Assembly (NCBI GenBank): GCA_028709785.1
Contig: JAQUTK010000016.1
Coordinates: 1-64,000, forward strand
Direction: 5' to 3'
DNA: 64,000 bases
Origin: Bacteroidales bacterium
GTDB lineage: Bacteria > Bacteroidota > Bacteroidia > Bacteroidales > JAQUTK01
Shown here in pieces: positions 1-64,000 of the stretch; position 1 is the first letter of the stretch, and each line of letters begins with the position of its first letter. Made by a program: the position numbers and the translations under genes. Below the pieces are notes generated by a model. The model did no database searches, was not told where the DNA came from, and saw only the letters and a program-made list of their open reading frames with translations.

Positions 1-479
1 ACTGATTCTTCAAATTAAAACCAACTCGAATAAAATAGTACCAACTTGAATCAACTTTGTTCAACTCGGATAAACTTGATTAAAGTTGGACTTATTTGTG
101 ATTATATGTACTTTACCGAAGGCTTACGTGTCAACGTTATTTCTTAACTAAAACGCTTCGCTCGGGGAACGCCTTAGCCGCAAGGGGCGGGAGCACCCGT
201 CCCGACGAGCGATAAAATTACATTATCTTAAATCGCCATACCTTGTGCCAGTATGGTCTCACGTTTCTTTACTGTCTTAGGTTGGAATGAGCCATCATGT
301 TCACTGGCGTTACATCTGTTATTTTGCCATATTGAGTTTGAACCTGTTTACTCATCTTGCCACTACGATGGTTACTCCTCTCACGCTCTGCAAATTTAAA
401 AATCCAACACTCATTAATAAAAATATATGTTCGGTTTTTATTTTGTGTGTACTAACAATAAAACAGCTTTCATTTACAA
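1..479. other. Left-edge spacer without a convincing gene
   Basis: No open frame here looks like a protein. Bases 1-90 are AT-rich and hold several degenerate direct copies of a CAACTyGAATmAA-like word. Bases 159-211 hold a GC-rich nested hairpin listed separately. The rest shows nothing I recognise. The gajB gene ends at 480, so part of this may be its 3' untranslated region. Confidence 0.6.
159..211. other. GC-rich nested hairpin
   Basis: An outer 6-bp stem (CGCTCG at 159-164 with CGAGCG at 206-211) encloses an 8-bp stem (GGGGCGGG at 184-191, loop AGCA, CCCGTCCC at 196-203, one G-T pair). It is a sharp GC-rich island in AT-rich DNA. It could be a structured RNA, the end of a mobile element, or a terminator without a T tract. 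I cannot decide which. Confidence 0.45.
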
Positions 480-2159
480 CTATAATTCAATAATATCAAT
501 CGGAAGTTTTTGTAATATTAGCTTAGATTCTTCACTTATACTTTCCACATTTATAAACAAACTATTCTTAGCTCTACTCATCCCAACATAATATACTCTA
601 TCTGTTGAATTATTAGATAAATCCGGTGAACTTAGTACTTTAATATCAGCTGGTTCATTAATAATCAGCAATATATTATCATATTCCTCACCCTTAGCTT
701 TATGTATTGTCTTATGCATTGCTTGACAATCGGAAACCTTCATGCTTAATGCCATTTCTAAATAAGAATGCGAAAGATAAAAATCTTTTATCCTTCCCTT
801 TTTAAGTAAGGTTAGTTTTTGATTTATATTGTGTTTAACAAATTCATAGAAATCATATAGACTACCATCTTTATATTCATTTCTGTGATTTAATAACATT
901 CGCAAAACAGATATGGTATGCTCACGATTATTATCCAGCAGGTCTAGATGGAACCATGCTTCTTTAAAATCATTGTTAAAAGCATATTCAACAGCCTTAA
1001 GATAAATTTTAATTTCAGTAGCCCTCTGAAAATCCGAATCAAAATCCGAATCAATAAGGCCTTTTATATTTACGTCTGCTTCAGTTTTATATTTCAAAGA
1101 ATTAGCAATAATGTTCGGGAAAGCTAGCGAATGGACATCATCAGTACAACTTATTTCGATAGCTTTTTGATACGCATTAAGTTTGTCCCCTACTAAAAAA
1201 ATAGGTTTTATCCCAGAAGTTGTACCAATAGGAGTTTGGACAAAGTCAGTTCGTATACAATTAAGCAAGTTTACAATCTCCGGGCTACTTCTTCTATTTC
1301 CATGGATCTCATAATCTATTTGCCCCTGAACAGTAAAGGAGTCAAAGTTTGCAACTGAAGCTCCAATGAAATCATATATTGTTTGTGCTTTATCACCAAC
1401 GACACCTATTTTTACACCATATTGAGCTAATGATTTAATGAAATCCATGATAGTAGGTATAGTATCCTGAAATTCGTCTACAAAAAAATATGGGTACCTT
1501 GCTGCTAATATTCTATATATATATGGATGCTGCTTTAAGATTTCTATTGCTAGATATAGTACATCATCATATGATAAAATGCCTTTTCCCCATTTCAACT
1601 CAACAAATTTATCATAAGCAAGCTGGGGTACAGAATATTTAGTTTCATGTCCATACTTATCTTCGTTTTTTATTAGATATCTTGGTGTAAACTTGATTGT
1701 ATTTCCTGCTCTAGAACGCCACGTGCATTTTATTAAACCTTTAACGAGTGAATTTGGATTTACCCACAAAGCCTTTATATCTCCTATTATTATATTTGCG
1801 AAAGCTTTTGTTTGAAATGGTTCTGAAGGAGAAACCCTTAAATTATTTATATCAATACCCCATTTTTCCGCATCTATATAAAGGAAAGGTTTTACAACTT
1901 GATTATATAGAAAACTGTGTATCGTACAAACGTCGACTAGAGAGTTGTCGTTTGGTATTCTTTCTAAAATAGTTTCTACACCAACATTTGTATACGATAT
2001 ACATGCTATCTTTCTTGATATTCCCAAAGATCTTCCATGAGCAAGAACGTTCTTTATATGAAGGGAAAGCCAATGAGTTTTCCCAGCCCCAGGACCTGCA
2101 GAAACTTTAAATGAAGATTCCGTTGGAATTAAAGTATCCGAATTTATTGTAATAGCCAT
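480..2159 (-). CDS. gajB: UvrD/PcrA-like helicase, GajB-type partner of the upstream OLD nuclease
   Basis: 559 residues. This is a superfamily 1 helicase with Walker A GPGAGKT at residues 22-28, motif II DEFQDT near 229, an HKAKGEE motif near 485 and a motif VI region VYYVGMSRAK near 520. The start overlaps the end of the preceding OLD-nuclease gene by 16 bases, so the two are translationally coupled. An OLD/TOPRIM nuclease followed by a UvrD-like helicase is the gene order of the Gabija anti-phage system, in which GajB senses DNA ends or nucleotides and activates GajA. The protein is somewhat longer than the roughly 500-residue GajB described in Bacillus. The helicase call is secure. The Gabija assignment rests on domain order and neighbourhood. 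Confidence 0.8.
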   Translation of the reverse strand: MAITINSDTLIPTESSFKVSAGPGAGKTHWLSLHIKNVLAHGRSLGISRKIACISYTNVGVETILERIPNDNSLVDVCTIHSFLYNQVVKPFLYIDAEKWGIDINNLRVSPSEPFQTKAFANIIIGDIKALWVNPNSLVKGLIKCTWRSRAGNTIKFTPRYLIKNEDKYGHETKYSVPQLAYDKFVELKWGKGILSYDDVLYLAIEILKQHPYIYRILAARYPYFFVDEFQDTIPTIMDFIKSLAQYGVKIGVVGDKAQTIYDFIGASVANFDSFTVQGQIDYEIHGNRRSSPEIVNLLNCIRTDFVQTPIGTTSGIKPIFLVGDKLNAYQKAIEISCTDDVHSLAFPNIIANSLKYKTEADVNIKGLIDSDFDSDFQRATEIKIYLKAVEYAFNNDFKEAWFHLDLLDNNREHTISVLRMLLNHRNEYKDGSLYDFYEFVKHNINQKLTLLKKGRIKDFYLSHSYLEMALSMKVSDCQAMHKTIHKAKGEEYDNILLIINEPADIKVLSSPDLSNNSTDRVYYVGMSRAKNSLFINVESISEESKLILQKLPIDIIEL

Positions 2160-4165
2160 TGAAGTGCATCGATAATATATTGCGGAACTACAAATTCTTC
2201 TTTAGTTGGATCGGAATTTTCCTTATAATAATTTTCTTCTAACGCCACACTAAGTGCTAACGCATTTTCTCCTTTACTTACAGAATTCAAATAACGAGCA
2301 GCTATCAGACCTTTCATTTTTTGGTCATTATCCCAACTCGTATTCAAATCTAAGGCTTCTTTTAAAGCAGTATTCTTTTTAGAGTCTCTTAGTCGTTCCT
2401 TCATTTGTTCTAATGTCGACAGATCCATCAGGTCTTTTAATTCATCAGCATTATTCATTTCTGCGACCACTATTAATTTACATCTCGAATTTGCAAATGC
2501 CATATCATATTCTAAAGTTTTTCCAATCGAAATATCTTGACGAAAATATCTTATCGTTGGATGTGATGAATATTTTTGCAATTCTGCTTCTGCATTACAT
2601 GAATACTTAATATTCGGATAGATTCCATATTCAAATGGATAACATGCTTCGCCTTCACAGCATGGATCTGTATCTGTTATGCATGCGACTTTTTTACTAA
2701 TGTTATAGCCGTTATTATCAAACATTTTGAGAAAATGATGAAAATAACGACCTCCCATATTTACTATTAGTACATGATCTTTTACTAAATCATACCCAAG
2801 GTATTTTGCAAACGTAGGTATTAACAACTTTTCCGCTATACCTTCAACAAATATAAGCTTTTCAGCAAAAAACATATCTGAACGTGTTGCATCTAGAAAT
2901 CTCTGAACATATGCTTTTGAAGCAATATCATCATCTGAATTACTGTATTTAGTCCGAGGGTATCCTATTCCATGAGAACCATATCCCTCATAATTTAAAG
3001 AAATCAAGCAGTCCAATGAGACTGCTGACACAATCTCTGGTGAATGAGTTGTAACAATTATTTGATTAACATTATGTTTGGATCTATTACTGTTTAGGAA
3101 ATTCAAAAATTGATATTGCATAGCTGGATGCAAGTGAGCTTCAGGTTCTTCTATTGCTAAAAGTGAATATAATTTGGCTTGTCTCTTCATATAATTTCCG
3201 TCAGCAGAAGCCTGCATTTTTGCAAGTAATAACGACATATAAATTAGATTGTTATAACCTAAGCCATTATTAGCAGCTGGTATTTCTACCCCTGTTTCAT
3301 GCCTTATAATAAGTTTCAATACTGCCAATAGTTCCGATTCTGATAAAATTCCCTGAAAATCCGGCTCTACATTTCCAAAAGAAGCTCCAGTATCATTAGC
3401 ATAATCAAGCAAGATTTTTTTTCCACTTTCAAGCCTATCTAATAAGAATTTCATAAGTGGTTTTGCTTGCTCTTTAAAAGCTTTTTGATTGCTTCGTAAT
3501 TCTTCTTTAATTTGGTCCTCCTCCTTATCTTTGGACATTTTTATATCATAATCAATAAAAAAATTAAGGACATCACGCAACATTGGATTATATCCCATAA
3601 ACATATTACGGCCTACATCACGCAAAGCATCAAGGAATTGGAAATCACATTTTTCAAATAGTTTATTCAAGTTTTCTTTAGAGGCAGCACGATTACCACC
3701 CCACCTAAATGAGTCGTAAAAGCGAGAATATTCATTTCTAATTACATTCCATATTTCTTGATGGTTTTCTAGAGATTTGACATCTTGTATGTAATTTTCC
3801 TCTTGTTCTGAAGAAAGGGAAAATTGAAAATTTATTAATGCCTGATATGGTTTATTAAATTTCACGATACAGCCACCCAAAAGACCAATTTCTTCGGACG
3901 TATCAGGCTCTTCTTCTGATTGTGATACTACTAATGAGATTTTTATTATTGGTGAATGTGCTTTCAATATAGTAACATCAGTTTCACAAAACATGTCATC
4001 AATAGTGATATGATAAGTATTATTAAGAGCTAAAGAAATAGCTTTCAGTAAATTGCTTTTTCCTGAGTTATTAGCACCAATTATCATATTAATACCATCA
4101 TGAAATGGTATTTCCGCATTTTTATAACTTCTATATCCTTGTATCAAAATTTTTGAGATAAACAT
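2144..4165 (-). CDS. gajA: OLD-family ATP-dependent endonuclease with TOPRIM domain, GajA-type
   Basis: 673 residues. The N-terminal ABC/SMC-like ATPase has Walker A GANNSGKS at residues 30-37, a Walker B region LLAIEEPEAHLHP near 335-347 and an H-loop TTHSPE. A TOPRIM nuclease domain follows, with FVEGIAEK near 438 and an acidic DTDP near 495. This is the layout of overcoming-lysogenization-defect nucleases and of GajA. The gene is the first of a two-gene unit with the helicase. It starts 88 bases after the rloB-like stop, with no obvious TAnnTTTG element in between, so it may be read through from rloAB or use a weak promoter. GajA is usually near 580 residues, so this copy is longer. A different OLD-helicase pair is possible. 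Confidence 0.8.
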   Translation of the reverse strand: MFISKILIQGYRSYKNAEIPFHDGINMIIGANNSGKSNLLKAISLALNNTYHITIDDMFCETDVTILKAHSPIIKISLVVSQSEEEPDTSEEIGLLGGCIVKFNKPYQALINFQFSLSSEQEENYIQDVKSLENHQEIWNVIRNEYSRFYDSFRWGGNRAASKENLNKLFEKCDFQFLDALRDVGRNMFMGYNPMLRDVLNFFIDYDIKMSKDKEEDQIKEELRSNQKAFKEQAKPLMKFLLDRLESGKKILLDYANDTGASFGNVEPDFQGILSESELLAVLKLIIRHETGVEIPAANNGLGYNNLIYMSLLLAKMQASADGNYMKRQAKLYSLLAIEEPEAHLHPAMQYQFLNFLNSNRSKHNVNQIIVTTHSPEIVSAVSLDCLISLNYEGYGSHGIGYPRTKYSNSDDDIASKAYVQRFLDATRSDMFFAEKLIFVEGIAEKLLIPTFAKYLGYDLVKDHVLIVNMGGRYFHHFLKMFDNNGYNISKKVACITDTDPCCEGEACYPFEYGIYPNIKYSCNAEAELQKYSSHPTIRYFRQDISIGKTLEYDMAFANSRCKLIVVAEMNNADELKDLMDLSTLEQMKERLRDSKKNTALKEALDLNTSWDNDQKMKGLIAARYLNSVSKGENALALSVALEENYYKENSDPTKEEFVVPQYIIDALQWLLQ

Positions 4166-4253
4166 CTTGGCATTTTTAGTATGTTGTTATTCGTTAAATG
4201 ATAAAAATTATTAAGAAACCAATTATGACCTATGTAAACCGATGGAACAAATT

Positions 4254-4859
4254 TTACATATTCTTTAATTCATGGATTAATAGGCTTAATTCGGAATAAG
4301 AATGGTCTCGCATTCCTGCATTCTTTTCCTTCATTGACTGCTCAGCATTCGCAATAGCATTATCAAGACTTCCACCATGCTTTTCAAAGTAAGCATGAAG
4401 ACCTTTACACTTAACGAAAAAGTCTATAGTCTTACGATAATCGCAAAATTGATTCAAATCTTTCAAAAGAGAATCCTGATCAGAGTACATACGAGACGTG
4501 TACTTGAAATAATAAAGGAAGAAAAGTTCTGTGCAACGATGGGTCTCAAAGAACTTGACCTGACAATTAATACCTTTCTTTGGCTTTACAATAGGGTTCT
4601 CGTATTTCTTCTTCAATCGAACATATTGAGTACGCTCAGGTTCTTCATCTTTTGTGTCCATATCAATCACACAGAATATGTAATCATATCCCATAGAGAT
4701 TCCATCTGCTATTTTCAGCTCCAGTTCTTTTATACTCGTGTGTTTCGGATAATCCGGTTTAATTGTTAAACCCTTAAACACATCATTAAGAGACTTGAAG
4801 TAGAAAAATTCCGTTGGACCTTCACCCAAAATCAATGTTGTCTTATGCAACCTACCCAT
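4254..4859 (-). CDS. RloB-like TOPRIM-fold protein, partner of RloA ATPase
   Basis: 201 residues from the ATG at 4859. An upstream in-frame start at 4877 would overlap rloA, but the chosen ATG lies two bases after the rloA stop and just behind a GGAGGA ribosome-binding site, which decides the start. GEGPTE at residues 12-17 and IDMD at 65-68 fit the acidic TOPRIM-like site of the RloB family, found beside RloA-type ATPases in defence islands and in AbiL-like abortive infection pairs. I infer that it is the effector, a nuclease or RNA-targeting enzyme, gated by the ATPase. Its substrate cannot be read from the sequence. Confidence 0.75.
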   Translation of the reverse strand: MGRLHKTTLILGEGPTEFFYFKSLNDVFKGLTIKPDYPKHTSIKELELKIADGISMGYDYIFCVIDMDTKDEEPERTQYVRLKKKYENPIVKPKKGINCQVKFFETHRCTELFFLYYFKYTSRMYSDQDSLLKDLNQFCDYRKTIDFFVKCKGLHAYFEKHGGSLDNAIANAEQSMKEKNAGMRDHSYSELSLLIHELKNM

Positions 4860-4860
4860 A

Positions 4861-6147
4861 TTAATCCTCCATATCAATAAAAATGCTACCTAGTTCAGGT
4901 TTAGCACCAAGTCTTCCAATGCGATAGGAATTATACAGAGAAAGATTCTTATGAAGTCCAAACGAATCTCCACGAGCATATTCGGACGAAGCTGTTTCTT
5001 TGTTTTTTTCAACGAACCATACCACGCCACGGTTTTCATTGATAAGATCCTGAGAAAGCAATGCTGTCTCTTGACTGGTAATAATAAGTTGTGACTTGTC
5101 AGAATTGAAGAGAAATACATTCAGATAATAGAACAACAAATCATAATGAAGGTCTTCACCAAGTTCGTCCAAATAGTAGACATGAGAACCGGTAACCATA
5201 TCATACAAGGTATTAAGAATACGGACATACTTCATTGTCCCTTTAGACTGAAGCCTTAGTGGAATTTCAAAAGTTCCATTCTTTGAATGATTCAAAAAAG
5301 TAATAGACTCAACAGTTGTCTTTAATAGAGCCTCTTTCATGTTATCAGGTATGTTCTCCTGCTTGATTCGCTCTCTGAACTCTTGAGAAACAGTTCGGTC
5401 TTCAATCGTAGGCTTATATTCAACAATGTTCAAGTCTGCTTTACAAAGCATCTGATTAAAGAATTTGCGTTTCTTGTTGTCAGCATAAGCTTCGTTCAAA
5501 ATATCCACAATACCTTTTTCTTTTTCCCCATCTCCATCAACATCATGACAATTGGACATAATCCAATTGCTTAATATATTAAAAGGCTCTATATCTTCCT
5601 TAAAAGCCGCTTTATTACAAACGGAAAGTACGCTATGATTATTGAGCGTATTCTCCCTTATACTATCTTGTGTTTTGATTTGTAGTTTAAGGCTCGGACC
5701 AAATTTAATATCAGCCTGAACCTTGTCTTCTACAAAAGTACGTTCATAGAACAATGACTTGGCTTTCTTGGGATAATAATTCAGAATTTCTTTGAGTATA
5801 TAGTTCCCATTGAAAGTTACATCATAATCATATCTTATACCTTCAGCAAAAAATGAAACATGCATTTCTGTTGGCTTATCCGATGTCAAAGCAAAAGGAA
5901 TGTACCCTAATATTTTTTTTGTGGCATTTGACTTAGGCATAACCATTAAACGAAATACTTCATTCATGGCAATGAGCATATTTGATTTTCCTGAAGCATT
6001 AGAGCCATACAGGATAGCCAATTTGTATAAGAATACGTCTTCTGCAACTTCAGAAACAAGTTCAGAAGCAGGTCCTTTAGCAACAAAACTCAGTTCTTGT
6101 TTGTCGCCTATTGACAGGTAGTTCTTAACCCAAAAATCTCTAATCAT
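4861..6147 (-). CDS. RloA-like AAA/ABC-type ATPase of a two-gene defence pair
   Basis: 428 residues. Walker A GSNASGKS is at residues 48-55, followed by a Walker B region LDELGEDLH near 330. The position where related ATPases carry the H-loop histidine reads ITSQE near 355, so this switch residue appears replaced. This class of ATPase is paired with RloB or TOPRIM effectors in AbiL and PARIS-like systems. A -7 element on the minus strand at 6186-6193 lies about 39 bases upstream of the ATG, and rloB follows after two bases, so the pair forms one operon. The ATPase call is firm. The defence role comes from family and context. Confidence 0.8.
   Translation of the reverse strand: MIRDFWVKNYLSIGDKQELSFVAKGPASELVSEVAEDVFLYKLAILYGSNASGKSNMLIAMNEVFRLMVMPKSNATKKILGYIPFALTSDKPTEMHVSFFAEGIRYDYDVTFNGNYILKEILNYYPKKAKSLFYERTFVEDKVQADIKFGPSLKLQIKTQDSIRENTLNNHSVLSVCNKAAFKEDIEPFNILSNWIMSNCHDVDGDGEKEKGIVDILNEAYADNKKRKFFNQMLCKADLNIVEYKPTIEDRTVSQEFRERIKQENIPDNMKEALLKTTVESITFLNHSKNGTFEIPLRLQSKGTMKYVRILNTLYDMVTGSHVYYLDELGEDLHYDLLFYYLNVFLFNSDKSQLIITSQETALLSQDLINENRGVVWFVEKNKETASSEYARGDSFGLHKNLSLYNSYRIGRLGAKPELGSIFIDMED
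4864..4871 (-). promoter_or_regulatory. Strong Shine-Dalgarno site for the rloB-like gene
   Basis: The minus strand reads GGAGGAT just before the rloA stop and 5-6 bases ahead of the rloB ATG. Such consensus sites are uncommon in Bacteroidetes, whose leaders are usually A-rich, and this one fixes the rloB start. Confidence 0.65.
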
Positions 6148-6185
6148 ATTGATGTCATATTTAAGATGGTAATTTCTCTATGCTG

Positions 6186-6193
6186 CAAAGGTA
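6186..6193 (-). promoter_or_regulatory. -7 promoter element for rloA-rloB
   Basis: CAAAGGTA on the plus strand reads TACCTTTG on the minus strand, a perfect Bacteroidetes -7 box, about 39 bases upstream of the rloA start. Confidence 0.6.
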
Positions 6194-6537
6194 CATAATT
6201 TATTTAGAATAAAAGAAGAATATCTGTTATTATGGTAATATTTCTCCGTTTTTAAGTGATTTATATCAATTTTCAGATAAATATTATGCTATATTCGTAA
6301 TAACACTACATATAACTATTAATCTTACTGGCATTATTCGGTTCACTGAAACACTTTACAAAGTATGTTCGCATAATTAAATGGTCATAGACTTCAACCA
6401 ATAAAAGAGGTATTTAGCTCAATATATAACATGCTATATTTTTGTTAAATATAGAACTAAAGTATTATATATATGTACAAAGATACTACAATCAGAAATC
6501 TTTGTAGTACCTATGTACAGTGTAATAAAATCAATAC
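6194..6537. other. AT-rich spacer upstream of the AbiEi-like gene
   Basis: Beyond the rloA promoter I see only AT-rich sequence with no coding frame, clear hairpin or -7 box for the plus-strand gene that follows. Confidence 0.5.
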
Positions 6538-6607
6538 ATGAAAAAGGATTCACATAACAACCAATTTCTAACTTCAACAGAAGCAAGGCCGTGGAGCATA
6601 TTACAAG

Positions 6608-7102
6608 ATGCTTGACGAAGCTCGTGAAGGTAACATGGTGTGTATACGTCGTGGTGTATATGCCAAAGCTGATCAATTGGCAGATGCAATGATAGACCTA
6701 AACCTTGTAGTTCCAAACGGAACACTTTGTTACTTTTCTGCATGGAACGTTCATGAATTGACGACATCTCTACCTCAATCCTATCATGTAGCTGTCAAAA
6801 GGGGGCGAAAAATAGTTCTGCCCACTTATCCATTAATCGAGCTTCATCATATAACAGATGGCCTGTTTGAAATTGGATTGGAAGAAAGACTGGTATCAAA
6901 CTATAAGATTAGAATTTACGATGTTGAACGTTGCGTTTGCGATGCAGTAAAATATCGCAATAAAATCGGACAAGATGTATGTGTTGAAATCGTCAAGAAT
7001 TATCTATCTCGCCCGACAAGAGATATATCAAAACTGATGGACTATGCAAATAAACTAAGAGTCCTATCAATCATTAAAAAATATTTGGAAATACAACTAT
7101 GA
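6608..7102 (+). CDS. AbiEi-type antitoxin, apparently 5'-frameshifted
   Basis: 164 residues from the ATG at 6608. The segment with MVCIRRGVYAKADQ near the start, and the domain after it, match the type IV antitoxin AbiEi family: a winged-helix DNA-binding head then the AbiEi antitoxin fold. The head is incomplete here. A second frame starting at the ATG of 6538 gives about 25 residues ending in LTSTEARPW, and then stops at 6613-6615. Removing one base near 6590 would join it to GAYYKMLDEA and restore a normal winged-helix start. The gene is either a frameshifted pseudogene or contains a sequencing error. No AbiEii toxin follows, only a 24-codon overlapping frame. Confidence 0.6.
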   Translation: MLDEAREGNMVCIRRGVYAKADQLADAMIDLNLVVPNGTLCYFSAWNVHELTTSLPQSYHVAVKRGRKIVLPTYPLIELHHITDGLFEIGLEERLVSNYKIRIYDVERCVCDAVKYRNKIGQDVCVEIVKNYLSRPTRDISKLMDYANKLRVLSIIKKYLEIQL

Positions 7103-7173
7103 GTAAAATTGTAAAAAACATATATAGAAAGTCAGACCATCAAGATGATTTACTCGCTAGAAATCTGCATTGA
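7099..7173 (+). pseudogene. 24-codon coupled frame where an AbiEii toxin would begin
   Basis: The ATG at 7099 overlaps the antitoxin stop as ATGA, the coupling expected of an AbiE operon. The frame starts MSKIVKNIY and stops after 24 codons at 7173. I do not see toxin motifs in it or in the next 300 bases, so this may be the stub of a deleted toxin gene. The similarity is too short to prove that. Confidence 0.35.
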
Positions 7174-7273
7174 CTAGATGACCAAACTATATTAAACATC
7201 AATCAATATTTCAACCAAGAAAAAAAGATTCAGCAAAATTACGGTCTCCAGCATAAACAAATTAAGTTTATAA

Positions 7274-7412
7274 GTTTAAGTTTACATCATGATATATACA
7301 TGAATATTAAACTTAAACCTAACCCTGCATTCATTTCATCAGTCTTGATATTTTTATCTGAGTACAAGTTTAAGTTTACCTTATATGTATATAAGAAGAA
7401 ATAAACTTAAAC
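7274..7412. repeat. Two inverted-repeat hairpins 94 bp apart
   Basis: GTTTAAGTTTA at 7274-7284 pairs with TAAACTTAAAC at 7308-7318. Exactly the same arms recur at 7368-7378 and 7402-7412. Each unit spans 45 bases with a 23-base AT-rich loop, and the loops differ in sequence. Arms conserved over divergent loops suggest protein binding sites or iterons rather than chance. Confidence 0.6.
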
Positions 7413-7845
7413 CTAAACTCGAAGAGTTATTCAGCACCATCCAATAATACGCTATCCTGGGATATATTTAAATTCACATAAAACATTCACTTCACTTTCC
7501 ACGGAAGAATGTACTGAATATATTTCTAAAAATTTCAGCGTATGTTATTCTCAATCACAAATTCTTTTTCTCTTGGTTGAAAAAATTCTTCCACCATTAC
7601 CACCATTTAAAAGTCGTAAGATGTGATTTTAGTCAATTTGCGAACTTGTATCAATAAAAACAAGTATCTTTGAACTATATTTGAGTTGAACTCCAAAACC
7701 ATCGTTCAAATTCGAGATAAGAGGCGGTTTATTCCTAAATATATTGGGAGAGATAACCAATCGGAATTCACGAATGTTTGACATTGAAACGAGCCAAACC
7801 AATTAGTAGTATTTAAGGTTATTTTTAAGGAAAGTCGTATACAAA

Positions 7846-7862
7846 TAACGTTAATAACGTTA
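7846..7862. promoter_or_regulatory. Tandem 8-bp palindromes, operator-like
   Basis: TAACGTTA, a perfect palindrome, occurs at 7846-7853 and again at 7855-7862, 24 bases before a short open frame. Two dimer sites one helical turn apart are typical of repressor binding. Confidence 0.4.
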
Positions 7863-7886
7863 AAGTTAAAGGCTGATTAAGAAAAT

Positions 7887-7988
7887 ATGGAAACAAAAAA
7901 TACAGACCGCAACAAATTGAGTATCAGTATATTAGCAGTGATTTTTACTTTGGCTCAAATTTCATTCCTATTATATGTAACTAATTGA
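7887..7988 (+). CDS. Possible 33-residue single-span membrane peptide
   Basis: The frame begins METKNTDRNK and continues with about 20 hydrophobic residues (roughly 13-31) before stopping at 7988. A charged head and one transmembrane helix are typical of small membrane peptides, including toxins of type I systems and phage-era leftovers. The only supporting signals are the tandem palindromes upstream. No family is recognised, and it could be a chance frame. Confidence 0.3.
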   Translation: METKNTDRNKLSISILAVIFTLAQISFLLYVTN

Positions 7989-8152
7989 CTAGCTGATTTC
8001 TGCAACTTTCTGCATCGGGAAATAATGGCTTAAAATCAACTGAAAACAATAGTAATCAGCCAAGAATAAGTCTCACATTATGAGGGACTTTATTTATTCT
8101 AACGCTTATCAGATACATTGTATGGCATTTATTATGAGCATAAATAGTTAGT

Positions 8153-11059
8153 TCATTCATACAGCATTTCTATCATCGCCTCCGCAACAGATAAATCCAT
8201 AATCTTGATTACATTATCATCCTCTGTATTGTAGCCGAGATAGTTTACACAGCCATACCAAACCATAGATTTATCAATAATTGCCACATGAAGAGACAAT
8301 TCATCTCTCACATTTACTTGTATGCCATTCAATAAGACCTTATCCATATCTGAAAGTTGACGTGTGAATACAACAACTTCTACGCCCCGTGCAGAGAGTT
8401 CGGTTAATTGTTCAAGAATAGGAGCACGTTTAGCAAGCCACAATTTCGTGGTCGATATAATTACAGACTTACAAGCTTGGGATAAGTCTGCAAAAAACGG
8501 TTTCTGATAGTTCTTGCCTGTAAAAATAACACCTGGGCCAAATCCAAAAAGATCTCTCGAATCATTTTGCCATATCTGATATCCAACAGATGCGTAACCT
8601 TTCAACCGACGTTTGTACATCACATCGCACATAGGAACATGAATGTCAATATAATCGTAAACCTCAACATGCTTCTTATCGGGGTATTCGCGATGCAAGC
8701 GACCTGTATATTGTGCCACAATTCCCTTCCACGAAACAGGTAATGCCAGAAACAGAGTATCAAGACGCGGACAATCAAACCCTTCGCCCACGTATTTTCC
8801 TGTAGCGATAATCACGAGTGGCTCCTCCTTGGGAGTGTTTTTCAGACGCTCCATCTTCAGCCGCTTTTCTTTTGCGGATTCGGAGCCGACAAGCGTAATA
8901 ACATTTCTGCAATGATCGGCAAGCGTAACCGACAGCTTCTCAACATGCGAAGTAAGATTGGTCAAAACAATCGGCGTCCTTCCTTCACCCAATGCTTTAC
9001 AAACATCACCCACTATAAGCTGGTTTCTCAAATCGTCATCGGCGATCCTTTGTAGCATTTGTACATACATCATCTTATCATACGTCAGTTCACGATAAGG
9101 CGTGAAACGGGGAATAAGCAAACGTTCAAATGTTTGCGAAGCCATCTGCAGTTTTGCATCAGCAGAATACCTGATCGTACCGCATTGCATAAACAGGATC
9201 GGCTGATGACCATCTTTGCGAATGGGTGTTGCTGTCAGCCCGTAAACATAACGAGCATTGGAGAACTTCAACACTCGTTCAAAATTTACGGCAGACACAT
9301 GATGACACTCATCGACAATCACCATTCCATACTCTCTTATAAACGGCCTCAACTTGTCTTTTTCAAGACAGGATTGTATCAATGCAATATCAACCATTCC
9401 ATGAAGCCTATTTCCATTTGAGTCCAATGTACCAAAGGGAGAAAACACCGTCTTGCGTCCACGTTTATGAGAAGTGTCCTCCTCTATATTGTTAATCTCC
9501 AAGAACTCTTCCAAACGGGATTTCCATTGTTCGAGCAAAGCTTTGGTATGTACCAGAATTAATGTATTTACTTGACGCTTCGCAATCAGACCTATAGCGG
9601 TCACGGTTTTACCGAATGCAGTCGCTCCATTCAACACACCGTTATCATGAGCCGTCAAACTGGTTATAGCAGTAATTTGTTCTTCGCGCAACTCACCCTT
9701 AAACTGAACCGATATAGATTTTCCATGATTCGTTTTGTCTTCAATATGATAAGATACGTGATAATCTTTCAATAATTCAACAATGACATCTTCACAACCA
9801 CGAGGCAAAGCAACATATTCTTCCGAAACATCGGCACAGGAAATGATATGGGGTATATTGTATGTAGGTAGTCGCATCCCCTGTTTGGCATAAAATTCAG
9901 GATTCTTAAATGATGCTATCCGTTTGAGGTAATTAAGCGCCTTCCCCGAAAGTCCCGCTAACGGTACATACAACATATTCGACTTTACACAAACCACCTC
10001 TTTCGGAAAATCTTGGTTTGTTATTGTTTGTGGAACAGGTGCTTCCCAGGGTTTAGACTCGCTCGTAGTTGATAATTCGCCGAGCTCTGAAGACAAACCA
10101 TGCAGAGCTAATATCTCATCAACAAATATTTCTGAGGCTTTCTTCACTTCCAGTAGATATGCCCACTGATCATCAAATGGAATAAAATCCTCATCTACAA
10201 ACATACTGTTTCCATTCTTCCGAGCCTTTCCTTGCAAGGGTAAAGCAACCAGGTTTCCAAGTCCGCCTTCCGACAAGTGGTCCTGACTAGGGAAAACCCT
10301 ATCGTAAGATTTCAATGAAATCCTGCCGTCTCTATTCATCGCCTCTGTCAGTATAGCATTCCCCAATTTACGCGCCTTTATAGCCGCCAATGATTCTTCA
10401 AAGAAAATCCACACATGAGCACCATTGCCAGAGCGGGAACGTTCGATAGAGTAAGGTATTTCCCACTCTCTACAAACACCAACAAAGGCCAAGACATCGC
10501 TTTGATAGCCGTATTCACATTGTTTATCATCAAAGTCTACGCACAAGAAATTACAATGATTATCCAACAAAACGACATAAGCTCCTATTACATCGCATCC
10601 TTCTGCATTTTTTCCTTCCAGATGCTTGTAAATGTCTTCATATTCCAAACACTTAAATTGTCGGTTCGGACATTTTGCACACAAAAATTTCTTCTTGTTA
10701 CAAAGTTGAGAGTTCCACTCATTCAAACATACTGGCTGATACCCGGATTTTCCGCTTGCTTTGCTATACCATCTCCTGGCAAATACATCTTCACGACCCT
10801 TAAACAAACTACTAAACAGAGTCACCTTTTCTTCCAAAGACAAGCATTGTGGTGCGACAAACTGTTTTTTCAAATGTACAGGATTAGAATCTGTATAATC
10901 AGAAATTACTGCCCTATTTTCTATCCCTTTATCTGCTTTTAGAATACTTTCAGAGAGTCTTTTCAGTCTCACATTCTCTCCACGAAGTTGTTCATTCTCT
11001 GCAAGTAACTGTTTATAGGCAGTAAGTAACTCTTGATATGTCGGTGATTCATTCATCAT
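8153..11059 (-). CDS. Archaeo-eukaryotic-type primase / superfamily 2 helicase / PLD-like fusion (TOTE-like)
   Basis: 968 residues. After a short coiled coil (about residues 8-45) comes a primase-like domain with a Cys cluster near 115-130, CVDFDD near 171 and SGNGAHVWIFF near 208, matching the archaeo-eukaryotic primase domain of TOTE conflict systems. A superfamily 2 helicase follows, with Walker A GATAFGKT near 475 and DECH near 582. The tail has a PLD-like region, HVAIIDKSMVWYGCVN near 923, a single HxK-type motif. The start overlaps the stop of the upstream ATPase gene by one base (TAATG), so they are coupled. I infer a nucleic-acid-targeting conflict or defence enzyme. The order of domains is clear, the target is unknown. 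Confidence 0.8.
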   Translation of the reverse strand: MMNESPTYQELLTAYKQLLAENEQLRGENVRLKRLSESILKADKGIENRAVISDYTDSNPVHLKKQFVAPQCLSLEEKVTLFSSLFKGREDVFARRWYSKASGKSGYQPVCLNEWNSQLCNKKKFLCAKCPNRQFKCLEYEDIYKHLEGKNAEGCDVIGAYVVLLDNHCNFLCVDFDDKQCEYGYQSDVLAFVGVCREWEIPYSIERSRSGNGAHVWIFFEESLAAIKARKLGNAILTEAMNRDGRISLKSYDRVFPSQDHLSEGGLGNLVALPLQGKARKNGNSMFVDEDFIPFDDQWAYLLEVKKASEIFVDEILALHGLSSELGELSTTSESKPWEAPVPQTITNQDFPKEVVCVKSNMLYVPLAGLSGKALNYLKRIASFKNPEFYAKQGMRLPTYNIPHIISCADVSEEYVALPRGCEDVIVELLKDYHVSYHIEDKTNHGKSISVQFKGELREEQITAITSLTAHDNGVLNGATAFGKTVTAIGLIAKRQVNTLILVHTKALLEQWKSRLEEFLEINNIEEDTSHKRGRKTVFSPFGTLDSNGNRLHGMVDIALIQSCLEKDKLRPFIREYGMVIVDECHHVSAVNFERVLKFSNARYVYGLTATPIRKDGHQPILFMQCGTIRYSADAKLQMASQTFERLLIPRFTPYRELTYDKMMYVQMLQRIADDDLRNQLIVGDVCKALGEGRTPIVLTNLTSHVEKLSVTLADHCRNVITLVGSESAKEKRLKMERLKNTPKEEPLVIIATGKYVGEGFDCPRLDTLFLALPVSWKGIVAQYTGRLHREYPDKKHVEVYDYIDIHVPMCDVMYKRRLKGYASVGYQIWQNDSRDLFGFGPGVIFTGKNYQKPFFADLSQACKSVIISTTKLWLAKRAPILEQLTELSARGVEVVVFTRQLSDMDKVLLNGIQVNVRDELSLHVAIIDKSMVWYGCVNYLGYNTEDDNVIKIMDLSVAEAMIEMLYE

Positions 11060-12243
11060 TAAAATAACTTCTTCATATCCATCGAAAGGAAATCTTCGAC
11101 ACCAATACCACCATCACCAACTATGAAGGATGATTGGGGATTAAAGAGTTGTCTGAATTTATCTAGCCCTTCCGTTCTCTTCTCCGCATTACACTTGGCT
11201 TCAATTGCCACCACTGAGCCCTTTTTACGGAGAATGAAATCAACCTCATCATTACGTTCGCGCCAGTAGAACACTTCAAAGCGATGGGTAAATGCTTGGC
11301 TAACAAGATAAGCCCCGATACCCGATTCAAAGATATGTCCCCATGCTTTACGGTTAAGAATAGCTTGTTCAAAAGTTAGGGGATTATACACTCTCTTTAA
11401 TGCATTGTTGTAAACTTGCAATTTTGGAATACTAGCTTTTCGTCTTGCCATATCGATACTGAATTTCTGGAGTCCGCAAAGCAATCCGCTCTCATCCAAC
11501 AAATTGATATATCCTGCCAACGTAGCCGTATTGCCAGCATCTTGAAGTGAGCCTAACATCTTATTCAAAGAGAGTAGTCCCCCGGAATAAGCAGCTCCCA
11601 ACTCGAATGTCTGACGAAGTAAAGCAGGTTTGCTTATAGGGGTATCCATTAAAATATCCTTATTGATAGTTGCTTCGATAATGGATGATTGGATATATTG
11701 CTGAAAACGGTCATCGTCATCAATCAAAGATGCGGCACCCGGATAGCCGCCATAAAACAGATATTGATCAAGTGAGAAACCGAAACATTCTTTCATTTCC
11801 TGATAACTCCAGTGGCTCATGCGGATTTCTTCAAACCTGCCAGCCAGAGATTCGGACAATCCTTTTTCCAACAATACACGGCTGCTGCCAAGAAGCATCA
11901 CTTTGATATTACGATCATGGAATGTATCATCATCCCACTCTTTCTTTACCACTTCGCTCCAATTGGCAATCTTCTGTATCTCATCAATAACAAGAATAAT
12001 GCTGTCCAATTCTTTGCTCTCTTTCAAACTGCGAACTGCCGCCCAACAATTGGAAATCCAGGCACTGTTCGTAGCCGGAACATTGTCAGCGGAAAACAAC
12101 TGATAAGCAGCGTCCAAATCTTTAAGCACCTGCTTTACAACGGTCGACTTCCCTATCTGACGAGCCCCCATCACGACCTGAATGAACCTTCTCGGTTCTT
12201 CAAGTCTACTTTTAATTATCTGATATTCTGCTCTTTTATACAT
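11059..12243 (-). CDS. AAA+ ATPase with DUF4143 C-terminal domain
   Basis: 394 residues. The N-terminal AAA_14 ATPase has GARQIGKST at about 26-34 and a Walker B LVIDEIQ near 83-89. The C-terminal DUF4143 part contains NDEVDFILRKKGSVVAIEAK near 330, which resembles a PD-(D/E)xK nuclease core. These proteins are common in Bacteroidales and are often solitary with unknown function. Here the gene is the first of a two-gene operon and overlaps the primase-helicase start by one base. A -7 box and a cluster of TACGCA half-sites lie directly upstream. It could be a regulator or partner of the primase-helicase, but that is inference from gene order only. Confidence 0.8.
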   Translation of the reverse strand: MYKRAEYQIIKSRLEEPRRFIQVVMGARQIGKSTVVKQVLKDLDAAYQLFSADNVPATNSAWISNCWAAVRSLKESKELDSIILVIDEIQKIANWSEVVKKEWDDDTFHDRNIKVMLLGSSRVLLEKGLSESLAGRFEEIRMSHWSYQEMKECFGFSLDQYLFYGGYPGAASLIDDDDRFQQYIQSSIIEATINKDILMDTPISKPALLRQTFELGAAYSGGLLSLNKMLGSLQDAGNTATLAGYINLLDESGLLCGLQKFSIDMARRKASIPKLQVYNNALKRVYNPLTFEQAILNRKAWGHIFESGIGAYLVSQAFTHRFEVFYWRERNDEVDFILRKKGSVVAIEAKCNAEKRTEGLDKFRQLFNPQSSFIVGDGGIGVEDFLSMDMKKLF

Positions 12244-12255
12244 ACTATTACATTT

Positions 12256-12283
12256 TACGCAGTGGAGTGCGTATTTTTACGCA
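12256..12283. promoter_or_regulatory. Triple TACGCA half-site, probable operator
   Basis: TACGCA at 12256-12261, its inverse TGCGTA at 12268-12273, and TACGCA again at 12278-12283 lie between the -7 box and the ATPase start. The first two form a palindrome with a 6-base spacer. The position would block transcription if bound. Confidence 0.5.
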
Positions 12284-12286
12284 ATG

Positions 12287-12294
12287 CAAATATA
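12287..12294 (-). promoter_or_regulatory. -7 promoter element for the ATPase-primase operon
   Basis: The minus strand reads TATATTTG, a consensus -7 box, 44 bases ahead of the ATPase ATG and abutting the TACGCA half-sites. Confidence 0.55.
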
Positions 12295-12464
12295 ATCAAT
12301 AGTTCTGAGTTATAGTAATACATTTATGAAGAAAAACAGACCTTTACATTCAACAAGTACTCTGTAACTTAAATGCGGAAATGCCCTATCATTCAGTGCT
12401 TTGTATTTGATAGTTGGAAAGTGATTTATTATCGGTAATTCTCATCAACTTAAATCAACTGTTT

Positions 12465-12491
12465 GAAAGTCATCCTTTCTGGGTGACTTTC
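12465..12491. repeat. Hairpin shared with 22728-22753
   Basis: GAAAGTCATCC, a 5-base loop, then GGGTGACTTTC: an 11-bp stem with one G-T pair. The same two arms recur about 10 kb away with a 4-base loop. It is probably a dispersed terminator-like repeat. Confidence 0.55.
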
Positions 12492-12499
12492 TTCATTCT

Positions 12500-12792
12500 C
12501 ACCAACGCAACACTTCCAGAAGCTTAAACTCGAGAAAGCCTACGACTACCTGTCCAGCACCAATCATCCTTCAAGGAGATTTCTTTCCGAATCGGCTTTG
12601 ACTCTACTTCATGATATATTGATTACCCATGTGTAACTTATCCTTAACTTGTGGGGTTGTCGACTTGTACTTGTGGGGTACTTATGGCATCCTTCAGATT
12701 TGACTGCACCTTCCATTCATCAGTGGCGTGAATATGAAGGTATCTATTTTGAAGATCCCATTTCTAACTCGATCCCTATCAGTTTTGAATGA
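12500..12792 (+). pseudogene. Possible decayed gene fragment
   Basis: One plus-strand frame stays open from about 12500 to 12792 apart from a single stop near 12640. It encodes plausible segments such as KLEKAYDYLSSTNHPSRRFL and, near the end, REYEGIYFEDPISNSIP. It has no good start and overlaps the mcrC 3' end by 14 bases. It may be the remnant of a gene interrupted when mcrBC arrived. I do not recognise the family, and chance is possible. Confidence 0.25.
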
Positions 12793-14095
12793 CTGGAAGT
12801 CGGATGCCCACTTTGTAGAAACGCACATAGCCTGATACTTTATCGAACTTTGGTTCTTCTAATCTGGTAAATAAAAACTGTTCCTTTTGTTCCTGATCGG
12901 GATAGATTATCAGACACTTGATAGGAAGAGCTGTGTCTTCATCCAATCCCAACTTTCGGTATATGCTACTCAGTCGTGCATAGCCACCAACTTCTCTTGC
13001 ATCATCAATAGTGATACCACCGCTATATTTATAGCGAGTTTTGTACTTTGCGTCTATGACGTATGGTTCTGGCCACTCTGTTGGTTTCAAAAGATAATCG
13101 AGTTCTTGATAATGAGCTTTCAAGTGATACCGAATCTCATTCTTGCCAATGAATATCTGCTTAAGATTGCGGAATATATAGAGCTCAAAAAGTTTGCTCA
13201 TGTCAATCCAGAACGGAGGTGTGTTGATTTCGTGCTTACCGGCAATGGAAATATCATAACTAAAGCGTCTAAGAAGCAGTTGAGCAAATTCTACGGCTGT
13301 ATAATAGTCCTTAAAGACGGGATTGCTCTTAAAGTTTTTCATTGTCTTCACGCTTACATCATCACCAACCTTGTCGAAGTAAGGCTTGACGTATCTGACC
13401 TTTTGTTCCAAAGCAGTTGTGTCAAGTGCATGTTTATACACCTCCAGTTGTCTTTTGCAGAAACGCAAAGCTTTTTTCAGAATTCTGTTCTCTGGAGAGT
13501 CAATGTCATATACTTGATACCGAGATACATTATCAGTAACACGACCTCTCATTAGATTCTGATGGATTGTTTGGCCAATAAGAATACGTCCCTTCACCTT
13601 ATTGTTGAGATTCTCCTCTACAATATAGAAGCTCTTTTTCAAGCCTTTTCTAATGATATGCTGAAGGATATTCAGGTACTCGGTAATCAGGAATATACTC
13701 AATAAATCCTGCTGTTGGTTCACACGAATAGACGGCTTATCGAAGTGAATGGTAATCAAATCTTTCAAGTGGTCATAGTTATCTGGCTCACACAAAGCCT
13801 CGTTTAACATACGAACATAGTCAATCTCAAAACCATCGTTCATCTTCGGACTGACCTGAACAGCCAGATCACCTTCTTTAACCCAATCTATACCAACAAA
13901 ATATGACCCTCTAGCAAGTACATCATCACCTTTTCTGGTAAGCCTAAGGCAAAGCTCATGAATTTCCCAACCTCTTTTGACATCGAACACAACTTCTGAG
14001 TCATCATCCATATAAGGGATGATAGCTTCACTTTCAGTTTGCTGTAGATAGGTATTCTCCAGCAACTGTTCCTGAAGTTGTATGACTTTCATCAT
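12779..14095 (-). CDS. mcrC: McrC-family nuclease subunit of a McrBC restriction system
   Basis: 438 residues, the usual length for McrC. The N-terminal part is the DUF2357-like region that docks on McrB. The C-terminal PD-(D/E)xK nuclease shows YVIDAKYKTRY near residue 345, preceded by the conserved LFELYIFRNL segment. McrC cuts DNA once the McrB GTPase translocates from modified cytosines. The start overlaps the mcrB stop by four bases (ATGA), which is translational coupling. It is the last gene of the apparent hipB-hipA-mcrB-mcrC unit. Confidence 0.88.
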   Translation of the reverse strand: MMKVIQLQEQLLENTYLQQTESEAIIPYMDDDSEVVFDVKRGWEIHELCLRLTRKGDDVLARGSYFVGIDWVKEGDLAVQVSPKMNDGFEIDYVRMLNEALCEPDNYDHLKDLITIHFDKPSIRVNQQQDLLSIFLITEYLNILQHIIRKGLKKSFYIVEENLNNKVKGRILIGQTIHQNLMRGRVTDNVSRYQVYDIDSPENRILKKALRFCKRQLEVYKHALDTTALEQKVRYVKPYFDKVGDDVSVKTMKNFKSNPVFKDYYTAVEFAQLLLRRFSYDISIAGKHEINTPPFWIDMSKLFELYIFRNLKQIFIGKNEIRYHLKAHYQELDYLLKPTEWPEPYVIDAKYKTRYKYSGGITIDDAREVGGYARLSSIYRKLGLDEDTALPIKCLIIYPDQEQKEQFLFTRLEEPKFDKVSGYVRFYKVGIRLPVIQN

Positions 14096-17000
14096 CCTAT
14101 TGCTTTCTTATATAAGTCATCAATAGTTTCTTGTGCATCAGTCGTCAAAACGCCATCACGAACATATTCTTCCAAAAGAGGAATGATCTGATAAAGAAGA
14201 CGATCACTTGTGCAGTCATCACCATTCTCATCGTTCATCAAGAAATAGCTATGACCAATCCATACGTCTTCTGGCTTATACTCATTAGATAATGTGTCAG
14301 CAGAAAGGAGTCTGAAATCTGGGTCAAAGTCACTCTCCTCATATTCTGCGAAATTACTGATAAACAGTTCACCTATTTGTTTAAAGAGATCCGAGTCGAA
14401 TCCTTCTTCGTCTAAACCGAATGGCTTTTCTGAAATGAATGCGAAACGTCTTCTGATAGCATAATCCAATACTCCAAGTGAGCGGTCTGCAGTGTTCATC
14501 GTTGCAATGACATATACGTTGTCAGGAATTTGAAATGGTTTCTTTGAGTAAGGTAGAATCACGCTTTCAACATTGTTTCGTCCTTTTCTCTTGTCTGGCT
14601 CCAACAAAGTAATTAGTTCTCCGAATATCTTTGATACATTACCACGATTCAACTCATCAATAACTATCACGTATGGCTTCTTGTTTTCCTCCATTGTTGT
14701 TGGATTCTTGTATTTCTCTAGGATAGATCTTACATTATCGAGAGTGATAGAGTTCAGACGATATACAGTACCCAAAGTCATTGTCTTGCCATCATTCATA
14801 TCGACGATATTTTCATCAAGACCCTTTAATAGCCAGTTCACCTTTCTGACTCGTTTGTAGTTAGGAAGAGTGTCATCATATTTATAATCTCCAGTGACTA
14901 CACCAATCGCATCAATAGTCTGACTCGAATAGCATGACATAATGATGTCACCAGCTTTCATCTTGTTGATATAAGCGTCCAAGATCTGTTTTCCTTCACC
15001 GTTATGGATGCTCCAGTCAGTTTCCTCAGAGATAACAGGACCATAACCATCCCATCCAATACGAATGTAGTTGTTTTTCATACAATCGCTTCGAACAGGA
15101 TTGTCACCAGTTCCAGCAAGAGACACTTTCCAAACAACTGCATTTTGAGAGATTCCGGCCTGCTTATCCTTTACGATTGGACGTTCTGCCTCTTCACACA
15201 GTCTTTTAAAGATACCATTCTCGATCTCGTAAGTAACCTGATTATTGTCATTGATGACAGGACGTAAACCTTCTATCCAGTCTTCATAATCCATTGACTG
15301 ATGGAATGTAGTGAAAGCGATACGGTTCTCTTGTTTAAGTTGGTTGTATTTTTCAACCAATTCCTTACGAGTTGCACCATTAGCATCAAAATCAGGATCG
15401 CATAATCTAACTGTTAACGCCGGAACATCGTATGTTTTACCTGTACCTGGGGCACCATAAAGAACAATGTTTTTCTGTTTCTTCCATGTAAGTACCTTTT
15501 TATCGTACCAGCATAATTCATCCTGATCATCCTCCGACGAAGAAGTATTTCCTGTATTTGCATTAGCTGAAAGCTCATAGAAAGTATTCTCTTTTATTTC
15601 GTTTGATGCCATTTTCTTTTTAATATCATCCAAGATGGTCATATATTTCGAGTATTCTGGAGCCTTATTAGGAAGAATTATTCCGTATTGCTCTTTCAGA
15701 TACGTTCGGTTTGTGCTGTCAAAAGCAAGGAAATCCTCAGGTCGTATCCAGAACAACCCCATCGTAATGTTTACTTTAATGATATACTGTCTGATAACCT
15801 TGTTGTATTCATCCTCAAAATCTTCATTGTTAACCACCCTCACAAAAAGATTCCAAAGATTCTGTATATCATCTTTTTCTCTGTGAGATCTGAATCCAAA
15901 GAAATGAGACTTTTGGTTATTCAGTACAGGGATACCTTCAAAATCACTTGGTACATTTGCCGAGATATTCAATAGTTTCTTGAATAATTCGGTCGAATGG
16001 ATTCTGTTATAAAGCTTTATTCCACGATTAAATAATCCAAAGGTTGTAAATGGGTCTATATCTTTGCATAGATCATTCTCTCCCTTTTCGTCATGAAGAT
16101 AATTAGCCAAAAACTCATCTCTGTTATCATATATCAGTTTGAGCAGGCCACTACGGTCTGAACTGAATTGAAGGAGCTTATCAGCAAACTCCTTGTAGTA
16201 AGTAATCCAAGTAAATCTCATATTCTTGTTCAATTTATTCTTCATGTATTCTTTCATGCACCAGAACAGAGTCTGAACTGCAAGGTTAAGAGGCTTATTC
16301 TTAAAGCCTTTGATTTCGTTCAGCATAATCAGCTGAACCTCCTCACCATATATTTCTACAAAGTCATTGATTAGCTCAGTAAAATGGCTGAACTTCAATC
16401 CTGTTTTTCGGCTCTCAAATCCAAAGTATTGACATACGTTTTGATAGATCTCATCTTTGTAAACAGTATATACTTCTGGGTATACACAGAAGAGTATAGC
16501 AGAAGCTGTTCTCTCATCATTTGCGTAGTTGTTCCAGTCGCTTGGGCACATTGCCTTCATTTCTGCTTTAAATGATGCTAAACGGTCATTTATTGGCAGA
16601 GACTCATTAAGTAGATGCTGACCACATGCTTTCAGTTCACTGTTCTTATTCTCTAAAAGGTATTTGATGACACCATCAACACGAGCATTATCGACAATGT
16701 TTTGACCTTTAAGACTGCTGAATATTTCCAGAACATCTTTTCCTTCAGTCTTATCCAACAGAATCCATTTATATTCCTCGTCATAGCTATTAACAGGTTT
16801 GCCTGAACGGAACATGTCTATGAGCTCTTCCATCAGATACGTTCGTAATGCTTCTACTAGTTCATCACGCAGCTGCCATTGGAACCCTTGTTTTGTGTCC
16901 CAACCTTTCTGCATGGTAATGCACCAGTAGGTTTCTTTGCCATTCGTATCTTCAACGGTGAATCTATTCAAGCGTTTCTGTACCCATTTCGAGAAATGAA

Positions 17001-17220
17001 GCACCTTGCTGTTGTAGTGTTGAGCAGGTTTCCCATACTCTTGCGACACCTTTGTAGAAGTCGCTTTATGTTCTGGTTGGCGAAGGAAACACAGTAGAGC
17101 CTCATGATATGGCTTGGATTTTATATCCTGCAGTAGCTTAAGCCATTCCTCTGCAGAGACATCAATATCTCCGCAGCTGTATTCTCCTTTTGTGTTTACA
17201 GTCTTATATAATATCTTCAT
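14092..17220 (-). CDS. mcrB: McrB-family AAA+ GTPase with inserted EVE-like domain
   Basis: 1042 residues from the ATG at 17220, eight bases after the hipA stop. A longer start at 17271 would run back into hipA and is less likely. The first 580 residues are an N-terminal region of unknown fold carrying a FLAFDSTNRTYL motif. Then come Walker A GAPGTGKT (about 589-596 in this numbering), an insertion starting VVWKVSLAGTG near 695 with IRIGWDGYGP and KAGDIIMSCYS, which resembles an EVE/PUA-like modified-base reader, and the McrB Walker B IVIDELNRGN near 852 followed by TMNTADRSLG and RRRFAF. An EVE-like reader inside the motor rather than at the N-terminus is unusual. It would recognise the modified base that triggers McrC cleavage. 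Confidence 0.85.
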   Translation of the reverse strand: MKILYKTVNTKGEYSCGDIDVSAEEWLKLLQDIKSKPYHEALLCFLRQPEHKATSTKVSQEYGKPAQHYNSKVLHFSKWVQKRLNRFTVEDTNGKETYWCITMQKGWDTKQGFQWQLRDELVEALRTYLMEELIDMFRSGKPVNSYDEEYKWILLDKTEGKDVLEIFSSLKGQNIVDNARVDGVIKYLLENKNSELKACGQHLLNESLPINDRLASFKAEMKAMCPSDWNNYANDERTASAILFCVYPEVYTVYKDEIYQNVCQYFGFESRKTGLKFSHFTELINDFVEIYGEEVQLIMLNEIKGFKNKPLNLAVQTLFWCMKEYMKNKLNKNMRFTWITYYKEFADKLLQFSSDRSGLLKLIYDNRDEFLANYLHDEKGENDLCKDIDPFTTFGLFNRGIKLYNRIHSTELFKKLLNISANVPSDFEGIPVLNNQKSHFFGFRSHREKDDIQNLWNLFVRVVNNEDFEDEYNKVIRQYIIKVNITMGLFWIRPEDFLAFDSTNRTYLKEQYGIILPNKAPEYSKYMTILDDIKKKMASNEIKENTFYELSANANTGNTSSSEDDQDELCWYDKKVLTWKKQKNIVLYGAPGTGKTYDVPALTVRLCDPDFDANGATRKELVEKYNQLKQENRIAFTTFHQSMDYEDWIEGLRPVINDNNQVTYEIENGIFKRLCEEAERPIVKDKQAGISQNAVVWKVSLAGTGDNPVRSDCMKNNYIRIGWDGYGPVISEETDWSIHNGEGKQILDAYINKMKAGDIIMSCYSSQTIDAIGVVTGDYKYDDTLPNYKRVRKVNWLLKGLDENIVDMNDGKTMTLGTVYRLNSITLDNVRSILEKYKNPTTMEENKKPYVIVIDELNRGNVSKIFGELITLLEPDKRKGRNNVESVILPYSKKPFQIPDNVYVIATMNTADRSLGVLDYAIRRRFAFISEKPFGLDEEGFDSDLFKQIGELFISNFAEYEESDFDPDFRLLSADTLSNEYKPEDVWIGHSYFLMNDENGDDCTSDRLLYQIIPLLEEYVRDGVLTTDAQETIDDLYKKAIG

Positions 17221-17227
17221 TGCACTT

Positions 17228-18496
17228 TCATTTGTTATCACTCTTACACCGTTCATCCAACACTCCGGCAAATAGTTCTATTTCTCGTTTTGAGATGCCA
17301 AGCCGTGTTGCCAGTTCTCGCCATCCTTTTACAGCCCAAACGACCTCTGAAATAATCTTTTCGGCAGTTTTCTGGTTTAACATATAATCTTCACAGGCAT
17401 CAAGTAAAATGCTTAGGTCAGCTTTATTAGAAGATGATGCAAAAAGCAGACTTTGATATTCATTCAGAGTGGGATTCATGTCGTATGCAGGAGACAACGT
17501 CCATCCTTTTGCAGTCAAAAGAAAACCGTGATTTCGGAAATGGTCATCGCTATTACCTATACAAATGTTATAAGCCACACGACGATAGAGTTCCTGTAGA
17601 TTGTCTTCCACATTCGTACAGTTTTGAATAATAAAGTCAACTATATCCAGATAACCGTGTCCTGTGGTAGCATTGTCTCCGTCACTAAGTCCCAATAAGG
17701 TCATTGCAGAAGCAAAGTGAATACGTTTTCCCTCTTGGGTTCTGTCAAAACGTTGTGAAAGCAAGGTGTGATAATTTTCTCCAGTAGTCAGAACCTTGGT
17801 TCTCGCTGCATTTATACCGGCATTTACAGCAAGAAGATGGCAGAAATATTCCCAAAGTTCGGCATCGTAATCATCTTTTCGTGAAGGGAACTTAGCTATG
17901 TAAAGTGTTTTATCCGTGTCTATCACACTGGCTTTTGGTCTTGCACCACCCAATGAGGAACCTGGCTGCACGAGTTGAGCAATCCATTTCCTGTCAGGAA
18001 GGACATTATCTTCTTCACATTTCTCAATTTCGGAACTGGCTGCAATCAACTCTCGAATATCCGTCAGAGGTGGGATTTTCAATGATTCACTCATATTTAT
18101 AAATGCTCCACTTGGATCTTCCTTGAAACGGAGAGCTCCCATTCGAGAGAAGTCATCGATACCTATCAAAAAATCGAAAGATGATAACCGTCGTATCGAT
18201 CGTTTTTCCTCTGTTGCAGCAATTTGCTCACGACGTAGCAACAGGGTACGTCCCCAACGATCCGGTAAGGCATCAGAGAAACATCCGAATATATCTTTCT
18301 CCGATTGTGTATATTGCTGTCCCGAATAATTATTCAGATCATCGCTCAAAAATAAATCTCCGTGCTTTTTCAACCATTCATCGTTGAATGTAAAACAATA
18401 ACTGTCCGATCCACGAAGTGATTCGTAGTCTAATTCACCAATGAACTCTATCTCCTTGAGCCAGTCAAAATCGGCGTATACATACAGTTTCTTCAT
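17228..18496 (-). CDS. hipA: HipA-family serine/threonine kinase toxin
   Basis: 422 residues from the ATG at 18496; a GTG lies one codon earlier. An AAGGAG-like site precedes it. The HipA N-terminal domain is followed by the kinase core with the catalytic NSDDHFRNHGF near 318 and the metal-binding SPAYDMNP near 339. HipA kinases phosphorylate targets such as glutamyl-tRNA synthetase and cause dormancy, and are held in check by HipB. The gene directly abuts hipB upstream and sits eight bases ahead of mcrB. The ATP-binding and catalytic residues are intact, so it is probably active. Its target is not known. Confidence 0.88.
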   Translation of the reverse strand: MKKLYVYADFDWLKEIEFIGELDYESLRGSDSYCFTFNDEWLKKHGDLFLSDDLNNYSGQQYTQSEKDIFGCFSDALPDRWGRTLLLRREQIAATEEKRSIRRLSSFDFLIGIDDFSRMGALRFKEDPSGAFINMSESLKIPPLTDIRELIAASSEIEKCEEDNVLPDRKWIAQLVQPGSSLGGARPKASVIDTDKTLYIAKFPSRKDDYDAELWEYFCHLLAVNAGINAARTKVLTTGENYHTLLSQRFDRTQEGKRIHFASAMTLLGLSDGDNATTGHGYLDIVDFIIQNCTNVEDNLQELYRRVAYNICIGNSDDHFRNHGFLLTAKGWTLSPAYDMNPTLNEYQSLLFASSSNKADLSILLDACEDYMLNQKTAEKIISEVVWAVKGWRELATRLGISKREIELFAGVLDERCKSDNK

Positions 18497-18499
18497 CAC

Positions 18500-18820
18500 C
18501 TACTCCTTTTTTGATGCACGTTCCCTTGTCTTCAAACTCAAATCTTGCAAAGCTTTTCCCAATTTGTCTTCTTTGGCAAGCCACAGAATATCATCATCGA
18601 GTTGCAAGGCATACAGCACACGCAAATAAATTCCTATTGCCACTGTAGGTGCACCTTTCTCTATTCGGGACACGGTCAACGGTGAACAGGTAGCACGTTC
18701 CGCCACCTGAGTCACACTCAGGTTTCGGCGCAAGCGAGCCAATCTGATCTGCTCTCCCACAACCAGCATCTTCTGATCTAATTTGCGGGGCAATTTAGTA
18801 CCCATCGTATTTTTAGCCAT
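18500..18820 (-). CDS. hipB: HipB-like helix-turn-helix antitoxin
   Basis: 106 residues from the ATG at 18820; a TTG two codons earlier is less likely. A Cro/C1-type helix-turn-helix lies at about residues 25-75 (RLARLRRNLSVTQVAERA, then TVSRIEKG). The charged tail is long for an XRE protein. HipB proteins neutralise HipA and repress their own promoter. The stop abuts the hipA start, and a -7 box is 23-30 bases upstream, so it leads the operon. Confidence 0.85.
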   Translation of the reverse strand: MAKNTMGTKLPRKLDQKMLVVGEQIRLARLRRNLSVTQVAERATCSPLTVSRIEKGAPTVAIGIYLRVLYALQLDDDILWLAKEDKLGKALQDLSLKTRERASKKE

Positions 18821-18842
18821 AATCAACTTATCATATAATACG

Positions 18843-18850
18843 CAAATATA
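18843..18850 (-). promoter_or_regulatory. -7 promoter element for hipB-hipA(-mcrB-mcrC)
   Basis: Minus strand TATATTTG, a consensus -7 box, 23 bases upstream of the hipB ATG. It is the only such box I see upstream of the four genes. Confidence 0.55.
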
Positions 18851-18895
18851 TCGCTTTTTATCTATCTAATGATATGTTGTACATAAAAAGTAAGA

Positions 18896-20059
18896 TTACA
18901 ACTTCTCAGATAGCCATCGGCGTAAAGGAATATCGTACAATTTGTATGCGAGCCAAGCCACAACGATGGTAAGTATGAACACAAAGATCTGAACCATGAT
19001 GAAGGTAGGTATCGGAATGTCCCTGTTACGATCCCACCATGCCAGGAATACATACATAAAAGGGTAGTGGGTGATGTAGAGTGGGTATGACAGTTCGCCC
19101 ATCCATTTGCAAAAAGCGCTGCTACGCTTGCCTGTGAGATTGCTGTGTGCCCCTAATGCCACAATCAGAGGGAAGAGCACAAGAACAGATGTCATATTGA
19201 ACAGGCCTTCGGGCAGCAGTTGTTCCCATCCGCACATGCGTGGCATGAGCAATACAGCAGACAGCAGCAGAGAGCAGATCAGGAATCCGTGCGACAGAAG
19301 TCCCGATTGGTTGTTTGATGCCCGATGCGCTCCCTTGTTCTTTATCCTGCTCAGCAATACTCCCATGAAGAAGGGGTAGAGCAAGCGACTCATGGCTACA
19401 TAGCAATGCTCCGGAGTCATCTTGAATCCGAAGTTGAGCGAGAGCTGTCTCTCGTGTTCCTCGAGCGTGCCAAAGAGATTAAGGGCTAATGACGAATCCA
19501 CCACCATCACTCCGAAGGCAGCCACCAGGGCGGCAAGTGCCCATGTACCCATTCGGCGTACCACAAGCGCATAGAGCAGGTTGGCAATGTACTCATAAAA
19601 GAGCGACCACATAGGAGCATTGGTGCTGGTCACCTCTCCCATGTTGCGATGGTTGAAGCTTGGAGGCAAAGGTATGCAGAAGCAGCTGGCCAAACCGACA
19701 AGCAACAGCACCCACCACTCGGTTTTGCTTACATCGGCAAACATATTACAGTCGCTGAAATAGAACATCATGATACCTATCACTCCGCCCATGAATACAA
19801 GTGGCTGAAGTCGTATAAGCCTGCGCTTCAGAAACTGTTTAAGTCCCATTTCTTTGCCCCATCGCCCATCGTATGCATAACCGATGACAAAACCTGAAAG
19901 CACATAAAAGAAATCGACTGCTAAGTATCCGTGGAAGAGAGGCATCGGTCCGGGGTTCATAAATTCGGTAAGGTGAAACCACACGACAAGCAAGGCAGCT
20001 ACTCCTCGCAAGCCATCCAGGATCTCGTAATGGGGACGTGTAATATATGTTTGTTGCAT
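18896..20059 (-). CDS. Acyltransferase 3 family membrane protein (OafA-like)
   Basis: 387 residues. It opens with the family signature LDGLRGVAALLVVWFHL at about 14-30 and has FFYVLSGFVIGY near 50-61, then about ten hydrophobic spans. Such enzymes transfer acetyl or other short acyl groups across the inner membrane to surface glycans or lipids. The gene stands alone on the minus strand between the defence island and the glycosidase cluster, so its substrate cannot be inferred. GC-richer codons set it apart from the defence genes. Confidence 0.85.
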   Translation of the reverse strand: MQQTYITRPHYEILDGLRGVAALLVVWFHLTEFMNPGPMPLFHGYLAVDFFYVLSGFVIGYAYDGRWGKEMGLKQFLKRRLIRLQPLVFMGGVIGIMMFYFSDCNMFADVSKTEWWVLLLVGLASCFCIPLPPSFNHRNMGEVTSTNAPMWSLFYEYIANLLYALVVRRMGTWALAALVAAFGVMVVDSSLALNLFGTLEEHERQLSLNFGFKMTPEHCYVAMSRLLYPFFMGVLLSRIKNKGAHRASNNQSGLLSHGFLICSLLLSAVLLMPRMCGWEQLLPEGLFNMTSVLVLFPLIVALGAHSNLTGKRSSAFCKWMGELSYPLYITHYPFMYVFLAWWDRNRDIPIPTFIMVQIFVFILTIVVAWLAYKLYDIPLRRWLSEKL

Positions 20060-20528
20060 AATCTATCTAGTGATAAAAGTTGTATTAGATTTATTTTTGT
20101 TGCGGACAAGCTTTTCCTCTGATTCCCTATGATCCAATAGTCAAAATCATTTTTCTTTCGCTGGCTTTCTGCGTACTTAACTCTATTCTCTTTAGGTAAG
20201 AAGTAAATGAATCTATGTATTATCCAGTCATTATTATTGTCATTTATAAATACCATTTTTTACTGCTCGGTTTTTTCACGGGCAAATATACACCATTTTT
20301 TGCACCTTGCAACAATACTTGATGTGCATAACAGCATTGCCCCAAACCACGAAAAGAAATGGTTTATTGCAGTGAAACGATGTCATTAGTGAATCTCATT
20401 TATTATAACAGCAAATCATATGGGTAGTAAACTATTGGTCGATTATGCATTTCTGTTGTTTTTTTGATTTCGAATTTTAGATTAGTAAAAAAAGACTATT
20501 TTACTACACCACTCCACCCCACTACTAC

Positions 20529-20546
20529 CTTACAGCATACTGTAAG
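20529..20546. promoter_or_regulatory. Short palindrome, possible operator
   Basis: CTTACAG and CTGTAAG separated by four bases. It lies in the divergent spacer, about 330 bases before the esterase gene. Confidence 0.3.
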
Positions 20547-20830
20547 ACATGTCCGTTTCTTCAAAAAAAACTTGCTCCCCAATTATTGTATACATTTTTA
20601 TTTGCTCAGAAGGCACTTTTCATACATAGTTATACCTCACCTACACAATTACGTACCTTCAGATTTCCCCAATGAATACCGTTAGACTCGTCCTAGATCA
20701 TGGTTGGCGGTTCATGGGTTATTATAAAGAGGAGCCGATAATCAAGAAGAGCAGTTTGCTATTTAACATTGAAAGTATCATATAAGGTCATTTTGTTTGA
20801 CCCATCCCCTCATCTTTGCCATTATTGCTA

Positions 20831-20838
20831 TATATTTG
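20831..20838 (+). promoter_or_regulatory. -7 promoter element for the tandem esterase
   Basis: TATATTTG, consensus -7 box, 40 bases upstream of the ATG. Confidence 0.5.
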
Positions 20839-20877
20839 CACCGGTAATTTCAAAAGATCATATTCAAAATCTATATT

Positions 20878-22605
20878 ATGAAGAAGTTTTTATCACTCAT
20901 TTTGGTATTCTGCACCTTAAACGTCCTGGCATGGGAGCGCGAAACCGTGTGGCCCAAGGGCAAGATGCCTGATAGCCAAACCCATCAGATTGCTGCCATG
21001 ACCGATGAGTCCGGGCAGAAGGACTTTAAAGCCGACAAGCATCGTGTGGCCTATCTGGAATGGTTTGATGCTCCTGCCAAGGAGGCAAGCAATGGTTCCT
21101 GTATGATTCTTATCAGCGGTGGCAGTTACGAGACTTGCTGCGACGTGGGCCTCATCAAGTTGTGGCGCGAGGAACTTACCCGTCAGGGTATTCAGTGTGT
21201 CAATTTCGTATATCGTACTCCCCGTCCTGTTGGTCTCCCCATCTATCAGACGGCTTGGGAAGATGGTCAGCGTGCCATACGTATGGTGCGCAGCGAAGCA
21301 AAGAAGCGCGGATTCGACCCTGAGAAGATTGGCGTTATCAGCATGTCGGCAGGTTCGCATCTGGGTCTGTTACTGGCAACCAGCTCACAAACTCCTGCCT
21401 ACTCACCCATAGACAAACTGGATTCTATACCTTGCCATATCAATTGGGCCGTTGTCAATGCGCCTGCCTACGTCACCACCGATGGTGAAACCGGCATTCC
21501 CGCCATTCGTCAGGGGTATGGTCTGGACGTGAAACTGAGCAATGTCTTCAAGTTTGACAAGAAGACTTGTCCGATGAGTCTCCACCATGGTGGCTACGAC
21601 CCCTACTCCCCCAATGGTTCCACGCTGGTTTACCGCCAACTCCGTCGCATGCATGTGCCTGCTGAGTTACATCTTTATCCAGACAAAGGGCATGGAGCTT
21701 TTGGTCTGGAACGTGGCATCGAGTTCATGCGCCAAATGGGTTATCTGGGTAAGGTGGCTCCCGAAGAGGAACTGACGGCCCGATTCCCTGAAGGTCGTGT
21801 GGAAACCGACAAGAAGACTCAGGACATCTGGCCGGAGGGAAAGATGCCGGATGCTCAGGATAAACAATGCAAACCCTATCTGGAGTGGTATATTCCCAAA
21901 AATTTGAAGACAAGAGCCATACAGATCATCTGGAGTGGAGGTGCCTATATGGGCAACAATCCCGATGATTTCGAGGTAGCTCCTGCTCGTCGTTACCTCA
22001 ATGAGCGTGGCATGGCGGTGGTTACCGTCAAGTATCGCACACCCCGTCCCGAGGGACTGGCGAAGCACACCACTGCTTGGCAGGATATCCAACGTGCCAT
22101 CCGTATCGTACGCAGTCAGGCTGCCAACAATGGTCTCGATCCCGATCGCATCGGTATTATGGGTTCTTCGGCTGGCGGTCACCTAACCCTGATGGGTGTA
22201 ACTTCATCCATGCATCAGTCATACCTACCCATCGACGATATCGACAAAGTCTCTTGCAACGTGCAATGGGGTATCGGCATCTATCCTGCCTATGCCCTGA
22301 CCGATGGTGTCGATGGTTACAACTCCCAGGGTGGAAACGAGGATGGAAACGTTCTGGTGCCGGAGTTCTCCTTTGACCTGAAGACAGCGCCGATGCTCTT
22401 TATCCACGGCGATGCCGACGGCTATGCCAGTATGGCTTCGGTCAAGACCTGGGAGCAGATGCGCGCTATGGGCATCCAGAGCGAACTGCACACGCTGGCT
22501 CTGCGCGAACACTGTTTCCAGCGCACGGCCTCTCCGGGCACGGGAAGTTATACTTTCCTTGATCGCATATGGGAGTTTCTAAGTTCTAAGAAGTTTGCCA
22601 ACTAA
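20878..22605 (+). CDS. Secreted tandem alpha/beta-hydrolase (two esterase domains)
   Basis: 575 residues with a signal peptide (about 1-18). Two homologous halves each begin with a WPxGKMPD motif (near 24 and near 319) and contain YRTPRP, a nucleophile motif and a C-terminal Asp and His. In the second half the nucleophile lies in GSSAGGHL and the acid and base in HGDADGY and REHCFQ. In the first half the nucleophile motif is SMSAGSHL, lacking the first Gly of GxSxG, with HHGGYD and DKGHGAF. These resemble Bacteroidetes acetyl or feruloyl esterases that trim side groups from plant glycans. Codon use is GC-richer than the neighbours, suggesting transfer. A hairpin 120 bases downstream may end transcription. 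Confidence 0.8.
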   Translation: MKKFLSLILVFCTLNVLAWERETVWPKGKMPDSQTHQIAAMTDESGQKDFKADKHRVAYLEWFDAPAKEASNGSCMILISGGSYETCCDVGLIKLWREELTRQGIQCVNFVYRTPRPVGLPIYQTAWEDGQRAIRMVRSEAKKRGFDPEKIGVISMSAGSHLGLLLATSSQTPAYSPIDKLDSIPCHINWAVVNAPAYVTTDGETGIPAIRQGYGLDVKLSNVFKFDKKTCPMSLHHGGYDPYSPNGSTLVYRQLRRMHVPAELHLYPDKGHGAFGLERGIEFMRQMGYLGKVAPEEELTARFPEGRVETDKKTQDIWPEGKMPDAQDKQCKPYLEWYIPKNLKTRAIQIIWSGGAYMGNNPDDFEVAPARRYLNERGMAVVTVKYRTPRPEGLAKHTTAWQDIQRAIRIVRSQAANNGLDPDRIGIMGSSAGGHLTLMGVTSSMHQSYLPIDDIDKVSCNVQWGIGIYPAYALTDGVDGYNSQGGNEDGNVLVPEFSFDLKTAPMLFIHGDADGYASMASVKTWEQMRAMGIQSELHTLALREHCFQRTASPGTGSYTFLDRIWEFLSSKKFAN

Positions 22606-22727
22606 GCTTCGACTCAAAGTGGAAATAAAATATGCAGATTAACAACTGATACCCTACAAAAGCTGAAGCGTTAGTGCGCTTCAAGAGTTAATAATCAAGA
22701 GTTACACCTATCTGAACGAATTGTTTT

Positions 22728-22753
22728 GAAAGTCATCCTTCTGGGTGACTTTC
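22728..22753 (+). terminator. Hairpin with T-rich tail, shared with 12465-12491
   Basis: GAAAGTCATCC, loop TTCT, GGGTGACTTTC, then a pyrimidine-rich run. It lies about 120 bases after the esterase stop and probably acts as its terminator. The same arms are present in the defence island. Confidence 0.5.
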
Positions 22754-22861
22754 TTCTTTTTCATGCTTTCCAATGGGCATTTTGAAAAGAGACTGATCAA
22801 TCATTCTCAGATAAGTACTTTTAAGGAGTGGAGTCACATTGGTAAATCCATTCCTAAAGGA

Positions 22862-23005
22862 AGATAAAACGCAGCATCAAGGATGCATTCTTCATCCTGA
22901 ACCGCAAAACGATTATCCTGCACTGCAAAACGATTATCCTGCACTGCAAAATAATTATTCTGAACCGCAGAATAAGATATGAATCCGTATCGCTGCGTTT
23001 TATCT
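22862..23005. repeat. Four 21-bp tandem repeats bracketed by 14-bp inverted repeats
   Basis: AGATAAAACGCAGC at 22862-22875 is matched by its reverse complement at 22992-23005. Between them lie four consecutive 21-bp copies (22889-22909, 22910-22930, 22931-22951, 22952-22972). The middle two are identical, and the outer two share the ATCCTG or ATTCTG and CGCAAAA-like ends. Inverted repeats around direct repeats are typical of a non-autonomous mobile element or a recombination/protein-binding array. Confidence 0.6.
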
Positions 23006-23074
23006 GAGTGATGAATATTCTAATGTGAAAGGAACAATCCCTTTTCATTTGCTTTCATACAAACATAAATTCCC

Positions 23075-23082
23075 TACCTTTG
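23075..23082 (+). promoter_or_regulatory. -7 promoter element for the alpha-galactosidase
   Basis: TACCTTTG with a TTTG about 23 bases further upstream, 44 bases before the ATG. Confidence 0.55.
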
Positions 23083-23126
23083 TGACTCAGGAAAAGGATA
23101 GCTAATATTCACCAAATAACATATAC

Positions 23127-24749
23127 ATGAAAAAACAATCTTTATTAGGTTTGGCAGTCTCACTCATCACTTTTTGTGGTGGCCCAATGATGGAGACTTC
23201 CGCACAAGTGACAGATCTCTCACAGTACATTCTTACTCCAACTGCGCCTGAAACACCTCGCATCAACGGAGCAAAAGTATTCGGTGTGCGTCCCGGTTCA
23301 AAGTTTCTATTCACAATTCCGGCGACCGGAAAACGTCCGATGACTTTCTCTGCTGAAGGGTTACCTAAAGGGCTTAAGCTGGATAGCAAAACCGGTCAGA
23401 TTACCGGAACTGTAAAAAAAGCCGGTACGTTTGCTGTCAAACTCACAGCTACCAATGATCTGGGCAGCAATGAGCGTAACTTCCGCATCGTTGTCGGAGA
23501 AAAAATCGCCCTCACTCCTCCGATGGGATGGAACAGTTGGAACTGCTGGGGTAACAGTGTGAGCCAGGAAAAGGTACTGAGTTCGGCAAGAGCAATGGTC
23601 AACAAAGGCCTCATCAACTACGGCTGGACATTTATCAACATTGATGATGGATGGCAAGGAATACGGGGTGGAAAATACAAGGGTATCCAGTCCAATCAGA
23701 AGTTTCCGGACATGAAGGCTATGGCGGATGAGATTCACGGTATGGGTCTCAAGATCGGTATCTATTCGGGACCCTGGGTAAATACGTATGCGGGTCATAT
23801 TGGCAGTCTCGCCGATGATGAAGACGGCACCTATGAATGGATAAGAAAAGGGAAACACAACGAGAATTACATGATCAATGACCCTGAAAAGAAGATTAGC
23901 CGTAGCACCTTCCGCTACCATGGTAAATACTCATTTGTCAAGAATGACGCGAAACAATGGGGTGACTGGGGCATTGACTACCTCAAATACGACTGGAATC
24001 CGAACGACTTTTACTATACCAAAGAGATGGCTGACGCACTCCGCTCGCTCGACAGAGATGTAGTCTATAGTCTATCCAACAGTGCACCTTATGGTGACGC
24101 TCCGGTTTGGTCAGAATACACAAACTGTTATCGTACCACCGGTGACATCCGCGATACATGGGAAAGTATGAGCAGTATCGGATTTGCACAAGACAAATGG
24201 CTCTCTTTCAAGAGACCGGGCCATTGGCCTGATCCTGACATGCTCGTAGTAGGTATGGTAGGTTGGGGACCGAATCTTCATAACACTAAACTTACTGCCG
24301 ACGAACAATATACTCACATTAGTCTCTGGTCAATACTGGCTGCCCCACTCCTGATCGGTTGCGACATGGCTCAACTCGATGACTTTACCATCAGTCTCCT
24401 GTGTAATAATGAAGTGATTGATGTCAATCAGGATCCGCTGGGTATTCAGGCATATCCGTACTACCAGGACAACACATACGTTACCTATGTCAAACATCTT
24501 GAAGACGGTTCGATGGCGGTTGGTATGTTCAATAAGACCAACGAGCCTAAAGCGATTGGCTTCAAACCGAAGAGTCTGGGATTCCGTGGCAAACAGACTA
24601 TCCGCGACTTGTGGAGACAGAAAGATCTGATAGAGATAGAGGCAGACAAACTGTTTGAAACAACTGTGGCTCCTCACGGAGTTGTATTGGTTAAGATCTA
24701 TCCCGGTATCTCTCATGAAAAAGTAGTGAAAGAGCCTGTAAGACTATAA
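23127..24749 (+). CDS. Secreted GH27 alpha-galactosidase with N-terminal Ig-like domain
   Basis: 540 residues. A signal peptide ends near residue 27 (TSAQ). An Ig-like putative domain (about 30-125; GLPKGLKLDSKTGQITGT) precedes the GH27 barrel, which opens with LTPPMGWNSWNCWG. The catalytic nucleophile is the Asp of YLKYDWN (about 289), and the acid/base is the Asp of TTGDI (about 340). Both are intact. A C-terminal beta-sandwich follows. It removes terminal alpha-galactosyl units from galactomannan or raffinose-type sugars. There is no lipobox, so it is probably periplasmic. It has its own promoter and a terminator after it, so it is monocistronic. Confidence 0.92.
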   Translation: MKKQSLLGLAVSLITFCGGPMMETSAQVTDLSQYILTPTAPETPRINGAKVFGVRPGSKFLFTIPATGKRPMTFSAEGLPKGLKLDSKTGQITGTVKKAGTFAVKLTATNDLGSNERNFRIVVGEKIALTPPMGWNSWNCWGNSVSQEKVLSSARAMVNKGLINYGWTFINIDDGWQGIRGGKYKGIQSNQKFPDMKAMADEIHGMGLKIGIYSGPWVNTYAGHIGSLADDEDGTYEWIRKGKHNENYMINDPEKKISRSTFRYHGKYSFVKNDAKQWGDWGIDYLKYDWNPNDFYYTKEMADALRSLDRDVVYSLSNSAPYGDAPVWSEYTNCYRTTGDIRDTWESMSSIGFAQDKWLSFKRPGHWPDPDMLVVGMVGWGPNLHNTKLTADEQYTHISLWSILAAPLLIGCDMAQLDDFTISLLCNNEVIDVNQDPLGIQAYPYYQDNTYVTYVKHLEDGSMAVGMFNKTNEPKAIGFKPKSLGFRGKQTIRDLWRQKDLIEIEADKLFETTVAPHGVVLVKIYPGISHEKVVKEPVRL

Positions 24750-24775
24750 GAAGTTTAGAGGCAATTAATCAAAGT

Positions 24776-24814
24776 AAAAGCACAGCTCCGTTCGCGGATA
24801 GCTGTGCTTTTTTA
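24776..24814 (+). terminator. Intrinsic terminator after the alpha-galactosidase
   Basis: A 12-bp stem (AAAAGCACAGCT with AGCTGTGCTTTT) enclosing a CCG-TTCG-CGG mini-hairpin, ending in a run of T. Confidence 0.8.
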
Positions 24815-24815
24815 T

Positions 24816-24823
24816 TACATTTG
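24816..24823 (+). promoter_or_regulatory. -7 promoter element for the beta-galactosidase
   Basis: TACATTTG, 25 bases upstream of the ATG and immediately after the preceding terminator. Confidence 0.55.
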
Positions 24824-24830
24824 CGGATGA

Positions 24831-28019
<3,189 letters not shown>

Positions 28020-28022
28020 GAA

Positions 28023-28056
28023 TCAAAGAGCGCAGACCTATGTCTGCGCTCTTTGA
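28023..28056. terminator. Bidirectional terminator between convergent genes
   Basis: A perfect 15-bp stem (28023-28037 with 28042-28056) and 4-base loop, placed between the GH2 gene and the minus-strand endonuclease gene. Confidence 0.75.
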
Positions 28057-28078
28057 ATATACTCCTGAGAAAAAGGCC

Positions 28079-29173
28079 TTACAAATGAAAGGGATCAGTG
28101 TCTCGTGGAGCTTCCTTCCACACTTTTCCATAATATCTATACTTTAAGTAGCTACCCAGCTCTGCCGCTTTGCTGTTTACGCTTACATATTTGGCAAGCA
28201 CATCGGCGATAACTTCGGGATCGACCACCTTGTATTGAACTTCATTACTCTTCAGGCAGTTTCGCCAAGTCTCTTCCATGCTCAATCCCGGTTTACAACC
28301 TGCCGGACGTTCACCATCCATATATCCTGTTTGACGTACCCCTTTAGATCGTAATTGCACATTCTCTTTCGGCACCACATGGATATGACAGCAAGCATCC
28401 GCTTTCAGTACTTCCTGATCTTTGTGATTGAGCAACTGTTCAGCCCAAAGAGTCTGCTTCATCAACTGATAGAATGGTTCGAGAAAGTAAATACTTCCCT
28501 TATATTTATTGCGTGGCATCGGTTTAAGAATCATCGAGTTTCCGATAAGATTGTCACCGCCTTCATGCACATTCGTATATCTGGAAAGTCCCTCTTTTGT
28601 CTTATCCGTCTTTCGCCCATACTCTTCCGTATATTCCCATCGGATAGGCAACAGATATTTCTTATTATCGAAATCCACAGCAATTATAAGTGCATCAATA
28701 GTCGTATTGCTACCTCCTCTTTTTGGAGCTTCACTCTTACATTCATGCAGATAATCGTTGTTGGTCGTTACGGCAAAAGCAATGTATTCTGCATTGCGCG
28801 CACTGTCGCAGTTAACCTTCTTCACATCCATAAAAAAGTCCGGAGATCCATACAACGCATTGGCAATATCACGTACAAGATCTTTATCATCGCGCACAGC
28901 AAACAGATGATTCAGACATGCGACACGCGAAGAGAGAAGATTGCCTGTCACACCGCCCTGGCTCCACCACGATATTTTCTCCTGCGAAAAATAATCCATT
29001 AGCTTATTACGAATTGGCTTGTACAGGTTAATCGCCTCTTTTCCTGCTTCAAGATACGAACTTTGCTGCATATTGCGGTGTATGCCCCCACCTTTTGCAC
29101 CTTCAAAAAAGGGAGTACCGAACAACGCTTCCTGATGCTTTTTCTGAATCTCTTTATAAACATGTGTTTCCAT
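28079..29173 (-). CDS. PGN_0703-family putative restriction endonuclease
   Basis: 364 residues. The family hallmarks visible are NLLSSRVACLNHLF near 80 and TTIDALIIAVD followed by LLPIRWEYTEEY (about 155-180), which resembles the acidic D...E-x-K-like strand of a PD-(D/E)xK nuclease, although the usual Lys is an Arg or Trp-Glu context here. The family was named from Porphyromonas gingivalis and is annotated as putative endonuclease. No methylase or partner lies beside it. It sits alone, minus strand, between two glycosidase genes, so it may act alone or be a solitary defence insertion. The biochemical role is not established. Confidence 0.65.
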   Translation of the reverse strand: METHVYKEIQKKHQEALFGTPFFEGAKGGGIHRNMQQSSYLEAGKEAINLYKPIRNKLMDYFSQEKISWWSQGGVTGNLLSSRVACLNHLFAVRDDKDLVRDIANALYGSPDFFMDVKKVNCDSARNAEYIAFAVTTNNDYLHECKSEAPKRGGSNTTIDALIIAVDFDNKKYLLPIRWEYTEEYGRKTDKTKEGLSRYTNVHEGGDNLIGNSMILKPMPRNKYKGSIYFLEPFYQLMKQTLWAEQLLNHKDQEVLKADACCHIHVVPKENVQLRSKGVRQTGYMDGERPAGCKPGLSMEETWRNCLKSNEVQYKVVDPEVIADVLAKYVSVNSKAAELGSYLKYRYYGKVWKEAPRDTDPFHL

Positions 29174-29234
29174 CGTCTTGTTTGTTTACTGGGTTAATCT
29201 CTAAAATCCGCTACATTCAAAAGGAACAATATCA

Positions 29235-29242
29235 CAAATATA
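29235..29242 (-). promoter_or_regulatory. -7 promoter element for the PGN_0703-like gene
   Basis: Minus strand TATATTTG, 62 bases upstream of the start. Confidence 0.45.
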
Positions 29243-29274
29243 CAAAACAGAAAGAAAAAAGGAAAGAATTCATC

Positions 29275-29282
29275 TATCTTTG
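29275..29282 (+). promoter_or_regulatory. -7 promoter element for the GH30 gene
   Basis: TATCTTTG, 84 bases upstream of the ATG, overlapping the divergent promoter region. Confidence 0.5.
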
Positions 29283-29365
29283 TAAACATGAAGTTCATAT
29301 TTGGCTATTTTCCGCTGAATATATCTGAATGGCCCTGATTGCTTCAATAAAAACATGAGATTACA

Positions 29366-30838
29366 ATGAAAAAACACCCTTCTTTCCTCAAACAGCGCAT
29401 ACTCGGAGTTCTTGTGCTTCTGCTACTTCCGGCAACTTCCTTTTCACACAGACAACATTCTGCCAGAAAGGGATTCGAAAATGCCATATATGTAACAACT
29501 GCTGATAAATCCCATCTGTTTGAGAAGATTCCATTATCATTCAATACCCAAAAAGAGTTCCCTCCTTCTACAATACAAATTGACCGATCGAAAGTCTTTC
29601 AGGAGATGGATGGATTTGGTGCCGCCATGACCGGATCATCCTGTTACAATCTGCTTCAGATGAATGCGAAAGACAGAGCCAGGCTACTGAAAGAGACATT
29701 TGATCCTAAAGAGGGAATAGGATACAGTTATATCCGTATTTCCATCGGTTGTTCCGACTTCTCTTTGAGTGAATATACATGTTGCGACATCCCGGGTATT
29801 GAACATTTCGCACTCCCTGATGAAGACAAAAGGTATGTTATTCCTGTGTTGAAAGAGATCCTGGCTATGAATCCGGATCTGAAAATTATGGCCTCACCAT
29901 GGACTTGTCCGAAATGGATGAAGGTGAATAATCTGAGTGAGAAGCAACCTTTTGACTCATGGACCAGCGGACAACTCAATCCGGACAATTATCAGGATTA
30001 TGCAACTTATTTCGTGAAGTATATTCAGGCTATGAAGGCGGAAGGAGTTCCGATCACTTCAATAACGATTCAAAATGAGCCCTTAAACCGCGGTAACTCA
30101 GCATCTCTCTATATGACTTGGCAGGAACAACGCGATTTTATCAAGACTGCTCTCGGACCGGCGCTGCGAACTGCCGGTATCTCCACAAAAATCATCATCT
30201 TTGACCACAATTACAATTATGATGATATTGCTGATCAGATGGACTATCCGGTAAACATCTACAAAGATGCTGAAGCAGCCGCGTATATTGACGGAGCAGG
30301 ATTTCATGCATACGGAGGTGATAAGGCAGAACTGCTGGATGTTCACAATGCTAATCCGGACAAAAATCTTTATTTCACCGAAATGTCTATCGGTGAATGG
30401 GGATATAGTTTTGAAGGAAACCTGATGTGGGACATGAAAGAAATTTGTCTCGGCACGATCAATAACTGGTCAAAGGCGGTCATTGTGTGGAACTTTATGC
30501 TGGATAAGAATCATGGGCCCAACCGTCCATCCGGCTGTCGGACCTGCTACGGAGCGATTGATATTCATGCGGACTACAAAGCCATGACAAAGAACTCGCA
30601 CTATTACACAATCAGCCATTTGGCTAAAGTGATAAAACCCGGAGCCAGACGCATCGGGACCTCCGGCTATAAAGTGCCGGGATTGTATTATGCTGCTTTC
30701 TTAAACAGAGATCATTCGTATGCATTGGTGTTAGTAAATGATACCGACAACGCGACAAACATCACCCTGTCTGACGGGAAGCACTCTTTTTCTTATTTGG
30801 TACCTGCCAGAGCCGTGGCTTCTTACCAGTGGGTGTAA
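29366..30838 (+). CDS. Secreted GH30 family glycosidase (beta-glucosidase/glucosylceramidase-like)
   Basis: 490 residues with a signal peptide (about 1-28). The barrel opens with EMDGFGAAMTGSS. The acid/base Glu is in IQNEPL (about 238) and the nucleophile Glu in YFTEMS (about 339), both intact. A C-terminal beta-sandwich ends near LVPARAVASYQW. The sequence fits GH30 subfamily 3-like enzymes that cut beta-1,6-glucan, or glucosylceramidase-type enzymes. The exact linkage is not certain. Together with the GH2 and GH27 enzymes it suggests a small set for mixed oligosaccharides without a dedicated transporter nearby. Confidence 0.88.
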   Translation: MKKHPSFLKQRILGVLVLLLLPATSFSHRQHSARKGFENAIYVTTADKSHLFEKIPLSFNTQKEFPPSTIQIDRSKVFQEMDGFGAAMTGSSCYNLLQMNAKDRARLLKETFDPKEGIGYSYIRISIGCSDFSLSEYTCCDIPGIEHFALPDEDKRYVIPVLKEILAMNPDLKIMASPWTCPKWMKVNNLSEKQPFDSWTSGQLNPDNYQDYATYFVKYIQAMKAEGVPITSITIQNEPLNRGNSASLYMTWQEQRDFIKTALGPALRTAGISTKIIIFDHNYNYDDIADQMDYPVNIYKDAEAAAYIDGAGFHAYGGDKAELLDVHNANPDKNLYFTEMSIGEWGYSFEGNLMWDMKEICLGTINNWSKAVIVWNFMLDKNHGPNRPSGCRTCYGAIDIHADYKAMTKNSHYYTISHLAKVIKPGARRIGTSGYKVPGLYYAAFLNRDHSYALVLVNDTDNATNITLSDGKHSFSYLVPARAVASYQWV

Positions 30839-30861
30839 CCCAAAGGCTTTCACGAAAAGCC

Positions 30862-32097
30862 CTATTTTCCCATTTTATGTTTCCAGGTTTCAACACCATT
30901 AGCATCCCCACCGGGAATCATGGAAATACAGTGATCCACCGGACAGATGAGTGAGCAGAGATTGCATCCTACACATCTATTCTTATCGATGACCGGTATT
31001 CTTGAATCCGGAGCGAGTGATATCGCCTGATATGCCCCTTCATTACAAGCGGTATAACACAACTGACATCGGGTACATTTCTCCTCGTCTATCTCAGCAA
31101 CGACTTTATAATTCAGATTCAGATTTTCCCACTCCGTCACATTAGACAGGGCTTTACCGACCATTGCATCCACACAGCAAAAACCTTTTTCATCCATATA
31201 GCGACTGAGTCCGTCAGTCAATTGGCGAATAATACCAAAGCCATGATGCATGACAGCCGTACAAATCTGCACGGAACCGGCACCCAAAAGAATAAATTCA
31301 ACGGCATCGCGCCATGTTTCAATGCCTCCTATACCCGAAACAGGAATTCCCACATGAGGATCAAGTGCACAATTCTTTACCATGTTTAAGGCGATAGGTT
31401 TGACAGCCGGTCCGGAATAGCCACCATGGGTACTCTTATGATCCACCATCGGATAGGGAACAAACGTGTCAAGATCAACACCCGTAATACATTTGATCGT
31501 ATTGATCAAAGAAATGGCATCCGCACCACCCCGACTTGCGGCGCTGGCGGGTTCCGTAATATCTGTGATATTGGGCGTTAGTTTGACGATAACCGGTACT
31601 TTTGCTTCTTCTGTTACCCAACCTGTAATCAGTTCGACGAGTCTCGGCTCTTGTCCGACAGCCGATCCCATGCCGCGTTCGCACATACCATGCGGACAAC
31701 CAAAATTGAGTTCTATGCCATCAACGCCTGCATTCTGACAATCCTGAATGATACGGATCCACTCCTCCTTGGTTTGTACCATCACGGAAGCAATGACCGG
31801 ATGATGGGGAAACTGTTTCTTGACCATTTCAATCTCTTTTAAATTGTCAGATACGGAGCGATCAGAAATAAGTTCGATATTCGACAATCCTACCAAACGT
31901 TTTTTGCCCCAGTTGACGCCACTGTATCGACTGGAGACATTGATAACCGGAGCGCCTATTGTTTTCCACACAGCTCCACCCCACCCATAATCGAAAGCTT
32001 TCATTACCTGAACAGCCGAATTTGAAGGGGGACCGGAAGCAAGCCAAAATGGATTGGGAGCCTTTATCCCCGCAAAGTTTACTGAAAGATTTGCCAT
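30862..32097 (-). CDS. preA: NAD-dependent dihydropyrimidine dehydrogenase subunit PreA
   Basis: 411 residues from the ATG at 32097; an upstream in-frame start at 32133 adds 12 residues unlike the family. The FMN-binding dihydroorotate-dehydrogenase-like barrel (LSVNFAGIKAPNPFWLASG) runs to about 320. Two 4Fe-4S clusters follow, CTRCQLCYTAC and CVGCNLCSLICP. PreA reduces uracil or thymine to dihydropyrimidine with electrons from the flavoprotein PreT. No preT is present in the window, and the gene is flanked by unrelated units, so it depends on a distant partner or an alternative donor. Confidence 0.85.
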   Translation of the reverse strand: MANLSVNFAGIKAPNPFWLASGPPSNSAVQVMKAFDYGWGGAVWKTIGAPVINVSSRYSGVNWGKKRLVGLSNIELISDRSVSDNLKEIEMVKKQFPHHPVIASVMVQTKEEWIRIIQDCQNAGVDGIELNFGCPHGMCERGMGSAVGQEPRLVELITGWVTEEAKVPVIVKLTPNITDITEPASAASRGGADAISLINTIKCITGVDLDTFVPYPMVDHKSTHGGYSGPAVKPIALNMVKNCALDPHVGIPVSGIGGIETWRDAVEFILLGAGSVQICTAVMHHGFGIIRQLTDGLSRYMDEKGFCCVDAMVGKALSNVTEWENLNLNYKVVAEIDEEKCTRCQLCYTACNEGAYQAISLAPDSRIPVIDKNRCVGCNLCSLICPVDHCISMIPGGDANGVETWKHKMGK

Positions 32098-32421
32098 AGC
32101 TATAGATCTGTTTATTTGATTTGAGGTTAACACTCATCCTTCGCCACATCACTCATTTCCAAAATCTTAAGCAAACATACGAAATATCAAAGACAAACTT
32201 TGATCTTATCAAGCAAACATTTTCTTTTCAGTTTTGAAGAGTCTTAAATCTTTTGCGTATTTAACACATTATTATACTATTATTCTTTGTGCAAAGGCTT
32301 AACAATTAAAGACAAATTCGTATTATTGCAATACTAATTCCGGACCGTGCGCACGACAACACATTATATACTCCCTCTTTCTGTCTAAAGATTCCATTAG
32401 AAATCATTAAACACTACGGTT

Positions 32422-34668
32422 ATGAAAAAATTAGTACTCCTTTCCCTTAGCCTGCTCTCCTCATTGGCAATGCAGGCAACCGATATAACGGTCAATAATA
32501 TTATATATACAGTCAGTGAAGACGGTGCGTCTGCATCTGTTTCCTCCAACATGGGCAGGCAATATCTCGTCGGTACGATTGTCATTGAAGATTCTGTAAC
32601 TTCGGATAGTGTGACTTTCTATCCGGTCACTTCCATTGGTGCTAATGCTTTAAACAGTTGCTGGAACTTCACTGAGGTAATCATACCGGAGACAGTCACT
32701 TCTATTGGTAACGGAGCGTTTTCAGGTTGTAACGCTTTGGCCTCAGTCATCTTACCGGAAAAACTTACTTTTCTTGGCAACGGAGCATTCTCCAATACCG
32801 CTATTCCAACAATCACTATTCCAATGAGTCTTACTACCATTGAAGGAGGTGCGTTTGGCGCTGCTCTGGATCTGGCTCAGTTCGTCGTTCCCGCTGAACA
32901 TCCGCGCTATTCTACTCTTGACGGTGTTCTCTTTACCAAGAATCAGGATACCATTTTGGCTTATCCCAATGCAAAAGGCTCCAGTTACATCATCCCTTCC
33001 AGCGTAACGACTATTGGACCATACGCTTTTATCTGGAGTCGGGATATGACATCCATAACCATCCCTTCAAGTGTCGAGACAATCTGCCGTGGAGCTTTTC
33101 AATCATGCAACGGAGTTACATCCATTCAAATCCCCGCAAGTGTCAAAACGATTGAGGAGCAGGCTTTCTACGCTTGTTGCTACATCGAGTCATGGGTGCT
33201 TCCGGAAGGTCTTCAGACCATAGGAAAGAATGCCTTTAACTGGAACTTTAGTATGACATCACTCACAATTCCCTCGACAGTAACCTCTATTGGCGATGGT
33301 GCATTTGCTTTGTGTTACGCCTTATCATCGCTGACAATCACATCTACAGGAGCTATCGGAGCAAATGCTTTCAAGGATTGCAGAAATCTGCTGTCTGTTA
33401 CAATACCTGAAGGTGTAACCTCTATCGGTGATAATGCTTTCTCCGGATGTTACGGTTTCAAATCAGTGAGTATCCCTTCTACAGTCAGTCTGATCGGAGA
33501 AAATGCCTTTGCTTATTGTTCAGGCATCACCAGAATCACAATTCCTGAGGGTCTGAAAACGATTGCAAACGGAACTTTTCAAGGCTGCAGCGCATTGGAT
33601 TCTGTCATAATTCCAGAGAGCGTAAACTCTATCGGAAGAAATGCCTTTTACTATTGTTCGCTTCTTGATTCAATAGTAATCCCATCAAGTGTCAACTATG
33701 TCGGTGAATATGCGTTGTACTCCACCCCATGGTTTGACAACCAGCCTGACGGTCTGGTATATGCCGGACTGGTAGCCTATAAGTATAAAGGTGATATGCC
33801 GGAAAATACCGCCATTACGTTGAATGATGGTACGAAGGGGGTTTCCGGTTATGCTTTTGATAATTGCGCCAATATGATATCCATACTCATTCCTGCTGAT
33901 GTATGCCAAATCGGACCGTTACCTTTCAAAGGATGCACCGCATTGACCGGAATCACTGTTGATAAAAGTTCAGCGAGCTTTAATTCGGAAGAAGGAGTCT
34001 TGTTTACAAAGAATGTGGATACCCTTATCTGTTATCCAACTGGGAAAACAACAACCAGCTACATACTTCCTTCGACTGTTACTGTGATCAAAGACAATGC
34101 ATTCTTCAACTGCAAGACTCTCACAAATGTGTCTATTCCGGAGGGGGTTACATCAATTGGAGAATACGCCTTCAGCGGATGTACCGGACTTGCTTCTTTG
34201 ACTCTTCCGTTAAGCCTCAACTATATAGGCATGTACGGATTTTATGATTGTAATGGTTTGAGAAACATCTATTGTATGAACCCAACGCCGATCAACATTG
34301 AATATCCGGGTACGTTTGGCAATATTGATGTATTTATGGGAGTGCCCAAATATGCATGTACCCTGCATGTACCATCCGGCTCATTAGCAGCTTATCAGAC
34401 TGCGGGCGGATGGAAGGATTTTGCAGCGATTGTAGATGATATATCGGATGTGCCTTCTATCTCTGAAATCCCGTTGGTTATCGTTACTGAAGGTAACAAC
34501 ATTCTGATAAAGAACCTGGAACCAGGTACGACAATCAGTATCTATACAAGTGACGGTGTATTGCTTTTGATGAGACAGACGAATGAGAACGAGCAACGGT
34601 TTACGCTTTCACCCGGAGCATTGTATTTCATAAAGGCGGGTAATCAAACAGTAAAAGTAGCTTTATAA
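32422..34668 (+). CDS. Secreted BspA-like leucine-rich-repeat protein
   Basis: 748 residues with a signal peptide (about 1-19). Residues 60-650 are tandem LRR_5-type repeats of about 23 residues (motif SI-x-x-xAFxxCxxL-xSVxIPxxV), the fold of Bacteroides and Tannerella BspA surface proteins. Two non-repeat strips with TLDGVLFTKNQDT and FNSEEGVLFTKN interrupt them. The C-terminal 65 residues (NNILIKNLEPGTTISIYTSDG and KVAL end) resemble a type IX secretion sorting domain. Likely cell-surface adhesin or receptor. It is followed by a strong terminator and is monocistronic. Confidence 0.85.
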   Translation: MKKLVLLSLSLLSSLAMQATDITVNNIIYTVSEDGASASVSSNMGRQYLVGTIVIEDSVTSDSVTFYPVTSIGANALNSCWNFTEVIIPETVTSIGNGAFSGCNALASVILPEKLTFLGNGAFSNTAIPTITIPMSLTTIEGGAFGAALDLAQFVVPAEHPRYSTLDGVLFTKNQDTILAYPNAKGSSYIIPSSVTTIGPYAFIWSRDMTSITIPSSVETICRGAFQSCNGVTSIQIPASVKTIEEQAFYACCYIESWVLPEGLQTIGKNAFNWNFSMTSLTIPSTVTSIGDGAFALCYALSSLTITSTGAIGANAFKDCRNLLSVTIPEGVTSIGDNAFSGCYGFKSVSIPSTVSLIGENAFAYCSGITRITIPEGLKTIANGTFQGCSALDSVIIPESVNSIGRNAFYYCSLLDSIVIPSSVNYVGEYALYSTPWFDNQPDGLVYAGLVAYKYKGDMPENTAITLNDGTKGVSGYAFDNCANMISILIPADVCQIGPLPFKGCTALTGITVDKSSASFNSEEGVLFTKNVDTLICYPTGKTTTSYILPSTVTVIKDNAFFNCKTLTNVSIPEGVTSIGEYAFSGCTGLASLTLPLSLNYIGMYGFYDCNGLRNIYCMNPTPINIEYPGTFGNIDVFMGVPKYACTLHVPSGSLAAYQTAGGWKDFAAIVDDISDVPSISEIPLVIVTEGNNILIKNLEPGTTISIYTSDGVLLLMRQTNENEQRFTLSPGALYFIKAGNQTVKVAL

Positions 34669-34680
34669 TTGACTTCTCCA

Positions 34681-34717
34681 AAAAGAGGCAGCCGGCTTTT
34701 CTGGCTGCCTCTTTTAC
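34681..34717 (+). terminator. Terminator after the BspA-like gene
   Basis: A 13-bp stem (AAAAGAGGCAGCC with GGCTGCCTCTTTT) with a 9-base loop. Confidence 0.8.
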
Positions 34718-34868
34718 TCCTTTCAACCGGAAGCCTATTTGTCTGCTGATTCATAATACGGCTTCCCGTAGAGGATATATTTTGTCCAGAAGTTTTCAAG
34801 TTAAGAAAACTTTCACTAATTTTGCATTAACGTTCAGTTTAAACTGCTCATAATAACTTGGCTTATAA

Positions 34869-35573
34869 ATGAAGAAGGAGACTATTGAAGTACTATCTAC
34901 AATATCGAAAGGACGTCACAGGACAAACCTGATGAAGATTCAGGAACAAAAGGCATTGGCTTACCTGGTCACACGCATTCCTGATTGCATCACGTCCAAT
35001 ATGCTCACCGGAATTGGCTTTATTGGCAGCTTAATAACTGTGGCTAGTTTCATATTGGCAACCTACGTTGACAGAGCTTTACTGCTACTGGGTGTTGTGG
35101 GCTTCTTTATAAACTGGTTTGGAGATTCTCTCGATGGTAGAATTGCATATTATCGCCATACACCCCGCAAGTGGTACGGCTTTTCGCTTGATATTACCGT
35201 GGACTGGATTACTACAATTTTAATTGGAGCAGGTTACATTATATATGTCGCATATTCCTCTTCATGGGGACTTGTTGGTTTTATCTTTGTCGTAATGTAC
35301 GGTTGGGAAATGATTACAGCTCTGCTCAGATACAAAATCACTGATAAATACAGCATCGACAACGGTCTCTTCGGACCAACAGAAGTAAGAATTCTTATTT
35401 CTTTGATTCTGATACTGGAAGTTCTCCTTCCCGACTCTATCATCTACTCAGGCATTCTGGCTTGTATTATGTTGTTTATCGCCAATATAATCGATACCCG
35501 GAAATTGCTTGTTTTGGGGAATGAAAGAGATCAGAACGAGAAAGAACTGAAAGAAAAAGAGAAAAATGATTGA
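34869..35573 (+). CDS. CDP-alcohol phosphatidyltransferase family membrane enzyme
   Basis: 234 residues, about six transmembrane spans. The signature runs GDSLDGRIAYYRHTPRKWYG then FSLDITVDW (about 84-112), giving the D-x2-D-G and G-x3-D-x3-D metal-binding aspartates of the family. These enzymes join a CDP-activated lipid to an alcohol such as inositol phosphate, serine or glycerol phosphate. The head group cannot be read from the sequence. The gene overlaps the downstream GtrA gene by 8 bases and heads a three-gene membrane-lipid unit. Confidence 0.8.
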   Translation: MKKETIEVLSTISKGRHRTNLMKIQEQKALAYLVTRIPDCITSNMLTGIGFIGSLITVASFILATYVDRALLLLGVVGFFINWFGDSLDGRIAYYRHTPRKWYGFSLDITVDWITTILIGAGYIIYVAYSSSWGLVGFIFVVMYGWEMITALLRYKITDKYSIDNGLFGPTEVRILISLILILEVLLPDSIIYSGILACIMLFIANIIDTRKLLVLGNERDQNEKELKEKEKND

Positions 35574-35973
35574 GAAGATATTTGTTTTCACAAAAGCTCA
35601 GATATCCTCCTTTATTGGTGGGGCTGTTGATTACCTCATTATGATACTATGCACGGAATTCCTGGGCATTCACTATACGATCTCCATCGCGATAGGCGGA
35701 GTGATTGGTGCAATTGTAAACTTCTTCATTAATAAGAGATGGACATTCAACGCGAAAGGATACCGATACAAATACTCCTTTAAGAAACAACTATCCGGAT
35801 TTATACTGGTTGTTATAAATAGCATCTTACTCAAATCAACAGGCACGTATTATATTACAACCTATTATAAAATCGGGTACGGCTTTAGTCGTATCATCAT
35901 GGATCTGATCGTCTCTGTATGCATTAATTATAATCTTCAGCGACATCTGATCTTCAAGAAGATCCGTTCTTAG
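35566..35973 (+). CDS. GtrA-family membrane protein
   Basis: 135 residues, four hydrophobic spans, opening IEKIFVFTKAQISSFIGG and with FFINKRWTF near 55, typical of GtrA/DPMS-like flippases that move glycosyl-polyprenyl carriers or associate with glycan assembly. It overlaps the CDP-alcohol transferase gene and is followed after 42 bases by the acyltransferase, so all three are probably co-expressed. The cargo is unknown. Confidence 0.75.
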   Translation: MIEKIFVFTKAQISSFIGGAVDYLIMILCTEFLGIHYTISIAIGGVIGAIVNFFINKRWTFNAKGYRYKYSFKKQLSGFILVVINSILLKSTGTYYITTYYKIGYGFSRIIMDLIVSVCINYNLQRHLIFKKIRS

Positions 35974-36015
35974 CCTTTACAAAAGAGATACTTTAAATTA
36001 CAAAATACCATCATC

Positions 36016-36897
36016 TTGTTTAAGGATTTAATTGATATAAAAGACTTCGAAAGATTCTCTCCCATTTTCAAAGGGAAGAGTGGAAACTATCTTGCCAAGT
36101 TTGCAATGCGTTTGCTTGCCATGGATCGGGTGAACAAGTTGTATCTCAGTTCATGTGGGCACACCGGCTCAGACTTTGCTGCCAGTCTGCTAAATGAATT
36201 GGGAGTGTGCTATCAGATTGGTAACATAGAGCGGCTCAAAGAACTGCCCAAAGGCTCATTTATCACCATATCCAATCATCCGTACGGCGGGCTCGACGGC
36301 ATCATGCTGATTGACTTAATGGCTGGCATACGACCTGATTACAAAGTGATGGTCAATGAAATTCTTTCGATGATTAAGCCAATGGATGTAAACTTTATAT
36401 CCGTCCGTCCGAAAGGAAATAAAGAGATCGGAATTTCTTCTTCAAGTATCAACGGAGTTCGGAAGGCTCTGGAATCAATTCAGGATGGTCACCCGATCGG
36501 ATTCTTCCCATCAGGAGCTGTTTCTGATTTGAGTATTAAAGAAGGATGTGTGCGCGACCGCGAATGGCAAATGAGCATCATACGATTAATTCAAAAAGCA
36601 AATGTACCTGTAGTCCCTATTCGATTTATAGATAAGAACTCCTGGTTCTTTTTTTTACTCGGATTGATCAATTGGAGGGTACGTCTTATCAGAATGCCCT
36701 ATGAAGTTTTTAATAAGAGCAAACAAAATCCTCGTATAGCGATCGGAAACATCATCCCAGTAGAAAAATTAAATGAATACAAACACACAGAATCACTTCG
36801 TTCTTATCTGAGAAAATCAGTTTACGAAATGCCAAAGCCTACTTCCTACACTTCCTACACTTCCAAAACAACAAATTCTCTTCGCGAATATCAATAA
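36016..36897 (+). CDS. PlsC-like glycerophosphate acyltransferase family protein
   Basis: 293 residues, starting at a TTG at 36016; an internal ATG exists 90 bases later but would remove conserved sequence. The acyltransferase core has SNHPYGGLDG (His and Asp, near 92-101) and FFPSGAVSDL near 165. Such proteins acylate lysophosphatidate or ornithine and related lipids. Position after CDP-alcohol transferase and GtrA genes suggests a role in making or remodelling a membrane lipid. Confidence 0.75.
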   Translation: MFKDLIDIKDFERFSPIFKGKSGNYLAKFAMRLLAMDRVNKLYLSSCGHTGSDFAASLLNELGVCYQIGNIERLKELPKGSFITISNHPYGGLDGIMLIDLMAGIRPDYKVMVNEILSMIKPMDVNFISVRPKGNKEIGISSSSINGVRKALESIQDGHPIGFFPSGAVSDLSIKEGCVRDREWQMSIIRLIQKANVPVVPIRFIDKNSWFFFLLGLINWRVRLIRMPYEVFNKSKQNPRIAIGNIIPVEKLNEYKHTESLRSYLRKSVYEMPKPTSYTSYTSKTTNSLREYQ

Positions 36898-37143
36898 TGA
36901 TTAATAGTCTTTTGAGGCCTGTTTATTTCTTTTCTCCACCAAAAAGATCGTTCAGGGCACTTAAGAAAGGACAAATGGACCAAAGAGTAGCAAAGTAAAC
37001 AATACGGACAGGAAGGCAGAAGTCCTATCTTTACAATAATATTAAAATTCACCAAGGTTACCAATTAATATTACTACAAACACTTTAAATCAGTATAAAT
37101 AATTTAAAAACGCAAATTATAGAGATCTGTTTATTTTTTTCTT

Positions 37144-37151
37144 TATCTTTG
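37144..37151 (+). promoter_or_regulatory. -7 promoter element for the orphan AbiEi-like gene
   Basis: TATCTTTG, 22 bases upstream of the chosen ATG at 37174, which also argues against the earlier TTG start. Confidence 0.6.
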
Positions 37152-37173
37152 CAGAATAATTTTGTACAATAAG

Positions 37174-37794
37174 ATGAATTACCCTAATTTCAAGACAACT
37201 TTCTTTGAATATGGAATTGTCACAACTGAAAAGATTTTTGAGATTGCAAAAGATTTTGACAGAAGCAATCTGAGTATTTGGGAACGCAAGGGACTGCTCA
37301 TTAAGCTACGTAATGAGTTTTATTCTTTTCCAGAATATTTGGAAGTGCCTGGTTTTCGGCTGTATCTCGCAAATCGGATATTCTTTCCGTCATACATCAG
37401 TCTTCATTCTGCGCTCTACTACCACGGAATGATACATTATGAGGAAGAGAAAACAATCACGAGTATAGTAACCTCCAAGCGGGCTTACTTCGCCAATCCT
37501 TTTGGCGTGTATTCTTTTCAAAAAGTCAAAGAAGCTGTTTTCTTTGGTTTTGAGAAAATCCCTGAATTTGAGAAGCTTGGAATCATGATGGCTACTCCCG
37601 AGAAAGCCTTGCTTGATATATTGTATTTATATCCACATTACAATACAGTGCAAGCCGTACGGGAATTAGAGCTGGATCCTGATTTCATGAAAACCAAATT
37701 TAATGTAGATCGTTTCAGAGACTACCTCATCCAAGTGAACAACAAGACACTAATACTCAGAGGCGAAGTATTACTTTCTGCGTTTGGTATCTGA
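37174..37794 (+). CDS. AbiEi-family antitoxin or related transcription factor, orphan
   Basis: 206 residues from the ATG at 37174. The winged-helix head (residues about 10-50, with LSIWERKGLLIKLRNEFYSF) and a longer AbiEi domain (MATPEKALLDILYLYP near 140) identify the type IV antitoxin family. A real toxin of the AbiEii nucleotidyltransferase type is not found within 110 bases on either side. It may be a stand-alone regulator, as many AbiEi paralogues are. A -7 box is just upstream. Confidence 0.7.
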   Translation: MNYPNFKTTFFEYGIVTTEKIFEIAKDFDRSNLSIWERKGLLIKLRNEFYSFPEYLEVPGFRLYLANRIFFPSYISLHSALYYHGMIHYEEEKTITSIVTSKRAYFANPFGVYSFQKVKEAVFFGFEKIPEFEKLGIMMATPEKALLDILYLYPHYNTVQAVRELELDPDFMKTKFNVDRFRDYLIQVNNKTLILRGEVLLSAFGI

Positions 37795-37903
37795 TTCTGG
37801 TTGTCCATTTTTTACACATCTTCCATTCGTCAACGACCTGTCAAATGTTGGATAAGTTTTTGTACTCTGAAGAAAGAGGACATATTTATAAATATATACA
37901 TCA

Positions 37904-38566
37904 ATGAGATCGAAAGATCAAAATGCAACTTATCCTGCAAAAGTGCTGATTATTGGGGAAGACTCCAATTTGCAGTGGACAGATACTGTAACGGAATATG
38001 CAATGTTTGCTGATTACTATTTTCGTCCTTTTCCGGAAGATCATGGTGAAAGGAGCCGTAATGTTGAGGCGCAAAATCTGTATCATCACATATTGTTTTT
38101 GACAAACGACCGATTCAAGGCGGAAGAAATATATGTAACAAATCTCTGCAATGACTACGTGCAACCACCAGCCAAAGGGAAACGTGTTTTGATTCCTGAG
38201 GAAAGGGCCGTCAAAGGATTTGATCATATTAAATGGATACTGGAACAAAATCCATCCATTAAGTACATCTTTGCCATGTCACTCCAAACGAATTACTGGC
38301 TACAAAAACTGGGATTATATGGCGGAGATGAAACATTTATTCACGGTGCACAACCGCGTCGTGTCGGGATGGAATGTATTGAACCTTATTATCAACCTGT
38401 CGATGCCAAGACCCTACGTACGATTATCGGGCAGATCTACGATACTACGCTTCCCGAAGTAAAGATTATTCCAGTACTTCCGGCTAAAGATTTTCCGCTA
38501 CGCGATAAGAATGAAGAGTTATTCAGAGAAGCATATACGAAGATCCGGACAATCTTTTGCAACTAA
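37904..38566 (+). CDS. Conserved hypothetical protein, possibly uracil-DNA-glycosylase-like
   Basis: 220 residues. It begins KVLIIGEDSNLQW and has YVTNLCNDYVQPP near 83 and IKYIFAMSLQTNYWLQKLG near 125. The order of a glycine-containing strand, an Asn-rich loop and a later hydrophobic strand is reminiscent of the uracil-DNA glycosylase superfamily, but I see no confirmed catalytic motif. It is preceded by the AbiEi-like gene and ends in a clear terminator. I treat the function as unknown. Confidence 0.5.
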   Translation: MRSKDQNATYPAKVLIIGEDSNLQWTDTVTEYAMFADYYFRPFPEDHGERSRNVEAQNLYHHILFLTNDRFKAEEIYVTNLCNDYVQPPAKGKRVLIPEERAVKGFDHIKWILEQNPSIKYIFAMSLQTNYWLQKLGLYGGDETFIHGAQPRRVGMECIEPYYQPVDAKTLRTIIGQIYDTTLPEVKIIPVLPAKDFPLRDKNEELFREAYTKIRTIFCN

Positions 38567-38581
38567 TTTTGAACCATATAT

Positions 38582-38616
38582 AAGTAAGCCACTATTTGAT
38601 TTACAAATAGTGGCTT
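38582..38616 (+). terminator. Intrinsic terminator
   Basis: A 12-bp stem (AGCCACTATTTG with CAAATAGTGGCT), 5-base loop and TTTT run, 20 bases after the preceding stop. Confidence 0.85.
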
Positions 38617-38713
38617 TTTCTGTGCACTTAGTGAGAGAGTACGTTCAAAAATTCCTTTTCAGAAAAGAGACACCACACCTTGAACATAACCCTAAGTCCT
38701 GACTCCTTGAGCC

Positions 38714-39643
38714 TTAATACAGTAGGAGGATTGCGATAAGAGAGAGAATGGATACAACTATCCAGAGTATGATGCCCAATATAAAGGGCTTGGCCCCCAC
38801 ACTTTTCAAACTTGAAATAGACAAACTTGTTCCGATCAGAAAAAGAGTAACTACCAGAGCTCGCTTAGCCAGATCGACTAATTCAGCATTAAAATAAGAC
38901 ACAACAGGGAAATAGGTATTTGCAAGTATGGCCAGGATGAAAAATACAATAAACCAAGGGAGTGACACAGAACGACCCTTACCACGAAAGAACCAGGCAG
39001 AAATCAGCGAAACAGGGATAATCCACAAGGTACGGGCCAGTTTGACGGTAATTGCCACACCAAGAGCCTCCTCACCATAAGCAGAAGCAGCACCAACAAC
39101 AGAACTCGTGTCATGAATAGCTATAGCACTCCACAACCCAAACTGATATTGAGTAAGATTAAAAAGGTGTCCCAAAATCGGAAATACCAGCAGCGCAATG
39201 GAATTGAGAAAGAAGATAACACCCAATGAAACAGATACATCTTTATCTGCAGCTTTAATGACAGGAGCGACAGCAGCTATCGCACTTCCACCACATATAG
39301 CCGTTCCGGATGCTATCAAATGGGATGATCTTGCGCTCATACGAAGCCTCTTTCCGAAGAAATAGCCTAATAAAAGTACAAATACGATAGATATAACAGT
39401 AAGCTGCAATCCCACATATCCCACCTCTAGTACACTATTCATACTCATACCAAACCCAAGTCCGACTACAGAGGCCTTTAACAAGAGTGACGTAGCTTTT
39501 CCATTCAAATGAGGGAATGGATGACCAAATAACAATGTAAAAACAAATCCGGCGACTAATGCAACCGGAGCAATCACCCAATCTGTTGCACACAAGATCA
39601 TGGCAACAATAAAAAGCATCTTAATAAATAGATCTCTTTGCAT
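38714..39643 (-). CDS. YeiH-type putative sulfate exporter family membrane protein
   Basis: 309 residues, ten or so membrane spans, with VGLGFGMSMNSVLEVG near 65 and SGTAICGGSAIAAVAPVIKA near 110-130, the family signature (PF03601). The family is assigned to sulfate or related anion export but the substrate is poorly established. A -7 box is 24 bases upstream, so it is transcribed on its own. The LysR regulator gene lies upstream on the same strand, as expected of the YeiE-YeiH pairing. Confidence 0.85.
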   Translation of the reverse strand: MQRDLFIKMLFIVAMILCATDWVIAPVALVAGFVFTLLFGHPFPHLNGKATSLLLKASVVGLGFGMSMNSVLEVGYVGLQLTVISIVFVLLLGYFFGKRLRMSARSSHLIASGTAICGGSAIAAVAPVIKAADKDVSVSLGVIFFLNSIALLVFPILGHLFNLTQYQFGLWSAIAIHDTSSVVGAASAYGEEALGVAITVKLARTLWIIPVSLISAWFFRGKGRSVSLPWFIVFFILAILANTYFPVVSYFNAELVDLAKRALVVTLFLIGTSLSISSLKSVGAKPFILGIILWIVVSILSLIAILLLY

Positions 39644-39666
39644 AACTTATTCATTTAATTTCGCTG

Positions 39667-39674
39667 CAAAGGTA
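39667..39674 (-). promoter_or_regulatory. -7 promoter element for the YeiH-like gene
   Basis: Minus strand TACCTTTG, 24 bases from the start codon. Confidence 0.6.
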
Positions 39675-39724
39675 TCTATATTTCGAGCGATATGGTCATC
39701 ACAATTTGTAGTCGGGTATAACCT

Positions 39725-40618
39725 CTAGTTATAGTTAGACAGACAGAATGCCCGAAACATTTCTATGAGTTTACCATAACTGCCATGAAGAGAGACAAAG
39801 CGAAACTCGCGACTAATCTCCAAATCCGCAACATCAATAATTCGCAATTTATTATCTTTCAATTCATCTGACACAGCAGCAATGGAAATAAATGCGTAAG
39901 TGTCGGAATGAAGCAGATAGCGCTTTATACTTTCGCTACTTCCCAAATAGAGTTGAATATGAAGATCCTTCCGCCTGATACCTTTCTCAAGCAGTGCCGC
40001 ATCAATAACATCGAGAGTACCAGAACCATTCTCACGGAAAACAAAAGGGAGTTGAGTCAGCTCCTCACTTGATATCTCGTCTTTGCAAGAACGATTGTTT
40101 GCAACAGAAGTGACAAGGACAATCTCATCTTTCATAAAAGTTTCATAATGAAGAGTCGGGACATTGGAATTGCCTTCGATAAGTCCAATATCAATATCCC
40201 GTTCTGCCGCAAGTCGTTCAATTTCCCGACTGTTACCACTGATCAACTCGACAGCAATGAGCGGATAACGACTCTTAAACTTCGCAAGAATGACCGGAAG
40301 AATATACTGACTGATTGTCGTGCTGGCTCCGATGCGTATCTCCCCATTGCAGGAAGCTGATTCAGAAGCAAACTCATTATTGAGGTCACGATAAAGCCCG
40401 AGAATCCGTTGGGTATAACGATAAAGAATCTCCCCTTGCGGAGTAATGGATATTTTATTTCCCTGACGTATAAACAATGGAAATCCTACCTGCTTCTCTA
40501 ATTCAGAAATGTGTTTGGTCACAGCCGGTTGTGTGATACACAGTTCGATAGCCGCTTTGCTAAAGTTCAGATAATAAACAACGGTATTAAACACTTTGAG
40601 TCTAAAATCAAGTATCAT
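39725..40618 (-). CDS. LysR-type transcriptional regulator
   Basis: 297 residues. The winged helix-turn-helix spans about residues 3-62 (NFSKAAIELCITQPAVTKHISELEKQVG), followed by a substrate-binding domain that includes IRIGASTTISQYILP near 95. It is CbbR/CysB/YeiE-like in its DNA-binding half. Adjacent to the transporter gene, it probably controls it in response to a small anion. The ligand is not readable. Confidence 0.85.
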   Translation of the reverse strand: MILDFRLKVFNTVVYYLNFSKAAIELCITQPAVTKHISELEKQVGFPLFIRQGNKISITPQGEILYRYTQRILGLYRDLNNEFASESASCNGEIRIGASTTISQYILPVILAKFKSRYPLIAVELISGNSREIERLAAERDIDIGLIEGNSNVPTLHYETFMKDEIVLVTSVANNRSCKDEISSEELTQLPFVFRENGSGTLDVIDAALLEKGIRRKDLHIQLYLGSSESIKRYLLHSDTYAFISIAAVSDELKDNKLRIIDVADLEISREFRFVSLHGSYGKLIEMFRAFCLSNYN

Positions 40619-40640
40619 AATACTACTTCTGAATCAAGAA

Positions 40641-41180
40641 TTATTGTTTTTGTTTCACCCATATCAGCTTGGACGTATCATAGCCTCTTTTTTCTGCTTT
40701 CTCCAGCAAAAGCTTCTTGGTTATTTCAGGCAATTGCGGCGTACGACTGAGAATCCATAGATATTTATCCGAACTGCTGCCTATCAAAGCATAGCTATAA
40801 TTAACTGAGTCCAGTTCAAGCACGTTATACTCTCCGTAAAACCAGAGGAAGAAGGAGACTTTAAGTCTTCCGGGTTCTGATGGATCCGGTAGCTTTGCTT
40901 TACCTTCAGCTATTTCAGGTTTTCCTTTAAAACCTTCTTTATATCCTTGATTGATCACCTGAACAGTACCATTGGAAAGCAATTTGTACTCAGCGGTATT
41001 TCCTATCAAACCACGTTCAAAACGATGGTCAAAACGAGCGATCTCATACCACTTACCCATGTACCGCTTGAGGTCAAGCTTACTCACGGTTGTTTTATCA
41101 AGAGTCTTCTCTCCAGCAGAGGAGAAAACAGTAAAGAAAGGAACAGTAAGCATTGTAAGTATCCGAAAAATAGTTTTCAT
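40641..41180 (-). CDS. Lipocalin (Blc-like)
   Basis: 179 residues with a signal peptide (about 1-22) and no lipobox. The lipocalin core starts with YMGKWYEIARFDHRFERG at about 40-57, the GxWYE motif, and the second motif is TAEYKLLSNGTV. Bacterial lipocalins bind lysophospholipid or other hydrophobic ligands in the periplasm during envelope stress. Monocistronic as far as I can see. Confidence 0.85.
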   Translation of the reverse strand: MKTIFRILTMLTVPFFTVFSSAGEKTLDKTTVSKLDLKRYMGKWYEIARFDHRFERGLIGNTAEYKLLSNGTVQVINQGYKEGFKGKPEIAEGKAKLPDPSEPGRLKVSFFLWFYGEYNVLELDSVNYSYALIGSSSDKYLWILSRTPQLPEITKKLLLEKAEKRGYDTSKLIWVKQKQ

Positions 41181-41216
41181 ATTCCTGTCGTTTTATTTGT
41201 ATCTGTTTAGAGAGAG

Positions 41217-41250
41217 GAAAAGAGGCTCTCCCGGAAAAGAAGAGCCTCTA
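41217..41250 (-). terminator. Terminator after the M23 peptidase gene
   Basis: On the minus strand, a 9-bp AGAGGCTCT/AGAGCCTCT stem followed by TTTT. It ends about 30 bases past the stop. Confidence 0.65.
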
Positions 41251-41276
41251 TAGCAACATTTTAATATAGGAAGATT

Positions 41277-42173
41277 TTAGGAGCAACGTAAAACACGACC
41301 AATTCGCAACGTGGATTTTTTGGTAAGTCCATTTAGCTTGCAGAGTTTTGCTATCGTTGTTCCATTACGCTTCGCAATCTTCTCTAACGTATCACCGGAT
41401 TGAATCTTATGATATAAGATATCATCCTGATGCCCTGAGGCTGACGCCATAACCTTGCCATTGGCTGTTACTGACTTCGAACCGCTATCCTTCACATGGA
41501 ATACATAAGTATCTTTATAAATATCTCTCTTTACAAAATCAAAGATTTCTGTCGGATCAAAAGCTTTTCCAAGGAAACGGGTTTCAAAATGGAGATGCGG
41601 CCCGGTAGATCGCCCTGTACTTCCGCCCAATCCAATAGGCTGACCAGCTTTTACCATGTCGCCAACCTGAGCGATAAATTTGGACAAATGACCGTAAATT
41701 GTTTCTAAACCATTATTATGACGCACCACCAGGTAATAACCATATCCACCTCTGTCATATTTACGAATCCGGACCTTACCATCAAAAGCAGCTACGATTG
41801 TATCTCCTTTTTTAATTTGCAAGTCTGTTCCATAGTGAAATCTCCGGAAACGTCGGCGATAACCGAACTCAGAATTTATCTGCGTTTTCTTCACAACAGG
41901 AATCGCAAATTTTGAAACATCAATATTGATAGATTCAGGAAGTTTGGAAATATCTACTTTATAAGGATTGACCTTATCTGTGCTCCAATTTTCATCGAGA
42001 TCCATTTCCGGAATCATCAACTCATCGGCTTCATTGTTTTCAAGAATCATAAAGGAGTCAACCACGCTGATACGTTTGTTGAAATTCACGTTGTCTGCAT
42101 ACAGCTCCTGAGAGTATGCTTTGCATGTAATGACGGCAAACAATATCGCCAGGAAACTTAATTTATAATTCAT
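41277..42173 (-). CDS. M23 metallopeptidase with C-terminal LysM domain
   Basis: 298 residues with a signal peptide. The peptidase core has HYGTDLQIKKGD near 113 and GPHLHFETRF near 195, carrying the zinc ligands. A LysM domain follows (HKIQSGDTLEKIAKRNGTT, about 255-298). Such enzymes cut peptidoglycan crosslinks for growth or division. The gene is 24 bases after ndk on the same strand and is probably cotranscribed with it. Confidence 0.88.
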   Translation of the reverse strand: MNYKLSFLAILFAVITCKAYSQELYADNVNFNKRISVVDSFMILENNEADELMIPEMDLDENWSTDKVNPYKVDISKLPESINIDVSKFAIPVVKKTQINSEFGYRRRFRRFHYGTDLQIKKGDTIVAAFDGKVRIRKYDRGGYGYYLVVRHNNGLETIYGHLSKFIAQVGDMVKAGQPIGLGGSTGRSTGPHLHFETRFLGKAFDPTEIFDFVKRDIYKDTYVFHVKDSGSKSVTANGKVMASASGHQDDILYHKIQSGDTLEKIAKRNGTTIAKLCKLNGLTKKSTLRIGRVLRCS

Positions 42174-42197
42174 CGGTCTTAATTTTTCAAGTATTGG

Positions 42198-42659
42198 TTA
42201 ATATTCGTCACAGGCATAAAGGTAATCAAATGCAGCCGGACGGTATTCAAAATATTCATCTTCTTTAAAGAAGCGGTTTAATTCTATTTTCGCTGTTTCA
42301 AGAGAATCTGACGTGTGTATAATATTCTCCTGAAAACTTACACTAAAATCGCCACGTATGGTACCGGGTTGCGCATTGCGGCCATTTGTAACCCCGGTCA
42401 TTGTCCGGACAACTTCAACTGCGCCAACGCCTTCCCAACACGTTACAATAACAGGTGCTGTCATCATTGAATCTTTTACTCTTTGAAAAAAAGATTTCTC
42501 TTTCAAATGAGCATAATGTTCACTCAAAAGTTCATCACTAAGCTGCATCATTTTCATCCCAACCAAACGGAGGCCTTTCTTTTCGAATCGGGAGATAATC
42601 TCACCGACCAATCCACGCTGAATGGTACAAGGTTTTAAAATGACGAGTGTTCTTTCCAT
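42198..42659 (-). CDS. ndk: Nucleoside diphosphate kinase
   Basis: 153 residues, near the normal length. ERTLVILKP opens the fold, and the phosphohistidine is in ENIIHTSDS (about 113-121). It transfers phosphate between nucleoside triphosphates and diphosphates. It lies upstream of the M23 gene. Confidence 0.92.
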   Translation of the reverse strand: MERTLVILKPCTIQRGLVGEIISRFEKKGLRLVGMKMMQLSDELLSEHYAHLKEKSFFQRVKDSMMTAPVIVTCWEGVGAVEVVRTMTGVTNGRNAQPGTIRGDFSVSFQENIIHTSDSLETAKIELNRFFKEDEYFEYRPAAFDYLYACDEY

Positions 42660-42942
42660 TGATTAATCTCTTTGATTTTCAAAAGTAACGAAAGTAATTG
42701 AAATATCCATACACCCAGGTGTTTGTTTTAATTATCTTTAAGAAAGAAACTTCATCGAGCCATATTTGAGAACACATATTTCCTTAATATTTGAAAACCA
42801 CAGCTTCTTTTACACAAAAATAGTGATACAGTCTGAGAATAAAGCCATTTTCGCTATAAAACGAAAGGAATAAAAGCTCAAAAAACCAACTGTACTATAT
42901 GACAAAAAGAGAGGTTTCATTCACTGCTCACATGCTTTTTTG

Positions 42943-42950
42943 TATCTTTG
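42943..42950 (+). promoter_or_regulatory. -7 promoter element for ribE
   Basis: TATCTTTG, 30 bases before the ribE ATG, lying inside a longer in-frame extension and hence arguing against it. Confidence 0.6.
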
Positions 42951-42979
42951 TGCTCAATCATTACATAATAAATTACACT

Positions 42980-43582
42980 ATGTTTTCAGGGATTATAGAA
43001 GAATCGGCAAAAGTGGTCAAAATAGTACGTGAAGAGGGAAACCTGCATCTTACACTAAGTTGCACATTTGCTCACGAACTAAAAATTGATCAGAGCGTTG
43101 CTCATAATGGCGTATGTCTGACAGTTGTCAGTCTGGGCAAGGGTGAATATACGGTAACAGCTATACAGGAAACATTGGATCGTTCCAATCTGGGTTTGCT
43201 GCAGGTGGGTGATGAAGTCAATGTAGAACGCAGTATGCTGATGAATGGCCGACTGGACGGACATATTGTTCAGGGTCATGTGGATCAAACGGCTACTTGT
43301 GTTGCAGTTGATGAAGTTGATGGCAGTCACTATTACACATTTGAGTATCAGATAAACAAGGAGATGGCTTGCCAGGGTTATATGACTGTGGAAAAAGGTT
43401 CTGTAACTGTCAACGGAGTGAGTCTAACCGTTTGCAACTCGAAGGAGAATAGTTTTCAGGTTGCTATCATTCCTTACACATTCGAACACACGAACTTTCA
43501 TACGTTCAAGCCGGGTAGCATCGTGAATCTGGAATTTGACATACTGGGTAAATATGTGAGTAAGTTGCTCACCTACAAATAA
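42980..43582 (+). CDS. ribE: Riboflavin synthase alpha chain
   Basis: 200 residues from the ATG at 42980 (MFSGIIEE). The earlier in-frame ATG at 42899 would include the promoter. Two lumazine-binding halves are visible, with VAHNGVCLTVV (about 40) and KGSVTVNGVSLTV (about 139). It makes riboflavin from two molecules of dimethyl-ribityllumazine. The nitroreductase gene follows after nine bases, so they are one operon. I see no FMN riboswitch. Confidence 0.92.
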   Translation: MFSGIIEESAKVVKIVREEGNLHLTLSCTFAHELKIDQSVAHNGVCLTVVSLGKGEYTVTAIQETLDRSNLGLLQVGDEVNVERSMLMNGRLDGHIVQGHVDQTATCVAVDEVDGSHYYTFEYQINKEMACQGYMTVEKGSVTVNGVSLTVCNSKENSFQVAIIPYTFEHTNFHTFKPGSIVNLEFDILGKYVSKLLTYK

Positions 43583-43591
43583 ATTTCCAAC

Positions 43592-44134
43592 ATGGATTTT
43601 GAAACACTAGCACTTACCCGTCAGAGTGATCGGGCATATGACCGCACACGTCCGGTTGAGCCGGAGAAGTTGGATAAAATACTCCGGATAGCCCTGACGG
43701 CTCCTTCGGCATGCAATGCTCAACCATATAAAATCATTGTTGTGCAGGATGAAAAACTCATCAACGAGGTTGCAGACTGTACCTCCGCAAAAGCTTTGGG
43801 TATGAATCACTTCACAAAGCAGGCGCCTGTACATCTGGTCATTGTAGAAGAGCCCGGAAATCTGACCTCTTCGATTGGCAGTGTGATTAAGGACAAGCAT
43901 TTTCCGTGGATTGACATCGGAATCGTTGCCTCTTATATCTGTCTGGCTGCCCGTGAAGAGGGATTGGGAACCTGCATCCTCGGATGGTTTCAGGAAGAAC
44001 GTCTGAAAAAGGCACTGGGTGTGCCAAAGAACAGGCGGATTTTACTGGATATCACATTGGGATATTCGACACAACCTCTCCGGGAAAAGAAACGTAAACC
44101 ATTTGAAAAGGTGGTGACAACAAATAAATATTGA
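43592..44134 (+). CDS. Nitroreductase-family flavoprotein
   Basis: 180 residues. TRQSDRAYDRTRPV near the N-terminus and the FMN-binding APSACNAQPYKIIVV near 35 identify the nitroreductase fold. WIDIGIVASYICLAAREEGLGTC near 110 is the usual core. It probably reduces nitro compounds or quinones with NAD(P)H. Coupled to riboflavin synthase, its cofactor source. Confidence 0.85.
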   Translation: MDFETLALTRQSDRAYDRTRPVEPEKLDKILRIALTAPSACNAQPYKIIVVQDEKLINEVADCTSAKALGMNHFTKQAPVHLVIVEEPGNLTSSIGSVIKDKHFPWIDIGIVASYICLAAREEGLGTCILGWFQEERLKKALGVPKNRRILLDITLGYSTQPLREKKRKPFEKVVTTNKY

Positions 44135-44160
44135 ATCCTGTCCTAACCCCTGATAATTTG

Positions 44161-44195
44161 AAAGAGCAGACCCTCCCGGAGGATCTGCTCTTTTA
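44161..44195. terminator. Bidirectional terminator
   Basis: A 10-bp AAAGAGCAGA/TCTGCTCTTT stem with an inner CCTCC/GGAGG-like hairpin, between the convergent nitroreductase and nucleoside kinase genes. Confidence 0.75.
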
Positions 44196-44202
44196 TTCTT
44201 TG

Positions 44203-45885
44203 TCAATAGCGGAAGCTACTACCTCCAAGGAATTCGCGTAAGAGGGATGTCGGGGGGATCTCATTCTCATAGATGGGCGACAGATAACTAAGCACATGCA
44301 GTAAACGCCGGGCTTCCGAATATTCCTCACAGTTTTGGGGCACCTCTGTGAGAATGGGCTCAACATATTTCTTTATGACAGCCAGCTCAAAAACAAGAGC
44401 AGAGTTAAACATCTCATCCGCGTTCTCCTGATAGGGAAAAATCCATTTATCTTCACCCAGACGCACACTCGGCCAACGCCTGATTGTCTCCTCCGCAGAA
44501 TATCCTCGATATAGGTGATCTCTTAATATCCTGCGCAACAAACGATTATCTGTAGTGGAGATACGATTGTGATTGTCCATCGAAATCGTTGTCAACGCAG
44601 AAACATATATCATAAACTTCATTGATTGATCAATCAGTTGGGTAAGCTCCGGATTGAGAGCATGAATACCTTCAATGATAATGAGTGTATTACTCTCCAC
44701 CTTCAGCTTATTCCCCTTGTACATTCGTTTGCCTGTCTCGAATGAGTAGGTTGGAAGTTCTACCTCCTCCCCATCAACCAATTGTTTGAGTTGCTTATTG
44801 AACAATTCCAAATCAAGTGCATAGATAGATTCATAATCGTAGTCTCCAGAATCGTCACGGGGTGTTTTCTCTCGTTCCACAAAATAGTCGTCCAGAGAAA
44901 GTGCTACCGGGGTTAATCCATTCGTCATCAGTTGTACAGTCAGCCTTTTACTGAAAGTAGTCTTACCGGAAGAAGAGGGACCGGAAATCATAATAAACTT
45001 GAGCGTACCACTTTCTTTCCATTTCATATAAATACGATCCGCCATATAGGATATCTTCTTCTCATGCAGCGCTTCCGATACTTTTATAAGACAGGAAGCT
45101 TTTCCCTCTTTTATTTTCCTGTTAAACTTTCCAATGCTCTCTATCCCCATGATCTCATTCCAATGTTGATATTCTTCAAACACGTCATGCATCTTGGGCT
45201 GAGCAACCACATCTTCCAGTAATTTAGGGTGCGTCGAACTGGGAATACGGAGCAAGACACCGTTATCAAAAGGCAACAGATCAAAGAGATAAATAAAGCC
45301 GGTATAGGGCACCAACCCTTCGTAGTAATAATCAATCAAATCGCCCATCTTATAATAACAGGTATACAGAGAGCCTACGGTCTGAAGCAGATCGACCTTG
45401 TCCATGGCCCCAACAGTTCGAAAATGTTCGATCACAGTCGAAGTATGTTCCTGCAAGTAATCAATCGGAAGATTCAACTCAATAATTTCCTGCATTCTGA
45501 TCTTAATAGCAGATAATTCTCCGTCAGTAAGGCGGTGTCCGATATTCAATTCGCAGTAATATCCTTTGGAAACCGGGTGCTCCAATGAGATACCCGAACC
45601 GGGAAAAAGTTCAGAAACAGCCTTATACATTATAAAAAAGAGGGAATGGATATAGGCATGTCTTCCTGCCGGATCTGTTATATCTACAAACTCAACGTCT
45701 TTCGGCTTATAGACCCGAAAGGAGAGGTTTTGTACCCGGTTATTTACTTTTGCCAGGATTACCTGAGACTTTAATGTAATCTTCTGATCTTTATATATAT
45801 TAAGTAAGGTAACGCCGGGCTTGTATTTTCCCACACTCCCATTGTTCTTACAATAAACAGAAATCAACTCTTCCATCGCATTCAT
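44203..45885 (-). CDS. Nucleoside (uridine) kinase with TGS/editing-like N-terminal domains
   Basis: 560 residues. The N-terminus resembles the TGS and threonyl-tRNA-synthetase-like domains (RHAYIHSLF region; EHPVSKGYYCELN). The C-terminal kinase has a P-loop GPSSSGKTTFSKRL near 297 and LSLDDYFVERE near 327, followed by DYESIYALD. This Bacteroidales fusion is annotated as nucleoside kinase. The ATG at 45885 is used; a second ATG lies nine bases downstream. A terminator separates it from the nitroreductase on its 3' side. Confidence 0.8.
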   Translation of the reverse strand: MNAMEELISVYCKNNGSVGKYKPGVTLLNIYKDQKITLKSQVILAKVNNRVQNLSFRVYKPKDVEFVDITDPAGRHAYIHSLFFIMYKAVSELFPGSGISLEHPVSKGYYCELNIGHRLTDGELSAIKIRMQEIIELNLPIDYLQEHTSTVIEHFRTVGAMDKVDLLQTVGSLYTCYYKMGDLIDYYYEGLVPYTGFIYLFDLLPFDNGVLLRIPSSTHPKLLEDVVAQPKMHDVFEEYQHWNEIMGIESIGKFNRKIKEGKASCLIKVSEALHEKKISYMADRIYMKWKESGTLKFIMISGPSSSGKTTFSKRLTVQLMTNGLTPVALSLDDYFVEREKTPRDDSGDYDYESIYALDLELFNKQLKQLVDGEEVELPTYSFETGKRMYKGNKLKVESNTLIIIEGIHALNPELTQLIDQSMKFMIYVSALTTISMDNHNRISTTDNRLLRRILRDHLYRGYSAEETIRRWPSVRLGEDKWIFPYQENADEMFNSALVFELAVIKKYVEPILTEVPQNCEEYSEARRLLHVLSYLSPIYENEIPPTSLLREFLGGSSFRY

Positions 45886-45994
45886 GATTTAGGCCACTAA
45901 TATACTACTTTATTCCATCCCGATCACTTTATCAGACTTCAATTTCGTCTGAAACCCAGAAATACCAGACCGTTCTGATCTATCTCTCAAAACA

Positions 45995-46037
45995 AGAAGT
46001 GCCCTCAAAAATATCTCTATTCATTGAAGGCACTTTC
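45995..46037 (-). terminator. Terminator after aroC
   Basis: Arms AAGTGCC/GGCACTT with TCAA/TTGA extensions, around 25 bases past the aroC stop on the minus strand. Confidence 0.5.
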
Positions 46038-46058
46038 TATATCAAAGCTTTCTGCTAT

Positions 46059-47126
46059 TTAATGCGCTTTACTCAGCAGGTAATAATCCAATAGAGTCAT
46101 GGCCGTCATCGCTTCCACGATGGGTACCGCACGGGGCAACACACAGGGATCATGTCTTCCGCGAATCTGCAAGTCACACTCTTCTCCGTCTTTATTGATC
46201 GTCTTCTGAGGAATAAGAATAGAGGCAACCGGCTTAAAAGCTACCCTGAAATAAATATCTTCCCCATTGGAAATACCTCCTTGAATACCACCGGATCGAT
46301 TCGTATGCGTATGAACAGTACCCTCTTTCATATAAAAAAGGTCGTTCGCCTCAGAGCCACGCATGGAGACATCAAAGCCCATGCCGTATTCAAATCCTTT
46401 TACGGCATTGATACTCAGCATCGCCTGTCCCAAAGCAGCGTGCAACTTACCGAAAACCGGTTCGCCGAGTCCGACCGGTACACCTTTTGCCACACAAGTA
46501 ATCACACCTCCGATGGTATCTCCGGCTTTCTTGATCTCTTTGATAAGTTCAATCATCTTCTCCGCGGTATCCTGATCCGGACAACGGACAATGTTACTCT
46601 CTGTCTGTGAAAGATCAAGAGCCGTGTAAGGCTGATCCAAACAAATAGTTCCGACTTGAGAAGTATAAGCTGTAATACTTACTCCAAGTTGCTTCAGAAC
46701 AAGCTTAGCCACAGCGCCAGCCACAACACGAGCTATGGTTTCGCGAGCGGAAGAGCGTCCCCCACCCCTGAAATCGCGCACCCCATATTTGGACTCATAC
46801 GTGTAATCAGCATGTGAAGGACGATAGAGTTCTCTTATGTTGTTATAGTCATTGGAATGATGATCTGCATTACGTACCAAAAAGCCGATAGGGGTCCCGG
46901 TCGTCTTTCCCTCAAAAATGCCGGAATAAAACTCAACCAGATCCTGTTCATCACGATTGGTAGTAATTTTGGATTGACCGGGTTTGCGGCGGCTTAATTC
47001 AGACTGCACAAACTCACTATCCAGCTCAATACCAGAAGGACAACCATCAATCACCCCACCGATTCCGATGCCATGCGACTCACCAAAAGAGGTCAGTCTG
47101 AATATCGTTCCAAACGTGTTTGACAT
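46059..47126 (-). CDS. aroC: Chorismate synthase
   Basis: 355 residues, full length. [18 protein letters not shown] at about 15-32, the FMN/EPSP site [11 protein letters not shown] near 127 and [13 protein letters not shown] near 325 are the three family signatures. It converts EPSP to chorismate, the last shikimate step. It follows slyD after 12 bases and is cotranscribed with it. Confidence 0.95.
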
Positions 47127-47138
47127 TGTTATTTATTT

Positions 47139-47705
47139 TTAATGACAAGAAGAACAGCCACCGGAGCAACCACCTTCAGCATCGTCGTCACAACCACAGC
47201 TGCAACCTCCGCCACATCCACTCGGATTTAATTCTTCTAGTGTAGCATCACGTACTTCCAGTACTTTCCCGCAGAAATGCAAGGTCTCACCTGCAAAAGG
47301 ATGATTGAAATCCATCTTTACTGTATCAGCCGTAATATCAACCACCGAGCCATACATGTGATTACCTTCACTGTCCATCATCGGCAATACTGCATTGGGA
47401 TAGACTGAGCTTTCATCAAATTCGCCATCGATCATAAATGCACCCTTTGGCACATCCACAACACGAGCATCCTCGTAATCTCCATAGGCCATATCCGGAG
47501 TGAGTTCAAAGTCAAAAGTATCACCGGTTTTCTTTCCAATCAACTCTGATTCGAAAGTATCCAGTACTTGTTGTGTGCCAAAGATAAATGAAAACGGTTT
47601 ATCTTCGGGAGCCTGTTCCAACAGTTCCTGTTCGCCATTTTCTTCCGTTTCTGCGCTATATAAGTCATACGATACAGCTACAAATTTTCCTAATTCGATT
47701 TTCAT
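47139..47705 (-). CDS. slyD: SlyD-like FKBP peptidyl-prolyl isomerase
   Basis: 188 residues. FKBP fold with the IF (insert-in-flap) region, then a metal-binding tail rich in Cys, Gly and His (GGGCSCGCDDD and onward). SlyD proteins fold proteins and supply nickel or other metals. A -7 box is 29 bases upstream, and aroC follows immediately. Confidence 0.88.
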   Translation of the reverse strand: MKIELGKFVAVSYDLYSAETEENGEQELLEQAPEDKPFSFIFGTQQVLDTFESELIGKKTGDTFDFELTPDMAYGDYEDARVVDVPKGAFMIDGEFDESSVYPNAVLPMMDSEGNHMYGSVVDITADTVKMDFNHPFAGETLHFCGKVLEVRDATLEELNPSGCGGGCSCGCDDDAEGGCSGGCSSCH

Positions 47706-47733
47706 ATGTTCGTGAAATTATTGAGTAATGGGA

Positions 47734-47741
47734 CAAAGATA
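47734..47741 (-). promoter_or_regulatory. -7 promoter element for slyD-aroC
   Basis: Minus strand TATCTTTG, 29 bases from the ATG. Confidence 0.6.
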
Positions 47742-47760
47742 CGTTGTTTTTTTGACATAT

Positions 47761-48942
47761 CTATTCCCCTAACTTATCAAAAGCGCATTTTATACCTTCC
47801 AATGCCCTGAGCACATTGCTGCGGGGAGTCGCCAGATTCATTCTCATAAATCCTTCTCCTCCGGGACCAAAAGCTGTACCATCGTTCATGACAACTTTTG
47901 CCTCCTGATAAAAGAAATGGCGCAGCTCTTTCTGGCTCATTCCCAACTCACGACAGTCGAGCCAAACCATATAAGTAGCATCGGGGATCATCGGATGAAT
48001 GTGAGGCACCTGTTCAGAAAGAAAATCCCGAACCAACAGGACATTTTCCCAAACATAATCTGTAAGTTGTCTGACCCAATCCGTTCCATTTTCATAAGCA
48101 GCCTGAGCAGCCACATACGCAAAAATCGTACCATTATTAAGTTCGGTGGCATGCAAATAGTTGACAAAGACAGAGCGTAAAGCGGGATTACCTATCACGG
48201 AAAAGGATGTTGCCAAACCGGCCAGATTGAATGTCTTACTGGGAGCCATCAATGTAATTGTGTGCTGAAAAGCATACTCAGAAAGCGAGGCAAAAGGAGT
48301 ATGAACGGCTCCGTTAAGAGTCAGATCGGCATGGATCTCATCCGACAGTACCAGGACGCCATATTTCTCACAAAGATCGGATAACTGCATCAACTCTTCG
48401 GGACTCCAGACTCTTCCACCGGGGTTGTGAGGATTACAGAGAATCATCGTCTTGCATCCGTTGTTGAATTCCTTTTCCATGGATGAGAAATCCATGACAA
48501 AACGCCCCTCTTCAATGAACAGATAGTTATTAACAACCTCGCGATGAAGGTTGTCCGGCACCCAGTGAAAAGGCATATAGACCGGAGTCTGAATCAGCAC
48601 CTTGTCTCCCGGTTTGGTAAACGCATTCAAACAATGTGCCAGACCGGGCACAACCCCCGGAAGGAATGTAAGATATTCTTTTTCAATCTTCCAATGATGA
48701 CGCTTCGTCACCCAGTCAACAATCGACTGATAATAGTTGTCTGAAGGAAATGTATAACCGAGTATCTCATGCGTACACCTTTGGCGGATAGCCTCCAATA
48801 CAAAATCAGGTGTTCGAAAGTCCATGTCTGCAACCCACATGGGCACAGCATCATCGACTCCATACGCTTTTTTCATTCCATCAACCTTGAGGCAATCTGT
48901 GCCCCGACGATCAATCAGTTCGTCAAAATCATAACGTTTCAT
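47761..48942 (-). CDS. MalY/PatB-family PLP-dependent beta-lyase
   Basis: 393 residues. The N-terminus WVADMDFRTPDFV, CNPHNPGGRVWS near 170, and the PLP lysine motif APSKTFNLAG near 233 identify the fold-type I aminotransferase-like cystathionine beta-lyases. It probably cleaves C-S bonds of cystathionine or cysteine. It is divergent from the HAD gene with interleaved -7 boxes. Confidence 0.85.
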   Translation of the reverse strand: MKRYDFDELIDRRGTDCLKVDGMKKAYGVDDAVPMWVADMDFRTPDFVLEAIRQRCTHEILGYTFPSDNYYQSIVDWVTKRHHWKIEKEYLTFLPGVVPGLAHCLNAFTKPGDKVLIQTPVYMPFHWVPDNLHREVVNNYLFIEEGRFVMDFSSMEKEFNNGCKTMILCNPHNPGGRVWSPEELMQLSDLCEKYGVLVLSDEIHADLTLNGAVHTPFASLSEYAFQHTITLMAPSKTFNLAGLATSFSVIGNPALRSVFVNYLHATELNNGTIFAYVAAQAAYENGTDWVRQLTDYVWENVLLVRDFLSEQVPHIHPMIPDATYMVWLDCRELGMSQKELRHFFYQEAKVVMNDGTAFGPGGEGFMRMNLATPRSNVLRALEGIKCAFDKLGE

Positions 48943-48965
48943 CTGGTATTCATTCGTTTCTCGGG

Positions 48966-48973
48966 CAAAGATA
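48966..48973 (-). promoter_or_regulatory. -7 promoter element for the MalY-like gene
   Basis: Minus strand TATCTTTG, 24 bases before the start. It lies 11 bases from the divergent -7 box. Confidence 0.55.
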
Positions 48974-48984
48974 ATTGTTTTTTG

Positions 48985-48992
48985 TACCTTTG
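48985..48992 (+). promoter_or_regulatory. -7 promoter element for the HAD gene
   Basis: TACCTTTG, 22 bases before the ATG at 49015. Confidence 0.55.
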
Positions 48993-49014
48993 CGCCCGAA
49001 TAAGAGAGAATGAG

Positions 49015-49698
49015 ATGAAAAATAAGTTTCCCGATGGGCTAAAAGCGGTCATGTTTGACATGGACGGAGTCATTTATGACTCGATGCCCAACCATGTTAT
49101 TTCCTGGGTAGAGACGTTTAATGCCTTTGGACTTGTGATTCCCGAATCGTGGGCATACATGCAGGAAGGACGTACCGGTGAAAGTTCGGTGCAAATGGTC
49201 TTCGCCGAACAGAGAGACCGCAAGGCAACCAAAGAGGAAACGGAGGCGATGTACAAACTGAAGTGCGAATTGTTTGCCTCCAGACCCAAAGCTGAAATCA
49301 TGCCCGGCATCAGAGATCTGTTTGCCAAGGTGAAAAACAGCGGACTGGCCGCAACAATAGTAACAGGTTCAGGACAACGGACCTTGCTCAACAAACTGAA
49401 CACAGACTTTCCAGGGATGTTTCAAAAAGAGTTGTTGGTCACTGCTTTCGATGTCAAGCACGGGAAGCCCAATCCGGAACCATATCTCAAAGGACTGGGC
49501 AAACTGAATGTCAGTGCAGCAGAAGCAATCGTGATTGAAAATGCACCGCTGGGCATTCAGGCGGCATGCGCGGCAGGCGTGTTTACAGTGGCCGTCAATA
49601 CCGGTCCGCTTCCCGACCAGGTACTTCTTGATGCAGGAGCAAGCATGCTCTTCCATTCACTAAGTGAACTGTCAGACAAGTGGGAATCTCTGTTTTAA
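49015..49698 (+). CDS. HAD-superfamily phosphatase, beta-phosphoglucomutase-like
   Basis: 227 residues from the ATG at 49015. An upstream extension of the frame crosses the promoter and is rejected. VMFDMDGVIYDS holds the nucleophile Asp and partner Asp. TGSGQRTLLNKL (about 121) and KPNPEPYLKGL then VIENAPLGIQAA supply motifs II and IV. The capped class I HAD fold acts on small phosphosugars. The substrate is unknown. Confidence 0.85.
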   Translation: MKNKFPDGLKAVMFDMDGVIYDSMPNHVISWVETFNAFGLVIPESWAYMQEGRTGESSVQMVFAEQRDRKATKEETEAMYKLKCELFASRPKAEIMPGIRDLFAKVKNSGLAATIVTGSGQRTLLNKLNTDFPGMFQKELLVTAFDVKHGKPNPEPYLKGLGKLNVSAAEAIVIENAPLGIQAACAAGVFTVAVNTGPLPDQVLLDAGASMLFHSLSELSDKWESLF

Positions 49699-49713
49699 TC
49701 GAATCGGGAATCG

Positions 49714-50397
49714 TTACTTTCCGGCCATAGTCTGCTCGAAATAACGCCAGATAGACTCATCCGGCACCGGAGCAACAATCAAAACCGGCTCTTTGGACAC
49801 CGGATGAATAAACGCGATACTGCGTGAATGCAGTGAGATGCCTCCATCAGGATTGGAACGGTCTGCACCATATTTCAAGTCTCCCTTGATGTAACAGCCG
49901 ATCTTGGCAAGTTGACACCGAATCTGATGATGCCGGCCGGTATGCAGATGCACCTCTATCAGATTATAATTATCTGAATGACAAAGTACCTTGTAATCAA
50001 GCACTGCCTTTTTGGAGTTGGGCACCTCCTTGTCATACGCATACGACTTATTTTGCTTTTCGTTACGCACGAGATAGTGCGTCAACGTATCTTCGGGAAA
50101 CGGAGGCATGTTCTTGGTAATTGCCCAATAGGTCTTGTGCATATCCGACCCTTTAAACATTTCATTGAGTCGTGCAAGCGCCTTACTTGTCTTGGCAAAC
50201 AGCACCACACCAGTCACGGGACGATCCAGACGATGAGTCACACCCACAAAAACATTGCCGGGCTTGTGGTATTTCTCCTTGATCCACTCCTTCACTGTTT
50301 CCGACAAAGGAATATCACCGGTCTTGTCACCCTGCACAATCTCCGAGCAGCTCTTATTGACTGCTATGATGTGGTTATCTTCAAATATTACTTCCAT
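49714..50397 (-). CDS. RluA-family RNA pseudouridine synthase
   Basis: 227 residues. The catalytic motif THRLDRPVTGVVLFAK near 53 is intact, and LHTGRHHQIR near 152 is the second family signature. It lacks an S4 domain, as in shorter RluA-type enzymes. It isomerises specific uridines in rRNA or tRNA. It is separated from fabG by a terminator. Confidence 0.88.
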   Translation of the reverse strand: MEVIFEDNHIIAVNKSCSEIVQGDKTGDIPLSETVKEWIKEKYHKPGNVFVGVTHRLDRPVTGVVLFAKTSKALARLNEMFKGSDMHKTYWAITKNMPPFPEDTLTHYLVRNEKQNKSYAYDKEVPNSKKAVLDYKVLCHSDNYNLIEVHLHTGRHHQIRCQLAKIGCYIKGDLKYGADRSNPDGGISLHSRSIAFIHPVSKEPVLIVAPVPDESIWRYFEQTMAGK

Positions 50398-50404
50398 CTC
50401 TTAC

Positions 50405-50436
50405 AAAAAAAAGAGAGGCGGATGTTGCTCCGCCTC
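50405..50436 (-). terminator. Terminator after fabG
   Basis: An 8-bp GAGGCGGA/TCCGCCTC stem, then eight T on the minus strand. Confidence 0.8.
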
Positions 50437-50451
50437 CGCTTTGTTTTTTTA

Positions 50452-51198
50452 TTACATATTCATTCCACCACAGCAATGAATCACCTGACCGCTCACATAC
50501 GAGGAAAGGTCTGATGCCAGGAAAAGAGCCACATTGGCTACATCATCCGGTGTACCTCCACGACGCAATGGAATAGTCTTTGCCCATTGTTCCTTCACCT
50601 CTTCAGTAAGAGCTGCAGTCATATCTGTGATAATAAATCCCGGAGCAATAGCATTGGCACGAACCCCGCGCGAACCCATCTCTTTCGCGATGGACTTCGT
50701 CAAACCGATCAATCCGGCCTTGGAAGCAGAATAATTACACTGTCCGGCATTTCCGGAAACACCTACCACCGAACTCATATTAATGATAGATCCGCTTTTT
50801 TGTTTCATCATCACCGGAGTCAGTGCATGAATGAAGTTGAAAGCTGACTTCAGATTGACAGTAATAACGCTATCCCACTGCTGTTCGGTCATACGCATCA
50901 TCAGCGTGTCACGTGTGATACCGGCATTGTTTACCAGAATATCAATCTTACCAAAATCTTTCAAGATTTCTGCAACAACAGCGTGTGTATCTTCAAAGTT
51001 TGCCGCGTTAGACGCGTATCCCTTACCTGTCACACCGTAAGCTGCAATCTCAGCTTCAGTCGCTTTGGCATTATCATCAATTACAAGATCTGTAAAAGCA
51101 ATATTTGCACCTTCCTGAGCATATTTTAAAGCAATGGCTTTTCCGATTCCACGAGCAGCTCCTGTAATCAGGGCTACTTTTCCTTCTAATAGTTTCAT
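50452..51198 (-). CDS. fabG: 3-oxoacyl-ACP reductase
   Basis: 248 residues. GAARGIGKA is the NAD(P) loop (about 13-21), NNAG near 90, and the catalytic Ser with YSASK near 153-157. The C-terminal GGT-P-D-D and SGQVIHCCGGMNM end is typical of FabG. It reduces 3-oxoacyl-ACP in fatty acid elongation. It follows the TetR gene by 24 bases. Confidence 0.9.
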   Translation of the reverse strand: MKLLEGKVALITGAARGIGKAIALKYAQEGANIAFTDLVIDDNAKATEAEIAAYGVTGKGYASNAANFEDTHAVVAEILKDFGKIDILVNNAGITRDTLMMRMTEQQWDSVITVNLKSAFNFIHALTPVMMKQKSGSIINMSSVVGVSGNAGQCNYSASKAGLIGLTKSIAKEMGSRGVRANAIAPGFIITDMTAALTEEVKEQWAKTIPLRRGGTPDDVANVALFLASDLSSYVSGQVIHCCGGMNM

Positions 51199-51222
51199 TT
51201 TAAAATCTGTTTATGATAAATA

Positions 51223-51822
51223 TTAATATGATTTCCCTTTTTTGCGAATGCCGTTAAACAAAAAATCCATCACAACCTGTTTACGAATCTCGATACTGGT
51301 GGTCCGTTGACCAACACTCTCTCTGATATATGGGACTTCAAGACCTTTGAGTGAATTATGAATAATGGAGGCAGTCATCGGAACGCTCAGAATACTGAAC
51401 ACTCCCTTTTCTATTCCTTCCATGAGCATGGCTTCGATAGCACGGACTTCCCCACGGTCAAAACTTCTTCGCACACTTTCCACCTTGGATATATCTTTGA
51501 AAAACTCGGCCTTTAATGAACCATTACGAGCCACTACATCCTTTATTGCGTCCAGTCGTGTGTAAATATAAAGAGTAAGCTTATCTTCAGGCGCCATCGG
51601 TCTGTTAACAACCTGCCACAAAGACTGGCTAAGCGTCTCAAGCTCACTCTCAACTATTGCGTAGTAAATCTCATCTTTGTTCTTGAAGTAGGTATAAAGC
51701 GTACGACGTCCTTTGTGCGAAGCAACAGCAATATCATTCATCGTCGTCTTTTCAACTCCCTCTTGAGCGAATAACCTCCGAGCTACATCAACCAACAAAT
51801 CACGTGTTTTAGAAACAGCCAT
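51223..51822 (-). CDS. TetR-family regulator upstream of fabG
   Basis: 199 residues from the ATG at 51822. The helix-turn-helix spans about residues 5-55 (ARRLFAQEGVEKTTMNDIA, then GRRTLYTYFKNK). The ligand domain is less conserved. Being cotranscribed with fabG suggests that it senses acyl groups and controls fatty acid synthesis, but this is inference. A -7 box is 26 bases upstream. Confidence 0.8.
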   Translation of the reverse strand: MAVSKTRDLLVDVARRLFAQEGVEKTTMNDIAVASHKGRRTLYTYFKNKDEIYYAIVESELETLSQSLWQVVNRPMAPEDKLTLYIYTRLDAIKDVVARNGSLKAEFFKDISKVESVRRSFDRGEVRAIEAMLMEGIEKGVFSILSVPMTASIIHNSLKGLEVPYIRESVGQRTTSIEIRKQVVMDFLFNGIRKKGKSY

Positions 51823-51847
51823 ATTGCACACTATCTATAATAATGGG

Positions 51848-51855
51848 CAAAAGTA
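51848..51855 (-). promoter_or_regulatory. -7 promoter element for tetR-fabG
   Basis: Minus strand TACTTTTG, 26 bases from the start. Confidence 0.5.
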
Positions 51856-51959
51856 TAAAAAACTTAGCGATTTCCCTCTTCCTAAATTACAAAATGTGCA
51901 AGAAATTACGTTTACGCAGATTTTTCTTCCTAAAAACTTGCTTTGTAACATATTTACCG

Positions 51960-51967
51960 TACCTTTG
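51960..51967 (+). promoter_or_regulatory. -7 promoter element for initiator tRNA-Met
   Basis: TACCTTTG, with a CTTG 19 bases upstream, 12 bases before the mature tRNA start. Confidence 0.55.
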
Positions 51968-51978
51968 CACCACAATAT

Positions 51979-52051
<73 letters not shown>

Positions 52052-52056
52052 CACAA

Positions 52057-52098
52057 GATCGCTCATACATTTATACAGTGTATGAGCGGTCTTTTTTT
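52057..52098 (+). terminator. Terminator after tRNA-fMet
   Basis: A 12- to 13-bp GATCGCTCATACA/TGTATGAGCGGTC stem followed by seven T. Confidence 0.8.
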
Positions 52099-52158
52099 AT
52101 TGTATCGACAGGCAAAAGCAGGCATACGCAAGTTTGTGCGTCAGAGCGCACCCTCCGT

Positions 52159-52216
52159 TTCACCTTCGTACAACGAGGGAGCAACAAAGGTCAAACGAAA
52201 GTTTGACGAAGGTGAA
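52159..52216. other. Nested hairpin with GAAA tetraloop
   Basis: TTCACCTTC at 52159-52167 pairs with GAAGGTGAA at 52208-52216. Inside it GTCAAAC (52190-52196) and GTTTGAC (52201-52207) form a 7-bp stem capped by GAAA. The strand between is unpaired. An alternative CCCTC/GAGGG pairing competes with it. Confidence 0.4.
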
Positions 52217-52598
52217 TCGCAGCATTCGTAAGGAAGGATGGACCCAAAAAACAAGAGAAAAAGATTCTTTAATACTTGAAACGGAATTACTGGAAAAGGG
52301 TGATCACATCTCTTGTTTTCTTTGCTGGAATTCGCAAGAAGAGAGGATCGTTATCCGTTTCATAAGTCAGAAATAAAAGAGCATTACCAAAGAATTAACA
52401 CAAAAAAGTTTTGTTTCTGGCGATTTATGAATGAATTTAATCTGTTTTCTTTGAAGAACACCTCATTCTTTTGCAGATTTTGATCAAAAAGTGAAACAAT
52501 TCGACGCTAAAAAACGTAAATTCACTCTTAAAAAATCAATAGTAGCACCAGATAGACTATTGATAATCAGCAAGAAAAACCCAGACAAGTCCCTTTGT

Positions 52599-52653
52599 AA
52601 TAATATAATATTGAATAATATAATATTGAATAGAAGTAATAATATAATATTAA
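52599..52653. repeat. Three AT-rich direct repeats
   Basis: TAATATAATATT-containing copies at 52599-52616, 52617-52631 and 52638-52653, each followed by GAA or AAA. They probably arose by slippage. Confidence 0.5.
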
Positions 52654-52802
52654 AGAAGACGATATAGAAGAAAACAAGAGGCATGCGAGGCATGCGAAAA
52701 AAAGTGTTCGACACTGGCAATTTCTTTTTTTTCAGATTGGCTACGATTTTTGCATAATCCAACAAATCCTCAAGTTTTGCAGTTGATCCGTGATCAGTAA
52801 TC

Positions 52803-52850
52803 ACTAAAAAAAAGAGACCGTCTTTCTTTCGAAAAACAGTCTCTTTTTTT
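52803..52850 (-). terminator. Terminator after the tRNA-Val pair
   Basis: On the minus strand, AAAAAGAGAC and GTCTCTTTTT arms with a T run immediately after the tRNA 3' end. Confidence 0.7.
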
Positions 52851-52851
52851 G

Positions 52852-52926
52852 TGGGCGTTGAGGGATTCGAACCCCCGACCCTCTGCTTGTAAGGCAGATG
52901 CTCTGAACCAGCTGAGCTAAACGCCC
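52852..52926 (-). tRNA. tRNA-Val (TAC), copy 2
   Basis: Cloverleaf with GGGCGTT acceptor, D-stem GCTC region, anticodon loop CTTACAA giving anticodon TAC, and T-loop TTCGAAT. It is identical to the other copy, 113 bases away, and follows it in transcription. CCA is not encoded. Confidence 0.95.
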
Positions 52927-52964
52927 GATTGTCTTTTTTGTCTGGAAGTGTCCGTTCTTTTTTG

Positions 52965-53039
52965 TGGGCGTTGAGGGATTCGAACCCCCGACCCTCTGCT
53001 TGTAAGGCAGATGCTCTGAACCAGCTGAGCTAAACGCCC
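52965..53039 (-). tRNA. tRNA-Val (TAC), copy 1
   Basis: Identical to the other copy, anticodon TAC. It is first in the transcription unit, 26 bases after the promoter -7 box. Confidence 0.95.
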
Positions 53040-53064
53040 GTACACTTCCGTTTCAAAAGCGATG

Positions 53065-53095
53065 CAAAGGTACAGCTTTTTTCATTATCTCCAAA
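53065..53095 (-). promoter_or_regulatory. Full Bacteroidetes-type promoter for the tRNA-Val unit
   Basis: On the minus strand, a -33 TTTG at 53095-53092 and a -7 TACCTTTG at 53072-53065 are separated by 19 bases, the consensus spacing. This is the best promoter in the window. Confidence 0.75.
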
Positions 53096-53218
53096 TGTTT
53101 CAAAAGAAAAAGAGCCTCTCGCATCATTTTTTTTCAACGAGCCCCCTCTTAACACTCTTTCGTATGACCTCTTTCAAAATAATCACTCCTTTCTTGCCGC
53201 CAATTCGCAATTAATGAG

Positions 53219-53226
53219 TACTTTTG
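53219..53226 (+). promoter_or_regulatory. -7 promoter element for purB
   Basis: TACTTTTG, 25 bases before the ATG at 53251. It overlaps an earlier TTG start, so that start is rejected. Confidence 0.55.
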
Positions 53227-53250
53227 CGGCCTATATTACATGTAATCATT

Positions 53251-54594
53251 ATGGACTTAAATTTATTGACTGCTATATCACCTGTTGACGGGCGGTATCG
53301 TGGAAAGACAGAGTCGTTGGCTAATTATTTTTCTGAATGGGCTTTAATCAAATACAGAGTACGGGTTGAAGTAGAGTATTTTATCGCTTTGTGCGAACTT
53401 CCCATTCCTCAACTGAAAAATATCGATTCTTCCCTTTTTGGACAGCTTCGCGCTATCTACCAAAACTTTACTGTCGAAGACGCTCAGCGGATCAAAGATA
53501 TTGAAAACGTGACCAACCATGATGTAAAGGCAGTTGAATACTTCCTGAAAGAGAAGTTTGATATCCTTGCACTCCAGGATTATAAGGAATTCATCCATTT
53601 TGGTCTGACATCGCAGGATATCAATAACACGTCTATCCCTTTGTCAATCAAAGATGCGCTTGATGAAAACTATTATCCATTGCTGGAAGAGATCATCGCA
53701 CAACTGAATACGTATGCGACTCAGTGGATGAATATCCCGATGCTGGCAAAGACTCATGGACAACCGGCCTCCCCTACTCGTTTGGGCAAAGAGATTATGG
53801 TTTTCGTAAGTCGGTTGAATCAACAACTTGCTTTATTGAAGCAGATTCCGATCTCTGCCAAATTTGGTGGAGCAACCGGAAACTACAACGCACATAATGC
53901 CGCATATCCTGAAACAGACTGGAAAGCTTTCGGAAATAAATTTGTCGAAGAGAAACTCGGACTTGTCAGAGAACAGTGGACAACTCAAATATCCAACTAT
54001 GACAATCTCGCTGCTCTGTTTGACGGATTGAAGCGAATCAATGTCATCATGATTGATATGAACCGCGATTTTTGGCAGTATATCTCCATGGAATACTTCA
54101 AACAAAAGATAAAAGCAGGAGAAGTAGGTTCTTCAGCCATGCCTCACAAGGTTAATCCGATTGATTTTGAAAATGCGGAAGGTAATCTGGGCATCGCGAA
54201 TGCTATTTTGGAACATTTGTCAGGTAAACTGCCTATTTCCCGTTTGCAAAGAGACCTGACGGACTCTACTGTTTTGAGAAATGTAGGGGTACCATTGGCG
54301 CATATTGATATAGCAATTCAAAGTTCGCTGAAAGGTCTGCGCAAACTGATCCTAAACGAAGATATACTCTACCGTGATCTGGACAATTGCTGGAGTGTAG
54401 TCGCTGAAGGAATACAGACAATCCTTCGCAGAGAAGGGTATCCGAAACCTTATGAAGCTCTGAAAGAACTGACCCGTACGAATGCTTCGATTACGGAAGA
54501 GTCAATCAAAGCTTTTATTGAAACATTACATGTGGATGAGAATGTAAAGAACACTTTACGCGCTCTTTCTCCACACAATTATACAGGTATTTAA
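53251..54594 (+). CDS. purB: Adenylosuccinate lyase
   Basis: 447 residues from the ATG at 53251. SPVDGRYRGK opens the protein, NVTNHDVKAVEYF near 88, THGQPASPTRLG near 169, and GSSAMPHKVNPIDFENAEGN near 294 (the catalytic flexible loop) mark the family. It makes fumarate and AMP or AICAR in purine synthesis. rluB follows after 51 bases and asnS after that, one unit. Confidence 0.95.
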   Translation: MDLNLLTAISPVDGRYRGKTESLANYFSEWALIKYRVRVEVEYFIALCELPIPQLKNIDSSLFGQLRAIYQNFTVEDAQRIKDIENVTNHDVKAVEYFLKEKFDILALQDYKEFIHFGLTSQDINNTSIPLSIKDALDENYYPLLEEIIAQLNTYATQWMNIPMLAKTHGQPASPTRLGKEIMVFVSRLNQQLALLKQIPISAKFGGATGNYNAHNAAYPETDWKAFGNKFVEEKLGLVREQWTTQISNYDNLAALFDGLKRINVIMIDMNRDFWQYISMEYFKQKIKAGEVGSSAMPHKVNPIDFENAEGNLGIANAILEHLSGKLPISRLQRDLTDSTVLRNVGVPLAHIDIAIQSSLKGLRKLILNEDILYRDLDNCWSVVAEGIQTILRREGYPKPYEALKELTRTNASITEESIKAFIETLHVDENVKNTLRALSPHNYTGI

Positions 54595-54645
54595 CACAGC
54601 TGACCGTGAGGTTGGCATTTTATTCATTCAATATTATACAAAACA

Positions 54646-56454
54646 ATGAGACCAGAAGAGAACAATTGGAATTCTGACGAACAAAAGAACAATGATTCTA
54701 ATCGTGACAGTAGAAACAACCCTAGACCTGAAAGAACGAATGATTACAACAGAGAACGTCCGTCCTATAATTCAGAACGTCCTCGCACAAGTAGCTACAA
54801 CCGCGATGGTGGTAGCAGCCGTCCTTACAATCAGGACAGACCGGCACGCCCGTCCTATAATTCAGAGAGACCGGGAAGGCCTTCCTATAATTCGGAGAGA
54901 TCAGACCGTCCGTCTTACAACTCTGAGAGACCGGCACGCCCTTCTTACAACTCTGAAAGATCGGATCGTCCGTCTTACAATTCAGAGAGACCATCAAGAC
55001 CTTCTTACAATTCTGAGAGATCGGATCGTCCGGCTTACAACTCTGAAAGACCGGCACGTCCTTCCTATAACTCGGAGAGATCGGATCGTCCTTCATACAA
55101 CTCGGACAGGCCTGCACGTCCATCCTACAACTCTGACAGAAGCGGTGGATTCAACCGTAACTTCAATCGCAACGATAATGATAGACCGGCATGGAATGCA
55201 AACAAACCTTCGGGAGACTCAGAGTCTTCAAGAAGACCATACAATCGTCCGGACCAGGAGGGAAGTAACTTTAACAGCTTCAACAACGAGGATCCATCAA
55301 AACCTCGCAGACCACGCTTCCGTGTAGGAGATACTCCACAGGAAGGTAGTGAATACAGTAACTTCTCCCCAAGAAACAACGAAGATCAAAGGGGAGGTGG
55401 TTATCAGGGTCGCCCAAGCTATGGCAATCGCGAAGGTGGATACCAGGGCCGTCCAAGTTATGGCAACCGCGAAGGTGGCAACAGCCGTCCAAGCTATGGC
55501 AACCGCGAAGGTGGTTACCAGGGCCGTCCAAGCTATGGTAATCGTGAAGGTGGCAACAGCCGTCCAAGCTACGGGAACCGCGAAGGTGGTTATCAGGGCC
55601 GTCCAAGCTATGGCAACCGCGAAGGTGGCTATCAGGGTCGTCCGAGCTTTGGCAATCGCGAAGGTGGTTATGATCCAAACGCTAAGTATAGCAAGAAAAA
55701 ACAGTTCGAATTCAAAGAAAAAAATATTGACCCGAATGAACCAATCCGTCTGAACAAATACCTTGCAAACGCCGGACTTTGTTCCAGAAGAGAGGCAGAT
55801 GAGTTTATTCAGGCAGGTGTTGTTTCTGTCAACGGTGCTATCGTTACAGAACTGGGAACCAAAGTGAAACGCGAAGACAAAGTGATGTTTCATGACCAAT
55901 TGGTAAGTCTGGAACATAAGGTCTATGTATTGCTCAACAAACCGAAAGATTGTGTGACAACAACGGATGATCCTCAGGCCAGACTGACCGTAATGCATCT
56001 TGTTCGCAACGCTTGTAACGAGCGCATCTATCCTGTAGGACGCCTCGACCGGAACACAACCGGAGTGTTGCTGCTTACAAACGACGGCGAACTGGCATCA
56101 AAGCTGACTCACCCGAAATTTGTGAAGAAAAAGATCTATCAGGTAACCCTGGATAAACCATTGACGGCAGCTGATATGGAACAGATCAGAGAAGGTATTG
56201 AGCTCGAAGATGGCGAAATTCATGCAGATGAAATCCACTATGTGAAGGATGAGAAGAAGACTGAAGTTGGAATCGAGATTCACTCCGGACGTAACCGCAT
56301 CGTACGACGTATCTTTGAACATCTGGGATATAAAGTATACAAACTGGACCGTGTCTATTTTGCCGGTCTGACGAAGAAGGGAATTCCACGCGGTAAATTC
56401 CGTCATTTAAACGATAGAGAAGTAAACATGTTACTCATGGGTGCTTTTGATTAA
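54646..56454 (+). CDS. RsuA/RluB-type pseudouridine synthase with long repetitive N-terminus
   Basis: 602 residues. Residues 1-350 are disordered and rich in Arg, Ser, Tyr, Gly and Asn. They include ten 10-residue RPSYNSER-like units (67-166) and seven 11-13-residue GGYQGRPSYGNRE-like units (250-342). An S4 RNA-binding domain follows (IRLNKYLANAGLCSRREAD, about 366), then the synthase with GRLDRNTTGVLLLTNDG near 465 and IHSGRNRIVRRIFEHLG near 545. It isomerises a uridine in 23S or 16S rRNA. The long tail probably binds RNA or drives condensation. Such tails occur in Bacteroidales enzymes. Confidence 0.85.
   Translation: MRPEENNWNSDEQKNNDSNRDSRNNPRPERTNDYNRERPSYNSERPRTSSYNRDGGSSRPYNQDRPARPSYNSERPGRPSYNSERSDRPSYNSERPARPSYNSERSDRPSYNSERPSRPSYNSERSDRPAYNSERPARPSYNSERSDRPSYNSDRPARPSYNSDRSGGFNRNFNRNDNDRPAWNANKPSGDSESSRRPYNRPDQEGSNFNSFNNEDPSKPRRPRFRVGDTPQEGSEYSNFSPRNNEDQRGGGYQGRPSYGNREGGYQGRPSYGNREGGNSRPSYGNREGGYQGRPSYGNREGGNSRPSYGNREGGYQGRPSYGNREGGYQGRPSFGNREGGYDPNAKYSKKKQFEFKEKNIDPNEPIRLNKYLANAGLCSRREADEFIQAGVVSVNGAIVTELGTKVKREDKVMFHDQLVSLEHKVYVLLNKPKDCVTTTDDPQARLTVMHLVRNACNERIYPVGRLDRNTTGVLLLTNDGELASKLTHPKFVKKKIYQVTLDKPLTAADMEQIREGIELEDGEIHADEIHYVKDEKKTEVGIEIHSGRNRIVRRIFEHLGYKVYKLDRVYFAGLTKKGIPRGKFRHLNDREVNMLLMGAFD
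54844..55143 (+). repeat. 30-bp coding tandem repeat, ten units
   Basis: Ten 30-bp units encode RPSYNSER plus a variable pair that alternates between PA/PG/PS and SD. DNA copies differ at third positions, so the repeat is kept by selection on protein as well as by duplication. Confidence 0.8.
55393..55671 (+). repeat. Coding tandem repeat, GGYQGRPSYGNRE type
   Basis: Seven units of 33-39 bp encoding GGYQGRPSYGNRE or its shorter form GGNSRPSYGNRE. They are unrelated at unit length to the upstream repeat. Confidence 0.8.
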
Positions 56455-56471
56455 ATAGAATATTATAAGGT

Positions 56472-57878
56472 ATGGATAAATTAAACAGAGTCAGAATTGC
56501 TGACATACTGAAAATGCAGTCGTTTGGACAAACCATCAATGTAAAAGGATGGGTCAGAACGAAAAGAGGTAGCAAAACGGTTAGTTTCATTGCATTGAAC
56601 GATGGAACGATCATACATAATCTGCAAATTGTAGCTGAACTTGCCAACTTTGACGAGGAGGTGATGAAACAGATTACAACAGGTGCGTGTATCAGTGTGA
56701 ATGGTGTAGTAGTAGAGTCATTCGGACAAGGTCAGCATGTGGAAATCCAGGCAAAAGAGATCGAAGTGCTGGGTACCGCTGATCCGTTGACCTATCCGCT
56801 GCAGAAAAAAGGCCATTCCCTTGAATATCTGCGCGAGATCGCTCACCTTCGTCCGCGTACAAATACGTTTGGCGCTGTTTTTCGTATCCGTCATAACATG
56901 GCTATGGCTATCCATACGTTCTTTCATGAAAGAGGATTTTATTATTTTCATACACCAATCATCACTGCGTCAGACTGTGAAGGTGCCGGACAGATGTTTC
57001 AGGTGACTACAATGAATCTGTATGATCTGAAGAAAGATGAAAATGGTGCTATTGACTATACCAATGATTTCTTTGGCAAACAGGCCAGCCTGACTGTTTC
57101 TGGTCAGCTGGAAGGCGAACTTGCAGCGATGGCTCTCGGAGCTGTATATACATTCGGACCGACATTCCGCGCTGAAAATTCAAATACTCCCCGCCATTTG
57201 GCCGAGTTTTGGATGATTGAACCGGAAGTTGCTTTCAATGATATTTTTGATAACATGCAACTCGCAGAGGATTTCATCAAATATTGTGTGAAATGGGCAC
57301 TTGACAATTGTATGGATGATCTGGCTTTTCTTGCCGAACATTTCGACAAAGAGCTGATCAGCAGATTGCAATCCGTTGTTGAATGTGAATTTGTGCGTCT
57401 GCCTTATACAGAAGGAGTTCGTATTCTGGAAGAGGCTGTTGCTAACGGTCATACCTTTGAGTTTCCTGTGGGATGGGGAACAGACTTAGCTTCTGAGCAT
57501 GAGCGGTTCCTCGTGGAAAACCACTTTAAGAAACCGGTTATCCTTACAGACTACCCGAAAGAGATCAAGGCTTTCTATATGAAGCAGAATGAAGATGGCA
57601 AGACAGTGCGTGCAATGGATGTCTTGTTCCCTAAAATCGGTGAGATCATCGGTGGCTCGGAACGTGAATCTGATCTTGACAAACTGTCCAAACGTATTGA
57701 AGAGATGAATATCCCAATGAAAGATATGTGGTGGTACCTGGATACCCGTCGTTTCGGAACAGCTCCACATGCAGGATTCGGACTCGGATTTGAACGTCTG
57801 CTGTTATTTGTCACAGGTATGGCAAACATCCGTGACGTGATTCCTTTCCCTCGTACTCCGAATAATGCGGAATTCTGA
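56472..57878 (+). CDS. asnS: Asparaginyl-tRNA synthetase
   Basis: 468 residues, full length. N-terminal OB-fold anticodon domain ([22 protein letters not shown]), then the class II core with motif 2 [19 protein letters not shown] near 233 and motif 3 [16 protein letters not shown] near 435. It charges tRNA-Asn. The gene ends the purB-rluB-asnS unit, with a terminator 33 bases after the stop. Confidence 0.95.
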
Positions 57879-57910
57879 TCGATCATCCGACTGAACAATC
57901 AATTATAGTT

Positions 57911-57948
57911 GAAGTTCCAAAGGTTTTCCCTTTGGAACTTCTTGTTTT
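57911..57948 (+). terminator. Terminator after asnS
   Basis: A 12-bp AAGTTCCAAAGG/CCTTTGGAACTT stem with a short loop and a TTGTTTTT tail. Confidence 0.85.
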
Positions 57949-57952
57949 TACG

Positions 57953-57960
57953 TACTTTTG
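57953..57960 (+). promoter_or_regulatory. -7 promoter element very close to a start codon
   Basis: TACTTTTG, only 6 bases before the ATG at 57967, immediately after the asnS terminator. Confidence 0.5.
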
Positions 57961-57966
57961 TGATGT

Positions 57967-58992
57967 ATGTACAGACTCTATACGCTTTGCCAATCAAAGG
58001 AATGGTTGCAGATCATCCAGCGGATGCCGGAATATGATTTTTATGATACTCCGGAGTATCATCAGTTGGACACAGACGGAGATGCTCTCTTGTTTGTCTA
58101 TGAGGAAAATGAAACGACTGTCTGTCTGCCAATGATTCTCCGTGAGATACCCGGCACCAGCTACAAGGATGTAACATCTGTCTATGGATATGCCGGACCA
58201 CTGATTAACAAGCCGAAGATGACTTCGGTTGTTGGAACGGGGTTTCGAAAAAGCCTGAACGAGTTCTTTCAGAAAGAAAAGGTTGTCTCCGCATTCGCCC
58301 GCTTGAATCCGCTGAAAGAACAGCAAACTGAATTATTGGAAGGACTTGGAAAAACCTGTTTTCTGAATCAGACCGTTTATATGGATCTGACACTTTCACT
58401 AGAGGATCAAAGGAAGATGTACTGCCAATCATTGAGAAGACAGCTTCGACGCATGGCAGAAAAAGGGATTAAGAGTGAGGTAGCCTCATCAGCAGAAGAG
58501 TGGCTCACATTTGGCAAAATGTATCATGCGTCCATGAAACAACGAAATGCCGCACCCCACTATTTCTTTCCTGATTCTTATTTCTTGGGCCTCAGAAAGG
58601 CAGATTCATTTCAAACACAACTATTACTGAGCCGTTATCAGGGCGAGATCATTGCAGGTGGTTTGTTTACCCTATGCAACGGGACGATGCAATATCACCT
58701 CGGTGCTGTCAAAAACGAATATATATCCTTCTCGCCCCTCAAACAGATATTGGACGAAGCACGCCAAAGAGGAAGCAAAGAAGGAATGCAGATCTTTCAT
58801 CTGGGTGGAGGCCATGGAGGTGATGAGAGTCCGCTGTTTGCATTCAAATCACGCTTCTCTCCTCTACGGAAAGAATTCAGAGTCTGGAAATACTGTACAA
58901 ATGAAGAAGTATATACTCAACTTATAAAGGCGGGAAACGGGGCTGAATACTTAACTGAGATCCCCTATTTCCCTCTATACCGATTTATTTAA
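57967..58992 (+). CDS. FemAB/GNAT-like acyltransferase family protein
   Basis: 341 residues. The C-terminal half has RYQGEIIAGGLFTLCNGTMQYHLGA near 219 and FHLGGGHGG near 278, matching the acetyltransferase_6 (FemAB-like) fold that adds aminoacyl or acyl groups to peptidoglycan or other acceptors. The N-terminal half carries a related fold. The acceptor is unknown. A -7 box lies so close that the transcript would be almost leaderless. Confidence 0.75.
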   Translation: MYRLYTLCQSKEWLQIIQRMPEYDFYDTPEYHQLDTDGDALLFVYEENETTVCLPMILREIPGTSYKDVTSVYGYAGPLINKPKMTSVVGTGFRKSLNEFFQKEKVVSAFARLNPLKEQQTELLEGLGKTCFLNQTVYMDLTLSLEDQRKMYCQSLRRQLRRMAEKGIKSEVASSAEEWLTFGKMYHASMKQRNAAPHYFFPDSYFLGLRKADSFQTQLLLSRYQGEIIAGGLFTLCNGTMQYHLGAVKNEYISFSPLKQILDEARQRGSKEGMQIFHLGGGHGGDESPLFAFKSRFSPLRKEFRVWKYCTNEEVYTQLIKAGNGAEYLTEIPYFPLYRFI

Positions 58993-59040
58993 GCGATTCA
59001 GAGAAAGAGTTCAGATAAGAAGTAACACCTCGATCAGTCA

Positions 59041-59505
59041 CTAAAAAGGAAGCGATTCGGGATTGATATCCTCAGTAATCGCAAGAATGCTATCGACCAC
59101 ATATTTACTATATCCGCGCCACGGAAGAGCCCCTTTATACTCCTTATAATGGAGTTCAACCTGCTTACCACCACTACGCATCAATCGTTCTGCAAGATCT
59201 TTACGTTCCACAGAAAAAAGGAACTCGTTGGATTGGATTCCATGAGTTGATTCACTGCTGCTATAGCCACTCTGGATCATTTTTCCTTCATAAGTCTTGA
59301 ACAGATACCCTTTGTAAACCACATAGTTCAGTTGTCCGGCTTTGACTCCTTCTCCAAATACAAAGTAATATTTGAAGTAGCCATAGCCTCCTCCGCCAAT
59401 CAAAAGGAGGAGGAAAAGCAGGAAGAAAAATCTCAGACATCCGCGTTTCTTCTTTTCCGGCTGAGGATCTTCTACATCAAAGTATTCATTCTTCGTTTCT
59501 TCCAT
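59041..59505 (-). CDS. Membrane-anchored hypothetical protein
   Basis: 154 residues. An acidic head (residues 1-17) and a KKKRG stop-transfer patch precede one hydrophobic span (about 24-45), then a mixed soluble domain. The topology suggests an inner-membrane protein with a periplasmic domain. It resembles short Bacteroidales proteins of unknown function. I cannot assign a role. Confidence 0.6.
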   Translation of the reverse strand: MEETKNEYFDVEDPQPEKKKRGCLRFFFLLFLLLLIGGGGYGYFKYYFVFGEGVKAGQLNYVVYKGYLFKTYEGKMIQSGYSSSESTHGIQSNEFLFSVERKDLAERLMRSGGKQVELHYKEYKGALPWRGYSKYVVDSILAITEDINPESLPF

Positions 59506-59567
59506 AATCTTCGGAATATTTATTTAGAGAGACAACTTCTTCAGTTTACATTGAAACATACGGAAAC

Positions 59568-60509
59568 TCAATTCTTTTCGTCTTCGTTCTCAACAAGAAT
59601 ACTGCTTGTTTTCTTATTCTTTATGATCAAAGATAAAAAGATACTACCGAGTAAGATTGTCAGTGTGACCAGCAAGGAAACAATGGAATTAATTTCCACA
59701 AAGTGTTCCGATAGCATCTTTATCCCGATAAAACAGAGGACAAATCCGATACCGTACTTAAGCATCCAGAATTTATCTATTATACTCAACAATACAAAAT
59801 AGAGAGCTCTGAGTCCAAGAACAGCCATAATATTACTCGAATACAATATAAAGGAATCATTTGAAACACCTAAAGCCGCCGGAATGGAGTCAACCGCAAA
59901 CACGATATCAGTGGACTCGATCATCAGCAGCACAATAAACATCAATGTTGGGATATACTGTTTCCCTGATTTAATGAAGAAATTGTGTCCATCATAGTTC
60001 GGATAAATCTTAAAATGCTTTTTAAAATACTTTACGAGACTGTTTTCTTCGATCTTTGTCTCTTCCTCATCTGTAAAGACGATCTTAAATCCTGAATAGA
60101 TCAGGAATAGTCCAAACAGATATAAGATCCAGGCAAATTTTGATACGACTGCAACACCAAAGATTATAAAAATACCTCTCATCACAATAGCTCCCAATAT
60201 ACCATAGAACAAACACCGGTGTTGATATTGAGCCGGAGTAGCAAAGAACGTAAATATAAGTGAGATGACAAACAGATTGTCTATGCTTAGCGATTTCTCA
60301 AGAACATAAGCGGTAAACCATTGAGAACCACGTTCCGGTCCATATTCATACCACATAAATGCGCCAAACAAACAGGATATTGCAATCCAGACAACGCTCC
60401 AAAACAGAGACTCTTTGAAATTAAAGACATGGTCTTTCTTGTGAAAGACACCAAGATCAAATGCCAAAAGAACTGACACAAATACAAGAAAAAAGAACCA
60501 ATGCATCAT
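59568..60509 (-). CDS. TerC-family integral membrane protein
   Basis: 313 residues from the ATG at 60509. A longer frame from 60863 would overlap the mazG gene and is rejected. About eight membrane spans. EKSLSIDNLFVISLIF near 66 and ESTDIVFAVDSIPAALGVSND near 190 hold the two conserved acidic motifs of the TerC/Alx family. These proteins export manganese or other metals, or support tellurite resistance. Divergent from mazG. Confidence 0.85.
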   Translation of the reverse strand: MMHWFFFLVFVSVLLAFDLGVFHKKDHVFNFKESLFWSVVWIAISCLFGAFMWYEYGPERGSQWFTAYVLEKSLSIDNLFVISLIFTFFATPAQYQHRCLFYGILGAIVMRGIFIIFGVAVVSKFAWILYLFGLFLIYSGFKIVFTDEEETKIEENSLVKYFKKHFKIYPNYDGHNFFIKSGKQYIPTLMFIVLLMIESTDIVFAVDSIPAALGVSNDSFILYSSNIMAVLGLRALYFVLLSIIDKFWMLKYGIGFVLCFIGIKMLSEHFVEINSIVSLLVTLTILLGSIFLSLIIKNKKTSSILVENEDEKN

Positions 60510-60599
60510 TATTAGAATAGTACTTATTAAGAGAAGAGCTCTCTCCCCTCTTCTGTCTTTTAAATTCCTGCAAATGTAAGAAAAATTCTTCCCATTGTT

Positions 60600-60607
60600 T
60601 ACCTTTG
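60600..60607 (+). promoter_or_regulatory. -7 promoter element for mazG
   Basis: TACCTTTG, 44 bases before the mazG ATG. Confidence 0.55.
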
Positions 60608-60651
60608 CAGACAGAAAATGGATTAGTAACAGATTGAACAAGAGAAAACAA

Positions 60652-61434
60652 ATGAGTACACGGGAAGAAAAGCTGGAAGCTTTTGGCAGATTATTGGATG
60701 TAATGGACGAGCTGCGGGCAAAATGTCCATGGGATGCCAAACAAACAAACGAGAGTTTACGTCCAAACACGATAGAAGAGGTATATGAGCTCTCAGAAGC
60801 TATTCTGAAAAATGAAAAAGACGAACTCGTAAAAGAGTTGGGCGACGTATTACTGCATATCATCTTTTATGCCAAGATAGGAGAAGAGAAAAATGACTTC
60901 GACGTAAAGTCTGTTTGCGACAAGCTTTGCGAAAAACTCATTTTCCGTCATCCGCACGTATTTGGGACAACGCAAGTGGATGGTTCAAAGCAAGTGGAAC
61001 AGAATTGGGAAGCGCTCAAGTTGAAAGAGAAAGGGGGTAACAAAACCGTCCTTTCCGGAGTCCCGACCTCCCTTCCTGCCATGATAAAGGCACAACGCAT
61101 TCAGGAAAAAGCACGCAACGCCGGCTTCGACTGGGAAGAACGCGAACAGGTATGGGAAAAAGTACAAGAGGAAATCAATGAAGTGAAAGCAGAAATCGCC
61201 TTTATGAATCAGGAGAAAATGGAAGCCGAATTTGGTGATCTGATCTTCAGTATTATCAACACAGCGCGGCTCTATCACATTAACCCGGACTCTGCCTTGG
61301 AAAGAACCAATCAGAAGTTTATCTCCCGATTCAATTATCTCGAATCAAAATCGCTCGAGCAAGGGCGAAAGCTGAAAGAGATGACTTTGGATGAAATGGA
61401 GTGTTTGTGGCAGGAAGCAAAAAAAAGAGAATAG
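60652..61434 (+). CDS. mazG: Nucleoside triphosphate pyrophosphohydrolase MazG
   Basis: 260 residues from the ATG at 60652. Both MazG domains are present, with CPWDAKQTNESLRPNTIEEVYE near 25 and ELGDVLLHIIFYAKIGEE near 63, then a second EFGDLIFSIINTARL near 203 carrying the acidic Mg-binding helices. It removes non-canonical NTPs and lowers ppGpp-related signals. A terminator separates it from the convergent spy-like gene. Confidence 0.9.
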   Translation: MSTREEKLEAFGRLLDVMDELRAKCPWDAKQTNESLRPNTIEEVYELSEAILKNEKDELVKELGDVLLHIIFYAKIGEEKNDFDVKSVCDKLCEKLIFRHPHVFGTTQVDGSKQVEQNWEALKLKEKGGNKTVLSGVPTSLPAMIKAQRIQEKARNAGFDWEEREQVWEKVQEEINEVKAEIAFMNQEKMEAEFGDLIFSIINTARLYHINPDSALERTNQKFISRFNYLESKSLEQGRKLKEMTLDEMECLWQEAKKRE

Positions 61435-61452
61435 CAAATGGCAGACGTTTAT

Positions 61453-61488
61453 AAACAAAGAAGGGACTTTTCAGTCCCTTCTTTGTTT
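61453..61488. terminator. Bidirectional terminator between convergent genes
   Basis: A 16-bp perfect stem (AAACAAAGAAGGGACT with its complement) and a 4-base loop, between mazG and the sigma operon end. Confidence 0.85.
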
Positions 61489-61497
61489 GTTATAAGT

Positions 61498-61983
61498 TTA
61501 ATCTCTTCTTGGTCGATCTTCTCTTCCTCTTCTCTCCACTTGTTTCAGCAGTTCGTTTTGAAAATTATTCTCTGCTTCATACAGTTTGCTTATTTTCTCA
61601 GGAGAGAGAATCTTCTCAAGCTTATTATAATAAATCTTCTCAGTCTGAGCCTTCTTTATCTCAAGTTCTATCTGCGCGTCATTGGCCTTCTTATAATCCT
61701 GAGGAGTTGCATCGCCCTCTCTCTCTTTCTTATTCAGATTAAAGAACGCATTCCGTTGCTCTATATGCAAAGTCCATCTCTTCATAGACAACTCGTCATA
61801 TACAGGCCAAAAGCGCTGACTTTCCTCTCTCGTTAATCCGACGGCTTTTGTGATAAATTCTTTCCGTTTTGCCTCAAAAGCCTCTCTTCCCGCTTTCCGC
61901 TGAGCATCTTCTCTGGGCTGAGCAAATCCCGGAACAGATAAGAAGACAATTAACAAACACAACAGACACTTTTTCATTTTCAT
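61498..61983 (-). CDS. Periplasmic Spy/CpxP-like helical protein
   Basis: 161 residues with a signal peptide (about 1-22, GFAQ). The mature part is charged and helical, with LTREESQRFWPVYDEL near 49 and LEKILSPEKISKLYEAE near 122, typical of Spy-like or heavy-metal-sensor (CnrX/ZraP) periplasmic proteins. It is the last gene of the ECF sigma operon. It may act as chaperone or as sensor of envelope state. The family match is moderate. Confidence 0.65.
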   Translation of the reverse strand: MKMKKCLLCLLIVFLSVPGFAQPREDAQRKAGREAFEAKRKEFITKAVGLTREESQRFWPVYDELSMKRWTLHIEQRNAFFNLNKKEREGDATPQDYKKANDAQIELEIKKAQTEKIYYNKLEKILSPEKISKLYEAENNFQNELLKQVERRGREDRPRRD

Positions 61984-61988
61984 TTGTT

Positions 61989-62324
61989 TTATTCTCCCGA
62001 TTCCAAATATTCGTACAACGTATAGGTATCTACTGATGAAAGCAGATATTCATCTGTAGCTTGTTCTACTATAGAGTTTGTGTCATCCACACCGGACGTA
62101 AGCCCGGTATACACCCGGATCATGCATGTTATTCCGATAAACATCGCAGCAAGATAAACATACGGTCTTACACGCATCCACATGGATACCACCGGAGCTT
62201 CCTGTACTACAGGCTCTTCCAGACGTTCCATAACAGTCGAAGTCAAATTTTCAAAATAACCTTCCGGCACTTTGAAAGGATTTTGCTTTCCTGCTATTTT
62301 GAGTATGTCGTTCTCTTTTTCCAT
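61989..62324 (-). CDS. Probable anti-sigma factor, membrane-anchored
   Basis: 111 residues. The cytoplasmic N-terminus (FKVPEGYFENLTSTVMERL) matches the helical segment seen in Bacteroidetes anti-sigma proteins. One membrane span lies at about 52-70, and a short periplasmic tail follows. It sits between the sigma factor and the Spy-like gene, so it presumably holds the sigma factor inactive until a periplasmic signal arrives. This is position-based inference. Confidence 0.6.
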   Translation of the reverse strand: MEKENDILKIAGKQNPFKVPEGYFENLTSTVMERLEEPVVQEAPVVSMWMRVRPYVYLAAMFIGITCMIRVYTGLTSGVDDTNSIVEQATDEYLLSSVDTYTLYEYLESGE

Positions 62325-62372
62325 ACTATTTCTTTTTAACTTATCCTTTTGACTACTTTTAAGAGTGAAGGT

Positions 62373-62924
62373 TTAATCATTGTTTGCAAAGAAATCTTCA
62401 ATTTTCTTTACCGCATAATGATAAGAGGCCTTTAACGCCCCTACAGAGGTGCCCAGCACATCAGAAATTTCTTCATATTTCATTTCCTGATAGTACTTCA
62501 TATTAAATACCAGCCGTTGTTTGTCGGGAAGTTGAAGAATTGCTTCCTGCAACTTTTTCTGAATCTCATCCCCTGAAAACTCTTCCGGAGCCTCCAAAGT
62601 CCGCAATAAACTACCGTCCACATCATCCAGCGCAATGCCGGCCATTTGTTTTTGCTTATTGAGGAACGTGATGCACTCATTTACTGCAATCCGGTAGAGC
62701 CATGTGGAAATACGAGCCTCTCCCCGAAAACTATCCAGATTCGTCCACGCTTTAATAAATGTGTTTTGCAACAAATCATTGGCGTCTTCATGAGAAAGCA
62801 CCATCCGTCTGATCTGCCAATATATTTGTTCAGAGAAGGAATTAACCACGACTTCAAATGCCTTCCGACACGTACGCGGATCTTCAAACTGACGAATGAG
62901 CTCTTTTTCCTGATTTTCCTCCAT
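62373..62924 (-). CDS. ECF-type RNA polymerase sigma factor
   Basis: 183 residues. Region 2 (NDLLQNTFIKAWTNLDSFRGEARISTWLYRIAVN, about 47-80) and region 4 (LPDKQRLVFNMKYYQEMKYEEISDVLGTSVGALKASYHYAVKK, about 133-175) are complete. No extra regulatory domain. It is followed by the anti-sigma-like and Spy-like genes and preceded by six bases from the small sorting-domain gene. Confidence 0.85.
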   Translation of the reverse strand: MEENQEKELIRQFEDPRTCRKAFEVVVNSFSEQIYWQIRRMVLSHEDANDLLQNTFIKAWTNLDSFRGEARISTWLYRIAVNECITFLNKQKQMAGIALDDVDGSLLRTLEAPEEFSGDEIQKKLQEAILQLPDKQRLVFNMKYYQEMKYEEISDVLGTSVGALKASYHYAVKKIEDFFANND

Positions 62925-62930
62925 GAATCC

Positions 62931-63239
62931 TTATTTTAAGGCCGTCTTACGTACTATATCACCAACCTTCACAATGTAGTATCCTTTGGGCAGATGAAGG
63001 TAGAACTCTTGATTCGCACTATTGATCTTACGAGAGACAACCTGAACGCCTACAATACTAAAAACTTCCAACTTCAGATTTGCCGGAGCATTTTGGACGG
63101 AAATTTTGTTGCTATCAATTGACACAGTCATTGATGACTGGGCAGATTCTGCCAGAATCACCTTGTCTTCTTTTACCTGAGCTTGCGACATAGTCACAAA
63201 CGCAAGGAAAAACAATACAATGACTGATACTTTTTTCAT
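62931..63239 (-). CDS. Small secreted protein made of a type IX sorting domain
   Basis: 102 residues from the ATG at 63239; a GTG two codons earlier is less likely. A signal peptide ends near residue 20 (MSQAQ), then about 80 residues match the C-terminal sorting domain of T9SS cargo (LKLEVFSIVGVQVVSRKI and GYYIVKVGDIVRKTALK). There is no passenger domain. It stands six bases before the ECF sigma gene and after the sprA 3' end, so it may be a structural or signalling part of the secretion system. Confidence 0.6.
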   Translation of the reverse strand: MKKVSVIVLFFLAFVTMSQAQVKEDKVILAESAQSSMTVSIDSNKISVQNAPANLKLEVFSIVGVQVVSRKINSANQEFYLHLPKGYYIVKVGDIVRKTALK

Positions 63240-63262
63240 TTCCACGTCTCTTAAAGTTCGGA

Positions 63263-63270
63263 CAAAGTTA
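63263..63270 (-). promoter_or_regulatory. -7 promoter element upstream of the sorting-domain/sigma unit
   Basis: Minus strand TAACTTTG, about 24 bases from the ATG, within the short gap after sprA. Confidence 0.45.
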
Positions 63271-63345
63271 ACACTTCTCTTATTATTACAAGATTAAAAA
63301 CAACTGTTTTTTATAAAAAGCGACCAATCAGTTCTTCAGCTGCCA

Positions 63346-64000
63346 TTATCTGTTTAAAGAGAATTGGAGACTGACACCAAACGCCGAACTTGTTACCGGA
63401 TAGGCCGAGGATGAAATAAGCGGGCGATTCAACTGCCGGTCGTAATAGGCTTTGATCGTTAATGTCCGGCTAAAGGTATATTCGGCCATCATGCCCAATA
63501 TGACATTTTGATTACCGTTTGTAGCCTGCGTATAATTATCTTCTATCTTCCGCAGCAGAGCCGATTGATTCTTCAACGTGAAGTTGGCCGTAACATTCAA
63601 GTCATTATTTGCTCCTGCACCTGAGGTGGTTAAGCCCAGTACTTTACTGAAATTGGTAAACTTATATCCCAACTTCACTGAATAATCATTGCTTCGTGAC
63701 TCCACGATCTGGTAAGCCGAAATATTGAGAGACATATTGCGCGAACGTTTTACATCAAATCCGGCGGTAATATTGTTTTGCCAGGTAGTGCTCACTCCAA
63801 ATAAAGGAGAAAAACTTTCGTTGAGGGAGACAGATGTGATGTCGTACGGCGAGGAAGGAACAGGAAGACCGGTGGCCACATCACTGACAAATCCAAGGTC
63901 ACTACCCGTGCCGGCGCCTACCCAACTGGAATAGGAACTGTATGAAGAGACATTATACATACAGGTATAGGCATGACTCAGCGTTAAGACCTTTAGCCAT
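63346..64000 (-). CDS. sprA: SprA (Sov) T9SS outer-membrane translocon, C-terminal part
   Basis: The frame is open to the right window edge, so only the last 218 residues are visible. They match the SprA C-terminus: an SHAY segment followed by MYNVSSYSSYSS, then a long beta-barrel tail with VESRSNDYSVKLGYKF, TANFTLKNQSALLRKIEDN and SSAFGVSLQFSLNR. SprA is the large channel through which type IX secretion cargo crosses the outer membrane. A stop at 63346 ends the protein as in other family members. Confidence 0.75.
   Translation of the reverse strand, partial: WLKVLTLSHAYTCMYNVSSYSSYSSWVGAGTGSDLGFVSDVATGLPVPSSPYDITSVSLNESFSPLFGVSTTWQNNITAGFDVKRSRNMSLNISAYQIVESRSNDYSVKLGYKFTNFSKVLGLTTSGAGANNDLNVTANFTLKNQSALLRKIEDNYTQATNGNQNVILGMMAEYTFSRTLTIKAYYDRQLNRPLISSSAYPVTSSAFGVSLQFSLNR

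Follow-up and report, generated by a model that had tools for sequence, protein, structure and literature searches.

Upstream of an alpha-galactosidase-like gene of a Bacteroidales bacterium, four tandem 21-bp repeats stand within a bracket of inverted repeats. Does this segment serve the gene that it precedes, or is it a copy of something that occurs elsewhere in the genome? The original prediction, made from the 64,000 nucleotides analyzed here (the window), had proposed either a small non-autonomous element or an invertible segment. The stretch proved to be an orphan copy belonging to a family of intergenic elements, each approximately 260 bp long, that is spread over the genome. A further finding went beyond that prediction: the complete copies of the family constitute the upstream region of an HU-family gene.

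Architecture of the Window Copy

The predicted array and its inverted bracket were confirmed (Table 1). The four units followed one another without gaps, and the bracket consisted of a perfect 14-bp inverted repeat (AGATAAAACGCAGC) at the outer ends of two arms, which ran on imperfectly inward. Tandem Repeats Finder reported the segment 22894–22969 with a period of 21, 3.6 copies and a score of 103. The sequence from 22862 to 23005 matched its own reverse complement at 68%, and its strand was predicted to fold at −29.4 kcal/mol, compared with a mean of −13.4 kcal/mol for shuffles (z = −6.2, none of 200 shuffles being as low).

Table 1. Features of the alpha-galactosidase locus in the window, with examples of two further dispersed repeats
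Feature	Position	Strand	Basis or remark
Upstream neighbor, 575-aa esterase-like protein	20878–22605	+	Closest NCBIfam model pectin acetylesterase PaeX, score far below the cut-off
Left arm (GATAAAACGCAGCATCAAGGATGCATT...), conserved among the copies	22862–22893	+	Alignments of 16 and 14 copies; arm score left-type 43, right-type −12
14-bp perfect inverted repeat, left copy	22862–22875	+	
Four 21-bp units (15-nt near-palindrome and 6-nt spacer)	22894–22977	+	Repeat detection; co-variation of units across the family
Unit 1	22894–22914		Identity to the first unit 100%
Unit 2	22915–22935		Identity to the first unit 90%
Unit 3	22936–22956		Identity to the first unit 81%
Unit 4	22957–22977		Identity to the first unit 71%
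Second left-type arm, inverted	22978–23005	−	Arm score left-type 29, right-type −5
14-bp perfect inverted repeat, right copy	22992–23005	−	
Probable promoter of the downstream gene, outside the element	23048–23082	+	TTTG at 23048–23051, TACCTTTG at 23075–23082; read from the sequence
Downstream neighbor, alpha-galactosidase-like protein	23127–24749	+	Named in the original prediction; homologues found in the genome collection
Second repeat, example upstream of an HU element	C53:193037–193067		Own genome (G000)
Third repeat, example	L139:5791–5931		

In most copies of the family the left and right arms scored as different types, forming a distinct leader and tail. The window copy departed from this arrangement: an inverted left arm stood where the HU-linked copies have their right arm, with its TATCTTTA box and the HU start. 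This inverted left arm explains the symmetric bracket seen in the original prediction. Arm scoring across the family found a left-type arm at both ends clearly in the window copy only. Two apparent right-right copies fell away, one having been tabulated in reverse orientation and the other being weak on both sides. An exchange of arms between inverted copies was considered and dropped, the window copy being the only one that was clearly left-left.

A CRISPR array was ruled out by the architecture, the 21-mers being placed head-to-tail, 71–100% alike and without unique spacers. At the Rfam gathering score the element had no match, and the matches in the window were three tRNAs only. Other tandem repeats were visible in the window. 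Two long ones, at 54838–55140 (periods of 30, 60 and 120 bp) and 55395–55671 (39, 75 and 114 bp), have periods divisible by three and probably belong to a coding region. Short ones were located at 1029–1054 (12 bp, 2.2 copies) and 52599–52658 (15 bp, 2.3 copies), and a 24-bp period was found near two tRNA genes, which have equal scores and lie at 52852–53039.

A Family of Dispersed Elements in the Same Genome

A DNA search of the genome to which the window belongs (3.55 Mb in 70 contigs) gave 21 matches to the element at E ≤ 1, the copies being approximately 70% alike. Fourteen copies could be aligned without gaps over 170 columns (36 for the left arm, 84 for the array and 50 for the right side), and the covariance model built from this alignment gave 66 matches. 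The dyad allows most copies to be matched on either strand, and these matches therefore collapsed to at least 34 places, each with a best E-value of 0.002 or less (150 of 1567 candidates were scored). The element was thus dispersed, as predicted, and not confined to a single copy. Conservation extended beyond the model for approximately 55 bp to the left and 35 bp to the right, which gives the element its length of approximately 260 bp. Four units were counted at 30 of the 34 places, five at one and two at one; the remaining two showed the right arm only and no unit.

The copies were intergenic, dispersed and palindromic, as judged with a simple ORF caller and ignoring short ORFs that overlapped them. 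With the same caller, the genes flanking the 34 places were both forward in 12 cases, convergent in 7, both reverse in 6, divergent in 6 and undefined in 3. The HU-linked copies made up four of the six divergent places, and the orphans displayed no preference for promoter positions in these gene orientations.

Complete Copies Run into an HU-HIG Gene

In five copies an open HU-HIG reading frame began 8 bp past the end of the model, one of these frames being cut by a contig end. The complete element is the region directly upstream of this gene and running into it, the order being left arm, four palindromic units, right arm and start codon. The gene belongs to the HU-HIG family (PF18291, “HU domain fused to wHTH, Ig, or Glycine-rich motif”): the two of the five proteins that were tested matched this Pfam model with E-values of 1.1e-17 and 6e-18. 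The one HU protein tested against TIGR01201 reached 64.2 bits, under the cut-off of 68.6, and no solved structure matched the sequence of the HU protein at E ≤ 0.01. The HU-HIG clade was reportedly defined by Burroughs et al. in Cell Cycle in 2017. To our knowledge, neither a cis-acting array for HU-HIG genes nor a DNA target for HU-family proteins of this type has been described.

The five HU genes were 84–90% identical in DNA whereas the arrays beside them were only 43–77% identical, which speaks against one strict recognition sequence. Only one TAnnTTT box was shared by all five copies; it was located between the array and the start codon, so that the array of this family would lie upstream of transcription.

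At the other 29 places no open HU gene was present. Nineteen of them resembled HU codons 1–9 at the matching offset (p ≤ 0.01 each, by shuffling), and codons 10–19 were also resembled in only three. A tblastn search of 1.4 kb downstream revealed no more HU remains beyond weak matches (best E-value 0.33 outside the five). The window copy was without HU gene remains, its right side being the inverted left arm.

The surroundings of the HU copies contained several other features. A DDE transposase gene (Pfam DDE_Tnp_1; IS701-like, under the NCBIfam cut-offs) was located at L137:4643–5860 beside one HU copy, and beside another, at L139:7112–7399, lay a fragment that begins similarly. The genes at L139:795–5572, beside the HU element of contig C53, look like part of a BREX-type defense system, an impression gained from a protein start. 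A second dispersed repeat of approximately 30 bp (CGTCATTGCGGGCTTGACCCGCAATCTC), REP-like in appearance, occurred at more than 25 places of the genome and near several array copies. A third one, approximately 140 bp long, was matched in part or whole at 14 places and preceded four of the five HU elements; by its sequence it resembles the last, C-terminal part of a gene that has been lost, with an A-rich tail behind it.

The distribution of the family might be that of a MITE-like, non-autonomous unit of approximately 260 bp, moved by a transposase acting in trans and with a right end that happens to hold the HU promoter and start. Dispersal in both orientations, with most copies lacking the gene, agrees with this reading, as do the conserved right edge of the orphans, which ends near HU codon 9, and the absence of the element from the orthologous site of a close relative (see below). 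So does the IS701/IS4-like transposase gene that follows one HU copy, together with the similar fragment after another. The ends argue in the opposite direction. The ends of the outer-arm consensus did not exceed shuffles in likeness (32 of 200 shuffles being at least as good), so that no terminal inverted repeat was found beyond chance, and the 14-bp repeat of the window copy, formed by left-type arms, was not clear in any other copy. No target-site duplication was detected among 22 gene-less copies: at the best offset a 5-mer was shared in 2, compared with 1–3 in 20 permuted pairings, in a weak test with blurred edges and with other lengths scanned without a null. Moreover, copies that are only approximately 70% alike have retained four units and paired stems, and no full-length version with a transposase was seen among the loci inspected. 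Of the small non-autonomous element first proposed, the dispersal was borne out and the transposon was not; we consider a MITE-like origin unlikely.

Stems and Co-Variation

In the 14-copy alignment, the local stems paired in 79.2% of cells, compared with a mean of 72.0 for shuffles and at most 54.8% for slid registers. Cells changed on both sides numbered 53, compared with 29.6 in shuffles that ignore the relatedness of the copies, none of 500 doing as well. The number of pairs with a change on both sides was only weakly above the shuffles (17 versus 14.3, 47 of 500), and that of further pair types was not (32 versus 34.0). Since these two counts are barely or not above the shuffles, the co-variation signal resides in the frequency of joint co-varying states. 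The unit sequences differed strongly between copies while their palindromic arms co-varied. Units of one copy resembled one another more than expected (likeness 0.670, compared with 0.566 for shuffles and a maximum of 0.602 in 300 shuffles), which indicates that the arrays drift as sets.

Two other designs were examined and rejected. A single giant hairpin, in which unit 1 pairs with unit 4 and unit 2 with unit 3, was paired in 65.8% of cells, less than the local stems; this was still above the shuffles (62.7, 0 of 500) and the slid registers (approximately 40), and the shared symmetry of the units explains part of it. A coding role was suggested by the unit length, equal to seven codons, and by open frames that cross some arrays, and no common frame was apparent by eye in eight loci.

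On the HU-sense strand, the stem mismatches of the family comprised 36 G-U (G-T) and 88 A-C. Among 33 other arrays picked by hand, G-U was not in excess over A-C on the sense strand either (46 versus 61, p = 0.18). RNA pairing on this strand is therefore unlikely to be the selected feature.

These counts bear on the possibility of an RNA element, that is, tandem hairpins in the leaders of HU mRNAs that regulate translation or stability, the orphans being decayed leaders. Stem co-variation would be expected of such an element, and in several other HU genes the array does lie downstream of a TAnnTTTG-like box and ahead of the start codon. The missing wobble signature, the TAnnTTT box that separates array and start codon in the present family and the absence of any Rfam family at the gathering score make this explanation quite unlikely.

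Arrays Upstream of Other HU-Family Genes in Bacteroidales

When 294 genomes of the order were searched with the family model (9 candidates scored per genome), matches were found only in the own genome and in G001, the one congener examined, which had three divergent matches with 3, 2 and 2 units. The DNA search, in which the family was seen in one of 41 genomes, missed the matches in G001. Close relatives of the HU protein were rare, with matches at E ≤ 1e-15 in four genomes, counting the own one, out of 118.

The upstream DNA of 96 HU-family matches was collected (54 of 65, 40 of 58, and 2 from the close-relative search), those left out being mostly weak or near contig ends. Arrays were scored by banded self-alignment at periods of 18–26 in the 460 bp around each start, with a threshold score of 22. 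Excluding the five genes of the own family, tandem arrays preceded 33 of 91 HU-family genes, compared with 2 of 91 control genes (Fisher p 7.6e-10, an optimistic value since paralogues are not independent). The controls had an upstream gap of at least 100 bp and came from the own genome and from G059, G030, G041, G029 and G063, the two named strains given below not being included; five of the 96 original controls were removed because they proved to be HU genes or a copy of the family. Of the two controls that reached the threshold, one was itself a gene-less copy of an HU array in G030, upstream of a 6-phosphogluconate dehydrogenase-like gene. Arrays of the same design and of unrelated sequence were thus found ahead of roughly one in three of the other HU-family genes surveyed in Bacteroidales, and the remaining 58 of the 91 had no array at the threshold.

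Among the 29 arrays with a score of at least 25, the best gapless period was 22 in 20 cases, 23 in 6 and 21 in 3. Twelve of them were palindromic at p ≤ 0.05 (column permutation) and 17 were not significantly so. The sequences were unrelated from gene to gene, as illustrated by the cores GAACTACGTAGTTC, TCACTCGAGTGA and CCACCTAGGTGG. The named strains with arrays were Bacteroides stercorirosoris DSM 26884 (33 HU matches) and Phocaeicola sartorii JCM 17136 (15 HU matches); 33 TIGR01201 matches at E ≤ 1e-5 were present in one Bacteroides genome. Judged by eye, arrays were more often associated with long HU proteins that carry an additional C-terminal part than with the short canonical type, exceptions occurring in both directions, and in several genes other than those of the own family the array appeared to follow a TAnnTTTG-like box, which would place it in the leader RNA. 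Orphan copies had spread elsewhere as well: one HU array of G030 occurred at 19 places, two of which adjoined a listed HU gene, and one of B. stercorirosoris at two further places. Some HU genes of G030 (L204, L207, L219) seemed by eye to carry two arrays in a row, whose units differ in sequence.

An intrinsic structural repeat, either a cruciform or a terminator-like REP/BIME, would require no dedicated protein, and its closeness to HU genes would be historical. The strong fold, the presence of orphans in all gene orientations, convergent ones included, and the other REP-like repeats in the same intergenic regions point that way. Arrays of unrelated sequence are nevertheless tied to HU-family genes in several genomes, which a passive repeat would not explain, and we regard this reading as improbable.

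The Alpha-Galactosidase Site

The consensus of Bacteroidota promoters is TTTG / TAnnTTTG. The window copy ends 42 bp ahead of the TTTG box in the probable promoter of the alpha-galactosidase gene, a promoter that the original prediction had correctly placed just outside the element. A close relative, the MAG STD2_256 (L022), which probably belongs to the species of the congener G001, has an alpha-galactosidase 92% identical to that of the window, and the esterase/alpha-galactosidase neighborhood is common to both species. Its intergenic region is 435 bp long and lacks the element, compared with 307 bp in the window; the flanks align at 82.8 and 83.5%, and a −7 box (TATCTTTG) occupies the corresponding place. 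The anticipated absence from the same site in a relative was thus observed, although this is not a clean empty site, the intergenic DNA itself having changed. Since the gene and its −7 box are present there without the element, the latter is dispensable at the L022 alpha-galactosidase. Judging from these sequences, the alpha-galactosidase gene probably does not depend on the window copy for its expression. An invertible or phase-variable switch for this gene, which the inverted arms close to a promoter had brought to mind, is extremely improbable and was rejected on architecture, because the promoter lies outside the arms, the neighborhood is kept in both species, the left-left bracket is exceptional in the family and the relative has the gene and the box without the element.

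By eye, a stretch resembling the third repeat was seen at L022:3728–3916, upstream of the alpha-galactosidase, where the window has its array. An unrelated array of four units also accompanies an HU gene of the L022 genome (L324).

A Proposed Model of HU-Family Binding Platforms

We propose that the arrays are duplex-DNA binding platforms of HU-family proteins and that the gene-less copies disperse in the manner of REP elements, a reading that we favor on balance. Each array would be a platform for an HU-family protein, most simply the product of the adjoining gene. The array period is near two helical turns, so that successive dyads would face the same side of the helix, and HU dimers on these successive palindromes could from there control the adjoining gene. 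We infer such binding because the proteins bind DNA, the dyads share one face and the stem mismatches lack a G-U bias. The gene-less copies, including that of the window, may be dispersed leftovers or extra binding sites with a REP-like scatter. Several observations weigh against the model, namely the divergence of the arrays beside similar HU genes, the leader-RNA position of several arrays, the high proportion of HU genes without an array, the arrays that are not significantly palindromic and the lack of a promoter preference among orphans, with 7 of the 34 places being between convergent genes.

Comparison with Known Systems

A literature search that covered mainly openly accessible papers returned no paper tying HU-family genes to tandem palindromic arrays. 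In autoregulatory operator arrays, several in-phase palindromes immediately precede the gene that encodes a DNA-binding protein. The HU arrays differ from these in being unrelated in sequence from gene to gene and in having many gene-less copies elsewhere in the genome. In logic, the nearest known system is that of the REP, BIME and REPIN sequences with their RAYT proteins: short palindromic intergenic repeats, lineage-specific and dispersed, with a dedicated protein gene beside few copies. The present family is likewise palindromic, dispersed and intergenic, with such a gene beside few copies. Unlike RAYT, its protein is an HU-family DNA-binding protein and not a tyrosine transposase, and its units come in arrays of usually four.

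In looks, the BrickBuilt MITE of Porphyromonas gingivalis (Klein et al. 2015, PMC4596501) is the nearest known system. The accessible parts of that paper describe 19 dispersed intergenic copies in one genome, with 23-nt repeats whose number varies widely and terminal repeats that almost match those of IS5-family elements; one of the 19 loci adjoins a PF00216 protein, and those parts give no other link to HU. As in the present family, which is also from Bacteroidales, a central array of short tandem repeats lies between a differing leader and tail, and some BrickBuilt copies lack one end (PMC4596501). The present family is distinguished by 21-nt units, four in number in 30 of the 34 copies, which are palindromic and co-varying, by its tie to an HU-HIG gene and by the lack of detected terminal repeats.

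Significance

It is conceivable, if rather speculative, that HU-HIG proteins and arrays form a REP–RAYT-like partnership in which each protein founds and recognizes a lineage-specific array family of its own and contributes to the spread of that family through intergenic DNA. If so, Bacteroidales would possess many parallel, mutually insulated array–protein sets for local chromosome architecture. HU-family proteins of the HU-HIG kind are numerous in gut Bacteroidales, and the arrays are a direct candidate for their DNA target. In front of HU-family genes, a cis architecture is conserved while its sequence changes freely, and a class of puzzling intergenic repeats may be explained as orphaned copies of HU arrays.
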